A DNA stretch of 50,093 bases. Source: an uncultured Lachnospiraceae bacterium. GTDB lineage: Bacteria > Bacillota > Clostridia > Lachnospirales > Lachnospiraceae. Below the pieces are notes generated by a model. The model was not told the DNA's origin and ran no database searches. It worked only from the letters and a program-made list of their open reading frames with translations. The stretch lies in assembly GCA_946411695.1 (NCBI GenBank), contig CAMKEX010000006.1, positions 1 through 50,093 of the forward strand, given 5' to 3'. Below, piece by piece: positions 1-50,093 of the stretch (positions are counted from its first letter, which is position 1; the number at the start of each line of letters is the position of its first letter). Both the position numbers and the translations under genes were made by a program.

Positions 1-9
1 AATTCTCAT
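1..9 (-). CDS. Start of a further feo-operon gene (first three codons only)
   Basis: Reading leftward, an AAAGGAGG ribosome binding site at about 16-23 precedes an ATG at 9-7 that opens M-R-I and runs off the window. It lies 128 bases downstream of the FeoA gene on the same strand. Ferrous-iron operons of related Clostridia usually continue with a second feoA or with feoB, so one of these is likely. That is inference, because only three codons are visible. Confidence 0.45.
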
Positions 10-137
10 ACAAAACCTCCTTTAAAAGTAACATAGTATATATACTTATTCCCGGGATCTATTCATCTCATGATGAAGGATCACAGGAAAAGCTTTCGTT
101 ACTGTCCACACCCTCCCGATGGCGTTCAAAGCATTGT

Positions 138-350
138 TCAGATAATCACTGCTTCAGAGAGAAGCTGGTCAAGATTGTAGCGGCCGTCCTTAATGACAGC
201 CACACAGCTCTTTCTCTTTTTGGAAACTACAGTAATCGGTTCTCCGCTGTAACATCCCAGGCGGAAAAGGAAGGAATTCATCTCATCATCGTCTGTATTG
301 ATTTCCTTTATGATATAAGTCTTTCCAACTTCAGCCTCCAATAAAGTCAT
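138..350 (-). CDS. feoA: FeoA-domain protein, ferrous iron transport accessory
   Basis: A 70-residue protein with the features of a FeoA SH3-like domain: an opening leading to VGKTYIIKEI, a central RLGCYSGEPITVVSK stretch (the FeoA 'G-x-x-x-G' turn) and a DGRYNLD strand before the C-terminal hydrophobic end. FeoA is a small cytoplasmic partner of the FeoB Fe(II) permease and may influence its G-domain activity. The length is normal for the family. A GAAAGGGGAAG ribosome binding site precedes the ATG. A strong sigma-A promoter lies about 115 bases upstream, and another feo-type gene starts just downstream, so this is probably the first gene of the operon. Confidence 0.8.
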   Translation of the reverse strand: MTLLEAEVGKTYIIKEINTDDDEMNSFLFRLGCYSGEPITVVSKKRKSCVAVIKDGRYNLDQLLSEAVII

Positions 351-466
351 TGTGTTCTTCCCCTTTCTCCGGACAGCAGTCGCCCCGCATGTCCTTCCTC
401 TATTATTTCAGTGTGTATTTCGATAAGGCTTTTTAATTAGAAAATACTAACTATCTAATCAGGTGG

Positions 467-495
467 ATTGTAGCACAAGAGGTTAGTCCCGTCAA
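467..495 (-). promoter_or_regulatory. Promoter of the feo operon
   Basis: On the minus strand TTGACG (495-490) and TACAAT (472-467) are separated by exactly 17 bases, a near-consensus sigma-A promoter pointing at feoA. The untranslated leader would be about 110 bases. Confidence 0.7.
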
Positions 496-498
496 CCT
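480..498. promoter_or_regulatory. Candidate metal-regulator operator over the feo -35 box
   Basis: An inverted repeat AGGTT-N9-AACCT covers the -35 hexamer. Further TTAG/CTAA half-sites flank it (GTTAGTTTTAAC at about 504-515, and TTAG/CTAA repeats at 437-458). DtxR/IdeR/MntR-type repressors bind AGGTTA-like arms, although usually with shorter spacing. The regulator assignment is inference; the repeat is visible. Confidence 0.35.
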
Positions 499-544
499 AA
501 ATTTGTTAAAACTAACTTATCTTCTATTAGAAGATTCTTTTAAT

Positions 545-594
545 AAAAAAAGATCGGAATTACGACTATCATCGTCAATAATTCCGATTTTTTT
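545..594. terminator. Bidirectional rho-independent terminator
   Basis: A 10-bp perfect stem, ATCGGAATTA (553-562) with TAATTCCGAT (579-588), encloses a 16-base loop. A run of A precedes it and a run of T follows, so it can stop transcripts from either strand. On the minus strand it ends the serS/DUF3881 transcript before the feo promoter. Confidence 0.8.
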
Positions 595-726
595 ATTCTT
601 ATTATTATGATTTTTATGATAGATATGACTTATCCTGCATCCTGCAATAATACCGCAATACCCGTAACTGCAGCTATGCAACAGGCAGGCAGGACACGGA
701 AAAAGAATCCTGAATCAGCTCGATCA

Positions 727-1620
727 TTACACAGCTCCGGGGAAACGGATGATCCCCTGCAGCCAGATGACTCCCTTGAAGCGTCTGCCGGGCTCGGGAT
801 GTCCGTACAGATCCTTGTCATTGATCGCGACCGGGAATTCTATGCCGCTGCACTGCACTGTCAGGACATGGATCCTGTCGAGTGTATAGGGGTTGCGGAC
901 CTGCCTGCAGGCCAGGATTTCTCCCATGATGTAATAGACATCGCATTCTGCACCGGTAGGCATAAAGAAGGAATCCACCAGAGTGAGGATATCATTGTCC
1001 TGGATCTTGCCTAGCAGATCACCGTAGGTATCCATGTCCTCCATGGTAATGGTCTGCATTGCCTGTTCGTCTCCGTCCCTGGCTGCTTCCATCAGCTTTC
1101 TGCGCCGGTTGGCGCGCTGGCGGATCACCTGCTGCTCATAGGGGGTTTTTTCAAGAGGGAGCAAAATCGTTCCCTCTACAGAAAGAGCGGAGAGGCAGAC
1201 CCCGGTACCCGGACAGGGGAGTTCCTCATAAGCGGAGAACCGAAGATAATCGATCGGGTTCAGCAGGCGGAAGATCAGAGTTGTCCCGATCCGCATATCG
1301 TCGCAGATCCCTGCAAAAGAGCGGTTATCGATCCTCTCTTCCACGAAGACTTCCTCCATGGTCGTGATCGTTTCCGGCGTCAGATAAGGCTCAATCTGTC
1401 CCGCCAGAAAATCATTCTCATCTTCAAAAGTACCTGCCATGGTAAGACCGCATCCGCCGGCCAGATCCATCTTGTACTCTGTCAGCATTTCCTCAGGATT
1501 GTCAAGAATTGCAGCCTGCATGTGATAGGAAGATTTTGTTTTGATATCGTCGATCAGGTTCAGCCGGTCATAGGAATTCATTAACTCGGAGAAACCCACC
1601 GATCTTAAATATTTATGCAA
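727..1620 (-). CDS. DUF3881 family protein
   Basis: A protein of about 297 residues resembling the uncharacterised DUF3881 family, which I know mainly from Lachnospiraceae. Its N-terminal HKYLRSVGFSEL is the typical start of that family. I chose the TTG at 1620-1618: it sits 9 bases after an AGGAG site and gives an N-terminus beginning M-H-K-Y. The in-frame ATG at 1674 adds 18 residues that do not look conserved. The sequence is soluble, acidic and without signal peptide or membrane segment. It contains a basic stretch, RQRANRRRKLMEAARDGDE, in the second half. It follows serS by about 120 bases on the same strand and is probably co-transcribed. Function unknown. Confidence 0.75.
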   Translation of the reverse strand: MHKYLRSVGFSELMNSYDRLNLIDDIKTKSSYHMQAAILDNPEEMLTEYKMDLAGGCGLTMAGTFEDENDFLAGQIEPYLTPETITTMEEVFVEERIDNRSFAGICDDMRIGTTLIFRLLNPIDYLRFSAYEELPCPGTGVCLSALSVEGTILLPLEKTPYEQQVIRQRANRRRKLMEAARDGDEQAMQTITMEDMDTYGDLLGKIQDNDILTLVDSFFMPTGAECDVYYIMGEILACRQVRNPYTLDRIHVLTVQCSGIEFPVAINDKDLYGHPEPGRRFKGVIWLQGIIRFPGAV

Positions 1621-1743
1621 GGACACAATCTCCTGTACAGAATGTGTCAGGGAGCAAAAAGCCCTCTGACACATCTGATCAATTCATGCGTATTTGTTCT
1701 CTGTTTTTTCTTTCCGGTCATGCCGCTCGACGGAGCACAGTCA

Positions 1744-3030
1744 TCAGCACTCCGGAACGAGTTCGGTCATGCCGCCCATGTAGGGACGAAGGACTTCGGG
1801 GATGGCGACGGATCCGTCGGCGCGAAGGTTGTTCTCAAGGAAAGCGATCAGCATGCGGGGAGGAGCCACAACAGTGTTGTTGAGGGTGTGGGCAAGATAT
1901 TTTTTACCCTTCTCGCCGCTGACGCGGATCTGCAGGCGGCGTGCCTGTGCGTCACCGAGGTTGGAGCAGCTGCCGACCTCGAAATACTTTTTCTGGCGGG
2001 GAGACCATGCCTCGACATCACAGGATTTGACCTTGAGGTCTGCCAGGTCGCCGGAGCAGCACTCGAGTGTGCGGACAGGAATATCCAGGCTGCGGAAGAG
2101 CTCCACTGTGTAGGACCACATCTTGTTGTACCAGTCCATGGATTCCTCGGGCTTGCAGACAACGATCATTTCCTGCTTCTCGAACTGGTGGATCCTGTAG
2201 ACACCGCGCTCCTCGATGCCGTGCGCGCCCTTTTCCTTGCGGAAGCAGGGGGAATAGCTGGTCAGTGTCTGGGGAAGCTTCTCCTCGGGAATGATCTGGT
2301 CAATGAACTTACCGATCATGGAGTGCTCGGAAGTACCGATCAGATACAGGTCCTCACCCTCGATCTTGTACATCATGGCGTCCATCTCGGCAAAGCTCAT
2401 AACGCCGGTGACGACACGGCTGCGGATCATGAAAGGAGGCACGCAGTAGGTGAAGCCCTTGTTGATCATGAAATCTCTGGCATAGGAAATCACTGCGGAG
2501 TGAAGTCTTGCGATGTTGCCCATCAGATAATAGAAACCGTTGCCGGCGACATCGCCCGCGGCGTCGAGGTCGATGCCGTTGAAACGCTTCATGATATCTG
2601 TGTGATAGGGAACTTCGAAATCCGGAACGACCGGCTCGCCGAACTTCTCGATCTCTACATTGCAGCTGTCATCGGGTCCGAGCGGAACAGAAGGATCGAT
2701 GATCTGAGGAATGAGCATCATGTCTTTTCTGACGATCTCATCTGCTTCCCTCTTGATAGCATCCAGCTCATCCAGACGGCTGTTGTCAGCGACCTGGTCC
2801 TTGATGGCCTGGGCTTCTTCCTTCTTGCCCTGTTTCATCAGAGCGCCGATCTGCTTAGAGATTTTCTTCTTGTCAGCGCGGATCTGGTCTGCCTCCTGCT
2901 GGGCAGCGCGGCTCTTGGCATCGTACTCGATTACTTCGTCCACGAGCGGAAGCTTGGCATCCTGGAATTTTTTCTTGATATTCTCTCTGACTGCGTCGGG
3001 GTTTTCTCTCAGAAATTTAATGTCGATCAT
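1744..3030 (-). CDS. serS: Seryl-tRNA synthetase
   Basis: Charges tRNA-Ser with serine in the cytoplasm. The 428-residue protein opens with MIDIKFLRENPDAVREN, the hallmark start of SerRS, followed by the antiparallel coiled-coil arm at roughly residues 25-105 that grips the long variable arm of tRNA-Ser. Class II motif 2 is seen in FRKEKGAHGIEERGVYRIHQ (about residues 255-275), and motif 3 in the C-terminal segment ending VVAPPRMLIAFLENN. The motif 3 wording and the EKGKKYLAHT segment match the clostridial subtype. No T-box leader is visible in the 211 bases upstream. A TATAAT (about 3223-3228) with a weak CTGACG upstream may serve as its promoter. Confidence 0.97.
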   Translation of the reverse strand: MIDIKFLRENPDAVRENIKKKFQDAKLPLVDEVIEYDAKSRAAQQEADQIRADKKKISKQIGALMKQGKKEEAQAIKDQVADNSRLDELDAIKREADEIVRKDMMLIPQIIDPSVPLGPDDSCNVEIEKFGEPVVPDFEVPYHTDIMKRFNGIDLDAAGDVAGNGFYYLMGNIARLHSAVISYARDFMINKGFTYCVPPFMIRSRVVTGVMSFAEMDAMMYKIEGEDLYLIGTSEHSMIGKFIDQIIPEEKLPQTLTSYSPCFRKEKGAHGIEERGVYRIHQFEKQEMIVVCKPEESMDWYNKMWSYTVELFRSLDIPVRTLECCSGDLADLKVKSCDVEAWSPRQKKYFEVGSCSNLGDAQARRLQIRVSGEKGKKYLAHTLNNTVVAPPRMLIAFLENNLRADGSVAIPEVLRPYMGGMTELVPEC

Positions 3031-3241
3031 TTTTACTCTCCCTGTGATTTTCTTTGTGTCTTTTTATTATGCGGCTGTGATCCCTGATCTTTCTCATTTA
3101 CAGGCGGATCATTTGCGGACAACTGTACCTGTCGGCCGGTCTGTCCTGCACCGCATCAATTACAATCCAATGCAGCTTTTACACCTGCTTTGCAAACAGC
3201 AGTAAATCCTGCAAGCTGTTATTATAACATGCTTTTACCGA

Positions 3242-4345
3242 TTACGTCAGCATATCTATAATCTTTTCCAAATCTTCATGGCTGTAGAATTCAATCTCCA
3301 GCCTTCCGCTGCCGTCCCCGCTGTGCCGGATCACTGTCTTGGTTCCCAGTGACTGCTTCAGACGCTCTTCGATTTCTTTGTAGGCAAGTTCCAGAGCCGC
3401 ATCCATTTCAGGAGCTTTTCCCTTTCCGCTGCCTTTCTTTTTCTTCTTTCCGGAAAGTCTCTCCTTGATCAGTTTTTCAACATCGCGGACACTCAGGTGT
3501 TTCTCTGCAATCTGCTGTGCGATCAGATACTGCTCTTCCTGGATCTCCACCGGAATCAGTGCTCTGGCATGTCCCATGGAAATCTCGCCCTGCACGATCA
3601 TATCCTGCACACGCTCGTCGAGTTTGAGCAGACGCATGGAATTGGTGATCGCTGTCCTGGACTTGGAAACCCTGGCTGCCAGATCCTCCTGACGAAGACT
3701 GAACTCATCCAGAAGCCTGCGGAAAGCCTTTGCCTCTTCAATCGGATTCAGATCCTCGCGCTGGATATTTTCGATCAGGGAAAGCTCCAGCGTCTCCTGA
3801 TCCGTATACTCTCTGACAATGGCGGGAATCTCTGTAAGCCCTGCTTTCCTCGATGCGCGCCAGCGCCGCTCACCCGCGATGATCTCGTAGCGGCTTCCTT
3901 TTTTCTGCACAAGGATGGGCTGCAGGACACCGAACTGTCTGATGGAATCCGCCAGTTCCTCAAGGGACTCATCTTCAAAATTCTGACGGGGCTGGCTGCG
4001 GTTGGGATCGATCTGTGAGAGCCGCAGAACACGCACCGCACCTGTATATTCCGCCGCAGTTTCCTGCATGCCGGTCTTTGAGGCAGACCCTTCTGCCGAA
4101 AATGATCCCTCTGCTGAAGAATCTGAAGATTCCGCACCGCCGCCGGATATTCTGACCGGATCCTTTTCTGCTGCTGAAACAGACGCTTCAGGATTATTGC
4201 CTGCTTCTTCAAGGGATTTGTCACCGGAGACATTATTCCCGGAATCAGTATTTCTTCTTTCTTCCTTTTCGGGTTGTTGCGGACGTGCCTGTGGAATCAG
4301 TGCATCCAGTCCTCTTCCCAGACCGCCGTGTCTTCTCTTGGCCAT
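3242..4345 (-). CDS. parB: Chromosome-partitioning protein ParB (Spo0J)
   Basis: A CTP-dependent DNA clamp that loads at parS, spreads and recruits SMC. The N-terminal signature MAKRRHGGLGRGLDALIP (the ParA-contacting region) is followed by a long Ser/Glu/Gly-rich linker at about residues 20-103. The ParB/Srx CTPase domain follows, with GERRWRA (158-164) and ENIQRE (192-197), then the helix-turn-helix (about 217-262) and a C-terminal dimerisation domain. A Lys/Gly-rich patch (300-310) precedes the last domain. The length, 367, exceeds the usual 280-300 because of the first linker. It lies 67 bases after parA. Three matching parS sites lie within 5 kb. Confidence 0.96.
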   Translation of the reverse strand: MAKRRHGGLGRGLDALIPQARPQQPEKEERRNTDSGNNVSGDKSLEEAGNNPEASVSAAEKDPVRISGGGAESSDSSAEGSFSAEGSASKTGMQETAAEYTGAVRVLRLSQIDPNRSQPRQNFEDESLEELADSIRQFGVLQPILVQKKGSRYEIIAGERRWRASRKAGLTEIPAIVREYTDQETLELSLIENIQREDLNPIEEAKAFRRLLDEFSLRQEDLAARVSKSRTAITNSMRLLKLDERVQDMIVQGEISMGHARALIPVEIQEEQYLIAQQIAEKHLSVRDVEKLIKERLSGKKKKKGSGKGKAPEMDAALELAYKEIEERLKQSLGTKTVIRHSGDGSGRLEIEFYSHEDLEKIIDMLT

Positions 4346-4412
4346 TTTGATTTCCTTTATTTATGTAAGTGGACAGCCGATTGCTGCGAATCTGCCGGCA
4401 CGGATCATCCGA

Positions 4413-5171
4413 TCATCTGCCCAGCATTTCCTTTGCAAGTTTCCTGTAGGCTTCCGCACCCGCCGATTTAGGCTCGTAAATTGTGATCGGCTCTCCGTAG
4501 CTGGGTGCCTCTGCCAGACGGATATTGCGGGGGATCAGAGTGTTATAAATACGCTGTTCTACATTTGCCCGTACATTTTCGACCACCTGCGCCGACAGGT
4601 TCGTCCTGGCATCATACATGGTAAATACGATGCCCTCAATATCCAGTCCCGGATTGAGTCTCTCCCTGACAAGATTGATCGTATGGATCAGCTGGCTGAG
4701 TCCTTCCAATGCATAGTATTCACACTGGATCGGCACCAGAACGGAATCGGATGCCGTCATCGCATTCACTGTCAGAACACTCAGTGAGGGAGGGCAGTCC
4801 AGAAAAATATAATCGTAATCGTCTTTTACAAAGTCCAGCGCATCCCGGAGAATATATTCTTTTCTCGGAATACCGATCAGTTCAATCTCTGCCGCTGCAA
4901 GATTTACATTTGACGCGATCAGATCCAGATTGGGTACGACGCCCGGAATGATCGTCTCATTGACAGAACAATCATCCAGCAGAAGCTCATAAATCGTATT
5001 CTCCTGATTGTTTTTATCTACACCGAAGCCGCTCGTCGTATTTCCCTGCGGATCCACATCTATGACCAGTATCTTCTGATCCAGATCTGCCAGGGATGCA
5101 GCAAGATTGATCGTCGTCGTGGTCTTGCCGACGCCGCCCTTCTGATTAGCAACTGCAATAATCTTTCCCAT
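4413..5171 (-). CDS. parA: Chromosome-partitioning ATPase ParA (Soj)
   Basis: A deviant-Walker ATPase that binds DNA non-specifically as an ATP dimer, segregates origins with ParB and, in Bacillus, also modulates DnaA. The 252 residues begin MGKIIAVANQKGGVGKTTTT, with the deviant Walker A KGGVGKT at 11-17. Walker B/switch II appears as YIFLDCPPSL (about residues 121-130). The length is typical for chromosomal Soj proteins, with no N-terminal plasmid-type HTH. It sits between rsmG and parB, all on the minus strand with short gaps, so an rsmG-parA-parB operon is likely. Confidence 0.96.
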   Translation of the reverse strand: MGKIIAVANQKGGVGKTTTTINLAASLADLDQKILVIDVDPQGNTTSGFGVDKNNQENTIYELLLDDCSVNETIIPGVVPNLDLIASNVNLAAAEIELIGIPRKEYILRDALDFVKDDYDYIFLDCPPSLSVLTVNAMTASDSVLVPIQCEYYALEGLSQLIHTINLVRERLNPGLDIEGIVFTMYDARTNLSAQVVENVRANVEQRIYNTLIPRNIRLAEAPSYGEPITIYEPKSAGAEAYRKLAKEMLGR

Positions 5172-5266
5172 TTGATTCTCTTTCCTCAGATTAAATTCTT
5201 AAAAATTTTTCTGTAATTCTGTTTTCTTCGTAGACTGCCGGGATCACATATACGATTCCCTATTCT

Positions 5267-5998
5267 TTATTTCAGAGGGTCCTTTGAAGGAGTTCCGGCC
5301 TTTCTGGGATATTTTCCGGGGGTATGCTTTTCCTTGATCACCTGGACCAGAGTCCGGTTATAATCTGTTCCCGGAAGCCGGAAGGAAATCACCTGATCCA
5401 TTCTTCCGCCGAGAACGGAAACTGCCTTCCTGCCTTCATCCATTTCCTCTTTCAGACGGTCCGCCTTATAGGCGATAAAATAGCCGCCCTTCTTTACAAA
5501 AGGAATACAGTACTCCGCAAGAATGTTCAGTCTGGCTACCGCCCTTGAACATGCGATATCGTACTTTTCCCTTTCAGACTCGATCCTTGCAAATTCTTCT
5601 GCACGGGCATGAAAAACGCTTACATTTTTCAGACCGAGAAGCTGAATGGTATCCTCCAGAAATTTCACCCTTTTCTGAAGTGAATCTACGAGTGTCACCT
5701 TCACTTCAGGAAAAGCGATTGCGATCGGAAGACCGGGAAAGCCTGCTCCTGTTCCTATATCAATGACAGAGATATCCCTGAAACTCTCCGGACTGATCAA
5801 TCCGACAATGGAAAGACTGTCCAGAAAATGTTTGGTGTACACTTCCGACTCTTCTGTGATTGCCGTCAGATTCATCACTTCATTCCACTTGATCAGATTC
5901 TCATAAAACATCCTGAACTGCCGCAGCTGGTCTTCATTGAGCTGCAGCTGAAACTCAGAGAGCTGTTCTGAAAATTTCTGTTCTGTTTTTTCCAGCAT
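5267..5998 (-). CDS. rsmG: 16S rRNA (guanine-527-N7) methyltransferase RsmG (GidB)
   Basis: Transfers a methyl group from SAM to N7 of G527 in 16S rRNA. The SAM-binding motif VIDIGTGAGFPGLPIA is at about residues 78-93, followed by VTLVDSLQKRVKFLE and the CSRAVA segment near 150. At 243 residues it is normal length. The ribosome binding site is weak: a GGAAGG lies rather far from the ATG, so the start is slightly uncertain. In many Firmicutes rsmG directly follows mnmG. Here 3.2 kb carrying parS, a hydrolase and a YihY gene separate them. Confidence 0.95.
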   Translation of the reverse strand: MLEKTEQKFSEQLSEFQLQLNEDQLRQFRMFYENLIKWNEVMNLTAITEESEVYTKHFLDSLSIVGLISPESFRDISVIDIGTGAGFPGLPIAIAFPEVKVTLVDSLQKRVKFLEDTIQLLGLKNVSVFHARAEEFARIESEREKYDIACSRAVARLNILAEYCIPFVKKGGYFIAYKADRLKEEMDEGRKAVSVLGGRMDQVISFRLPGTDYNRTLVQVIKEKHTPGKYPRKAGTPSKDPLK

Positions 5999-6049
5999 TC
6001 TTTTTATTATGATGCCCCTTCCTGAAAAGCACCATATTCCTTTCTATAA

Positions 6050-6082
6050 ATTCAAGACTTACCCACGAGTCTTATGCGCGTA
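6050..6082 (-). repeat. Dispersed hairpin repeat, copy 1 (inverted)
   Basis: TTCAAGACT and the complementary AGTCTT enclose a short loop, followed by a GCGCG block. It is the reverse complement of the form seen at 26231-26266. It lies about 60 bases before the first parS site. Confidence 0.5.
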
Positions 6083-6140
6083 TATCACGATTGAAGTCTC
6101 GTTCCTGTTCATTAAAAAATAAATAAGATGTTCCGCAAAA

Positions 6141-6156
6141 TGTTTCACGTGAAACA
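6141..6156. promoter_or_regulatory. parS: parS site 1
   Basis: TGTTTCACGTGAAACA, a perfect match to the bacterial ParB-binding consensus. A partial half-site, TGTTCCGCAAAA (6129-6140), abuts it upstream. Confidence 0.95.
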
Positions 6157-6198
6157 TTTTCCAGACTCACATGTTCATCCTGTCATAAAACACAGCAG

Positions 6199-6240
6199 TT
6201 CATTCATGGCTCGGTTTCGCATCTTGTGCTCCGGATGAAG
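6199..6240 (-). repeat. Dispersed hairpin repeat, copy 2 (degenerate)
   Basis: TTCATTCATGGCTCG and then ATCTTGTGC and GGATGAAG align with the repeat copy at 6493 in the same order and spacing, with several mismatches. It follows parS 1 at the same distance at which copy 3 follows parS 2. Confidence 0.4.
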
Positions 6241-6434
6241 CCTGGAAATCTTCCTCACTGTGTACGTGCTGTATCCAACACACCTTCGATTGCAGAAACC
6301 TTTATTCCTGATCAACCCTTATCAGTGGATCTTTACCCGCAGAGAAGCGAATTTCCCATTTCGTTTTTCGTTATGATTCCACACCCGGGGATACTCTTCT
6401 GCACGCGGACAGATTCACAGGATGTTTCACGAAA

Positions 6435-6450
6435 TGTTTCACGTGAAACA
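6435..6450. promoter_or_regulatory. parS: parS site 2
   Basis: Perfect TGTTTCACGTGAAACA. A 12-base partial copy, TGTTTCACGAAA (6423-6434), directly precedes it, giving a tandem of one half-site and one full site, as at parS 1. Confidence 0.95.
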
Positions 6451-6492
6451 TTTCTGAACCCTCATGTATAAATTCCGGCTTCATACACTGCA

Positions 6493-6555
6493 ATTCATTC
6501 AAGACTCGCTTACGGATCTTGCGCGTCGAGCGCAGGTATTGCGAGGTGAAGAATA
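6493..6555 (-). repeat. Dispersed hairpin repeat, copy 3 (inverted)
   Basis: TTCATTCAAGACTCGC, then GGATCTTGCGCG, GAGCGCAGGTATTGCGAGG and TGAAGAATA. The reverse complement aligns along most of its length with the first part of the copy at 31680. Confidence 0.55.
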
Positions 6556-6880
6556 AACCGGTTTTTGCACTTCCTACATCCTAACACAACCATATTTTTG
6601 CGTAAACACTAAAAATAGCAGGGTTTCACTATTCCCGACCATTCCAATCATCAGGGTGTCAACACATGCTCCGCATGTGTATGAAGCGTTTACACGAAAG
6701 CGAAAACGGTGAAGGATCACAGGATGTCTGCAGCCGTCCCGCGGCAAAATCATCCGGAGTTAGAAAACTGTACAAGCATTATTTTTCTCTCTTTTATATG
6801 ATTCATTGCCATGCTATCTTATTCCTGTAGTATTCCGAAATCGATCAGAAGCAGTTTTCAGGCATGTATCTTTTCCTGAT

Positions 6881-6923
6881 TGCATAATACACGTGACTTC
6901 AAAACCTCAATCATGGGATAAGC
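6881..6923 (+). repeat. Possible degenerate hairpin repeat, copy 4
   Basis: TGCATAATACACGTGACTTCA followed by GGGATAAGCA resembles the 34166-34212 copy (CAATACCCGTGACTTCA ... GGGATATGCA) with several mismatches. Weak. Confidence 0.25.
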
Positions 6924-7197
6924 AAACAAAACAGAAACCTGCTTCATCATGAGTATAAGTCCGCGATCAAGAATATATACTCCTTCAAATATACTCCTTC
7001 GAACCGAAGAGTTGCTTAATGTACATAATGCTGCACGGGGATACAAGGCTCGCCGCTGCTCACGAACAAAACCGGCGTCTTTAAATGTTGATCTTTTTTC
7101 ATACGGATTCAGAGATTCGCGCAGATCACAGGCAGCATTTGTTCAGTAAAAAGGAAGCCCGATTATTGTAACAGCATATTTATAAAGGTTAAGTCCT

Positions 7198-8013
7198 ATG
7201 AGAAAAAAGATAAAAAACGGAACCGTAGTGCTGGACAACACAGATCTCTACTATGCCTCATTCGGGAGCGGAAGCAAAACGCTTGTCGTACTGCCCGGCC
7301 TTTCAGACGGTCTCGCTACTGTAAGGGGAAAAGCATGGATCCTTTCTCTGCCCTACAGAAAATATTTGAAAGAGTATACCGTATACATGTTCAGCAGAAA
7401 GAATAACATGCCTGAAGGGTATACGATCAGAGAGATGGCTCAGGACCAGGTTCGGGCCATGAAGAAACTCGGAATACAAAGTGCATGCATTCTCGGTGTT
7501 TCACAGGGCGGAATGATAGCTCAGTATATCGCCATCGACCATCCCGAAATGACAGAAAAGCTTGTTCTGGCCGTCACTGCACCTTATGCAAATAAGGTAG
7601 TCAGTCAGGCTGTGAGTACCTGGATCAAAATGGCAGAACGAAGTGATCACACTGCACTCATGATTGATACTGCTGAGAAAATGTACTCACAGGCCTATCT
7701 TCACAGAAACAGAAAACTGTTCCGGCTGCTGGCCGGATTCACAAAGCCCAAAAGCTATGAACGTTTCCTCAAAAATGCATATGCAATACTGGGATTCGAC
7801 GCACGAAAGGAACTGTCACAGATCAGCTGTCCGACTCTGGTCATAGCCGGAGGAAATGACCTCACCGTCGGAAACAAGGCTCATTATGAGCTGAAACACA
7901 GAATCCCGGATTGCAAATTATATATCTACAAAAAGCTCGGACACGGCGCCTTCGAAGAAGGCAGAGACTTTTATGACAGAGTATTTCATTTTTTGTCGAA
8001 GGACAGATCATAA
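7198..8013 (+). CDS. Alpha/beta-hydrolase fold protein
   Basis: A 271-residue cytoplasmic hydrolase of the alpha/beta fold. The oxyanion segment VVLPGLSDG (about residues 30-38) is followed by the nucleophile elbow GVSQGG (about 100-105). The acid lies in VIAGGNDLTVG (about 216-226), and the histidine in LGHGAFEEG near the C-terminus. The triad is therefore complete. The substrate is not predictable; the closest broad class is the small esterase/lipase-like hydrolases. An AAAGGTTAAG site precedes the ATG. It is a single plus-strand gene in an otherwise minus-strand arm, convergent with the YihY gene, with a parS palindrome between them. Confidence 0.85.
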   Translation: MRKKIKNGTVVLDNTDLYYASFGSGSKTLVVLPGLSDGLATVRGKAWILSLPYRKYLKEYTVYMFSRKNNMPEGYTIREMAQDQVRAMKKLGIQSACILGVSQGGMIAQYIAIDHPEMTEKLVLAVTAPYANKVVSQAVSTWIKMAERSDHTALMIDTAEKMYSQAYLHRNRKLFRLLAGFTKPKSYERFLKNAYAILGFDARKELSQISCPTLVIAGGNDLTVGNKAHYELKHRIPDCKLYIYKKLGHGAFEEGRDFYDRVFHFLSKDRS

Positions 8014-8164
8014 AGACCCGCGGGATATTCTGGCAATCCATTCCATATAATCCATTCCATACAATCTGTTACGAAAAAATATGTCTCAGAAAAAAACGTC
8101 ATATCCGCAAAAAATGGATCACTGCAATAATTGATGAACCTGCAAAAATCATGCGCAGCACCCT
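8014..8164. other. Intergenic stretch with a short tandem repeat
   Basis: Contains a near-perfect tandem repeat of 14 bases, ATCCATTCCATATA then ATCCATTCCATACA (about 8036-8063), followed by A-rich sequence. No gene or terminator of its own; transcripts from the hydrolase probably end at the palindrome further on. Confidence 0.4.
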
Positions 8165-8214
8165 CATACAAAAACATACAAAAACATACAAAAACTTATA
8201 AAAACATATAAAAA
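8165..8214. repeat. Five phased A-tracts (10-bp tandem repeat)
   Basis: Five consecutive 10-base units: CATACAAAAA three times, then CTTATAAAAA and CATATAAAAA. Each carries a run of five or more A at exactly one helical turn, the classical arrangement for intrinsically curved DNA. The array runs directly into the parS palindrome. Confidence 0.9.
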
Positions 8215-8256
8215 CCAGGAGCCAATGTTTCACGTGAAACATTGGCTCCTGGTTTT
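8211..8256. terminator. Perfect 46-bp palindrome containing parS, probable bidirectional terminator
   Basis: Arms of 23 bases (8211-8233 and 8234-8256) are exact reverse complements: AAAACCAGGAGCCAATG leads into the parS core and the mirror half ends in GGTTTT. As RNA it would form a GC-containing hairpin preceded by A and followed by U on both strands, as expected for a terminator between the convergent hydrolase and YihY genes. Terminator activity is inferred. Confidence 0.75.
8226..8241. promoter_or_regulatory. parS: parS site 3
   Basis: Perfect TGTTTCACGTGAAACA, exactly at the centre of the 46-bp palindrome. Confidence 0.95.
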
Positions 8257-8283
8257 AACAGCTTTAAGAGTATTAACAAAAGA

Positions 8284-9174
8284 TCATGTTGAGCAGTCCA
8301 TTGACACCTTTACCTGCAGTGCCCTGTTCAGAGATGCTCCATAAAAAAGAAAGGTCATGATAAACCTCAGCCACATTGCGATCAAAAAGACCGCGGCCAG
8401 TGTTCCGTAAACGGAAGACATTTTCCAGAATCGAGTGATAAAGTAACCGAAGGCTTTTGTAAAAAAGGCCCACATGAAGGAAGAAAAAATACTGCCGGGA
8501 AGCTGATTCCTGATCTTTCTCTTTCCGGAAGGAAGAAAAGTAAATGTCAGGACAATGATCAGGATCATAGCGGCAAGTGTGATGATTCCGCTGTATTCCA
8601 GAATATTGTTGATCCTGACGGCAATTTCCGGAAGCATGAGCACCTCGAAAAGATTTGTGATCAGATTCTCAATAGAAGAACGGAGCATCTGAAACAGCAG
8701 CATGGAAGGAATCAGCAATGAGAACAGAACCGCATATAAAATTGCCTTCAGCCTTGTACGAATATATTTTCTCTGCGTGTGATTGATTTTCTCAAGTCCG
8801 ACCATCAATGCCGAAATTCCATGAGAACCTGTCCACAGGCAGGTAAGGGCAAAAGCAGAAACAACCATAGTTCCCGAGTATCTATTCAGATTGAAGATAA
8901 TGGAAACAATCGTCGTTCGAATCTGCGGAATATCAGGTACAGAATCCATAAGGAAATTGCTCACATCCTCGACAGTGAACCAGGGGAGGAGATTGATGAT
9001 CGAAATGATCAACATCAAAAGAGGCACTGTCGAAACCATAAAATAGTATGTTGCATTTCCTGAATACACACTCATTTCATGCTTTGAAAATACTTCCACT
9101 GTTCTCCTAATCAGTGAAATGAAAGCATTATTTTTCATGAAATCATATTTTTTCATGAAATCTTCTTTTTTCAT
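8284..9174 (-). CDS. YihY/BrkB-family membrane protein
   Basis: A multi-spanning inner-membrane protein of the YihY (formerly BrkB/'RNase BN') family, function not established. About six hydrophobic helices are visible, for example TYYFMVSTVPLLMLIISIIN, AILYAVLFSLLIPSMLLF and MILIIVLTFTFLP. The family signature includes the Y-x-G-N-A-T-Y-Y-F start and the C-terminal TAAVFLIAMWLRF-like segment. The start is set at the ATG at 9174, which follows AGGGAG by 6 bases; an upstream TTG at 9198 would overlap mnmG. The N-terminus carries three near-repeats (MKKEDF, MKKYDF, MKNNAF) encoded by repeated TTTCATGAAAAA-type DNA. It starts 20 bases after mnmG and is probably co-transcribed with it. Confidence 0.88.
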   Translation of the reverse strand: MKKEDFMKKYDFMKNNAFISLIRRTVEVFSKHEMSVYSGNATYYFMVSTVPLLMLIISIINLLPWFTVEDVSNFLMDSVPDIPQIRTTIVSIIFNLNRYSGTMVVSAFALTCLWTGSHGISALMVGLEKINHTQRKYIRTRLKAILYAVLFSLLIPSMLLFQMLRSSIENLITNLFEVLMLPEIAVRINNILEYSGIITLAAMILIIVLTFTFLPSGKRKIRNQLPGSIFSSFMWAFFTKAFGYFITRFWKMSSVYGTLAAVFLIAMWLRFIMTFLFYGASLNRALQVKVSMDCST

Positions 9175-9194
9175 AAAGAACTCCCTGCCATAGG

Positions 9195-11225
9195 TCAAGA
9201 TTTAGCTGCGGATACTGAACCGCCTTTTCCTCTGTTCTTCTCCAGATATATGAGAAGGACGGTGATATCTGCGGGTGTAACACCGGAAATACGGGAAGCC
9301 TGACCTATAGAGGAAGGAAGAAAAGCTTTGAGTTTCTGCCGGGCTTCGTTGCGGAGGCTTCCGACTTCGTCATAGTCGATCCAGGCCGGAATCTTCCTGT
9401 GTTCAAGTTTTTCAAACTGCTGTACCTGTTTTTTCTGCCTGTCTATATATCCCTCATAGCGGATATTGATCTCAACCTGTTCCGTAATATCCTTTGTGAG
9501 ATCGGGTCTTTCGGGATCCAGGGGAGCGATCCTGTCATAGGAGAGTTCCGGTCTGCAGATCAGTTCCGCTAATGTACAGGCGGTTTTCAGTTCCGCCGAA
9601 CCCAGGGAGCGAAGGATTTCCTGGTTGGAGGCGGCAGCTCCGACTCTGATCTTCTTGAGTCGGGCAGTTTCCTCCTCGATCATTTTTTCCTTGTAGCAGA
9701 CATAGTCGTACTGCTCCTGTGTGATCAGGCCCTCTTTATAGCCGTATTTGCGAAGACGCAGGTCTGCATTGTCCTGTCTGAGCAAAAGTCTGTACTCGGC
9801 ACGTGAAGTCATCATTCGGTAGGGCTCACGGTTGTCTTTTGTCACGAGGTCATCGATCAGGACACCGATATAGGCTTCAGACCGCTCCAGGATCAGAGGT
9901 TCTTTTCCCCGGATTTTATTGACGGCATTGATGCCTGCGATCAGTCCCTGTGCCGCCGCTTCTTCATAGCCGCTGCTTCCGTTAAACTGGCCTGCACAGA
10001 AAAGTCCGTCAACTGCCTTTGTCTCAAGGGAGAGTTTCAGCTGGTTGGCATTGATACAGTCATATTCGATCGCATAGGCATTTTTAACGATCACACAATT
10101 TTCCAGACCCGGTACAGTGCGGTACATGCGCTGCTGCACATCATCGGGCATGGAAGAGGACATTCCATCTACATAGACTTCATTGGTGAAACGTCCCTCG
10201 GGTTCGATAAACACATGGTGCCGGTTCTTTTCACTGAATTTGACAACCTTATCTTCAATGGAGGGACAGTAGCGGGGACCGGTTCCTTCTATAATACCGG
10301 CATAGATGGGAGAGCGGTCCAGGTTCTGGCGGATGATCTCGTGGGTCTCCTCATTCGTATAGGTCAGCCAGCAGGGAACCTGCTCGATCTGTACATCTGC
10401 AGGATCCGTGGAATAGGAGAAGGGTACGACTACAGGATCTCCGGGCTGGATCTTCATTCTGGAATAATCCAGTGTCCTTCCGTCCATTCGGGCAGGCGTA
10501 CCGGTCTTGAAACGGCGAAGAGGGATTCCAAGATGATCCATGGAATTTTTCAGCCAGGTCGACCGCTGCATACCGCCGGGGCCTGTCTCGGTGATGGATT
10601 CGCCCACAAGACATCTTGCGTTCAGATATGTGCCTGTGCAGATGATTGCCGCCTTGCATGTATAGATTGTTCCCGTATGGATCCTGACACCGGCAACGCG
10701 GGGCTTTTCAGAATCGGGACTTCCTTCTATAGAATCATTTAAATCATTAGAGCAATTTATATTATCAGGATCATTGGATATTTGATCCTTACTGCAGCCA
10801 TCACTCTCAATCTTCAGCTTTTCCAGATCATACTGGGTCAGGATATCAGTGACTTCAACCTGACGGATGGTCAAATTTTCCTGGTTTTCCAGAATTTTCC
10901 GCATTGCCTTGGAATATTCCGCCTTGTCCGCCTGGGTGCGCAGAGAATGGACTGCAGGGCCTTTGGATCTGTTGAGCATCTTGGACTGGATAAAGGTCTT
11001 ATCAATGTTTTTGCCCATCTCACCGCCCAGGGCATCGATTTCTCTCACCAGATGTCCCTTGGAGGATCCTCCGATATGGGGATTGCAGGGCATCATGGCA
11101 ATGCTGTCCACATTCATCGTGAAAATGACCGTGCGATATCCAAGCCGGGCGCAGGCAAGCGCCGCTTCACAGCCGGCATGTCCGGCACCGATCACACATA
11201 CGTCAGTGTCAATAAAGTAATTCAT
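9195..11225 (-). CDS. mnmG: tRNA uridine-34 carboxymethylaminomethyl modification enzyme MnmG (GidA)
   Basis: An FAD enzyme that, with MnmE, installs the cmnm5 group on wobble uridine 34 of certain tRNAs. The dinucleotide-binding motif [12 protein letters not shown] lies near the N-terminus, followed by [13 protein letters not shown] and the [13 protein letters not shown] stretch. Later come [12 protein letters not shown] and the ALFCAGQ-like FAD segment ([18 protein letters not shown]). The ATG at 11225 follows GGAG by 8 bases; a GTG at 11240 is the alternative. At 676 residues it is longer than the usual 620-640 because of a hydrophilic insertion of about 40 residues (roughly 136-175) encoded by AT-rich DNA at 10700-10820. 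Its normal partner mnmE is adjacent. Confidence 0.95.
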
Positions 11226-11313
11226 TAAATCGTTCTCCACACAAATCCAACCGGATCAACGGAAAATCAGGCATTATGCATTTGCAGATCTGCAGCATCG
11301 GCAGGGTCCGCAA

Positions 11314-12795
11314 TTATTTGCCCATACAGAATTTCGAGAAGATTTCCTCCACGAGGTCATCCTCCACGGCTTCACCAGTGATCCTTCCCAGACTGGCATA
11401 GGCGTTCATCAGATCGATCGCGTAAAAGTCCTCGCTCATCCCCATGGAGATGCTCTGACGGACCATGGAAAGTGCTTCGTAGGCTTCCCTCACAGCTTCT
11501 CTGTGACGGGCATTGGTGATCATGGCTTCGCTCTGATGGCTCAGTTCACCCATATGATACATCTTTTCGATGGTCATGCCCAGTTCCTGTGCACCTTCTC
11601 CTGTACGAAGCGAGCAGGACAATACTTCATCCGCCTCAGTAAAAAAGCTTCGGACAGCATCTGAGTCCGTCACCGGGGGGAGATCACTTTTATTTAAAAG
11701 TATAATACATTTGCGGACAGAAGGAAGTTCCTGTTTCCACTGCTTCAAAATCATCCCGATCGACTGATCCTCCTTTGTGATTCCCTCGGAAGCATCGATC
11801 AGATAAAGGACCAGTTCAGATTCCTCAACGGCATCTTTTGCGCGGGCAATGCCGATCTTTTCAACCCGGTCGTCTGTATCGCGGATACCGGCAGTATCTG
11901 TCAGGCGGAGCTGAATGCCCCTCACACGGACACTCTCCTCGAGAGTGTCACGGGTCGTCCCTGCGATCTCTGTCACAATAGCCCTTTCCGTTCCGGACAG
12001 GTAATTGAGAAGAGAAGACTTTCCGGCATTTGGCCTTCCGATGATCGCGGTGCGGATTCCTTCTTTGAGGACAGCGCCTTTTTCTCCGATTTCCAGAAGG
12101 CTTTCCATGCGGGAGAGAAGCTTTTCACAGATACTGTCAAGACGATCCGCATATCCTTCCAGGTCGGAGGCATAGCTGTCGGGATCATCGATCGCGGATT
12201 CTATAAATGCCATTTCATAGAGGATGGCAGAGCGCAGTTCTTTAACACTTTCCGAAACACTGCCGCCAAGCTGGGCCAGAGCTGTTTTCCTGGCAAACTC
12301 ATTCTGCGAAGCGATCAGGTCCATGACGGCTTCCGCTCTGGAAAGATCGATCCTTCCTCCCAGGAAAGCGCGCTTTGTGAACTCGCCGGGATCGGCCAGC
12401 CGGGCACCGCCCCGGAGCACCAGATCAAGGATCCTGTTCAGAAGATAGGTTCCCCCGTGGGAGTTGATTTCCACAGTGTCCTCGGTTGTATAGCTGCGGG
12501 GCGCCTTAAAGACGCTGATCATGACCTCGTCGATCCGGTTTCCTTCCCTGTCTTCAATATAGCCGAATACAATGGTATTTGCGGCATGATCCTGAAGATC
12601 GTGCTCTCCCCTTGCATTTACGTAGAGTTCCGCACAGATTCTGACAGCATCGGGACCGCTGACACGGATGATTCCGATTCCCGCCGCGGACATGGCTGTC
12701 GCAGCTGCCGCGATCGTATCATTCCTGCTTTTGTCTATATAGCTACTGTTCAAAAATGAGTTGTTCTGAAGCATTTTATCCATGTTCCTGTTCAC
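11314..12795 (-). CDS. mnmE: tRNA modification GTPase MnmE (TrmE)
   Basis: A homodimeric, K+-activated GTPase that binds formyl-tetrahydrofolate and works with MnmG on tRNA U34. The N-terminal domain starts at DTIAAAATAMSAAGIGIIRVSG. The G1 motif GRPNAGKSSLLN is followed by TTRDTLEE (G2), DTAGIR (G3) and NKSD (G4). It ends in the conserved C-terminal CMGK, whose cysteine is required in the family. The extra 25 or so N-terminal residues before the conserved part make the start uncertain: the GTG at 12795 and ATGs at 12783 and 12774 are all possible. It is followed by mnmG after 88 bases. Confidence 0.95.
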   Translation of the reverse strand: MNRNMDKMLQNNSFLNSSYIDKSRNDTIAAAATAMSAAGIGIIRVSGPDAVRICAELYVNARGEHDLQDHAANTIVFGYIEDREGNRIDEVMISVFKAPRSYTTEDTVEINSHGGTYLLNRILDLVLRGGARLADPGEFTKRAFLGGRIDLSRAEAVMDLIASQNEFARKTALAQLGGSVSESVKELRSAILYEMAFIESAIDDPDSYASDLEGYADRLDSICEKLLSRMESLLEIGEKGAVLKEGIRTAIIGRPNAGKSSLLNYLSGTERAIVTEIAGTTRDTLEESVRVRGIQLRLTDTAGIRDTDDRVEKIGIARAKDAVEESELVLYLIDASEGITKEDQSIGMILKQWKQELPSVRKCIILLNKSDLPPVTDSDAVRSFFTEADEVLSCSLRTGEGAQELGMTIEKMYHMGELSHQSEAMITNARHREAVREAYEALSMVRQSISMGMSEDFYAIDLMNAYASLGRITGEAVEDDLVEEIFSKFCMGK

Positions 12796-12822
12796 ACATC
12801 CATGACCTGTCTGTCTGCCTGT

Positions 12823-12861
12823 AAAAAAGACTGCCGCTTCAGGATTGCTGAGGCGGCAGTC
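12823..12861 (-). terminator. Terminator between jag and mnmE
   Basis: On the minus strand GACTGCCGC (12861-12853) pairs with GCGGCAGTC (12837-12829), with further pairing inside, followed by six T. It would end the rpmH-to-jag transcript, though read-through into mnmE is possible. Confidence 0.8.
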
Positions 12862-12875
12862 TGATCAAAGGATCA

Positions 12876-14048
12876 TCAGCGATCCTCTTTCATTGTCACG
12901 ATAACTTTTCTGTAAGGCTCCTCGCCTTCACTGTAGGTCGTCACGTAACGATCACCCTGCAGGGCAGAGTGGATGATCCTTCTCTCATAAGGATTCATGG
13001 GTTCAAGAGCAACACTGCTGCGGTTGCGCTTGACCTTTGCGGCGATATTCTTTGCAAGATTCTCCAGCGTTTTTTTGCGGCGCTCACGGTAGTTTTCCGT
13101 GTCGGCCTTGACATGAATATATCCGTCGATCCCCTTGTTGACGACAAGGGAGACGAGATACTGGAGAGAATCAAGTGTCTGTCCGCGTTTTCCGATGAGG
13201 ACACCCATATTCTCACCCTTCATATCGATCGTGAGCATACCGGTCTCCTTATCATAGGAGCTACTGACCTCTGCCTCCAGGTTCATAGCCTGGAAAACAT
13301 CTGCCAGGAAGGTATCCGCGCGCTGTTTGATTTCTTCAATCTGCTCATCTGTGAGCACCGGAACGGCACTTTTCTTTTTGGGAGCACTGTGATTTTCAGA
13401 AGGAGCAGCATTTCTGTCCTGATCAGGAGTGCGTGAAGCATAGTCATCCCTGTCAGAACGGCGCTGTCTGCGGCGGCCTCTTCCTCTGTTTCCCTTTTCA
13501 AAATTCCTTTCGGAGGAATCTCTCCTTGCGGAACTCTTTCTTGCAGCAGAACTTCCCTCGGAAGCCCCGGTCTTTTCTGCTGCGCTTACAGCAGTATCCC
13601 CGGCTGCCTGCTTCTCTGCAGCGAAAGCGGTTTTCTGTGCAGCATTTTCCGCTGCCTCCGCCTTTTCAGAGTTCTTTTCGGAAACACTGTCGGCCTTTTT
13701 GGAAGCTGTCTTATCGGCATTTTTAGGAAATTCTTTTTTCCTGTTTTCTTTTTTATCGTCTTTTCTTTTCTCTTTTACGCGCTGGGAGAATGCTTCCTTT
13801 TTGTCATCCTTTCCCTTGAGAACGTCACTGATGATCGCACTGGTATCAAAATCGGTGCTTTCCTCCATTCCCTGTTTAACGCGTGCACGGATTCTGGCCG
13901 CTCTCGAGCCGATTCCCAGAAAACCGGTCTTTCCCGGATCAATCACTTCGTATTCGAGGCGTTCACTGGGAACCGCCAGCTTCTGGCATGCCGCCGTGAT
14001 CGCTTCCGATACGGTCCTCTCCGTGATTTCAATATATTCCTGAGACAT
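12876..14048 (-). CDS. jag: RNA-binding protein Jag/KhpB (SpoIIIJ-associated)
   Basis: An RNA-binding protein made from the yidC transcript in most Firmicutes; KhpB of pneumococci acts with KhpA on cell elongation. Visible domains are the Jag-N domain (about residues 1-55, including GFLGIGSRAARIRARV) and then a linker of about 175 residues rich in Lys, Ala, Glu, Ser and Arg. The KH domain has the motif VLIGKRGQTLDSLQ, and the C-terminal R3H domain has NPYERRIIHSALQGD. Total length is 390 residues, against roughly 210-250 in Bacillus, all of the excess in the linker. It lies 27 bases after yidC. Confidence 0.93.
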   Translation of the reverse strand: MSQEYIEITERTVSEAITAACQKLAVPSERLEYEVIDPGKTGFLGIGSRAARIRARVKQGMEESTDFDTSAIISDVLKGKDDKKEAFSQRVKEKRKDDKKENRKKEFPKNADKTASKKADSVSEKNSEKAEAAENAAQKTAFAAEKQAAGDTAVSAAEKTGASEGSSAARKSSARRDSSERNFEKGNRGRGRRRQRRSDRDDYASRTPDQDRNAAPSENHSAPKKKSAVPVLTDEQIEEIKQRADTFLADVFQAMNLEAEVSSSYDKETGMLTIDMKGENMGVLIGKRGQTLDSLQYLVSLVVNKGIDGYIHVKADTENYRERRKKTLENLAKNIAAKVKRNRSSVALEPMNPYERRIIHSALQGDRYVTTYSEGEEPYRKVIVTMKEDR

Positions 14049-14075
14049 ATTTATCCTCTTGTTATTTTAAAACGT

Positions 14076-15407
14076 TCAATTATCCTTCGAATCTGATGAT
14101 TCTTTCCCTGATTCATTGAATCTTCTTACCATATCAGCCTGGTAGGAAAGACTCTCTTTCCTGTACTTCTTCTGCTTTCTGGACTGATTCATCTCATCAA
14201 TTCTGGCTTCCTCAGCCGGTGTGAGTTTGGTGACCAGTCTGCTGTCTCTGTTGGCAGTTGTCCTTCTGGTCTTTCCGGAGGACTCTGCAGGATAGTCGCC
14301 TTTGCTGATGCTCTTTTCTTTTCTCTTCTCAGCTTTGGCCTTTGCCTTTTCACTGTTCTTTTCGATCATTTCATCAATATTCATCTTGTCGATGTGTTTG
14401 TTGATGAAGATCTGCTGCACGATACGTACGATCGCACCGACGATCCAGTAAAGTCCCATACCGCTGGGAAGTGAGAAACAGAACACTGCGGACATGGCAG
14501 GCATCATGATATTCATGCTCTTCATGGTGTTTGCTGCCTGGTCGTTAGGGTCTGACTCCGGCTGCGGCATCAGTTTGACATTGAGCCACTGTGTGAAAGC
14601 TGCAAGCAGAGGAATGATCAGGGCAACAACGATCATAATTCCGCCCTGCTTCATAATATTGGAAGGAGATTCTGCAATATTGAGGCCGAGGAAATTATTG
14701 TACTGTAAGAGTTTTGTCGTTGTTGTTGTAATATCAGAATTCAGAGAGGGCGCCTTCTCAGTAAGTGTTGTCCAGTCCGCCACCTGAAATTTGTTCAAAA
14801 TGTCGACGATCGAATTCTTGACCGCATCGATATTTCCGCCTTCGATATTACCTGTCAGTCCTTTTACAAAAGCGCTGACACTGGAGAAAATATACTTTCC
14901 ATCCGAATCCTGTGCCAGAAGGATCTTTGTTCCGCCCGGATCAAGTTGATAGAGATTATCCACAAGAGGATAAAAAGCAGCTTTTACGCTGGAAAGATAT
15001 GCAGGGACATTGTAGAACACTCTGTACAGTGCAAAAAGGATCGGCATCTGGATGAGGAGCTGTACACAACTGCCCGATGCAGATACACCGTATTTGTCGT
15101 ATACCTGCTTCATTTCTTCCTGCTGTGCCGCTACAGACGCACTATCTTTTCTTCCCTGATATTTCTTCTGAATCTTCTGAAGTTCAGGCTGCATTTTCCT
15201 CTGAAGCTTGGAAAACTTCTGCTGACGGATGGTCAGGGGCAGCATGAGCATATAGATCAGGATTGTCATGAAGATAATAGACAGTCCGACATTCGGAAGA
15301 CCTATTTTACTCAGTACTACAAAGATGCCGTTCATGATGATGCCGATCAGTTCAGCGATCGGACCAATAATGAAAGTAGTGCTTTTGGTCAAAAACATAG
15401 GAGCCAA
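14076..15407 (-). CDS. yidC: Membrane protein insertase YidC/Oxa1
   Basis: Inserts and folds membrane proteins in the cytoplasmic membrane, alone or with SecYEG. The 440-residue protein has the Gram-positive YidC layout. An N-terminal hydrophobic segment (TFIIGPIAELIGIIMNG) is followed by TM segments including GLSIIFMTILIYMLMLPLTI, with the hydrophilic loop carrying QRKMQPELQKIQKKY. Further helices follow, and then a very basic tail. There is no lipobox cysteine, unlike Bacillus SpoIIIJ. A long extracytoplasmic loop (about residues 150-240) is present. AGGAGG stands 4 bases from a TTG at 15407 and 13 from an ATG at 15398, so the start is ambiguous. Confidence 0.94.
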   Translation of the reverse strand: MAPMFLTKSTTFIIGPIAELIGIIMNGIFVVLSKIGLPNVGLSIIFMTILIYMLMLPLTIRQQKFSKLQRKMQPELQKIQKKYQGRKDSASVAAQQEEMKQVYDKYGVSASGSCVQLLIQMPILFALYRVFYNVPAYLSSVKAAFYPLVDNLYQLDPGGTKILLAQDSDGKYIFSSVSAFVKGLTGNIEGGNIDAVKNSIVDILNKFQVADWTTLTEKAPSLNSDITTTTTKLLQYNNFLGLNIAESPSNIMKQGGIMIVVALIIPLLAAFTQWLNVKLMPQPESDPNDQAANTMKSMNIMMPAMSAVFCFSLPSGMGLYWIVGAIVRIVQQIFINKHIDKMNIDEMIEKNSEKAKAKAEKRKEKSISKGDYPAESSGKTRRTTANRDSRLVTKLTPAEEARIDEMNQSRKQKKYRKESLSYQADMVRRFNESGKESSDSKDN

Positions 15408-15446
15408 TATTCCTCCTTAAATAGGTTGTTAATACTAAAATGCTGT

Positions 15447-15665
15447 TCAGGGCACCGGATCATAGCCTCCGCCTGAAAAAGGATTGCAGCGAAGGATTCT
15501 CCATGCAGCCATGGCACCTCCCTTTACAGCCCCGTATTTTTCCACTGCTTCCAGTCCATACTGGGAACAGCTGGGGATGTACGGACACTTTGTGCTCTTG
15601 AGAGGTGACAGGTATCTCTGATACACCCTGATCGATCGAATCATAGCCTTTTTCATCATTTTCAT
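15447..15665 (-). CDS. yidD: Membrane protein insertion efficiency factor YidD
   Basis: A small membrane-associated protein that assists YidC-dependent insertion. It carries the family core [12 protein letters not shown], then the cysteine-containing [14 protein letters not shown], then [14 protein letters not shown] at the C-terminus. The frame remains open back to 15725, overlapping rnpA by four bases. I prefer the ATG at 15665, which gives the usual length of about 72 residues and leaves rnpA-yidD translationally close. The exact start is not certain because no strong ribosome binding site is seen. Confidence 0.9.
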
Positions 15666-15721
15666 ATCATATTCCATACCGTTTCCGCACAACATGCAGC
15701 TGCAGATCGGCTGCGGATCTG

Positions 15722-16054
15722 TCACTTTTCCTTTAAAATACCTGCTTTTGCAGCCAGCTGCATCAGCGCGTGTTCCATTCTGAAATAGCTGATTCCCTTT
15801 GCACGGACACGTGCCACAAAAACGATATCATATCCGCCGGCAAACTCTTCTTCATGAAGCCGGCAGACTTCTCTGATCAGTCTTACAGTCCGGTGCCTCA
15901 CGACACTGTTTCCAACCTTTTTACTTACAGAGATCCCGAACCTGTTTTTTTCCTGTCCATTGCCGCACAGATAGATGACAAGATATCGGTTTACAAAAGA
16001 TCTTCCTGTCTGATAGCAGTTTTTAAAATCTGCGTTCTTTTTCAGAGATTCCAT
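15722..16054 (-). CDS. rnpA: Ribonuclease P protein component
   Basis: The protein subunit that helps the RNase P ribozyme cleave 5' leaders from pre-tRNA. The 110 residues show the family start [19 protein letters not shown] and the RNR-box region as [25 protein letters not shown] (the basic, RNA-binding part, in two pieces). It follows rpmH on the same strand after about 135 bases containing a hairpin. Confidence 0.95.
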
Positions 16055-16148
16055 ATTCTGTGTTATGTCTAATGATAAAAATGAAGATGACTGTCCTTAT
16101 CCGGGGACTGTCACAGCTGTAATTGCAATTCTTTTCCTGTTACAATAA

Positions 16149-16174
16149 GAGCCATGCTGAAATCAGCATGACTC
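16149..16174 (-). terminator. Hairpin between rpmH and rnpA
   Basis: A 12-bp stem with one G-T pair: GAGCCATGCTGA (16149-16160) and TCAGCATGACTC (16163-16174). On the minus strand it is followed by TTATTGT, a weak U-tract. It may act as an attenuator that makes rpmH more abundant than the downstream genes. Confidence 0.5.
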
Positions 16175-16190
16175 TCACGGAAATCTACTG

Positions 16191-16328
16191 TCAGACTGCA
16201 ATCTGCTTTCTGCCTTTGCGCCTGCGTGCGGAAAGAACCTTTCTGCCGCCCTTTGTGCTCATTCTGGATCTGAATCCATGTACCTTCGCGCGCTGTCTTT
16301 TCTTGGGCTGATATGTCATTTTAGCCAT
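16191..16328 (-). CDS. rpmH: 50S ribosomal protein L34
   Basis: A 45-residue, very basic ribosomal protein. The translation contains [30 protein letters not shown] and ARRRKGRK, the standard L34 blocks. The first ATG (16328) follows AAAGGAGG by 8 bases and gives M-A-K in front of the usual M-T-Y-Q-P; a second ATG three codons in is the alternative. Short, but beyond doubt. It is the first gene of the rpmH-rnpA-yidD-yidC-jag series, with a near-consensus promoter upstream. Confidence 0.97.
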
Positions 16329-16624
16329 TGATACTTCCTCCTTTAAATGATGAATTTGCAGCTTCCCCGGTCAGGAAGAACTGCTGAATTTTTCAAAGTA
16401 TTCTGCCGCTGCCGGGAACTGATCCGAAACAATGTATGAACTGTTTCCATGTCCCCTGTCAGGGCTTCCGGGTCTTTACAGGACCGCGTGCGGCTGCGGT
16501 CGTAAGTCGCATATCCCGTCGTGCATCCGAAAAAAAGCTGTACCGGCTGCTCCGGCACTTCCCGGATGCGGGTATGGTTGCTGTTTCGGGCATAGTATCC
16601 CCTTGTAAAGACGCTAACATCGAA

Positions 16625-16653
16625 ATTATATATAAAACATGATTTGGCGTCAA
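16625..16653 (-). promoter_or_regulatory. rpmH operon promoter
   Basis: On the minus strand TTGACG (16653-16648), a 17-base spacer and a perfect TATAAT (16630-16625). DnaA boxes start just upstream of the -35, so DnaA or replication state may affect it (inference). Confidence 0.85.
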
Positions 16654-16654
16654 G

Positions 16655-17070
16655 AAATATTTATCCACATTTTATCCACGGGAAAATGTGGATAACGTGG
16701 ATAAAGGCATCAGTTTCGCACAAATATTCGATACAATATGTTGAAAATAAAAATTTTTTCTGACAAAATATTGTATCCTCAAAGTTATCCACATTTCCAC
16801 AAATTAATGATTTCACCATTTTCACTTATCCACAAATTGTGCATAACATGTGGATAACTTTTCAGGTATTCCCCATTATTTTTATTTTTACGCCATTTTA
16901 TGCGTGTTCAGAGTGAGGATAACTCTTTTTTGTGAATATGTGAAATAGAGGTTTTTTTTCACCAAAAACATTTTTCCACATTTTATTCCACAAATTGTGG
17001 AAAACTCCGTCGGTTTGAAGTTTGGCGGGTTTTATTATATATTAACTAAACGATTAATATCTTACTGAGA
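16655..17070. other. oriC: Replication origin oriC, main part
   Basis: A cluster of DnaA boxes. TTATCCACA occurs at 16661, 16785 and 16826; TTATCCACG at 16672; the reverse form TGTGGATAA at 16687 and 16849; CGTGGATAA at 16696. Weaker boxes include TGTGCATAA (16838), TTTTCCACA (16972), TATTCCACA (16984) and TGTGGAAAA (16996). The first four boxes form two inverted pairs around 16680. AT-rich stretches at 16741-16775 and 17029-17066 are candidates for the unwinding element. The position between rpmH and dnaA is the standard one for Firmicutes. Confidence 0.93.
17015..17043 (+). promoter_or_regulatory. dnaA promoter
   Basis: TTGAAG (17015-17020), 17-base spacer, TATATT (17038-17043). The near-consensus boxes at 16972-17004 lie just upstream, consistent with DnaA autoregulation as known in Bacillus. 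Confidence 0.7.
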
Positions 17071-17113
17071 ATGGGTAAATATCGTTCTTAATAAACAGGA
17101 ACCGGAGGATTGA

Positions 17114-18481
17114 ATGAACGAGGAATTGATCAGACAAAGGTGGTTATGGATCAAAGAACATATCCGCAACGAATACCGCCTTTCAAATATATCCTATACA
17201 ACATGGATCGAAAATCTGGAGATTGCAGATATACGCGACAATATCGTCTATATCCGCATTCCTTCTGACAAACCGATCATGCTTGACTACATTGTCAACA
17301 ACTTCAAGGTTTTCTTCGAGATCACGATCACGGAAATGCTCGATGAGCACTACAGTGTCGAGTTTCTTCTGACAGACCAGGTGCAGAAGGAACAGCCGGC
17401 GGAGGAACACAGATCCGTCGTGAGCAGCCAGCAGATTGAGAACGCAAATCTCAATCCCAAATACCGCTTCGATACATTTATCGTCGGAAGTAATAACAAA
17501 TTTGCTCAGTCAGCCTGTGTCGCTGTGGCCGAATCTCCTGGAAATACCTATAATCCCCTCTTCCTCTACGGAGGCGCGGGACTTGGCAAAACGCACCTGA
17601 TGCATTCGATCGGCCACTATATTCTGGAGATGAGTCCTTCCAAGCGGGTCCTCTACGTCACCAGTGAGCAGTTCACAAACGAAGTCATCGAATCGATCCG
17701 TTCCGGTAATGCTACCTCCATGGCAAGGCTGCGCGACAAATACAGGACCGTCGATGTCCTGCTCATCGATGACATACAGTTTATAATAGGAAAAGAATCG
17801 ACTCAGGAAGAGTTTTTCCACACCTTCAACGAGCTACATCAGGCAGGAAAACAGATCGTTCTGTCCTCCGACCGGCCTCCCCGTGAAATGGAGACACTGG
17901 ACGAACGCTTCCGTTCCCGTTTCGAATGGGGACTGATCGCGGATATCCAGCCGCCGGATTACGAGACCAGGATGGCGATCCTCCGCAAAAACGCAGAGAT
18001 CACAGGCAGGCATCTGGACGACGAGATCCTGGAATACGTTGCGACAAATATCAAGTCCAACATCCGTGAACTGGAAGGTGCCTTCAACAAGATCATCGCC
18101 TACTCCAGACTCAATAACGTGGATGCCAACCTGACCAATGCCCGCGAGGCCCTCAAGGATATCATCGATCCCGACAGACAAAATGTCATCACACCGGATA
18201 TGATCCTGCGTGTTGTCTGCGAACACTACGATGTGCGCGCTTCCAATATTATTTCCCGGAAAAAGAATGCATCCCTGGTCATTCCCCGTCAGGTCATCAT
18301 GTATATCTGCAGAGAATACACAGATGCAACACTGGAAAATATAGCAAAGCTTCTGGGCAAAAAAGACCATTCCACAGTCATGTACGGTGTCGACAAGATC
18401 AAAAACGAAATGGTCACCAACGGAGAACTGCGCGGAAACGTAGAAGTGATCCTGAAAAAATTAAATATCAACCAGAATTAA
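17114..18481 (+). CDS. dnaA: Chromosomal replication initiator DnaA
   Basis: An AAA+ ATPase that binds the DnaA boxes of oriC, opens the origin and loads the helicase. The 455 residues comprise domain I (about 1-85), a short variable domain II (about 88-112) and domain III starting at NPKYRFDTFIVGSNNKFA. Domain III has Walker A GGAGLGKT (153-160) and Walker B VLLIDDIQFI. Domain IV ends with the DNA-binding signature KKDHSTVMYGVDKI. A GGAGG ribosome binding site lies 5 bases before the ATG. Complete, no anomalies. Confidence 0.98.
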   Translation: MNEELIRQRWLWIKEHIRNEYRLSNISYTTWIENLEIADIRDNIVYIRIPSDKPIMLDYIVNNFKVFFEITITEMLDEHYSVEFLLTDQVQKEQPAEEHRSVVSSQQIENANLNPKYRFDTFIVGSNNKFAQSACVAVAESPGNTYNPLFLYGGAGLGKTHLMHSIGHYILEMSPSKRVLYVTSEQFTNEVIESIRSGNATSMARLRDKYRTVDVLLIDDIQFIIGKESTQEEFFHTFNELHQAGKQIVLSSDRPPREMETLDERFRSRFEWGLIADIQPPDYETRMAILRKNAEITGRHLDDEILEYVATNIKSNIRELEGAFNKIIAYSRLNNVDANLTNAREALKDIIDPDRQNVITPDMILRVVCEHYDVRASNIISRKKNASLVIPRQVIMYICREYTDATLENIAKLLGKKDHSTVMYGVDKIKNEMVTNGELRGNVEVILKKLNINQN

Positions 18482-18571
18482 ACCATAAATATTTGTTCTG
18501 TTATTTCAGGATTCGAAGGAGAGTCCTGCACGCCGGGGAATCTGAAAAAGCAGGGGCGGACGCAGAAGCCA

Positions 18572-18674
18572 TGTGGATAATTTTTGATTTATCCACGCCC
18601 CATTCCCGCTGTTTTCAACAGCCTCTGATTGTATTTTTCAGCGTAAAACGGTATAATTATTGGTGTTATGCACA
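18572..18674. other. Second DnaA-box cluster (bipartite oriC)
   Basis: TGTGGATAA (18572-18580) and TTATCCACG (18589-18597) form an inverted pair, with TTATGCACA at 18666-18674 nearby. Together with the boxes upstream of dnaA this suggests a bipartite origin of the Bacillus type, with dnaA between the two parts. Confidence 0.7.
18629..18657 (+). promoter_or_regulatory. dnaN promoter
   Basis: TTGTAT (18629-18634), 17-base spacer, perfect TATAAT (18652-18657), lying inside the second DnaA-box cluster. The leader of about 170 bases before dnaN is AT-rich. Confidence 0.8.
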
Positions 18675-18837
18675 TTTCCACAATCTCTATTATGTATTAC
18701 TACGATCTAACACTTTTTTATCGATCGCATCGCCAATAATTATTTTCTCTTATGCGGAACACCGGCTAAAAGGTCTCTCTCCGCCAGAACAATTTTTTAT
18801 ATTTTAATATTTATATAGTGAGGAAACAGACAGACTT

Positions 18838-19944
18838 ATGAAAATCAGAATTTCCAAAGAAAACCTGATGAAAGCCATTCAGATCGTTTCAAGAGCTGTG
18901 CCTGGCAAGACGACAATGTCGATTCTGCAGTGCATTATGATCAATGCCTCAGGGACAGAAATCTGTCTGATCGCCAATGATATGGAACTGGGTATTCAGA
19001 CTGTGGCGAAGGGGATCATACTCGAAAGAGGTATGATCGCTGTTGACGCACAGATTTTTTCCAATATCATCAGAAAACTTCCCGACAACGATGTTTCCAT
19101 CGAGACATCCGGCGAGAAAGTGATGATCAACTGTGAGAATTCCAAATTTACCATTCTCGGAAGAGAGGGTGCGGATTTTGAATTCCTTCCCGAGATCGAC
19201 CGCTCTGTCGGGATCAGGATCTCTCAGTTTACCCTGCGTGACATGATCACGAAGACGATCTTCTCCATTTCGTCCAATGAGAGCAACGGTATGATGACAG
19301 GTGAATTGATGGAGATCATCGATCATCACATTCGTATGGTTGCGCTGGACGGGCACAGGATCGCCATGAGAAAGTCCGAACTCAGGGAAATGTATGATGA
19401 CCGCAAGATCATCATTCCCGGAAAGACTCTCAATGAGATCAGCAAGATCCTTAGCGGTGACACGGAGAAGATGGCGGATATCTTTTTTACAGACAAGCAT
19501 GTCCTCTTCACCTTTGACGACACGATCGTAGTCTCCCGTCTGATCGAGGGAGAGTACTACAAGATCGACAAGATGCTTTCCAGCAATTATAAGACGAGAG
19601 TGATCTGCCGCCGCAAAGAGCTGCTGGACTGCCTGGACAGGGCGACACTTCTGGTCAAGGAAGAGGACAAGAAGCCTGTCATTGTGATGATCCGCGAAGA
19701 TGAGATGGAGCTTCGGATCAACACGACGCTTGGAAGCATGGACGAGACAGTTGCGATCCGCAGGGAAGGCGAAGACCTCAACATCGGATTTAACCCCAAG
19801 TTCCTGATCGATGCTTTCCGTTCTATCGATGAAGAGGAAGTCACCTTATATCTGGTCAGCCCCAAAGCTCCCTGCTTTATCCGTGACGCGGAGGATATGT
19901 ACTGCTATCTGATCCTTCCCGTAAACTTTATAACGATTGACTGA
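18838..19944 (+). CDS. dnaN: DNA polymerase III beta subunit (sliding clamp)
   Basis: A ring-shaped homodimer that tethers DNA polymerase III to DNA. The 368-residue protein starts MKIRISKENLMKAIQIVSRA and shows the three-domain clamp pattern: GKTTMSILQCIMI in domain 1, SNESNGMMTGELMEI and MVALDGHRIA in domain 2, and the C-terminal FLIDAFRS ... LILPVNFITID. The last part holds the hydrophobic peptide-binding pocket (the LPV residues). An AGGAAACAG site precedes the ATG. Confidence 0.97.
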   Translation: MKIRISKENLMKAIQIVSRAVPGKTTMSILQCIMINASGTEICLIANDMELGIQTVAKGIILERGMIAVDAQIFSNIIRKLPDNDVSIETSGEKVMINCENSKFTILGREGADFEFLPEIDRSVGIRISQFTLRDMITKTIFSISSNESNGMMTGELMEIIDHHIRMVALDGHRIAMRKSELREMYDDRKIIIPGKTLNEISKILSGDTEKMADIFFTDKHVLFTFDDTIVVSRLIEGEYYKIDKMLSSNYKTRVICRRKELLDCLDRATLLVKEEDKKPVIVMIREDEMELRINTTLGSMDETVAIRREGEDLNIGFNPKFLIDAFRSIDEEEVTLYLVSPKAPCFIRDAEDMYCYLILPVNFITID

Positions 19945-20018
19945 TGATTGTATCCCGAAAAGTATGATCGCCGGATGGTTTTTATACAGGGATTTTTATA
20001 CGGAAAGAAGATAAGAAA

Positions 20019-20237
20019 ATGGAAAAACAGATCAGGATCCGGGATGAATTCATAAAACTCGGACAGGCACTCAAACTTGCCGGAATCGCACAGACCGGAA
20101 TCGAGGCAAAGATCATGGTCACTTCCGGTGAAGTGAGGGTAAACGGTGAGACTGATACACGACGGGGCAGAAAGCTTTACGACGGTGATATTGTAGAGAC
20201 AAAAGAAGGGTCATTTACTGTAAAAGCCGATCATTGA
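20019..20237 (+). CDS. yaaA: S4-domain RNA-binding protein YaaA
   Basis: A 72-residue protein with a single S4 RNA-binding domain: DEFIKLGQALKLAGIAQTG, then GEVRVNGETDTRRGRKL and a final strand. It is the small protein found between dnaN and recF in most Firmicutes (YaaA of Bacillus subtilis, RlbA/YbcJ-like), with a suspected role in ribosome or RNA binding. Conserved synteny supports the call. It is unrelated to the E. coli peroxide-stress protein that bears the same name. Confidence 0.93.
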   Translation: MEKQIRIRDEFIKLGQALKLAGIAQTGIEAKIMVTSGEVRVNGETDTRRGRKLYDGDIVETKEGSFTVKADH

Positions 20238-20240
20238 TTG

Positions 20241-20273
20241 ATGAGTCACGAGGGACGGTTCTCCCTGACTCAT
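20241..20273 (+). repeat. Palindromic GGGACGGTTCTCCC element, copy 1
   Basis: ATGAGTCACG-AGGGACGGTT-CTCCCTGACTCAT: the outer ATGAGTCA/TGACTCAT and the inner AGGGA/TCCCT pair to a hairpin with a short bulge. Elements with a GGGACGGTTCT core are scattered in many Firmicutes and often accompany REP-type (RAYT, IS200-like) transposases. No transposase is present here. It lies between yaaA and recF, right before the recF ribosome binding site. Confidence 0.75.
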
Positions 20274-20292
20274 TTATATCGACGGAGTATTT

Positions 20293-23516
<3,224 letters not shown>

Positions 23517-23544
23517 TCTTGATATTTAACTGAATGAACCGGAA

Positions 23545-23577
23545 ATGAGTCGCAAGGGACGGTTCTCCCTGACTCAT
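23545..23577 (+). repeat. Palindromic GGGACGGTTCTCCC element, copy 2
   Basis: Thirty-three bases, differing from copy 1 at 20241 only in the CACGA/CGCAA stretch. It lies between gyrB and gyrA, so the two copies bracket recF and gyrB in direct orientation. Confidence 0.75.
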
Positions 23578-23629
23578 TTGATGATGAATCCTGAAAAAGA
23601 CATTGGATTAACTGCCCGAAAGGAACAGA

Positions 23630-26146
23630 ATGGACGACACTATTTTTGATCGGATACAGGAAGTAGACCTGAAAAAGACAATGGAGAGCTCCTACATCGA
23701 TTACGCGATGAGTGTAATCGCCCAGCGCGCGCTCCCGGATGTCCGCGACGGGTTAAAGCCCGTACAGCGGCGCATTCTGTATGCGATGAGTGAGCTCAAT
23801 AACGGACCGGATAAGCCTCACAGAAAATGTGCCCGAATCGTCGGTGATACCATGGGTAAATATCATCCCCATGGAGACAGTTCGATCTACGGCTCCCTGG
23901 TAAATATGGCACAGCCCTGGTCCATGCGCTACACACTGGTGGACGGACACGGAAACTTCGGAAGTGTGGACGGAGACGGCGCTGCGGCCATGCGTTATAC
24001 AGAGGCCCGTCTCACGAAGATCTCCATGGAGATGCTGGCTGACATCAACAAAGATACAGTCACCTTCGTACCCAACTTCGATGAGACGGAGAAGGAGCCT
24101 TCTGTTCTGCCCAGCCGTTTCCCCAACCTTCTGGTGAACGGCACAACCGGTATTGCGGTCGGTATGGCGACCAATATTCCGCCCCACAATCTGCGAGAAG
24201 CTGTAGCAGGTGTCACGAAGATCATTGATAACAGGATCGAAGAAGACAGAGACACGGAAATCTCCGAACTTCTGCCGATCATCAAAGCGCCGGATTTTCC
24301 CACCGGCGGTATTATCATGGGAACATCCGGGGCTACACAGGCTTATCTGACCGGTAAAGGAAAGGTCATTACCCGTGCGGTCACGGATATTGAGGCGATG
24401 CCCAACGGCAAGCACCGCATTGTCGTCACCGAACTCCCCTATCTGGTCAACAAGGCCAATCTGATCCAGAAGATCGCGGAGCTGGTCAAGACCAAGAGGA
24501 TCGAGGGTATCACAGATCTCCGCGATGAGTCCGACAGAGAAGGTATGAGGGTCGTCATCGAGCTCAGGCACGATGCCAATCCCAATATCGTTCTGAACAG
24601 GCTTTTCAAGCACACACAGATGCAGGATACTTTCGGGATCACCATGCTCGCACTGGTGAATAATGAGCCGAAGGTCATGAATCTCCTGGAGATGCTGATG
24701 CATTATCTGCGTCATCAGGAGGATGTTGTCGCGCGCAGGACCCGCTATGATCTCAACAAGGCAGAGGAGAGGGATCATATCCTGCAGGGTCTGCTGATCG
24801 CGCTCGACAATATCGATGAAGTTGTAAAGATCATCAGAGAGAGCCCGAATGTTGCGGCTGCAAAGGCAAGCCTGATCGAGAGATTCGGTCTCGATGATGT
24901 ACAGGCCCAGGCAATCGTGGACATGCGTCTGCGCGCTCTGACAGGTCTGGAAAGAGAAAAGCTGGAAAAGGAGCACCAGGAGCTTCTGGCAAGGATTGCC
25001 GAGCTTAAGGAAATCCTGGCAGATCCCAAAAAGCTTCTTGCGGTCATCAAAGAGGAGATCAACATCATTGCCGATAAATACGGTGATGAGCGCCGAAGCC
25101 GCATCGAGTCTGACGCCTCGGATTTTGAGATCGAGGATCTGATCAAGAATGAAAACGTTGTCATTGCCCGCACTTCTCTGGGTTATATCAAGAGAATGAC
25201 AGAAGACAACTTCCGCGTACAGGGCAGAGGCGGACGAGGAATCAAGGGAATCCAGACACTGGACAATGATTATATCGAAGATCTCCTGATGACAAGGACG
25301 CACGATAATATCATGTTCTTTACCAGCCTGGGAAGAGCCTATAAGCTCAAAGCCTACAAGATTCCCGAGGCCAGCCGCAATTCGCGCGGAACAGCCATCG
25401 TCAATCTTCTGAATCTCCTCCCGGAGGAAAAGATCACTGCCATTATCCCGCTCATGGATGAAAATGAGGACAAAAACAACCTCTTTATGGCAACCAGGAG
25501 CGGTATCGTCAAGAAGACACCTCTCGGTGACTTCAAGAATATCCGGAATGTGGGCATCATAGCCATCAATCTCAAAGAGGGCGATGAACTGATCGATGTC
25601 AAGCAGACCAATGCGGACAATGAGATCTTCCTCGTGACTTCCAAAGGTATGTGCATCCGCTTCAGTGAAGAGGATGTACGTTCCATGGGACGTTCAGCGA
25701 CCGGTGTGCGCGGCATCAGTCTTTCAGACGGCGATGAAGTGGTCGCCATGCAGATTGACACACAAGGCGATTCCCTCCTTTTCGCGACAGAAAACGGCAT
25801 GGGCAAACGCACACTGATGAGTGAATTCAGGCCGCAGAAACGCGGCGGTATGGGTCTCAAGTGCTACCAGATCACAAAGAAGACCGGAAAACTGATCGGA
25901 TGCAAGGCTGTCACGGATGAACATGAAGTCATGATGATCAATACCGCAGGTATTATCATCCAGCTCCGCGCCAGTGATTTTAATCCGATCGGCAGGATCA
26001 CGCAGGGTGTCAAGATGATGAATCTAGACGAAGGCGTGAAGGTCGTTCAGATTGCCAAGGTCCGGGACAGTGTCAGTGATGACGGACCGGCTGCTGAGGA
26101 AGAGACCGACAGTACAGACGAGAATATTGAAGAGACGGAAGAATAA
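23630..26146 (+). CDS. gyrA: DNA gyrase subunit A
   Basis: The breakage-reunion subunit of gyrase. The catalytic tyrosine is Tyr123 in [10 protein letters not shown]. The quinolone-determining segment reads [17 protein letters not shown], where the position matching E. coli Asp87 is glycine. The C-terminal beta-pinwheel starts near residue 510, with a GyrA-box-like [13 protein letters not shown]. The protein ends in an acidic tail ([18 protein letters not shown]), as in many GyrA proteins. AAAGGA precedes the ATG. It is 113 bases after gyrB with the repeat element in between, and a terminator follows. Confidence 0.97.
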
Positions 26147-26188
26147 TCCGTTCAAAAAGAAAATCAGACACAGATTTAGAGGATCGGA

Positions 26189-26229
26189 ACACACCGGATG
26201 GATTGAAATCTTTCCGGTGTGTTTTTTTT
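26189..26229 (+). terminator. Terminator after gyrA
   Basis: A nine-base perfect stem, ACACACCGG (26189-26197) and CCGGTGTGT (26214-26222), followed by eight T. Confidence 0.9.
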
Positions 26230-26230
26230 A

Positions 26231-26266
26231 TTCTTCATCGCGCAAGACTCGCAAGCGAGTCTTGAA
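26231..26266 (+). repeat. Dispersed hairpin repeat, copy 5 (best formed)
   Basis: TTCTTCATCGCG followed by CAAGACTCGC-AA-GCGAGTCTTG-AAT. The 10-bp stem is perfect (26243-26252 with 26255-26264). No T-run follows, so it is not a simple terminator. Confidence 0.7.
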
Positions 26267-26590
26267 TAAAACGCGGTCATATGTGCCCGGCGCGCTGCCT
26301 TTGCGCTTTGAAAGAGACGGAACATAGGTGGCTACGGAGAAATAGGGGAATTATTATAGTTTATTGAAATAAAAATTGCGTTTTAATGAAAATTTCACAA
26401 TTTTCAGATTAAAAATACCGAATAGTAGCTAAAAATGTACAAAAACAGGGAAAATATGGCTTGCTACTTTGTTAAGATTTTCATAAAATATAGAGTACAG
26501 ATGCTACAGATGCAGATAACATTATTTAGAGATGCAATTTAAAAAGAGTCTCAGTAAAAAACATTATAATCGGCAAAGGAGGAATTACGT
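26267..26590. other. Leader and promoter region of the thiolase gene
   Basis: About 320 AT-rich bases without a gene. It holds the thiolase promoter and a leader of roughly 95 bases. A lone TTGTTAA (about 26469-26475) resembles half of a Rex redox-repressor site, but the second half is missing. Confidence 0.5.
26461..26489 (+). promoter_or_regulatory. Thiolase promoter
   Basis: TTGCTA (26461-26466), 17-base spacer, TAAAAT (26484-26489). A strong AAAGGAGG site lies at about 26575-26582, before the ATG. Confidence 0.65.
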
Positions 26591-27772
26591 ATGTCTAAGA
26601 AAGTTGTTATTGCGGGTGCATGCCGTACAGCAATCGGCAAAATGGGTGGCGGCCTTTCCACGACGCCTGCAACAGAGCTCGGCGCAATCGTTATCAAAGA
26701 AGCTCTGAAGCGTGCGAATGTACCCGCTGATCAGGTTGACGAAGTCATTATGGGCTGTGTTATCCAGGCTTCCCAGGGACAGAACGTGGCACGTCAGTGC
26801 ACACTTAAGGCCGGCCTTCCTGTCGAATGCCCCGCTGTTACAATCAACGTTGTCTGCGGTTCCGGTCTGAATGCCATCAACATGGCAGCAGAGATGATCA
26901 AAGCTGGCGATGCTGACATCGTTGTCGCAGGCGGTACTGAGAATATGTCCATGGCTCCCTATGCTGTTGAGCAGGGCCGTTATGGTTACAGAATGAACAA
27001 TGGTGTTCTGGTTGACACTATGATCAAGGATGCTCTTTGGGATGCATTCAACAACTATCACATGATCCGCACAGCTGATAACGTAGCTGAGGAGTGGGGA
27101 CTGACCCGTGAAGAGCTCGATGAGTTTGCAGCATGCAGCCAGCAGAAGGCAGTCAAGGCTCAGGAGAACGGCTGGTTTGACTCCCAGATCGTTCCTGTAG
27201 AAGTCAAGCAGAAAAAGCAGACCATCATCTTCGATAAGGATGAAGGCCCTCGTCCCGGCACAACTGCTGAAGGACTTGCAAAGCTTCGCCCCATCAACAA
27301 AGACGGTGTCGTCACAGCCGGTAATGCTTCCGGTATCAACGATGGCGCAGCAGCAGTCGTAGTTATGAGCGAAGAGAAGGCTAAAGAGCTCGGCGTCAAG
27401 GCACAGGTTGAGTGGCTCGGCGGCTGCCTCGGCGGCGTAGATCCCCGCATCATGGGTGTAGGCCCTGTTGCTTCCACCACAAAGCTCCTCAAGAGACTGA
27501 ACATGACCATCGATGATCTCGACATCTATGAGGCAAATGAGGCATTTGCAGCACAGTCTGTCGCAGTCGGCAAGGATCTGAAGTTCGATCTCAACAAGCT
27601 GAACCTCACCGGCGGTGCAATCGCTCTCGGACATCCCGTAGGCGCTTCCGGCTGCCGTATCTTCGTTACTCTGCTTGCTAACATGGAGAGAACAGGAGCC
27701 AAGACCGGTCTTGCAACTCTTTGCATCGGCGGCGGCATGGGCTGCTCCTGCATCGTCAGAGCACTCGACTAA
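26591..27772 (+). CDS. thl: Acetyl-CoA acetyltransferase (thiolase)
   Basis: Condenses two acetyl-CoA to acetoacetyl-CoA, the first step toward butyrate or poly-hydroxybutyrate, and works reversibly. The 393 residues match the biosynthetic thiolase length. The acyl-accepting Cys89 is in NVVCGSGLNA, His348 in ALGHPVGASG and the proton-shuttling Cys378 in CIGGGMGCS. The codon choice is strongly biased and even, unlike several neighbours, which suggests high expression. The other genes of a butyrate pathway are not in this window. It has its own promoter and terminator and so is monocistronic. Confidence 0.95.
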   Translation: MSKKVVIAGACRTAIGKMGGGLSTTPATELGAIVIKEALKRANVPADQVDEVIMGCVIQASQGQNVARQCTLKAGLPVECPAVTINVVCGSGLNAINMAAEMIKAGDADIVVAGGTENMSMAPYAVEQGRYGYRMNNGVLVDTMIKDALWDAFNNYHMIRTADNVAEEWGLTREELDEFAACSQQKAVKAQENGWFDSQIVPVEVKQKKQTIIFDKDEGPRPGTTAEGLAKLRPINKDGVVTAGNASGINDGAAAVVVMSEEKAKELGVKAQVEWLGGCLGGVDPRIMGVGPVASTTKLLKRLNMTIDDLDIYEANEAFAAQSVAVGKDLKFDLNKLNLTGGAIALGHPVGASGCRIFVTLLANMERTGAKTGLATLCIGGGMGCSCIVRALD

Positions 27773-27891
27773 TAGAAACCTGAAGGAATATCTGATTTAG
27801 ATATTCTGTTACAGGTTCTGCAGACCTGTTCACTTAAGGACATTCCTCATCAGTGATGAATGACCGAAGTCAGGACAGGTGAGAACAAATG

Positions 27892-27937
27892 AAAAAAACA
27901 GGACCGGTATGATCGATCATACCGATCCTGTTTTTTT
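27892..27937. terminator. Bidirectional terminator between thiolase and carboxypeptidase genes
   Basis: A 23-bp stem with a single mismatch centred at 27914/27915 (core GGTATGATCGATCATACC), with seven A before and seven T after. It serves both convergent genes. Confidence 0.9.
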
Positions 27938-28040
27938 ATGGGATTTCATATCTATCCGTGTATTCACAAAGAAAAGCTATCATGGAAAAAAGCAATCACA
28001 AAGAAAAGCTGTCACGGAGAAAATCTTTTATGGCCAAAAG

Positions 28041-29987
28041 TTATCTGGAAGACCTTCCACGCGGTGTTCTTTTTCCGGATGATTTTCTTTCCGGATCATC
28101 CCTTCTTTTTGTGTAATCTCTTTCTTCAGTATATTGTCTTCTTTCTGTACTTTGCCTTCTTTCTGCACTTTGCCTTTTTTCCGCAGTGGTCCTGGTCCTC
28201 TGTGTCCTCTGCGGGGAAGATTCGGAATATCTGGAGGCGTTCTGTCTTTGTGCCCGCTGTGCCTTTCGGAGCTTCTTTCTGTGGCGGCTGCTCCTCTGTG
28301 CAAAGTAGTCATACACGAAGATCAGGATGCAGAGAAGGAAAGTAACAGCAAGAAGCAAAGGAATGAGTAACAGGATGTTCAGATAGATCGATCCGTGGGC
28401 ACCTGTGTGGACCAGTCCGAAAACGAGAGACCGGATTCCGTGTACTGTTTCCGGACCTGTCATATTTCCGGATTCAGCGAGTTCCGCGGATGCCCTTGTC
28501 GCACCTGTTGAGGAAGCCTCTTCCTTTGTATCTGCCAGGGCAGCGTATTGATTACGGAAAAGTACGTCAACATTACCAAGATCGTAGTCATGGAATTTGT
28601 ATTTGATCGTACCTATGACTCTGTTCTCACCGTTTCCGGGATTGGATGAGGGGAGAACCTGTCCTGTGGAAGATTCCGCATTGGTGTCCTCTGTTACTTC
28701 ACTTGCGGTGGAAGATTCCCCTGCCTGTTCGGGAGCTTCTTCTGCTGCAGCCTGGGTAGAGGCAGGATCTTTGGTTTCACTGCCGCCTTCCGACTCTGTG
28801 CCTGTGCCGTTATTCTCCTGCCTACCGCCCGCATCGGCAACTGCCGGGATGATCTCGGCGGACAGATCAGAGAAGGAAAGGGTATTGGGGATCATCAGGG
28901 AATTATCTTTGCCGATATAGAAGGAAGGTGTGCTGTTTCCGAATATATCAGGCCCGGAGGAAAGAAAGTCAGCTGATTTCTGTGTAAATCTGTCTTCCTC
29001 CCGGGCAACGTTGATCTTCTTGAAATTGTCAAAAGCGTAATTCAGAAGATCAATAGTGTCATAGAACTGATAGGGGGGTTCTTCCCGCATGATGACACAG
29101 ACGAGTTTCTTTCCGTCTCTTTCGGCAAAGGAGACCAGGGTTTCGCGGGCCTGATCGGTATAGCCGGTCTTACCGCCCACAATGTCATCACAAGGTATTT
29201 CCCCGGTAAGAAAATCATTTGTGTTGAGGATCCAGAAATCATCGGGCTGATTGGCGCTGGGCTCGAAATGATAATTCATCTGTGACATGTATTCGACCAG
29301 GTCAGGATGTTTGTAGATTTCCCTGGCGATCAGGGCCATGTCATAGGCACAGGAATAATGATTGGAATCATGAAGGCCGTTCGTTGTCACAAAATTTGTA
29401 TTTTTGCAGCCGAGTTCAGCAGCGCGCTGATTCATGAGAGCCACGAAAGCGGGTTCTGTCCCGGATACGCGTTCACCCAGTGCAATGGCAACCTCGTTGG
29501 CCGAGGCGATCATCAGACCGTACAGTGCTTCGGCTACGGTGATGGATTCACCGACATCCATACCGATATTGGAACTGCCCCGTTCAATGCCGAAGACAGC
29601 ATTTTCAGAGAATGTGACCGTGTCATCAGGATCCAGATTTTCATAGGCAAGAAGGGCTGTCATGATCTTGGTGATGCTGGCGGGATACAGCTGCTTGTTC
29701 ATGTTTTTCCCATAGAGAACAGCACCGCTCTCTGCATCCATGACGACAGCGCCTGCGGCGCCTATGGCAGGTCCGTGCGGCCAGTCCGGATCAAGATTGG
29801 TCTGTACAGCCTGCGCTTTATTTCTGGCCAACTCTGCCGGTAAATCTTCGATCCCGTCCTCTGTATAGATGGCGTCATCCTCGACTTTTGCGGCAGCACA
29901 AAGAGGCGCACCCGCAAGGGTGAGCGAGAGCAGGACGGCAGAAGCACCCAGTATTTTCTTTTTGATCCATTTGCTATTTATTGTCAT
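28041..29987 (-). CDS. D-alanyl-D-alanine carboxypeptidase (penicillin-binding protein, S11 family)
   Basis: Trims the terminal D-Ala from peptidoglycan stem peptides outside the cell. A signal peptide (about residues 1-33, KKKILGASAVLLSLTLAGAPL) is followed by the S11 catalytic motifs: SITK (Ser104-Lys107), SAN (162-164) and KTG (273-275). After residue 380 comes a Ser/Thr/Glu-rich linker. Near 540-570 is a transmembrane helix (LNILLLIPLLLAVTFLLCIL), and then an Arg-rich tail of about 85 residues with RRQSTERRQY-type repeats, probably cytoplasmic. Length 648, far above the usual 380-450. AGGAAG precedes the ATG; trmB ends 17 bases upstream. Confidence 0.93.
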   Translation of the reverse strand: MTINSKWIKKKILGASAVLLSLTLAGAPLCAAAKVEDDAIYTEDGIEDLPAELARNKAQAVQTNLDPDWPHGPAIGAAGAVVMDAESGAVLYGKNMNKQLYPASITKIMTALLAYENLDPDDTVTFSENAVFGIERGSSNIGMDVGESITVAEALYGLMIASANEVAIALGERVSGTEPAFVALMNQRAAELGCKNTNFVTTNGLHDSNHYSCAYDMALIAREIYKHPDLVEYMSQMNYHFEPSANQPDDFWILNTNDFLTGEIPCDDIVGGKTGYTDQARETLVSFAERDGKKLVCVIMREEPPYQFYDTIDLLNYAFDNFKKINVAREEDRFTQKSADFLSSGPDIFGNSTPSFYIGKDNSLMIPNTLSFSDLSAEIIPAVADAGGRQENNGTGTESEGGSETKDPASTQAAAEEAPEQAGESSTASEVTEDTNAESSTGQVLPSSNPGNGENRVIGTIKYKFHDYDLGNVDVLFRNQYAALADTKEEASSTGATRASAELAESGNMTGPETVHGIRSLVFGLVHTGAHGSIYLNILLLIPLLLAVTFLLCILIFVYDYFAQRSSRHRKKLRKAQRAQRQNASRYSESSPQRTQRTRTTAEKRQSAERRQSTERRQYTEERDYTKRRDDPERKSSGKRTPRGRSSR

Positions 29988-30004
29988 GTAATCAAAACTT
30001 CCTG

Positions 30005-30649
30005 TTATGCGCGGCGGCGCAGAATGTATTTGCAGATTTTATTTCCCTTTTTGGAAAACTTTTCCTCATACTCTGTCATGATATTTCCGACATTCATGAC
30101 AGGATCGTTGTGAAGATCGTATGTGATCTGCGCGATTTCAAAGGCGCTCTGCTCGACTTCTTCCACGGCAAAGTCAAACAGCCCGCGGTTATCTGTCTTA
30201 AATTCAATGACTCCGCCCTGTACAAGGATCCTGTCATAGCGGCGCAGATATTCGGAGGAGGGAAGACGCCTTCTTGCATGTCTTTCCTTGGGCCAGGGAT
30301 CTGAAAAATTGAGATAGATTTTATCAATCTCCCCGTCTGAAAAATAAGTGTTGATCAGTTCGGCGTCACCGCGGATAAAAATCAGATTTGTGAGCTCCAG
30401 TTCCTGCTGCTTTTCCAGACAGCGGAGAAGAACACTTGAATATTTTTCGATTCCTATATAGTTGATCTCAGGATGTTCCTGAGCAAGCTGCATGATAAAC
30501 CTGCCTTTTCCGGTACCGATCTCAAGATGAAGAGGGTGATCGTTTCCGAAAAAAGATTTCCACTGGCCGCATTGATCTTCCGGTTTCTGTATAACCCAGG
30601 GACTGGCCGCGATCATATCGCGGGCACCCGGTATATTTCTTAAACGCAT
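30005..30649 (-). CDS. trmB: tRNA (guanine-46-N7) methyltransferase TrmB
   Basis: Methylates N7 of G46 in the tRNA variable loop with SAM. The 214 residues start MRLRNIPGARDMIAASPWVI, with the SAM motif LEIGTGKGRFI, followed by NYIGIEKYSSVL. The family-specific YLNFSDPWPKERHARRRL segment and a C-terminal EYEEKF are also present. Complete and of normal length. Probably transcribed with the carboxypeptidase gene; the AAGGAC ribosome binding site is about 10 bases upstream. Confidence 0.96.
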   Translation of the reverse strand: MRLRNIPGARDMIAASPWVIQKPEDQCGQWKSFFGNDHPLHLEIGTGKGRFIMQLAQEHPEINYIGIEKYSSVLLRCLEKQQELELTNLIFIRGDAELINTYFSDGEIDKIYLNFSDPWPKERHARRRLPSSEYLRRYDRILVQGGVIEFKTDNRGLFDFAVEEVEQSAFEIAQITYDLHNDPVMNVGNIMTEYEEKFSKKGNKICKYILRRRA

Positions 30650-30704
30650 AGATAAGTCTGTCCTTTTTTATTTTTTAATCAGCTTTTAATCAGCATTGCA
30701 TTTC

Positions 30705-30736
30705 ATTGTACCACATTTTGAAGTCTATGTTATAAT
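30705..30736. promoter_or_regulatory. Overlapping divergent promoters (trmB and lipoprotein)
   Basis: On the plus strand TTGTAC (30706-30711) and TATAAT (30731-30736), spacing 19, face the lipoprotein gene. On the minus strand TACAAT (30710-30705) is a plausible -10 for trmB. The two overlap, so the promoters may compete. Confidence 0.45.
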
Positions 30737-30816
30737 CGTTTATGGTTTTTTCATGATGCGTTTTTCATGATAATAGATTATTTGTCAGAATTCCATTTTT
30801 TCAAAAAGAGGTTTCT

Positions 30817-31491
30817 ATGGTAGGTAAGTTCAAATATACTGCAGTCCTTCTTTTGATGATTTCGTCTGTTCTGGTTTCCTGTAAAAGTGCAGAAACGAAA
30901 GATCCGGATATCAGAATTGAAGTAAGCGAAAGTGAGACGGAAAATGGTAAAGTGATTCAGATTCCTTCCTTTGTTTCCGACAATGAAGAGATTCAGAAAA
31001 AACTCCGCGATCTGGATAAGGAGACTGAATATCTTGCAAAAATCGCGGAAAAAGAACAGAAAAGAGGGTCGGAGATAGAAATGCGGTCCTATGTGGGCGG
31101 CACAAAGGATTATCCGCAGGTAACGGTGATCTGGTATGTGGTCGAGGAAAATTCCCGCTTTTATAATCTCATTACTCTGGGCGCGGACAGACAGGCATGT
31201 GAACCGGTCACCTGTAAGGAGGCACTCGAAAGAACTGAAATGAGCGGTGTCGATCTGAGTCTGAAGGTTGGAAAACTGGCACAGAAATCCGGAATCAGGG
31301 GACAGCTGCAGAAAACGGAAATGCAGGGATTCGAGATCGGAGAGGATGGAAAAGTCAAGGAAATCTATATGAAACTCACCCTGGAAATCGAGGATGAAGA
31401 GGAGGATATTCTCGAAGAACATTTCTTTTCCTATATTCTTGACAGCGAGGAACTGGTGAGTCTGTCGGAAAAAGGATATGATATTCCCTGA
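30817..31491 (+). CDS. Putative lipoprotein of unknown function
   Basis: 224 residues. The N-terminus has a basic start, a hydrophobic core (YTAVLLLMISSVL) and the lipobox L-V-S-C with Cys22, so it should be lipid-anchored outside the membrane. The mature part is charged and rich in Glu and Lys. A helical stretch (about residues 55-90) is followed by an alternating strand pattern (about 90-200) that includes VTVIWYVVEENSRFYNLITL and EIYMKLTLEIEDEEED. I do not recognise a family. It stands alone between divergent trmB and a convergent acyl-CoA synthetase. Confidence 0.75.
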   Translation: MVGKFKYTAVLLLMISSVLVSCKSAETKDPDIRIEVSESETENGKVIQIPSFVSDNEEIQKKLRDLDKETEYLAKIAEKEQKRGSEIEMRSYVGGTKDYPQVTVIWYVVEENSRFYNLITLGADRQACEPVTCKEALERTEMSGVDLSLKVGKLAQKSGIRGQLQKTEMQGFEIGEDGKVKEIYMKLTLEIEDEEEDILEEHFFSYILDSEELVSLSEKGYDIP

Positions 31492-31616
31492 AATCTGTAA
31501 AACCTGAGACCAGTAAAAAACAGGATTGGCCGATCATGCCGGTCAGAGGATCAATTACGAAAACGATACTATTATAAAGATAATAATTATAAAGATAATA
31601 ATCATTAAAGATAAAA

Positions 31617-31658
31617 GGGCGTGTGAAAAATGAGTTGTCATTTCTCACACGCTCTTTT
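31617..31658. terminator. Bidirectional terminator
   Basis: GGGCGTGTGAAAAATGA (31617-31633) pairs with TCATTTCTCACACGCTC (31638-31654) with few mismatches, followed by TTTT; the minus strand ends in a TTTTATCTTT tract. It lies between the lipoprotein and the convergent acyl-CoA synthetase gene. Confidence 0.8.
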
Positions 31659-31679
31659 CATAGCAGCAAAATCATTTTA

Positions 31680-31796
31680 TTCTTCATCGCGCAATACCCG
31701 TGGCTTCGGCCGCGGGATACGCGTGCAAGACCCGCTAACGAGTCTTGAATTATCATCTCGGCCTGATCGCGCAGGACGCGCGGGCCGGCCTTGAAC
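31680..31796 (+). repeat. Dispersed hairpin repeat, composite copy 6
   Basis: Three imperfect hairpins in a row. First, TTCTTCATCGCGCAATACC leads into a CCGTGGC-TTCG-GCCGCGGG stem. Second, CAAGACCCG...CGAGTCTTG. Third, a GATCGCGCAGGAC...GGCCTTGAAC form. It is the longest example in the window and contains the blocks found singly elsewhere. Confidence 0.6.
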
Positions 31797-31807
31797 TTAA
31801 GAAGATA

Positions 31808-33451
31808 TTATCTGTTCATCTCGTTTTCCGCAGCGACCAGGAAGGCGGCGCCGTACTGTTCGCGGAGCTTGGGCTTCTCAATCTTGCCGGTGGGATTTCT
31901 GGGAACTTCGGCGAAGATGATCTTGCGGGGCCTCTTGTAGCGGGGAAGCTTGCGGCAGTAATTATTGACCTGCTCTTCTGTGCAGGTAAATCCTTCCTTG
32001 AGCTGGATGATCGCAGCAGCGATCTCGCCCAGACGCTTGTCGGGCAGACCGATGACAGCGACGTCATTGATGGGCTCAAAGGCGTGCAGGAAGTCTTCGA
32101 TCTGAACAGGGTAGATATTCTCACCGCCGGTGATGATGACATCCTTCTTGCGGTCTACAAGGTAGTAGAAACCGTCCTCGTCCTGCATGGCCATGTCGCC
32201 GGTGTAGAGCCAGCGGTCATCGTCCAGAACTTCCTTGGAAGCAGTGGGATTGTTGTAGTAGCAGATCATGACGCCGGGGCCCTTGACAGCAAGCTCGCCG
32301 ACTTCACCCTGCTTGACGGGATTGCGGTTTTCGTCCACAATGCGGCACTCCCACTTGTAACCGGGGATGCCGATTGCACCCACCTTGTGGGTATTTTCGA
32401 CACCCAGATGTACACATCCGGGTCCGAGGGACTCGGAGAGACCGTAGTTGGTATCGTACTGATGATGCGGGAAATATTCCAGCCAGTGCTTGATCATGGA
32501 AGGCGGGACAGGCTGTGCGCCGATATGCATCAGTCTCCACTGATCAAGCTCGTAGTCAGCCAGGGAAACGGAGCCGTTATCGATTGCGTCCAGGATATCC
32601 TGGGCCCACGGGACAAGGAGCCAGACGACAGAGCAGTGCTCCTTGGAGACAGCATCCAGAATGATTTCCGGAGTTGTGCCGCGCAGAAGGACTGCCTTTC
32701 CACCGGAGACCAGAGAGCCGAACCAGTGCATCTTGGCGCCTGTGTGGTAGAGGGGCGGGATGCAGAGGAAGGTGTCGTCCTTCTGCTGCCCGTGGTGCTT
32801 CTGCTCCATGATGGCGGCGTGGGTGATTCCGCTGTGTTTGTGCAGGATCGCCTTGGGGAAACCTGTTGTGCCGGAGGAAAAATAGATCGCGCCGTAATCG
32901 TCCTCATCGACCTGGATATCAGGGGCTTTGCTGGAGTAGTTGATGGTCTGCGATACGAAGTCCTCCGCGTAAGTGGGGCAGGAAGCTCCGTAGTAGAGCA
33001 GAAGCCTGTGATGAGAGATGTTGTCCGCGATCTCCTCTACACGGCCGATAAATTCATGTCCGAAAATAAGGATATCTGCCTCTGCAAGATTGACACAGTA
33101 TTCGATCTCATCTGCGGAGTAACGGAAATTAAGAGGGACAGCAATGGCGCCGGCCTTGAGGATACCGAAATAGATCGGAAGCCAGTCCAGGCAGTTCATG
33201 AGCAGGATGGCAACCTTATCGCCTTTTACGATTCCGCGGGCGATGAGGAAGTTTGCGACACGGTTGGCTTTTTCATCAAAGACGCTCCATGTGATCTCTG
33301 TGCGATAGGGAACCTCGCTCAGGGGCTGGATCAGTTCATATTCTTTCCAGGTGGTGAGCTTCGGCACTTTGATCTCGGGATTCAGTTCGACGAGAGCTAC
33401 GTCGTTCGGATATTCCCTCGCATTTTTTTCCAGAAAATCGGTAATAAGCAT
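31808..33451 (-). CDS. AMP-forming acyl-CoA synthetase (adenylate-forming ligase)
   Basis: Activates a carboxylic acid with ATP to an acyl-adenylate and then an acyl-CoA. About 547 residues from the ATG at 33451, which has AAAGGAGA 9 bases upstream; an extra in-frame stretch of 23 residues upstream is unlikely to be translated. Motifs: the phosphate loop YFSSGTTGFPKA, A5-like NYGLSES, the hinge/A8 region LVDRKKDVIITGGENIYP and the catalytic lysine in PRNPTGKIEKPKL. It belongs to the fatty-acid/coumarate-CoA ligase group; the acid is not predictable. Promoter with an inverted repeat upstream. Monocistronic. Confidence 0.9.
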   Translation of the reverse strand: MLITDFLEKNAREYPNDVALVELNPEIKVPKLTTWKEYELIQPLSEVPYRTEITWSVFDEKANRVANFLIARGIVKGDKVAILLMNCLDWLPIYFGILKAGAIAVPLNFRYSADEIEYCVNLAEADILIFGHEFIGRVEEIADNISHHRLLLYYGASCPTYAEDFVSQTINYSSKAPDIQVDEDDYGAIYFSSGTTGFPKAILHKHSGITHAAIMEQKHHGQQKDDTFLCIPPLYHTGAKMHWFGSLVSGGKAVLLRGTTPEIILDAVSKEHCSVVWLLVPWAQDILDAIDNGSVSLADYELDQWRLMHIGAQPVPPSMIKHWLEYFPHHQYDTNYGLSESLGPGCVHLGVENTHKVGAIGIPGYKWECRIVDENRNPVKQGEVGELAVKGPGVMICYYNNPTASKEVLDDDRWLYTGDMAMQDEDGFYYLVDRKKDVIITGGENIYPVQIEDFLHAFEPINDVAVIGLPDKRLGEIAAAIIQLKEGFTCTEEQVNNYCRKLPRYKRPRKIIFAEVPRNPTGKIEKPKLREQYGAAFLVAAENEMNR

Positions 33452-33488
33452 GGTAGACAGTCTCCTTTTGTTGATAAATAATGGTAAT

Positions 33489-33527
33489 AGTATAAATCTT
33501 TTGACACAACGCTTTAACAAGTTAAAG
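33489..33527 (-). promoter_or_regulatory. Promoter with operator-like inverted repeat, acyl-CoA synthetase
   Basis: Minus-strand TTAAAG (33517-33512), 17-base spacer, TATACT (33494-33489). The inverted repeat CTTTAAC-AA-GTTAAAG (33512-33527) covers the -35 box. Such a site fits a TetR- or FadR-like repressor responding to an acyl-CoA or fatty acid (inference). Confidence 0.5.
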
Positions 33528-33601
33528 TGTTACGCATTTATGTAATAAAGTGAACTTTTTATATAATAAGAAGTGGGACAGTAATTGTCAAGAAGTACAA
33601 A

Positions 33602-34105
33602 TTAAAAACTGCGTATTTTTGCTTCGTCGGCGGCATCCGTCAGACAGATTTTCCTGATCTGTGCCTCGTAACTGTAGCTGTCGCTCACACGCACCCTGAT
33701 CCTGTCTCCTTCACGATGTCCCAGAAGCGCTCTTCCCATGGGGGATTCAACACTGATGAAGCCGTGAATAGAATCCTGCCGCATAGTGCTCACGATCGTA
33801 TAGGTCTCCTCCTCATCGTCCTCGGGGATATAGATGGTGACAGTCTTGCCGACGCCGACTTCATCATCGGCAGAAGTGTCTTCGATGACCTTTGCGGTTT
33901 TGATCATCCTTTCCAGAAATCTGATCCGGCTTTCATTGCGGTTCTTCTCCCGTTTTGCAGCGTGGTATTCAAAGTTTTCACTCAGGTCGCCGTGGGCACG
34001 GGTCTCCTTGACCTCTTCCAGAAGCTGCGGGCGCAGTACAAGTTTTCTGTGCTCGATTTCTTTTTCCATCTCCTGAATATCATTTTCAGTCAGTTTATTA
34101 TACAT
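33602..34105 (-). CDS. greA: Transcription elongation factor GreA/GreB family
   Basis: Rescues backtracked RNA polymerase by stimulating transcript cleavage. The 167-residue protein has the N-terminal coiled coil (about 1-75) with the conserved tip ARAHGDLSENFEYHAAK-like text (HGDLSENFEYHAAKREK), whose acidic Asp and Glu residues enter the secondary channel. The C-terminal FKBP-like domain includes SPMGRALLGHREGDRIRV. AGGAGG lies 13 bases before the ATG, a long spacing, and a short frame (MTAICIIN) starts between them; whether this affects translation is not known. It stands apart from its neighbours. Confidence 0.95.
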   Translation of the reverse strand: MYNKLTENDIQEMEKEIEHRKLVLRPQLLEEVKETRAHGDLSENFEYHAAKREKNRNESRIRFLERMIKTAKVIEDTSADDEVGVGKTVTIYIPEDDEEETYTIVSTMRQDSIHGFISVESPMGRALLGHREGDRIRVRVSDSYSYEAQIRKICLTDAADEAKIRSF

Positions 34106-34165
34106 ATTGCGGTCATGACCTCCTGTTTACAAAAAATGTATGAAGAAAGCTGCGCATTGTTCCTT

Positions 34166-34212
34166 TTTTCATTGCGCAATACCCGTGACTTCAGCAGCGG
34201 GATATGCACAGG
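34166..34212 (+). repeat. Dispersed hairpin repeat, copy 7
   Basis: TTTTTTCATTGCGCAATACC, then CGTGACTTCAGCAGCGGGATATGCAC in two parts. Matches the first hairpin of copy 6, with a weaker stem. Confidence 0.5.
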
Positions 34213-34348
34213 AAAGGAAATACCTTTTATCACACAGAATGCTATTTTAGCTGAAAAAAAAGGTTTAATCAATGTCACAGTGAAGGTCCCATCGCAGGCA
34301 CAGGATCCAAACGATTCAAAAGGATTCAAACGCCTGATTTCCTTCGTC

Positions 34349-34377
34349 TTGCAAAGCATTTGGCAGGAAGCTATAAT
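34349..34377 (+). promoter_or_regulatory. Promoter of the AIR-synthase-like/Lrp/aminotransferase cluster
   Basis: TTGCAA (34349-34354), 17-base spacer, perfect TATAAT (34372-34377), 66 bases before the first start codon. Confidence 0.8.
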
Positions 34378-34443
34378 GGTGTTTATTCGAGTGAAAATCT
34401 GATATGATACGCCGACAGGTTTTGAAGAGGGACAGCTGCAAAA

Positions 34444-35436
34444 ATGGATCTGAGATACGGAAGCGCAGATGAAAATGTGAGGAAACGATCGATCCTGGAT
34501 GTGATCCTGCACGAGCGGCAGAAATTTGAAAAACTGCAGGAGGGCTTTTCTTCAGATACCGGCTTTTATCTGGAAACGGAATCTTCCCTGCTGTGTCCTT
34601 CACGTGCAGGGGAGCTGGCAGTGATCTCGGCTGTCAACAGGCTTGCTGCCGGGGGAATCCGCGCAGGGCTTTTTTCTCCTGTGATCCTGCTGCCGCCGGG
34701 CACGCAGGAAGATGTACTGCGTGATCTGATGCATCAGATCTGCCGCACCGCGTTTGCGCAAGGGATCATGATCGGAGAAGTGAAGGTAGAAGTGACGGAC
34801 GCGGTGACTCGCCCGATTGTCATCGGAACAGCCGCGGGGGACAGATTCTGCGGAGAGGATCCCGCGGACTATTCCGCTGCCGGAAAGGGCGATATCATAC
34901 TCGCCGGCCCGGTCGGTATGGAGGGAACCTATATCCTTGTCTGCGAACAGTTTCAGGCTCTGCGGAAGAGGTTTTCCATGTCGATCCTTGCCCGGATGAA
35001 AGGTCTCAATGAAAAACTCAGCGTCCTGCATGCGGCAGAAACGGCTGCACAAATATCTGAAAGCGCAGGTATTTCGCCGGTCATGGTAAGTTTGGGGGAG
35101 GGCGGTTTTTTTGCCGGCCTCTGGGAACTGTCCAAAAAGACAGGATGCGGGATGGATATAGACCTGCAGAGTGTTCCGCTTTTGCAGGAGACGATCGAGA
35201 TCACGGATTTTTTCGGAATCAATCCCTATTCCATGCGGTCTGCAGGCAGCCTTCTCATTGCAGCTGCAGACGGAAATAAGATACTGCAGCGTCTGGAGGG
35301 GGAAGGCAGGATCGCTGTCCGGATCGGAAAACTGACCGCAGGGAAGGAAAAGATCATCCGGAACGGAGAAGACGTACGATATCTTGACCGGCCGCAGACA
35401 GATACCCTTGCCTCTATGCCGGAACTTTTTATATGA
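34444..35436 (+). CDS. AIR-synthase-related protein (HypE/PurM fold), function unknown
   Basis: 330 residues with the two-domain PurM/HypE/ThiL/SelD layout. An N-terminal domain ends in KVEVTDAVTRPIVIGTAAG, and a C-terminal domain carries SLGEGGFFAGLWELSK (compare the GDGG-x-x-x-ALWEL of HypE) and NPYSMRSAGSLLIAA. It is not canonical HypE: it lacks the C-terminal cysteine that carries the cyanide precursor, and ends in PELFI. The Asp normally found in the V-N-D-L nucleotide/metal motif appears as Arg (VNRLAAGG). No hydrogenase gene is nearby. It is followed by an Lrp regulator and an aminotransferase, probably one transcript. Confidence 0.7.
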   Translation: MDLRYGSADENVRKRSILDVILHERQKFEKLQEGFSSDTGFYLETESSLLCPSRAGELAVISAVNRLAAGGIRAGLFSPVILLPPGTQEDVLRDLMHQICRTAFAQGIMIGEVKVEVTDAVTRPIVIGTAAGDRFCGEDPADYSAAGKGDIILAGPVGMEGTYILVCEQFQALRKRFSMSILARMKGLNEKLSVLHAAETAAQISESAGISPVMVSLGEGGFFAGLWELSKKTGCGMDIDLQSVPLLQETIEITDFFGINPYSMRSAGSLLIAAADGNKILQRLEGEGRIAVRIGKLTAGKEKIIRNGEDVRYLDRPQTDTLASMPELFI

Positions 35437-35491
35437 TGATTCAGCGAATGAACATGTTCGGATTCCAGGTAAACTTTCAGGAGGAAGAAAG

Positions 35492-35983
35492 ATGGATACT
35501 TTAAAACAGAAGATACTGACGATCATTGAAAAGAACAGCCGCATCGATATGAAGGAGCTTGCAGTTCTGCTCGGCACCGGCGAGGTGGAGATCCTCAATG
35601 CCATGCAGGAGATGCAGGATGAAGGGATCATCTGCGGATACCACACTATGATCGATTGGGAGAAGACAGGAATCGAGCGCGTCACCGCCCTGATCGAGGT
35701 GCGTGTCACACCCCAGCGCGGCAAGGGCTTTGATGACATCGCAGAGCGCATCTACAAGTATCCGGAAGTGGACTGTACCTATCTGATTTCCGGCGGCTAC
35801 GACCTGATGGTCATTCTCGAAGGAAAGACGCTGAAGGAAGTTTCCGGTTTTGTTACCAATAAGCTGTCCACCCTTGACACCGTTATGAGCACAGCCACTC
35901 ATTTCATCCTCAAGAAATACAAGGATCACGGGACCATCATGACCAGAAAATATGAGGACCAGAGAGAAATCGTCTCTCCGTAA
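35492..35983 (+). CDS. Lrp/AsnC-family transcriptional regulator
   Basis: 163 residues from the ATG at 35492, which has an AGGAGG site about 7 bases upstream; the open frame extends further back but without a start site. The N-terminal winged helix-turn-helix (about 1-55, LKQKILTIIEKNSRIDMKELAVLL) is followed by the RAM ligand-binding domain (GIERVTALIEVRVTPQ, TYLISGGYDLMVIL). It controls amino-acid metabolism, usually including its neighbour. The pairing with the following aminotransferase resembles alaR-alaT (yugG-yugH) of Bacillus subtilis. Confidence 0.92.
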   Translation: MDTLKQKILTIIEKNSRIDMKELAVLLGTGEVEILNAMQEMQDEGIICGYHTMIDWEKTGIERVTALIEVRVTPQRGKGFDDIAERIYKYPEVDCTYLISGGYDLMVILEGKTLKEVSGFVTNKLSTLDTVMSTATHFILKKYKDHGTIMTRKYEDQREIVSP

Positions 35984-36121
35984 TCTGCAGGCATACAGGA
36001 ATATTGCAGAGGACTGCAGGAATTACTGATATTTCGGAGACGGAACATGTCTGCCGGATGATCACTTGGAAAACAAAAAGGAAATGTGCAGAAGGACATC
36101 TGTGCATGCAGAGGTTTAGTT

Positions 36122-37300
36122 ATGGAAAACAGGAAAGTATTGTCGGACAAAACGGTCGGCCTCAAGCCATCGGGAATCCGTAAGTTTTTTGATCTGGTCA
36201 GCGAAATGAAAGACGCCATTTCTCTTGGTGTCGGTGAACCGGATTTTGATACGCCCTGGCATATCCGCGACGAGGGTATCTATTCACTGGAGAAGGGCCG
36301 TACCTTTTATACGTCCAATTCCGGTCTGAAGGAACTCCGGCAGGAAATCTGCAGATATATGAAGCGCACCCAGGACATCGATTATGTATGGGACAAGGAG
36401 GTATTTATCACGGTAGGCGGTTCAGAGGCCATTGACCTGATGTTCCGCGCCATGATCAATGAGGGAGACGAGGTCCTGATCCCCCAGCCTTCCTATGTGT
36501 CCTATGAACCCTGCGCAATCCTTGCGGATGCGGCTCCGGTCATCATCAACCTCAAAAATGAGAATCAGTTCCGGCTGACACCGGAGGAACTTGAAGCCGC
36601 GATCACACCAAGATCCAAGATCCTGGTCCTGCCCTTTCCCAACAATCCGACAGGCGGGATCATGGAAAAAGAAGATCTGGAGGCAATCCGGGAGATCATC
36701 ATCAAAAATGATCTCTACGTGCTTTCCGACGAGATTTACGGTGAACTTACCTACACGGGAAAACCCCATGTATCCATCGCTTCCCTGCCCGGCATGAAGG
36801 AGCGCACCATTGTTGTCAACGGCTTCTCCAAGGCATATGCCATGACAGGTTGGCGTCTGGGCTTCGCCTGCGGCCCTCAGGAGATCATTTCCCAGATGGT
36901 CAAGATCCATCAGTATGCCATCATGTGCGCCCCCACGACCAGCCAGTATGCTGCCGTAGAGGCACTCAGAAACGGAGATGACGATGTGCGCATGATGCGC
37001 GAATCCTATAATGAGCGCCGCCGCTTCGTACTGCACATGCTCAATGAGATGGGGATTCCCTGCTTTGAGCCCATGGGTGCCTTCTACGTATTTCCCTGCA
37101 TCAAAGAATTCGGCCTCTCCAGCGAAGATTTTGCCAACCGCCTCCTGGCTGAAGAAAAGGTCGCCATCGTCCCGGGCACCGCTTTCGGAGACAGCGGCGA
37201 GGGCTTCCTTCGAATCTCTTACGCCTACTCCATCGACAATCTCAGAAAAGCACTGACCAGACTTTCCAGATTCGTGGCCAGGCTGAGGGAAACAAAGTAA
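36122..37300 (+). CDS. PLP-dependent aminotransferase, class I/II (AlaT-like)
   Basis: 392 residues of fold-type I aminotransferase. It has ISLGVGEPDFDTP at the N-terminus, then NNPTGGIMEKEDL with the conserved Asn. The Asp/Tyr pair is in LSDEIYGELTY, and the PLP lysine in NGFSKAYAMTGWRLGF. Arg in FLRISYA binds the substrate carboxylate. The ATG at 36122 follows AGAGG. In Bacillus the homologue next to an Lrp regulator is an alanine transaminase; aromatic or aspartate specificity is also possible. It lies 138 bases after the Lrp gene. Confidence 0.92.
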   Translation: MENRKVLSDKTVGLKPSGIRKFFDLVSEMKDAISLGVGEPDFDTPWHIRDEGIYSLEKGRTFYTSNSGLKELRQEICRYMKRTQDIDYVWDKEVFITVGGSEAIDLMFRAMINEGDEVLIPQPSYVSYEPCAILADAAPVIINLKNENQFRLTPEELEAAITPRSKILVLPFPNNPTGGIMEKEDLEAIREIIIKNDLYVLSDEIYGELTYTGKPHVSIASLPGMKERTIVVNGFSKAYAMTGWRLGFACGPQEIISQMVKIHQYAIMCAPTTSQYAAVEALRNGDDDVRMMRESYNERRRFVLHMLNEMGIPCFEPMGAFYVFPCIKEFGLSSEDFANRLLAEEKVAIVPGTAFGDSGEGFLRISYAYSIDNLRKALTRLSRFVARLRETK

Positions 37301-37386
37301 AAATACTGCCGCTTACAATTGTTTGCGGCAATAACTATTACAATAAAAACTATTTTAGGGTAATTACTGTTTTTGAGTAAAAAAAG

Positions 37387-37428
37387 TCCTGAGGATATCC
37401 GCAAAAGAGGGATATCCTCAGGATTTTT
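37387..37428. terminator. Terminator after the aminotransferase gene
   Basis: A 14-bp perfect stem, TCCTGAGGATATCC (37387-37400) and GGATATCCTCAGGA (37410-37423), then five T, with five A before. It lies only 25 bases before the trmL start, so trmL must be read through or have a promoter inside. Confidence 0.9.
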
Positions 37429-37452
37429 ACAGGAAAAGCCCGGAGGGAAAAA

Positions 37453-37971
37453 ATGCACATTGTACTGCACGAACCGGAAATCCCCGGAAACACAGGAAAC
37501 ATCGGCCGCAGCTGTGCGGCGACAAACACGTCGCTCCACCTGATCGAGCCCCTGGGATTTGATATTTCAGAAAAAGAACTGCGGCGCGCAGGCCTGGACT
37601 ACTGGGCACAGCTGGATGTGCACCGCTACCGTGATTATGAAGATTTCATGCTCGAAAACTTCGGCAGCCCTGCCGAAGCAGGCACCCGTCCGCCTCGTCT
37701 GTGGTATGCCACGACCAAGGCAAAACGTCTCTACTGCGAGGCGGATTTCGGACCCGACGATTATATTATGTTCGGCAAGGAAAGTGCAGGCATCCCGGAG
37801 GAGATTCTGGTCGATCACGAAGATTCCTGCATCCGGATCCCCATGGGATATGGCATCCGCTCTCTGAATCTGTCCAATGCAGCAGCGATCGTTTTGTACG
37901 AGGCCCTTCGTCAGACCGGCTTTCCCGGCCTGGAGCGGGAGGGGGAGCTGCACAGGCTGCACTGGAAATAA
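37453..37971 (+). CDS. trmL: tRNA (cytidine/uridine-34 2'-O) methyltransferase TrmL
   Basis: A SPOUT-class (trefoil-knot) enzyme that 2'-O-methylates the wobble base of tRNA-Leu isoacceptors. The 172 residues open HIVLHEPEIPGNTGNIGRSC with the catalytic Arg. The SAM-knot motifs are MFGKESAGIP and GIRSLNLSNAAAIVLYEALRQ. Normal length. GGAGGG is 5 bases upstream of the ATG. It is convergent with the histidine kinase gene, 37 bases away. Confidence 0.95.
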   Translation: MHIVLHEPEIPGNTGNIGRSCAATNTSLHLIEPLGFDISEKELRRAGLDYWAQLDVHRYRDYEDFMLENFGSPAEAGTRPPRLWYATTKAKRLYCEADFGPDDYIMFGKESAGIPEEILVDHEDSCIRIPMGYGIRSLNLSNAAAIVLYEALRQTGFPGLEREGELHRLHWK

Positions 37972-38008
37972 GTATGCTGCGAATAAGTACTCTGGAATAA
38001 GAGATGCT

Positions 38009-39457
38009 TTATGTCTCCGGTTCTCCCATGCTGCTGAGACTATCATTTTTGTCCGAGCGGCGGAGGGTGAAGGTAAAGGTAGAGCCGACGCCCTCGGTAC
38101 TGACCAGGTTGATGTTCTCATCGTGGGCGCGGATGATCTCCCGGACAATGGAGAGACCAAGTCCGGTTCCTTTTTTGTCCTTGCCTCGAGAGAGGTCGGT
38201 TTTATAGAAGCGATCCCAGATGAGGTTCTGGTCCTCTTTGGGGATACCGATTCCGCTGTCTCTGACAGATACGAAGACGGTGTCCCCTTTTTCAGTGGTG
38301 TCGATTGTGACTTCCGAGTCCGGGCGGCTGAATTTCAGGGCGTTATCGACCAGGTTGTAAAGGACCTGCTGTATCTTTTCAAGGTCAGCGTTGACATACA
38401 GGATTTTGCCGGTCAGAACCAGGCGTATGTGAATATTGCGGGTGACACAGGTCTGCTCAAAAGAGGCGGCAACGGAGCGGATAACAGCATTGATATCGAA
38501 ATCCGTGCGTTGCAGGAGCATACCTCCGGTGTTGAGGTTGTTGAGTGTGAGAAGACCGTTGGTAAGCTTGGTGAGACGGTCGGTTTCTCCCAGGACAACC
38601 TGGAGATAGTGTTCATGCCGTTCCGGCGGAATAGTTCCGTCGAGCATTGCTTCGAGGAATCCCCGGATCGAAGTGAGGGGGGAGCGGAAGTCATGGGAGA
38701 CGTTGGCAATAAACTTTTTCTGATCGTCTTCCGCGCGCGCGATCGTATCGGCCATATAGCCCAGGGAGGCGGACAGATAACCCAGCTCGTCCTCCCTTTC
38801 TACCGGAATATGGTAATGCATATTTCCGAGGGCGTACTGTTCTGCCCCGGCAATGATGCGTTTGAGCGGACGGTAGACATACTCTGTGAAGAACAGCAGA
38901 ATGATCAGGGACAGGACCAGGAGGATGACCAGGAGCATGTAGGAAATATTGAGCATGCTGTCGGCATCTGCAAGGATCCTTTTCATCGGCATATGGATGA
39001 CGACGTATCCCCGGATTTTGAAATCGCTGGTGATGGGGGCCATAACACTGAGAACTTCTTCTTCAAAGGAATCAAAAAAGGTCCCTGTGGTATAGTAGTT
39101 GCCCGCAGGACTGGTGGAGTCAAAATTTTCCACGTAGGTTTCCTGTGAGGGGTCCGGAGCATGACTGGAATTGACGACCATTCGCCCGGACGGATTGAGG
39201 ATCCAGATCTCTGTATCCATGTAGAAGGAAAGAGCTTCCATCTGTGCCTGCACCTCTTCCAGAGAGACTTTGGAATTGTAGAGCTGCAGGGCATAGGTAT
39301 CTGAGATTCGTGTTGCCTCTCCGTAGAGATTGCGCGCCTTGTCACGGATACAGTATTCTGCAGTCAGCCGGGAGACGATCGTGGCGACAGCAAAAAAACC
39401 GAACAGTCCGAAGAAAAAATAGGCGATCAGGATTCTGAGATAGAGCGTTTTTTTCAT
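38009..39457 (-). CDS. Sensor histidine kinase
   Basis: A membrane two-component sensor of 482 residues. TM1 lies at about residues 6-28 (LRILIAYFFFGLFGFF). An extracytoplasmic domain of about 140 residues follows, then TM2 at about 172-192 (SYMLLVILLVLSLIILLFF) and HAMP. The HisKA domain has the phospho-accepting His255 in NVSHDFRSPLTSIRGF. The HATPase domain has the N box DNALKFS, the G1 box DSGIGIPKEDQ and the G2 box GTGLGLSIV. The ATG at 39457 follows AGGG. It comes 112 bases after its response regulator. The layout resembles the PhoR/WalK group, but the signal is unknown. Confidence 0.92.
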   Translation of the reverse strand: MKKTLYLRILIAYFFFGLFGFFAVATIVSRLTAEYCIRDKARNLYGEATRISDTYALQLYNSKVSLEEVQAQMEALSFYMDTEIWILNPSGRMVVNSSHAPDPSQETYVENFDSTSPAGNYYTTGTFFDSFEEEVLSVMAPITSDFKIRGYVVIHMPMKRILADADSMLNISYMLLVILLVLSLIILLFFTEYVYRPLKRIIAGAEQYALGNMHYHIPVEREDELGYLSASLGYMADTIARAEDDQKKFIANVSHDFRSPLTSIRGFLEAMLDGTIPPERHEHYLQVVLGETDRLTKLTNGLLTLNNLNTGGMLLQRTDFDINAVIRSVAASFEQTCVTRNIHIRLVLTGKILYVNADLEKIQQVLYNLVDNALKFSRPDSEVTIDTTEKGDTVFVSVRDSGIGIPKEDQNLIWDRFYKTDLSRGKDKKGTGLGLSIVREIIRAHDENINLVSTEGVGSTFTFTLRRSDKNDSLSSMGEPET

Positions 39458-39569
39458 GAGTGACCCTGTTCTGCGAATACAGGAGGCAGTCACGCTGCCA
39501 TGGCAGTTTACTGTACAAGTCGATTAAACGATTTTCACAGACAGAGCCGGGAGGCCCCGGCATGCCTGT

Positions 39570-40277
39570 TTACTGCAGGAGTTCAAATTTATAGCCGATT
39601 CCCCAGATGGTGGAGATTTTCCAGGCTGTGCTGCTTCCGGTCTTCTCCCTGATGCGCTTGATATGGACATCTACGGTGCGTGTATCTCCTACATATTCAT
39701 AGCCCCAGATCTGATCCAGCAGCTGCTCGCGGGTAAAGACACGCCCGGGAGAGGAGGCCAGGAAATAAAACAGCTCCAGTTCCTTGGGCGGCATATCGAT
39801 ATGCTGTCCGTTGAAGGTGACGGAATAGTTGGTCAGGTTGATGGTCAGATCCGGGAAGGAGACGATCTTGTCGGCAGGTTCTGCAGGGGCGGAGGAAGCA
39901 GAAGATGCCTTATAGCGCCTTAGTACTGCCTTGACGCGGGCAACAAGCTCTTTTGAATCAAAGGGTTTTTCCATGTAGTCGTCGGCGCCCAGTTCCAGAC
40001 CCAGCACTTTGTCAAAGACTTCTCCCTTTGCTGAAAGCATGATAATGGGTGTGTCCGAAGATGCGCGGACTTCACGGCAGACCTGATAACCGTCAATTCC
40101 GGGAAGCATCAGGTCGAGCAGGATCAGGTCCGGCTGATAGGTTTTGACAGTCCGCAGAGCGGACTCTCCGTCCCCTACAATTTGTGTGTCGAAGCATTCT
40201 TTGGCCAGATAGAGGCTGATCAGTTCAGCAATATTGCTGTCATCGTCTACAATGAGGATTTTGTTTTTTGATACCAT
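39570..40277 (-). CDS. OmpR-family response regulator
   Basis: 235 residues. The receiver domain has the acidic pair IVDDDSN, the phospho-acceptor Asp in LILLDLMLPGIDG (about residue 53), Thr/Ser in IIMLSAKGE and Lys in DYMEKPFDSKEL. The C-terminal winged-helix DNA-binding domain ends GDTRTVDVHIKRIREK ... WGIGYKF. An unusual Ser/Ala-rich linker (KASSASSAPAEPA) joins the two. The ATG at 40277 follows AAAGGA. It begins 30 bases after mutS2 and precedes its kinase. Confidence 0.94.
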   Translation of the reverse strand: MVSKNKILIVDDDSNIAELISLYLAKECFDTQIVGDGESALRTVKTYQPDLILLDLMLPGIDGYQVCREVRASSDTPIIMLSAKGEVFDKVLGLELGADDYMEKPFDSKELVARVKAVLRRYKASSASSAPAEPADKIVSFPDLTINLTNYSVTFNGQHIDMPPKELELFYFLASSPGRVFTREQLLDQIWGYEYVGDTRTVDVHIKRIREKTGSSTAWKISTIWGIGYKFELLQ

Positions 40278-40307
40278 TATTTTTCCTTTAATCAATCCTT
40301 AAGGGAA

Positions 40308-42899
40308 TCAATCTTTAAGTGTGACGATCGTTACGCCGGCGTCTCCTTCGCCGAAGTCGCCGATGCGGAAGGATTTGATCCACTTCTGCCTGCGCAGGTA
40401 CTGGTGGACTGCATTGCGGAGGGCGCCGGTGCCTTTGCCGTGGACAATGCGCACGCTCTGCAGATGGGAGACGCGGGCCTCATCGAGGTATTTGTCGAGC
40501 TTCCAGATGGCGTCATCCGTGGTAAGGCCCAGGAGGTTGAGTTCCGGAGATACGGAGGAACCGCGGGAGAGATCCATGTCCTTGCCGGAGGATGCGGCCT
40601 TGTCCGCGTCGCGGAAAGCGCGCTTCATGGCGCTTCCGGAGCGCTTCTGTGAGCCTGCTGCACCGATGGGATTGCCGTAGGCATCCAGGGTGTTTCCGAA
40701 GGCGTCTTCGGCCACAAGGCGCAGGTCGGAGAGGTCGACTTTGCTCTGAAGAATGCCGCAGCGGACACTCACCTTGCCGTTCCGGTCCGGAAGGGCGCTG
40801 ACAGTGCCGGTCAGACCCATGGAGACGACACGTACCTTGTCGCCTATGTGCAGGTCGGAGGCACGGAGCTTCTTTCCGGCAGGGGCGGCGGGTTCTTTGT
40901 CAAATTTCAGGGATGCATTCTTTTCATTTACTTTGTTGCGAAGGGCAGTGCGCGTGCGTTCCATAGAGGACAGATCGCCTCCCTTTTTGCCTCCCTGGGA
41001 GGCTTTCCGGAGATCCGAAATGGCCTGGTCGGCCTCCTCTTTGGCCCTGGCAAGAATATCTCTCGCGTCTTCGTTGGCCTTCTGCAGGAGTTCTTCGCGC
41101 CGCTTTTCAAACTGGCGCTCCTTGTTCTGCAGGGCTTTTCGCTCCTTCTCCAGAGACTCCCGCATCCGTGCGGACTCTTCCTGTTCCTTATGTAGCTGCT
41201 GGCGGGCTTTTTCCAGATCGGAGAGCAGATCTTCAAAATTCTGGGCGTCCTGACTGAGCTGTTCCTTTGCGGTCTCGATGATATAGTTGGGCAGTCCAAG
41301 TTTCTGGGAGATTGCGAAGGCATTACTCTTGCCGGGAATGCCGACCATGAGACGATAGGTGGGCTGCAGGGTCTCGACGTTGAATTCGCAGCTCGCATTT
41401 ACAATCCCCTCCGTGCGCATGGCATAAGCCTTGAGTTCAGCGTAGTGGGTGGTTGCCAGTGTGCGGATCTTTCGCACATGGCAGAAATTGAGGATGGAGA
41501 TTGCCAGCGCGGCACCCTCGGTGGGATCAGTACCGGCGCCCAGTTCGTCGAAGAGGCACAGGCACTGGCGGTCGACACGGCGGAAAATATCCACAATTGT
41601 CTTCATATGCGAAGAAAAAGTGGACAGACTCTGCTCGATGCTCTGCTCATCACCGATGTCTGCAAAGACTTCGCGGAAGAGGGAGAGCTCACTCCTGTCT
41701 CCGGCGGGGATATGGAGGCCTGCCATGCCCATCAGTTCAAAGAGGCCGACAGTCTTGAGCGTGACGGTTTTGCCGCCGGTATTGGGGCCGGTGATAATGA
41801 CCATGTCATAATCGGCGCCCAGTTCGATATCGATGGGAACGACCTTTTTGGGGTCGATCAGAGGATGGCGTCCCTGGCGGATATTGATATAAAATTTGTC
41901 ATTAAAAACAGGCCGGGTGGCATTCTGCTCCATAGCCAGGTCCGCACGGGCGAAAATGAAATCCAGCTGCGTCATATTCTGCGCGTCGTCCTTGAGCTCC
42001 ATGAGATGGTCGCCTGCCTGGGCAGAGAGCGATGCAAGAATCTTCTCGATCTCTTTTTTCTCCTGTATAGCCAGTTCGCGCAGCTGGTTGTTGAGATTGA
42101 CGATGGCAGCGGGCTCGATAAAAAGTGTGGAGCCTGTGGAGGACTGGTCGTGAATGAGTCCCGGAACCTGGGATTTATATTCTGCCTTGACGGGGATACA
42201 GTAGCGGTCGCCGCGCAGGGTGATCACGTTGTCCTGCAGATAGGCGGAGTAGGTTGTGTTGACCATCTTTGCCAGCTGCTGATGAACTTTGTCCCCGGTC
42301 ATCTGCATTTCCCGGCGCACTTTGCGAAGGGCCGGGGAGGCGTCGTCCGCGACCTGTTCCTCGGAGAGAATGCAGCGCCGGATCTCCGCCGACAGGGAAG
42401 GGACCGGATACAGGCAGTCGAAGAGGTCAAAGAGGACATCGGGCCTGTCTTCTGCCTGGTCTGTGCCCGCACTGCTTATGGACGGCTGATTGCTCTTTTC
42501 GGAAGAGGCGCTTTTGCCGGATTTCTTCCCGCCTGAATTGCCCCGGGTCCTGATCTCGGACCTCTCGCCGTCCTTGCTCAGGCCGTAATTTCTGATCCTT
42601 CCGACATTGTCCAGGAAGGAGGCGAGCTGCAAAAGTTCCGGCATGGAAAGAGAAGCGCCTACAGAAAGCGCTCCGAACATATAGTTGAAATCCCGGTTGT
42701 TTCCGAAGGAGATGGAACCCTTGCGGAATAAATGCGAGAGCGCGGATTCGGTCTGGGCCTGCGCGTGTTCGATCTCAAACAGGCTGTCCATGGGAACCAG
42801 CTCTCTGCACAGCTTCTTGCCGGGCTGAGAATCCGCATGCTCTTCCAGTCGGGAAATAATCTTGTCATATTCTACAATATGGAGTACTTTTTCGTTCAT
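40308..42899 (-). CDS. mutS2: MutS2 protein (MutS-like ATPase with Smr domain)
   Basis: A MutS paralogue without mismatch-binding domain; in Bacillus it splits collided ribosomes, and in other species it suppresses recombination. The 863 residues comprise a core and lever region, Walker A GPNTGGKT (371-378), Walker B CLFDELGAGTDPTEG (about 448-462), a long charged coiled coil (about 550-635), a KOW-like segment and the C-terminal Smr domain with VRIVHGKGTGALR. The usual Smr L-D-L-R-G is L-N-L-L-G here. A hydrophilic insertion of about 45 residues (108-152) explains part of the excess over roughly 790. The reading frame stays open upstream, but the start is the ATG at 42899, before the conserved NEKVLHIVEYDKI. 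Confidence 0.94.
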   Translation of the reverse strand: MNEKVLHIVEYDKIISRLEEHADSQPGKKLCRELVPMDSLFEIEHAQAQTESALSHLFRKGSISFGNNRDFNYMFGALSVGASLSMPELLQLASFLDNVGRIRNYGLSKDGERSEIRTRGNSGGKKSGKSASSEKSNQPSISSAGTDQAEDRPDVLFDLFDCLYPVPSLSAEIRRCILSEEQVADDASPALRKVRREMQMTGDKVHQQLAKMVNTTYSAYLQDNVITLRGDRYCIPVKAEYKSQVPGLIHDQSSTGSTLFIEPAAIVNLNNQLRELAIQEKKEIEKILASLSAQAGDHLMELKDDAQNMTQLDFIFARADLAMEQNATRPVFNDKFYINIRQGRHPLIDPKKVVPIDIELGADYDMVIITGPNTGGKTVTLKTVGLFELMGMAGLHIPAGDRSELSLFREVFADIGDEQSIEQSLSTFSSHMKTIVDIFRRVDRQCLCLFDELGAGTDPTEGAALAISILNFCHVRKIRTLATTHYAELKAYAMRTEGIVNASCEFNVETLQPTYRLMVGIPGKSNAFAISQKLGLPNYIIETAKEQLSQDAQNFEDLLSDLEKARQQLHKEQEESARMRESLEKERKALQNKERQFEKRREELLQKANEDARDILARAKEEADQAISDLRKASQGGKKGGDLSSMERTRTALRNKVNEKNASLKFDKEPAAPAGKKLRASDLHIGDKVRVVSMGLTGTVSALPDRNGKVSVRCGILQSKVDLSDLRLVAEDAFGNTLDAYGNPIGAAGSQKRSGSAMKRAFRDADKAASSGKDMDLSRGSSVSPELNLLGLTTDDAIWKLDKYLDEARVSHLQSVRIVHGKGTGALRNAVHQYLRRQKWIKSFRIGDFGEGDAGVTIVTLKD

Positions 42900-42956
42900 A
42901 TATCTTACCTGAAAGCGATATTGCATTGTCTTACAGTGACGATCAGTGATTGTATA

Positions 42957-42986
42957 AGTATAGCACAGAGGGTCTGCGTTTGTCGA
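42957..42986 (-). promoter_or_regulatory. Possible mutS2 promoter
   Basis: Minus-strand TCGACA (42986-42981), spacing 18, TATACT (42962-42957), about 58 bases before the mutS2 start. Confidence 0.45.
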
Positions 42987-43039
42987 AAAGCCTTCCTTGA
43001 AAGCCGGCTTTTTGCGGGGGACTGCGCTGAGGATTGTGG

Positions 43040-43068
43040 TTTTCATTTTCTGTTTCTGATAGTATACT
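43040..43068 (+). promoter_or_regulatory. Possible promoter of the HtrA-like gene
   Basis: TTTTCA (43040-43045), spacing 17, TATACT (43063-43068), 70 bases before the start codon. The -35 is weak. Confidence 0.4.
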
Positions 43069-43137
43069 GAGATGCAGGTATTTGAACGGATTTCGGAGCA
43101 GTCCGGACAGAACATTTCTTCATAGAAGAGAGCGGAT

Positions 43138-44517
43138 ATGGAAGATAAGAAAAAAAACCACCTGCAGGATGATACGATTCTGCAGGATCCCGAAGATATC
43201 ATCAGGAATACCGAGGCGGATACAGAAGACATCGTCGATTTCATGCATGAGGAGATCAAAAAGCGCCCGATGAACCGCAGGAAGTTCCTGCGGGTTGCCA
43301 GGGACACGATGGCAGTCGCAGTTCTGTTCGGCGTAGTCTCCTGTGTTGTCTTCTCAATTCTGCTGCCGATCGTCAACAACGTGCTGAATTTCGGTTCAGA
43401 GACAACAGAGACAGTTACCCTTCCGGAAGAAAAACCCAGTGAGGAACTCACACCTGAGGATATGGTGGAAAACGAGCGGAAAAAGGAAGCCACTGAGCAG
43501 AGGGAGCAGATCAGCAGGGAGCTGGACGCCCTTCTGGACGAAAAGATCATCGGCATTGAGCAGTACAAGCGGATCAGCGCCTCTATGCAGGATCTGGCCC
43601 AGGAAAAATCCGGCATGATCGTGGCGGTTTCGAAAATCACCGCTGACACAGACTGGTTCAATGACGCCTATGAAAACAGAGACACGGCAGCCGGTCTTGT
43701 GACAAAAAAAACGGATTCAGATATATTTATTCTGGTACAGAGCCGGCGGATCGAGGATGCCCACCGCATCATTGTGACATTTCACGATGGAACCGAGGCA
43801 GAGGCGGAAATTGCGGGTTCTGACAGCATCACGGGATTATCTGTTCTGTCTGTGCCCTCAGCTTCTGTTCCGGTCGGAATCAGAACGACCATCAAAGAGG
43901 CTGTCTTCGGATCCTCCGGAAAGAATATCATCACCGGTGCTCCTGTAATCGCCATCGGAAGCCCCACCGGGACTCTGGGATCCGTGGTCTTCGGGAACAT
44001 CACCGGTGCAGACGACAGTCTTGAACTGCCGGATAATGATCTCTGCCGTCTCTCGACAGATATGTACGGAAGTAATGATGCCACGGGATTCCTCATTAAC
44101 CTGGACGGCGCCGTTGTCGGAATGATCGATATGCAGTACCGGGATAACAATATTCCCAATATGCTCTGCGCAGTCGGGATTTCTGAACTACGCCCCATTA
44201 TCCGCAGAATGGAATCCGGGACCACAAAGGCCTTTCTGGGGATCAGAGGGATCGATGTTACGAATGAGATCAGTGAGGCCAATAATATTCCGGTCGGCGT
44301 ATGGGTGACCCGCGTGGAGGATGATTCTCCGGCTATGGCAGCGGGTATTCAGAAGGGGGATGTGATCACAGGATTCGGAAATGATGATATCCTCCATATG
44401 GCAGGACTGATCGTGAAGCTTGAAGTGACCGAACCCGGACAGAATGTGACTCTCCGCATCAAACGGAGAAACGGAGTCAATTTTGAAGAAATAAAGGTCA
44501 ATGTCACCATGCAGTAA
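43138..44517 (+). CDS. Membrane-anchored HtrA-like PDZ protein, catalytic triad lost
   Basis: 459 residues: a cytoplasmic acidic N-terminus (1-50), one transmembrane helix (about 58-80, TMAVAVLFGVVSCVVFSILL), a charged helical stalk (about 100-155), a trypsin-like domain (about 158-355) and a PDZ domain (about 365-455, FLGIRGIDV ... GIQKGDVITGFG). The fold matches DegP/HtrA, for example GAPVIAIGSPTGTLGSVV and NLDGAVVGM. The active-site positions do not. His of the TNNHVI motif is Arg203, Asp of TDLAVL is Gly233 (SITGLSVL), and Ser of GNSGGP is Ala315 (SNDATGF). It is probably an inactive sensor or adaptor. It is divergent from mutS2 and followed by yhaM. Confidence 0.88.
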   Translation: MEDKKKNHLQDDTILQDPEDIIRNTEADTEDIVDFMHEEIKKRPMNRRKFLRVARDTMAVAVLFGVVSCVVFSILLPIVNNVLNFGSETTETVTLPEEKPSEELTPEDMVENERKKEATEQREQISRELDALLDEKIIGIEQYKRISASMQDLAQEKSGMIVAVSKITADTDWFNDAYENRDTAAGLVTKKTDSDIFILVQSRRIEDAHRIIVTFHDGTEAEAEIAGSDSITGLSVLSVPSASVPVGIRTTIKEAVFGSSGKNIITGAPVIAIGSPTGTLGSVVFGNITGADDSLELPDNDLCRLSTDMYGSNDATGFLINLDGAVVGMIDMQYRDNNIPNMLCAVGISELRPIIRRMESGTTKAFLGIRGIDVTNEISEANNIPVGVWVTRVEDDSPAMAAGIQKGDVITGFGNDDILHMAGLIVKLEVTEPGQNVTLRIKRRNGVNFEEIKVNVTMQ

Positions 44518-44617
44518 GGCTGACCGGTCCCGACATCTGCTCGGGAGCCGGGAATCTTAACAGCTGTCAATATGTCAATATATTTAGAACCAATATATTT
44601 AGAAAGAGAAAAGGAAG

Positions 44618-45562
44618 ATGCGATACATCAGTGATCTGAAGGACGGAAGCAGTGTAAAGGATATTTATCTCTGCAAAAAGAGACAGTCTCTTGTGACAAG
44701 AGCGGGAAAGGCTTATGAGACTCTGACATTTCAGGACAAGACAGGCACCATCGATGCCAAGATCTGGGATCCGGACAGTATGGGGATCGGGGAATTCGGA
44801 GAGATGGACTACGTGGATGTCTCCGGAGAAGTGATCACCTTCCAGGGACACCTGCAGCTCAACGTCCGCCGTGCGAGACTCTGCCACGAGGGGGAGTATG
44901 ACCCTTCCGATTATCTGCCGGTTTCCGAACGGAATGTCGATGATATGTATAAGACGATCCTGAAGTTTGTGGATTCCATTGAGAACCCTCACCTCAAAAA
45001 GCTTCTGGAGATGTTTTTTGTGGACGATACAGAGTTTATCAAAGCTTTTAAACTGTCTTCGGCCGCAAAATCCGTACACCACGGTTTTATCGGCGGACTC
45101 TGCGAACACACCCTGGGCGTTGCCCAGCTCTGCCACTTCTACTGCAAGTGCTATCCGCTGCTCAAGCGCGACCTCCTCGTGAGCGTCGCTCTGCTGCATG
45201 ATATCGGCAAGGTGCGCGAACTCTCCGCCTTCCCCCGCAATGACTACACGGAAGAGGGGCAGCTGATCGGCCACATCGTCATCGGCTGCGAGATGATCAA
45301 CGAAAAGATCAAAGAGATCGACGGATTCCCGCCCGTCCTCGCGGCAGAGGTGCGCCACTGCATCCTGGCCCACCACGGCGAATATGAATTCGGATCCCCC
45401 AAGAAACCCGCCATCATCGAGGCCGCAGCCCTCAACTTTGCCGACAACACCGACGCCAAGATGGAAATTTTCAAGGAAGCCATCCTGGGAACCACTGTCG
45501 GTGAAGGATGGATCGGCTACCAGAACTTCCTTTCCACAAACGTGAGAAAGACCACCATCTGA
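44618..45562 (+). CDS. yhaM: 3'-5' exoribonuclease YhaM family (OB fold plus HD domain)
   Basis: A metal-dependent 3'-5' exonuclease that trims short RNA and single-stranded DNA ends in Firmicutes. The 314 residues show an N-terminal OB fold (about 1-95, TFQDKTGTIDAKIWD and the VDVSGEV strand). The HD domain follows: HHGFIGGLCEHTLGV, LLHDIGKVRELS with the His-Asp metal pair, and CILAHHGEY. The length is typical. AAAGGAAG lies right before the ATG. It is 100 bases after the HtrA-like gene, possibly in the same transcript. Confidence 0.94.
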   Translation: MRYISDLKDGSSVKDIYLCKKRQSLVTRAGKAYETLTFQDKTGTIDAKIWDPDSMGIGEFGEMDYVDVSGEVITFQGHLQLNVRRARLCHEGEYDPSDYLPVSERNVDDMYKTILKFVDSIENPHLKKLLEMFFVDDTEFIKAFKLSSAAKSVHHGFIGGLCEHTLGVAQLCHFYCKCYPLLKRDLLVSVALLHDIGKVRELSAFPRNDYTEEGQLIGHIVIGCEMINEKIKEIDGFPPVLAAEVRHCILAHHGEYEFGSPKKPAIIEAAALNFADNTDAKMEIFKEAILGTTVGEGWIGYQNFLSTNVRKTTI

Positions 45563-45602
45563 TTCATCCGGGACCCGCCCGCGGGTCGTGTGCAATGAAG
45601 AT
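45563..45602 (-). repeat. Dispersed hairpin repeat, copy 8
   Basis: GATTCATCCGG, then GACCCGC-CC-GCGGGTC (45572-45578 with 45581-45587), then GTGTGCAATGAAGATAA. In inverse orientation it has the same TTCAT / stem / TGAAT order as copy 5. Confidence 0.5.
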
Positions 45603-45609
45603 AAAAGCG

Positions 45610-45660
45610 CTCCCCTCCTGACGGCAGGCCGCTCAACAGCCTGCTACCCGGAGGGGAGTA
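45610..45660 (+). terminator. Two-level hairpin after yhaM, probable terminator
   Basis: The outer stem is CTCCCCTCC (45610-45618) with GGAGGGGAG (45650-45658); the inner stem is GCAGGC (45624-45629) with GCCTGC (45639-45644). It is followed by TATTATTATATT rather than a pure T-run. It could also be a small structured RNA. Confidence 0.6.
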
Positions 45661-45691
45661 TTATTATATTACTTTTAAGGATGTCTCCCTC

Positions 45692-45733
45692 ATGCCTCTG
45701 GAGATGGAACTGCTGACGATCGAACCGGCGTGA
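45692..45733 (+). CDS. Possible 13-residue peptide frame
   Basis: ATG at 45692 opens a frame MPLEMELLTIEPA with AAGGA 10 bases upstream. It is directly followed by the second small frame at 45754. Too short to judge by composition; listed only because of the tandem arrangement. Confidence 0.15.
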   Translation: MPLEMELLTIEPA

Positions 45734-45753
45734 GGAAGAAAAAGGGATGAACA

Positions 45754-45819
45754 ATGGAAAAGATTGATACATTTGAGACGGAAACATCTGAGACCGCTCC
45801 CTGCATTCCCTGCGGTTGA
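45754..45819 (+). CDS. Possible 21-residue cysteine-containing microprotein
   Basis: ATG at 45754 with AAAGGG 7 bases upstream, a well-placed ribosome binding site. The frame begins MEKIDTFETE, is rich in Glu and Thr, and ends PCIPCG before a TGA. The acidic leader-like part and C-terminal C-x-x-C-G recall small peptide precursors or metal-binding microproteins, but I recognise no family and there is no maturation enzyme nearby. It could be chance. Confidence 0.25.
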   Translation: MEKIDTFETETSETAPCIPCG

Positions 45820-45953
45820 CGTGTATTTATGAAACGGATAAAATTATGTGATATAGTGGTTATCGGAACACTCTTATAATCGCGAATACAGATATTTATA
45901 AATGAATTAACGATGCTCAATACGAGTACCGGCAGTGAAAGGAGCAGCAGATT

Positions 45954-46349
45954 ATGAAGGAAGTATTACAGTTTTTACAGGATGCAGGTGTCTTCTATAT
46001 TGCAACTATGGATGGAGACCAGCCCAGAGTCCGTCCTTTCGGCGCCATCAATGAATTTGATGGAAAGATTTATATCATCACCAGCAATGAAAAGGATGTT
46101 TACAAACAGATGCAGAAGAACCCGAAGGTGGAAATTTCGGGTATGAACAAGGAAGGCAAGTGGATCAGGCTCAGCTGTGAAGTGGTCCGCGATGACAGAA
46201 CAGAGGCTAAAAAGTCCATGCTGGATGCAAATCCCACCCTTCGTGCCATGTACAGCGAAGAGGACGGAAAAATGGAAGTTCTCTATTTCCAAAATGCAAA
46301 TGCATCCATCTGCTCTTTCACAGAAGCGCCTGTATCATATCAGTTCTGA
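45954..46349 (+). CDS. Pyridoxamine 5'-phosphate oxidase-fold flavoprotein
   Basis: 131 residues of the split-barrel, FMN-binding superfamily. The N-terminal FYIATMDGDQPRVRPFGAI is typical of clostridial 'pyridoxamine 5'-phosphate oxidase family' proteins, followed by IYIITSNEKDVYKQM and VEISGMNKEGKWIRLSCEV. It probably binds FMN or F420/heme-like cofactors; true PNPOx activity is unlikely because these short homologues lack the substrate-binding half. A good AAAGGAG ribosome binding site precedes the ATG. Confidence 0.87.
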   Translation: MKEVLQFLQDAGVFYIATMDGDQPRVRPFGAINEFDGKIYIITSNEKDVYKQMQKNPKVEISGMNKEGKWIRLSCEVVRDDRTEAKKSMLDANPTLRAMYSEEDGKMEVLYFQNANASICSFTEAPVSYQF

Positions 46350-46468
46350 TCGCAGATTAGAAACGCATGAATGATGGATCTTCTGCTTTTCCACGGACTC
46401 AAGACAAAAAGCTTAGACACAGAGGATGCCGTCGCGTCAAAGCACTGCCCCATAAGAGGTATGTATGA

Positions 46469-47614
46469 ATGAATATCGTATTAGATGGCAGAATTGATTC
46501 CTCAAATGCACCTTATTGGGAGGAGAAGATCCGGGAACAGCTGGAAGGAAAAGAAGGTGAGCCCATCGTACTGGACGGCACATCATTGGAATATATTTCC
46601 AGTGCGGGACTGCGGTTGATCCTGCGCATGAAAAAGAGGTTCCCTGACATCCGTTTCATTAACGCCAGCCCGGAAGTATACGGAATTCTGGAAACGACCG
46701 GATTTACTGAGATCATACAGGTGGAAAAAGCTTATCGTGCCGTCTCTGTGCAGGGGTGCGAGGTGATCGGGCACGGATCGAACGGCACGATCTACCGCAT
46801 TGATCAGGACACTGTCGTCAAGGTCTATAAAGAAGCCGATGCGCTCCGCGAGATCCAAAAGGAAAGGCAGCTGGCAAAACTTGCACTCATCCTCGGGATC
46901 CCCACCGCGATTTCCTATGATGTTGTCCGTGTAGAGGATACCTACGGTTCGGTGTTTGAATTTCTCAATGCGCGCTCTTTTACCAGGATCCTTACAGAGG
47001 AACCGGACAAGCTGGACTGGTGTGTCCATGAGTATGTGAAAATGCTTCGCTTGATTCACTCGACTGCGGTTCCGGCGGGGAAACTTCCGGACATGAAAGA
47101 GACCGTTCTTTCCTGGGCCGGATTTCTGCAGAACTATCTGCCCATGGAGGCAGGGGAAAAGCTGATCTCACTTGTGGAAGCTGTTCCGCATGACGACCAT
47201 ATGATCCACGGAGATTATCACACCAAAAACCTGGTGCTGCAGAACGACGAGGTGCTTCTGATCGACATGGATACTCTTGCGGTCGGTCACCCGATCTTTG
47301 AACTGGCCAGTATATTCAACGCCTATAACGGGTTCAGCGAGATCGACCATACAAGGATCGAACGGTTCCAGGGCATCAATCTGGAAACCGGAAAGAAATT
47401 CTGGCACAAGTGCCTTGCAGAATATCTGGAAACGGACCGGGAAGACAGAATCCGGGAAGTGGAGAACAAGGCCCGTATCGTCGGTTATACCCGACTGATC
47501 CGCCGCTCGATCCGCAGGAAAGGTATGGAGACAGAGAAAGGCAGGAAAGAGATCGATCACTGGAAGACAGAACTGATCGAACTTCTGGCAGTGACGGATA
47601 CCCTTCTCTTTTGA
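46469..47614 (+). CDS. STAS domain fused to an aminoglycoside-phosphotransferase-like kinase
   Basis: 381 residues in two parts. Residues 1-95 form a STAS (anti-sigma-factor antagonist) domain: MNIVLDGRIDSSNAPYWEEK, then LDGTSLEYISSAGLRLIL, where S-S-A-G replaces the D-S-S-G phosphoserine motif of SpoIIAA. Residues 98-381 form a kinase of the APH/choline-kinase fold. It has the glycine loop GHGSNGTIYR (101-110), a lysine in VVKVYK (Lys118), the catalytic loop HGDYHTKN (247-254) and the metal-binding LIDMDTLAVGHP (Asp266, Asp268). The phosphate acceptor is unknown. The start follows AAGAGG. The VOC gene follows after 56 bases. Confidence 0.85.
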   Translation: MNIVLDGRIDSSNAPYWEEKIREQLEGKEGEPIVLDGTSLEYISSAGLRLILRMKKRFPDIRFINASPEVYGILETTGFTEIIQVEKAYRAVSVQGCEVIGHGSNGTIYRIDQDTVVKVYKEADALREIQKERQLAKLALILGIPTAISYDVVRVEDTYGSVFEFLNARSFTRILTEEPDKLDWCVHEYVKMLRLIHSTAVPAGKLPDMKETVLSWAGFLQNYLPMEAGEKLISLVEAVPHDDHMIHGDYHTKNLVLQNDEVLLIDMDTLAVGHPIFELASIFNAYNGFSEIDHTRIERFQGINLETGKKFWHKCLAEYLETDREDRIREVENKARIVGYTRLIRRSIRRKGMETEKGRKEIDHWKTELIELLAVTDTLLF

Positions 47615-47670
47615 GTCCACTCATTTGCGGGCACTCCCCACGGTCACATGTATGAAAGGAGAACATAGAG

Positions 47671-48066
47671 ATGTTTGCTTTTACTCACAACAATTTCAAT
47701 GTTTCCAACCTGGAAAGGTCGCTGAAGTTCTATAAGGAAGCCCTGGATCTGGAAGAACTCAGGCGCTATGAAGGAAGCGATTTCACACAGTGCTGGCTTG
47801 GAGATCACGGTGCTTCCAAACATGAACTGGAACTTACCTGGAACTGGGATGAAGAGGATATCCTCGATCTCGGAGATGAATTCCATCTTGCGTTCAAGAC
47901 CGACGATATGCAGGCAGCCCATGCTCTGCACGAAAAGATGGGATGTATCGTATTTGAGAACAAAGGCAGAGGCATCTATTTCATCGAGGATCCGGACAAG
48001 TACTGGATCGAAATTGTCCCCGACAGGGAAAATCCAAACACTGTCTACTGGAAACCGGAAGCATAA
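47671..48066 (+). CDS. VOC-family protein (glyoxalase I-like)
   Basis: 131 residues with two beta-alpha-beta-beta-beta modules of the vicinal-oxygen-chelate fold: HNNFNVSNLERSLKFYKEAL and, in the second half, FHLAFKTDDMQAAHAL ... IYFIEDPDKYWIEIV. Candidate metal ligands are His6, a Glu in HELELTW, His near FHLAF and the final Glu in WIEIV, in the pattern of lactoylglutathione lyase. The substrate cannot be read from sequence, and glutathione is not expected in this group. AAAGGAG precedes the ATG. Confidence 0.88.
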   Translation: MFAFTHNNFNVSNLERSLKFYKEALDLEELRRYEGSDFTQCWLGDHGASKHELELTWNWDEEDILDLGDEFHLAFKTDDMQAAHALHEKMGCIVFENKGRGIYFIEDPDKYWIEIVPDRENPNTVYWKPEA

Positions 48067-48256
48067 AAATGTGAATCAACAGCATTGTGAGAGCGGCCGC
48101 GGCACGGAGCAATGCATAGTTTATTCATACATGTCTGCAGCCGCGGGACCGTGGCCGTAAGTATAAATATGCCTGATAAAATGTACCCCCTGTAACGGAA
48201 ACGGCAAGTTCTTCGCCGTCATCCGGTAAGGGGGTATTTTTTCAGGTCATTATTGA
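48067..48256. other. Convergent intergenic region with GC-rich inverted repeat
   Basis: Contains an imperfect long-range inverted repeat (GCGGCCGCGGCACGG near 48093, CCGCGGGACCGTGGCC near 48137) that resembles the GC-rich stem of the dispersed hairpin repeat. The terminator at 48184 follows. No gene. Confidence 0.35.
48184..48242. terminator. Terminator between convergent VOC and phosphatase genes
   Basis: TACCCCC (48184-48190) pairs with GGGGGTA (48230-48236), and an inner stem is ACGGC/GCCGT (48201-48205 with 48215-48219). Six T follow on the plus strand. Confidence 0.75.
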
Positions 48257-49132
48257 TCAGTGCCGCCCTGTCTCTTCGGAAAAATCACTGTAGACTTCGC
48301 AGTAACGGCAGGCAAAGGACACCGGTTCATTTCCTGCATAGAGATGCGACACGTCGCCGATCCTCCGGGCACGGAAGAGAGCTGAGCCCTGTTCCCTTTC
48401 CTCAGTGAAAAGTTCTGTGACGGAAGATGTGGGCATGGCCAGATTCTGCCACAGGAAGAAAGGGCTGGTATTCCACAGATTCGAGAGCAGCACACAGGAG
48501 ACACCCAGATGGCAGAAGAAGGTCAGGGTCTCCCGGCTTTCCCGCTCGACGCGGTAGAGCCCGTTTTCATGCACATACCCATAGGAGGCCAGCAGTTCAT
48601 CGAAGGCGTTTACGACCTGGTCATATCGGGTGGGCATCTGGGATTTCCGGTAGATTTCGGACTTACGCCAGCCGAAGGGATCCATGAGTTCCGGATGCCC
48701 CGCGTAGTAAATCTGCCCGATATCCCAGGGCCGGCGCAGGCGATACAGACCCGGAGTACAGACTTCTCCCTTTCCCGGTACTTCTCCCTGCGGGAATCCC
48801 TTTGCTTCACTTTCTGCGAGTGAGTTTTTCGGACTACCTGCAGGAGGTTCAGGTTCTACATTGGGATAGGCTGCAAGAAGCTCCGGCGTCCTGTTCAGAT
48901 CCACCGGCGCGTCAAATTCCACCAGCCAGTCCAGTGTCTTTGCTGTCATTCCGGCTGTCTTCATACAATAGGATGCTGTCTCCTGCGCCCGCCCCAGCGG
49001 TGAAACGAAACAATGGTCCAGCTGCATGGAAGGGGCGGCCTTTGCCAGAAGTGCAGCTTCCCGCCTTCCTTTTTCTGTCAATGTATCAGTCGAATAATCC
49101 GGCTCCGCATGCCGTATAAATAAGAGTCGCAT
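48257..49132 (-). CDS. Histidine phosphatase family protein
   Basis: A 291-residue phosphoglycerate-mutase-like phosphatase. The catalytic RHG-type motif is RHAEPDY at residues 7-13, where His8 is the phosphate acceptor. SPLGRAQETA supplies the second Arg, and FFCHLGVSC the distal His. An Asp/Glu-containing region near VEFDAPVDL fits the family. The middle (about residues 95-180) is longer than in CobC- or GpmB-like enzymes and contains PWDIGQIYYAGHPELMDPFGW, so the protein belongs to a larger subtype common in Lachnospiraceae. The substrate is unknown. Confidence 0.88.
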   Translation of the reverse strand: MRLLFIRHAEPDYSTDTLTEKGRREAALLAKAAPSMQLDHCFVSPLGRAQETASYCMKTAGMTAKTLDWLVEFDAPVDLNRTPELLAAYPNVEPEPPAGSPKNSLAESEAKGFPQGEVPGKGEVCTPGLYRLRRPWDIGQIYYAGHPELMDPFGWRKSEIYRKSQMPTRYDQVVNAFDELLASYGYVHENGLYRVERESRETLTFFCHLGVSCVLLSNLWNTSPFFLWQNLAMPTSSVTELFTEEREQGSALFRARRIGDVSHLYAGNEPVSFACRYCEVYSDFSEETGRH

Positions 49133-49453
49133 TTTTATTCCTCCAATGTGACGGATTTCTTTCAGCCTTGCTGACGCTGGCTTGTCCTGTCATTGTACCA
49201 CAGGTAAAGCCTTCTAAAAACCAGTAGACAAAATGTGTTCAGATAACGTTTAGATGGAGTTTGGATGAAAAGAGCCTGTACCGCTTTTTCACCGAAAAAA
49301 CAGTCCGGGAGTACAATACAAGCCTTTTATATGAAAAAACGTCTGTGTATAATACAAAGGATGATGGATTTCTGATAAAGAGAAAGACCATCTCTTAAAA
49401 CCGATTACATAAGAGGATTTGTTCTGCAGGAGCTTTTCCGCTGAGAGGACGCA
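49133..49453. other. Divergent intergenic region with extended -10 promoter
   Basis: TGTGTATAAT, with the -10 at 49348-49353, is an extended -10 facing right, about 100 bases before the metallo-hydrolase start. No good -35 is seen. The rest is unremarkable. Confidence 0.5.
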
Positions 49454-50093
49454 ATGAGAATCATCAATCTGATTGAGAATACAGAGGGCCAAAACGGCTG
49501 TGCATACGCACACGGGCTCTCTTTTTATGTTGAGACAAAAAAACACCGGATGCTGCTTGACCTGGGACCTTCCGGACAAACTCTGCAAAATGCACAGACG
49601 CTGGGCATTGATCTGACAAAGGTCGACACAGTCATCCTGAGTCACGGACACTATGACCACTCCGGAGGCATCCTCCCCTTTGCCGGAATCAACGATCAGG
49701 CACTGATCTACATGCAGGAGTCTGCCACGGGTGAATACTATTCGGACAGGGGAAAATCCGCTCCGGAACGCTACGAATATATAGGAATCGACAAGACGAT
49801 TGCAGAGCTTGCTCAGGTCCGGTTTTTACAGGGAGATTACAGGATCGACGATGAACTGGAACTCTTCACGATCAAAAACAGGAGCCATAAACTGCCTTCA
49901 TCCAATAAGCGCATTCTGGTCCGAAAGGGAGATCATTTTCAGTGTGATGATTTTGTCCATGAACAGTTTCTTGTGATCAGGGAAGGATCAAAAAGAGTGC
50001 TGATGTCGGGATGCGCCCACAGCGGCATATTGAGCATTATGGACGCCTTCTGCGACAAGTACGGGAAAGAGCCGGATCTGGTTATCAGCGGTT
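49454..50093 (+). CDS. Metallo-beta-lactamase-fold hydrolase (partial, runs off the window)
   Basis: The first 213 residues of a protein resembling the COG1237 group, often annotated as 7,8-dihydropterin-6-methyl-4-(beta-D-ribofuranosyl)-aminobenzene-5'-phosphate synthase-like. It starts MRIINLIENTEG and has MLLDLGPSGQTL and the zinc-binding motif SHGHYDHSGG (63-72). MSGCAHSGILSIMDAF carries a further ligand His. GAGAGG precedes the ATG. The C-terminus is outside the window. The exact substrate of these homologues in Firmicutes is not established. Confidence 0.88.
   Translation, partial: MRIINLIENTEGQNGCAYAHGLSFYVETKKHRMLLDLGPSGQTLQNAQTLGIDLTKVDTVILSHGHYDHSGGILPFAGINDQALIYMQESATGEYYSDRGKSAPERYEYIGIDKTIAELAQVRFLQGDYRIDDELELFTIKNRSHKLPSSNKRILVRKGDHFQCDDFVHEQFLVIREGSKRVLMSGCAHSGILSIMDAFCDKYGKEPDLVISG

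Follow-up and report, generated by a model that had tools for sequence, protein, structure and literature searches.

The stretch of DNA analyzed here (hereafter, the window; 50,093 bp from the genome of an uncultured Lachnospiraceae bacterium) spans an origin region. The plus strand carries dnaA (17114–18481), dnaN, a gene for a RecF/SMC-type ATPase, and gyrB, and the minus strand carries rnpA, yidC, jag, mnmE, gidA, and a BrkB-family gene, followed by gidB, parA, parB, and serS (Table 1). Exact copies of parS, TGTTTCACGTGAAACA, begin at positions 6141, 6435, and 8226 and match the chromosomal consensus TGTTNCACGTGAAACA given in PMC7022226. These origin-proximal sites share the window with parB, parA, dnaA, dnaN, and gyrB, and the exact 16-bp consensus, the several copies near dnaA, and the presence of parAB in the same cluster are all as in known origin-proximal ParABS systems. 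A search of the 3.71-Mb draft genome (301 contigs, ≈90.5% complete) with one mismatch tolerated returned no further parS. The named sequences closest to its ParB come mostly from Lachnospiraceae, probably the family of this genome. A half-site, TGTTTCACG (6423–6431), lies three bases before parS 2 (window 6423–6450), and half-sites beside parS also occur in some family genomes among the matches listed (e.g., G403 and G358).

Table 1. Features of the window surrounding the three parS sites
Feature	Position	Strand	Remarks
parB	3242–4345	−	
parA	4413–5171	−	
parS 1	6141–6156	.	Arm of 12; divergent gidB/hydrolase region
parS 2	6435–6450	.	Arm of 12; divergent gidB/hydrolase region, TGTTTCACG half-site just before
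Alpha/beta hydrolase gene	7198–8013	+	Convergent; stop at 8013; gap of 197 bases to the palindrome
Phased array of five A-tracts (tandem CATACAAAAA repeat with a period of 10)	8165–8215	+	5.1 copies (Tandem Repeats Finder); predicted bend
T-rich end and tail of minus-strand terminator (predicted)	8200–8214	−	TTTTT ATATG TTTTT; four of the first five T in the stem
Perfect 46-bp palindrome, parS at centre	8211–8256	.	Predicted to fold as RNA into a 21-pair stem with an ACGU loop (both strands)
parS 3, exact consensus TGTTTCACGTGAAACA	8226–8241	.	Centre of the 46-bp palindrome
BrkB-family gene (PF03631)	8284–9198	−	3' end towards the hairpin
gidA/mnmG	9195–11240	−	Upstream of brkB, same strand
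mnmE/trmE	11314–12795	−	Same strand as gidA and brkB

The third parS, a predicted ParB-binding site, is found between the convergent hydrolase and brkB genes, as had been claimed for it from the sequence alone. Only 27 bases separate the edge of its palindrome (8256) from the brkB stop codon (8284), which places it at the 3' end of a gene and of what is likely a single minus-strand operon, mnmE–gidA–brkB. In this part of the window (5267–11240), gidA is followed by the BrkB-family gene, whereas in many relatives gidB occupies this position; here, gidB is next to parA instead. The relative G014 has the same arrangement. An 18-bp tandem repeat (9119–9178, 3.4 copies) covers the early codons of the called brkB frame, and the match to the G014 BrkB begins at residue 26; the true brkB start may thus lie further in.

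The sequence-only reading had centred a perfect 46-bp palindrome exactly on this parS and had described the other two sites as lacking this feature and the adjacent A-tracts, and both descriptions hold. The 23-base arms make it the longest zero-spacer palindrome in the window, followed by the two other parS sites (arms of 12 bases each, with no A-tracts) and then by an arm of 10; the longest arm in 40 Markov shuffles of the window is 11. For 74-nt stretches, the predicted minimum free energy is −39.3 kcal/mol (minus strand) or −35.9 kcal/mol (plus strand), with z ≈ −11, compared with −18.7 and −22.9 kcal/mol for the other two parS sites (z ≈ −3). Read on the minus strand, which is the coding strand of the preceding brkB gene, the stem closes with and continues into TTTTTATATGTTTTT, a T-rich tail; the plus strand has TTTTAACAGCTTT after the stem. 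A terminator consensus scan of positions 5000 to 12000 returned 10 terminator-like rows against 5.6 expected by shuffling, and the two rows with the most pairs (20) correspond to the parS hairpin, called with its T-rich tail on the minus strand only. On the plus strand, the scan gave no row from the hydrolase stop onward to the hairpin, which it did not call on that strand either. The bidirectional terminator suggested earlier is therefore possible, but weaker on the plus strand. A search for an Rfam identity yielded seven matches at E values up to 1, all to microRNA families and far below the gathering scores, and these were rejected.

To place this palindrome in the context of other parS sites, we surveyed related genomes. 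A first look covered 41 genomes (24 own-genus relatives, 16 of the order, and the organism's own), 22 of which harbor parS. The first set was drawn from these parS-bearing genomes, 80 named loci found by ParB, and 48 genomes of the family (own included) of the 297 with a match, with one G303 site excepted. The second set (L294–L353) is not a clean hold-out, since genera g11, g354, and g209 were picked because a member had a palindrome; its order and phylum genomes were hand-picked, and some had previously been seen as 3-kb loci. Families f22 and f47 form the clean hold-out. The main set, which leaves out short loci (L001–L054, L207–L293, and L354–L357), offered 259 loci with 469 parS sites; four sites were dropped for short flanks or N, among them a hairpin of the own genus that sits where a contig ends (L144 15–30), and 19 for repeated flanks, leaving 446 sites in 220 loci. 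As the null, left and right flanks of different sites were re-paired.

These analyses firmly establish an excess of palindromes at parS. Arms extended by at least 6 perfect pairs are found at 60 of the 446 distinct exact parS sites, in 54 of the 220 loci (null mean 2.2, maximum 7 in 1000 re-pairings); extension by at least 8 pairs is found at 40 sites (null 0.30, maximum 3) and by at least 10 pairs at 28 (null 0.06), all of these being lower bounds because perfect-arm counts skip bulged hairpins (e.g., L144 2455, with 13 pairs after a 1-nt bulge). With every locus counted, 64 of 482 sites reach at least 6 pairs, against 2.55 in the null. The first set contributes 23 of 280 distinct sites with at least 8 pairs beyond the core (null ≈0.23–0.31), and the second set, partly chosen from palindrome-bearing genera, 18 of 103 with at least 6 (null 0.37). 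In the fresh families, the counts are 9 of 37 in f22, of the same order (null 0.23), and 2 of 26 in f47, outside the order (null 0.09). Across the first and second sets, sites with at least 6 pairs number 13/100 in the family, 8/36 in genus g209 of the same family, 13/46 in other families of the order, 1/32 in other orders of the phylum, and 10/127 among the named loci; the own genus accounts for 4/42, and most of its parS sites are thus unlike the third site of the window. Arm sequences vary between extended sites, and four species of the same genus (L013, L014, L015, and L017) have long parS palindromes with wholly unlike arms. Conservation in relatives, proposed earlier as a check on the locus, is accordingly borne out for the palindromic arms as structure and not as sequence, and the A-tract phasing does not recur. 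The longest arms noted belong to a 58-bp perfect palindrome (29-base arms) around a parS of a Clostridium sp. metagenome-assembled genome (L115 4084–4099), with parA on one side and a parB-like gene on the other. Elsewhere, assembled contigs open with the border of such a palindrome (L144 15–30 on G018:C101) or directly with parS (G020:C168:1–16), as if the assembly breaks there.

Comparison of orthologous sites provides additional insight into how the arms change. G014 (L148) conserves the order gidA–brkB–hairpin, and the two BrkB proteins share 78% identity. On the brkB-sense strand, the G014 arm reads GACAGAGTGTAA where the window has ACCAGGAGCCAA; both arms nevertheless find a matching partner within their own hairpin, and the T-run is conserved. 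Paired changes between orthologues may also come from template switching. In genus g11, a parS-centred hairpin is found just after parB in all five species compared (L136, L318, L319, L320, and L321; predicted folds, z = −5.7 to −6.9), and the parAB operon of this genus may thus end in its own centromere site. A second g11 site, before parA, has arms of at least 17 in three of the five species and not in the other two. A pair-by-pair table, which covers the parB-end site only, comprises 14 pair positions and 70 pairs on the parB-sense strand, of which 51 are Watson–Crick, 13 G–U, none A–C, and 6 other, an excess of G–U over A–C as expected for RNA. Re-pairing the arms across species gives standard pairs in 199 of 280 cases, versus 64 of 70 within species; these cross-species pairs include 58 G–U and 9 A–C and are also rich in G–U, so part of the bias reflects shared ancestry. 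Over all sites, G–U and A–C pairs stand at 20:7, and at 10:7 without g11, in counts where related species are not independent; the direct RNA-level signal thus rests on g11.

Extended sites are also distinguished by their position relative to genes, which were called by a simple longest-ORF rule at a minimum of 90 residues. Of those with at least 6 added pairs, 41 of 56 have a facing 3' end no more than 200 bp away, compared with 174 of 360 other sites (p = 0.0004); the difference is weaker among intergenic sites (41/55 versus 174/284, p = 0.04), and counting all loci gives 44/60 versus 190/389, with T-runs again at 15:3 (see below). In the second set, the first and the second threshold give p = 0.05 and 0.12, respectively, and in f22 and f47 together the enrichment is not significant (6/11 versus 21/50, p = 0.33). 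By setting, the extended share is 1/77 inside genes, 2/45 in divergent regions, 49/272 in tandem regions, 4/22 in convergent regions, and 4/30 at locus edges. Among records other than metagenome-assembled genomes, Lachnospiraceae bacterium A2 (L077) has a site with 17-base arms that the gene calls place between convergent genes, and GAM79 (L058) has one with 18-base arms whose setting looks divergent. In the first and second sets, 37 extended sites face a gene 3' end at a distance of 250 bp or less. The gene in question matches gidB in six of these, brkB in two, parB in two, and gidA in one, and in the remaining 26 it has no match to any of 11 query proteins; this variety suggests that extended sites arose repeatedly and do not descend from a single one.

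A T-run of at least four at the stem end on the gene-sense strand occurs at 25 of 42 extended sites, compared with 33 of 145 barely extended sites (p = 1e-5). At the 42 extended sites with one facing 3' end, an antisense T-run is found in 13, sense-only exceeds antisense-only by 15:3 (p = 0.004), and 14 have no T-run of four on either strand (e.g., L145, L146, L138, and L115). The strand bias, noticed in the first set before counting, is 10:0 there and 5:3 in the second set (not significant); f22 and f47 have no sense-only and no antisense-only sites, two with both, and five with neither (not significant). These features argue strongly for a terminator reading of many extended sites, the third parS of the window included, and not of all. 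Some long palindromes lack a T-tract, and the terminator features of the fresh families are not significant; DNA-level or mutational causes are therefore possible for a subset.

The five A-tracts beside the palindrome, noted from the sequence at the outset, are indeed AAAAA runs starting at 8170, 8180, 8190, 8200, and 8210, with an exact 10-bp period. Such spacing at the helical period is characteristic of bent DNA, and four of the five bases of the last tract form the outer end of the left arm of the palindrome. A wedge model predicts 130 degrees of bending across 80 bp at the array, more than anywhere else in the window (mean 28), and the array probably bends DNA; the bends that the model gives for the other two parS sites are unremarkable. 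The next most bent stretches in this model are 26371–26465 and 37361–37445. Four or more A4–6 tracts at 10- to 11-bp spacing within 120 bp are found at none of 380 other parS sites, the brkB-end orthologue in G014 included. In the organism's own genome, the repeat, with two mismatches allowed, has three overlapping matches in the array and one elsewhere (C32:14265), and the reversed control has three. Curvature as part of the locus design thus stands as a predicted local bend and fails as a recurring trait. We regard the array as a locus-specific feature private to this genome and outside the recurring design, most simply a tandem repeat that, read on the minus strand, provides an extra T-rich tail behind the terminator.

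Collectively, we consider it probable that the locus is a dual-use element near the origin, an intrinsic (Rho-independent) terminator with parS as the apex of its hairpin, best read as acting mainly for the minus-strand mnmE–gidA–brkB operon. At the DNA level, the central 16 bp would load ParB. Transcripts of mnmE–gidA–brkB would fold parS and the 15-base outer arms into the 21-pair hairpin, which together with the U-rich stretch behind it would stop RNA polymerase; convergent hydrolase transcripts may likewise be stopped, by the T4 run of the opposite strand. Over evolution, the 16-bp core would be kept for ParB, and in the outer arms pairing alone would be kept for RNA. Termination at this hairpin is a prediction, and one use of the element may affect the other: a terminator around parS would limit transcription past the loading site, and ParB bound at parS might help halt the polymerase. 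The proposal of the sequence-only reading that ParB loading and transcription stop are combined in one locus is well supported as a reading by the recurring hairpins, the changed arms, the gene 3' ends, and the sense-strand T-runs, the latter two not being significant in the fresh families.

The main rival, which we regard as rather unlikely, is that mutation extends the arms at the DNA level: template switching at an origin-proximal replication fork would turn imperfect inverted repeats around parS into perfect ones, with no function for the RNA hairpin. Many arms are perfect rather than G–U containing, the palindrome excess in f22 is strong and its terminator features are not significant, and template switching could explain members with no T-tracts, among them the 14 of 42 extended sites described above, as well as paired changes between orthologues. 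Set against this are the few extended sites inside genes or in divergent regions, a pattern that selection could also produce by purging them, the sense-strand T-runs (25/42 versus 33/145), and the 13 G–U and zero A–C pairs in g11, subject to the ancestry caveat.

A further step beyond the dual-use reading is ParB-gated termination, in which a ParB roadblock strengthens the stop, the terminator shields the loading site, and occupancy is coupled to the expression of mnmE–gidA, or of parAB where parB precedes the hairpin. ParB clamps are described as loading at parS and sliding, with a stably bound roadblock halting sliding unless recruitment in trans bypasses it (PMC9242446). We consider such gating unlikely.

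It is improbable, in our assessment, that the palindrome works instead as DNA, through cruciform extrusion or as an extended ParB/Noc site that alters ParB loading. Compatible with such a role are perfect palindromes whose arms reach 29 bases (L115) and the predicted bend beside the window site. Beyond the A/T bases adjacent to the core, however, the arms differ from site to site by eye, and no motif longer than the core is evident. The majority of the parS sites in these genomes have short arms, and g11 retains G–U pairs, which would disrupt a palindrome in DNA; the lack of an evident common sequence in the outer arms and the retained G–U pairs make this role less likely. Finally, a chance coincidence of an ordinary terminator and parS in this genome only, consistent with an extended hairpin at just one of the three window sites, is very improbable given 40 sites versus 0.3 across relatives, a recurrence above the re-pairing null that counts against it.

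The preferred reading, a terminator with parS at its apex, relates to several known systems. The site described for ParABS is a 16-bp palindrome, whereas the window core is nested in a far longer one with species-variable outer arms. As in other intrinsic terminators, the window hairpin has a stable predicted stem and a T-rich tail and lies just past a stop codon; unlike them, its apical 16 nt are a fixed DNA–protein site, and its stem is long, with 21 pairs. A further parallel is found in the DNA uptake sequence terminators of Neisseria and Pasteurellaceae, in which a protein-recognized DNA word doubles as a hairpin (PMC1852404, PMC3630211). Those hairpins are described as formed by closely spaced complementary copies of a word that serves DNA uptake and occurs hundreds of times per genome (PMC1852404, PMC3630211), whereas the window element has a single palindromic centromere site as its apex, few copies per genome, and free outer arms. 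In the open-access literature searched, we found no description of a chromosomal parS inside a terminator, which is weak evidence of absence, and the word "terminator" does not appear in the main text of a review of chromosomal ParB (PMC7022226).

If this reading is correct, a bacterial centromere site and a terminator would occupy the same bases in many species, with arms turning over freely. Individual genomes would then provide, by nature, both parS sites that carry a terminator and parS sites that lack one, and the mutual effect of transcription and ParB loading at the origin would be directly testable. Furthermore, mutating such a parS could alter transcriptional read-through besides chromosome segregation.
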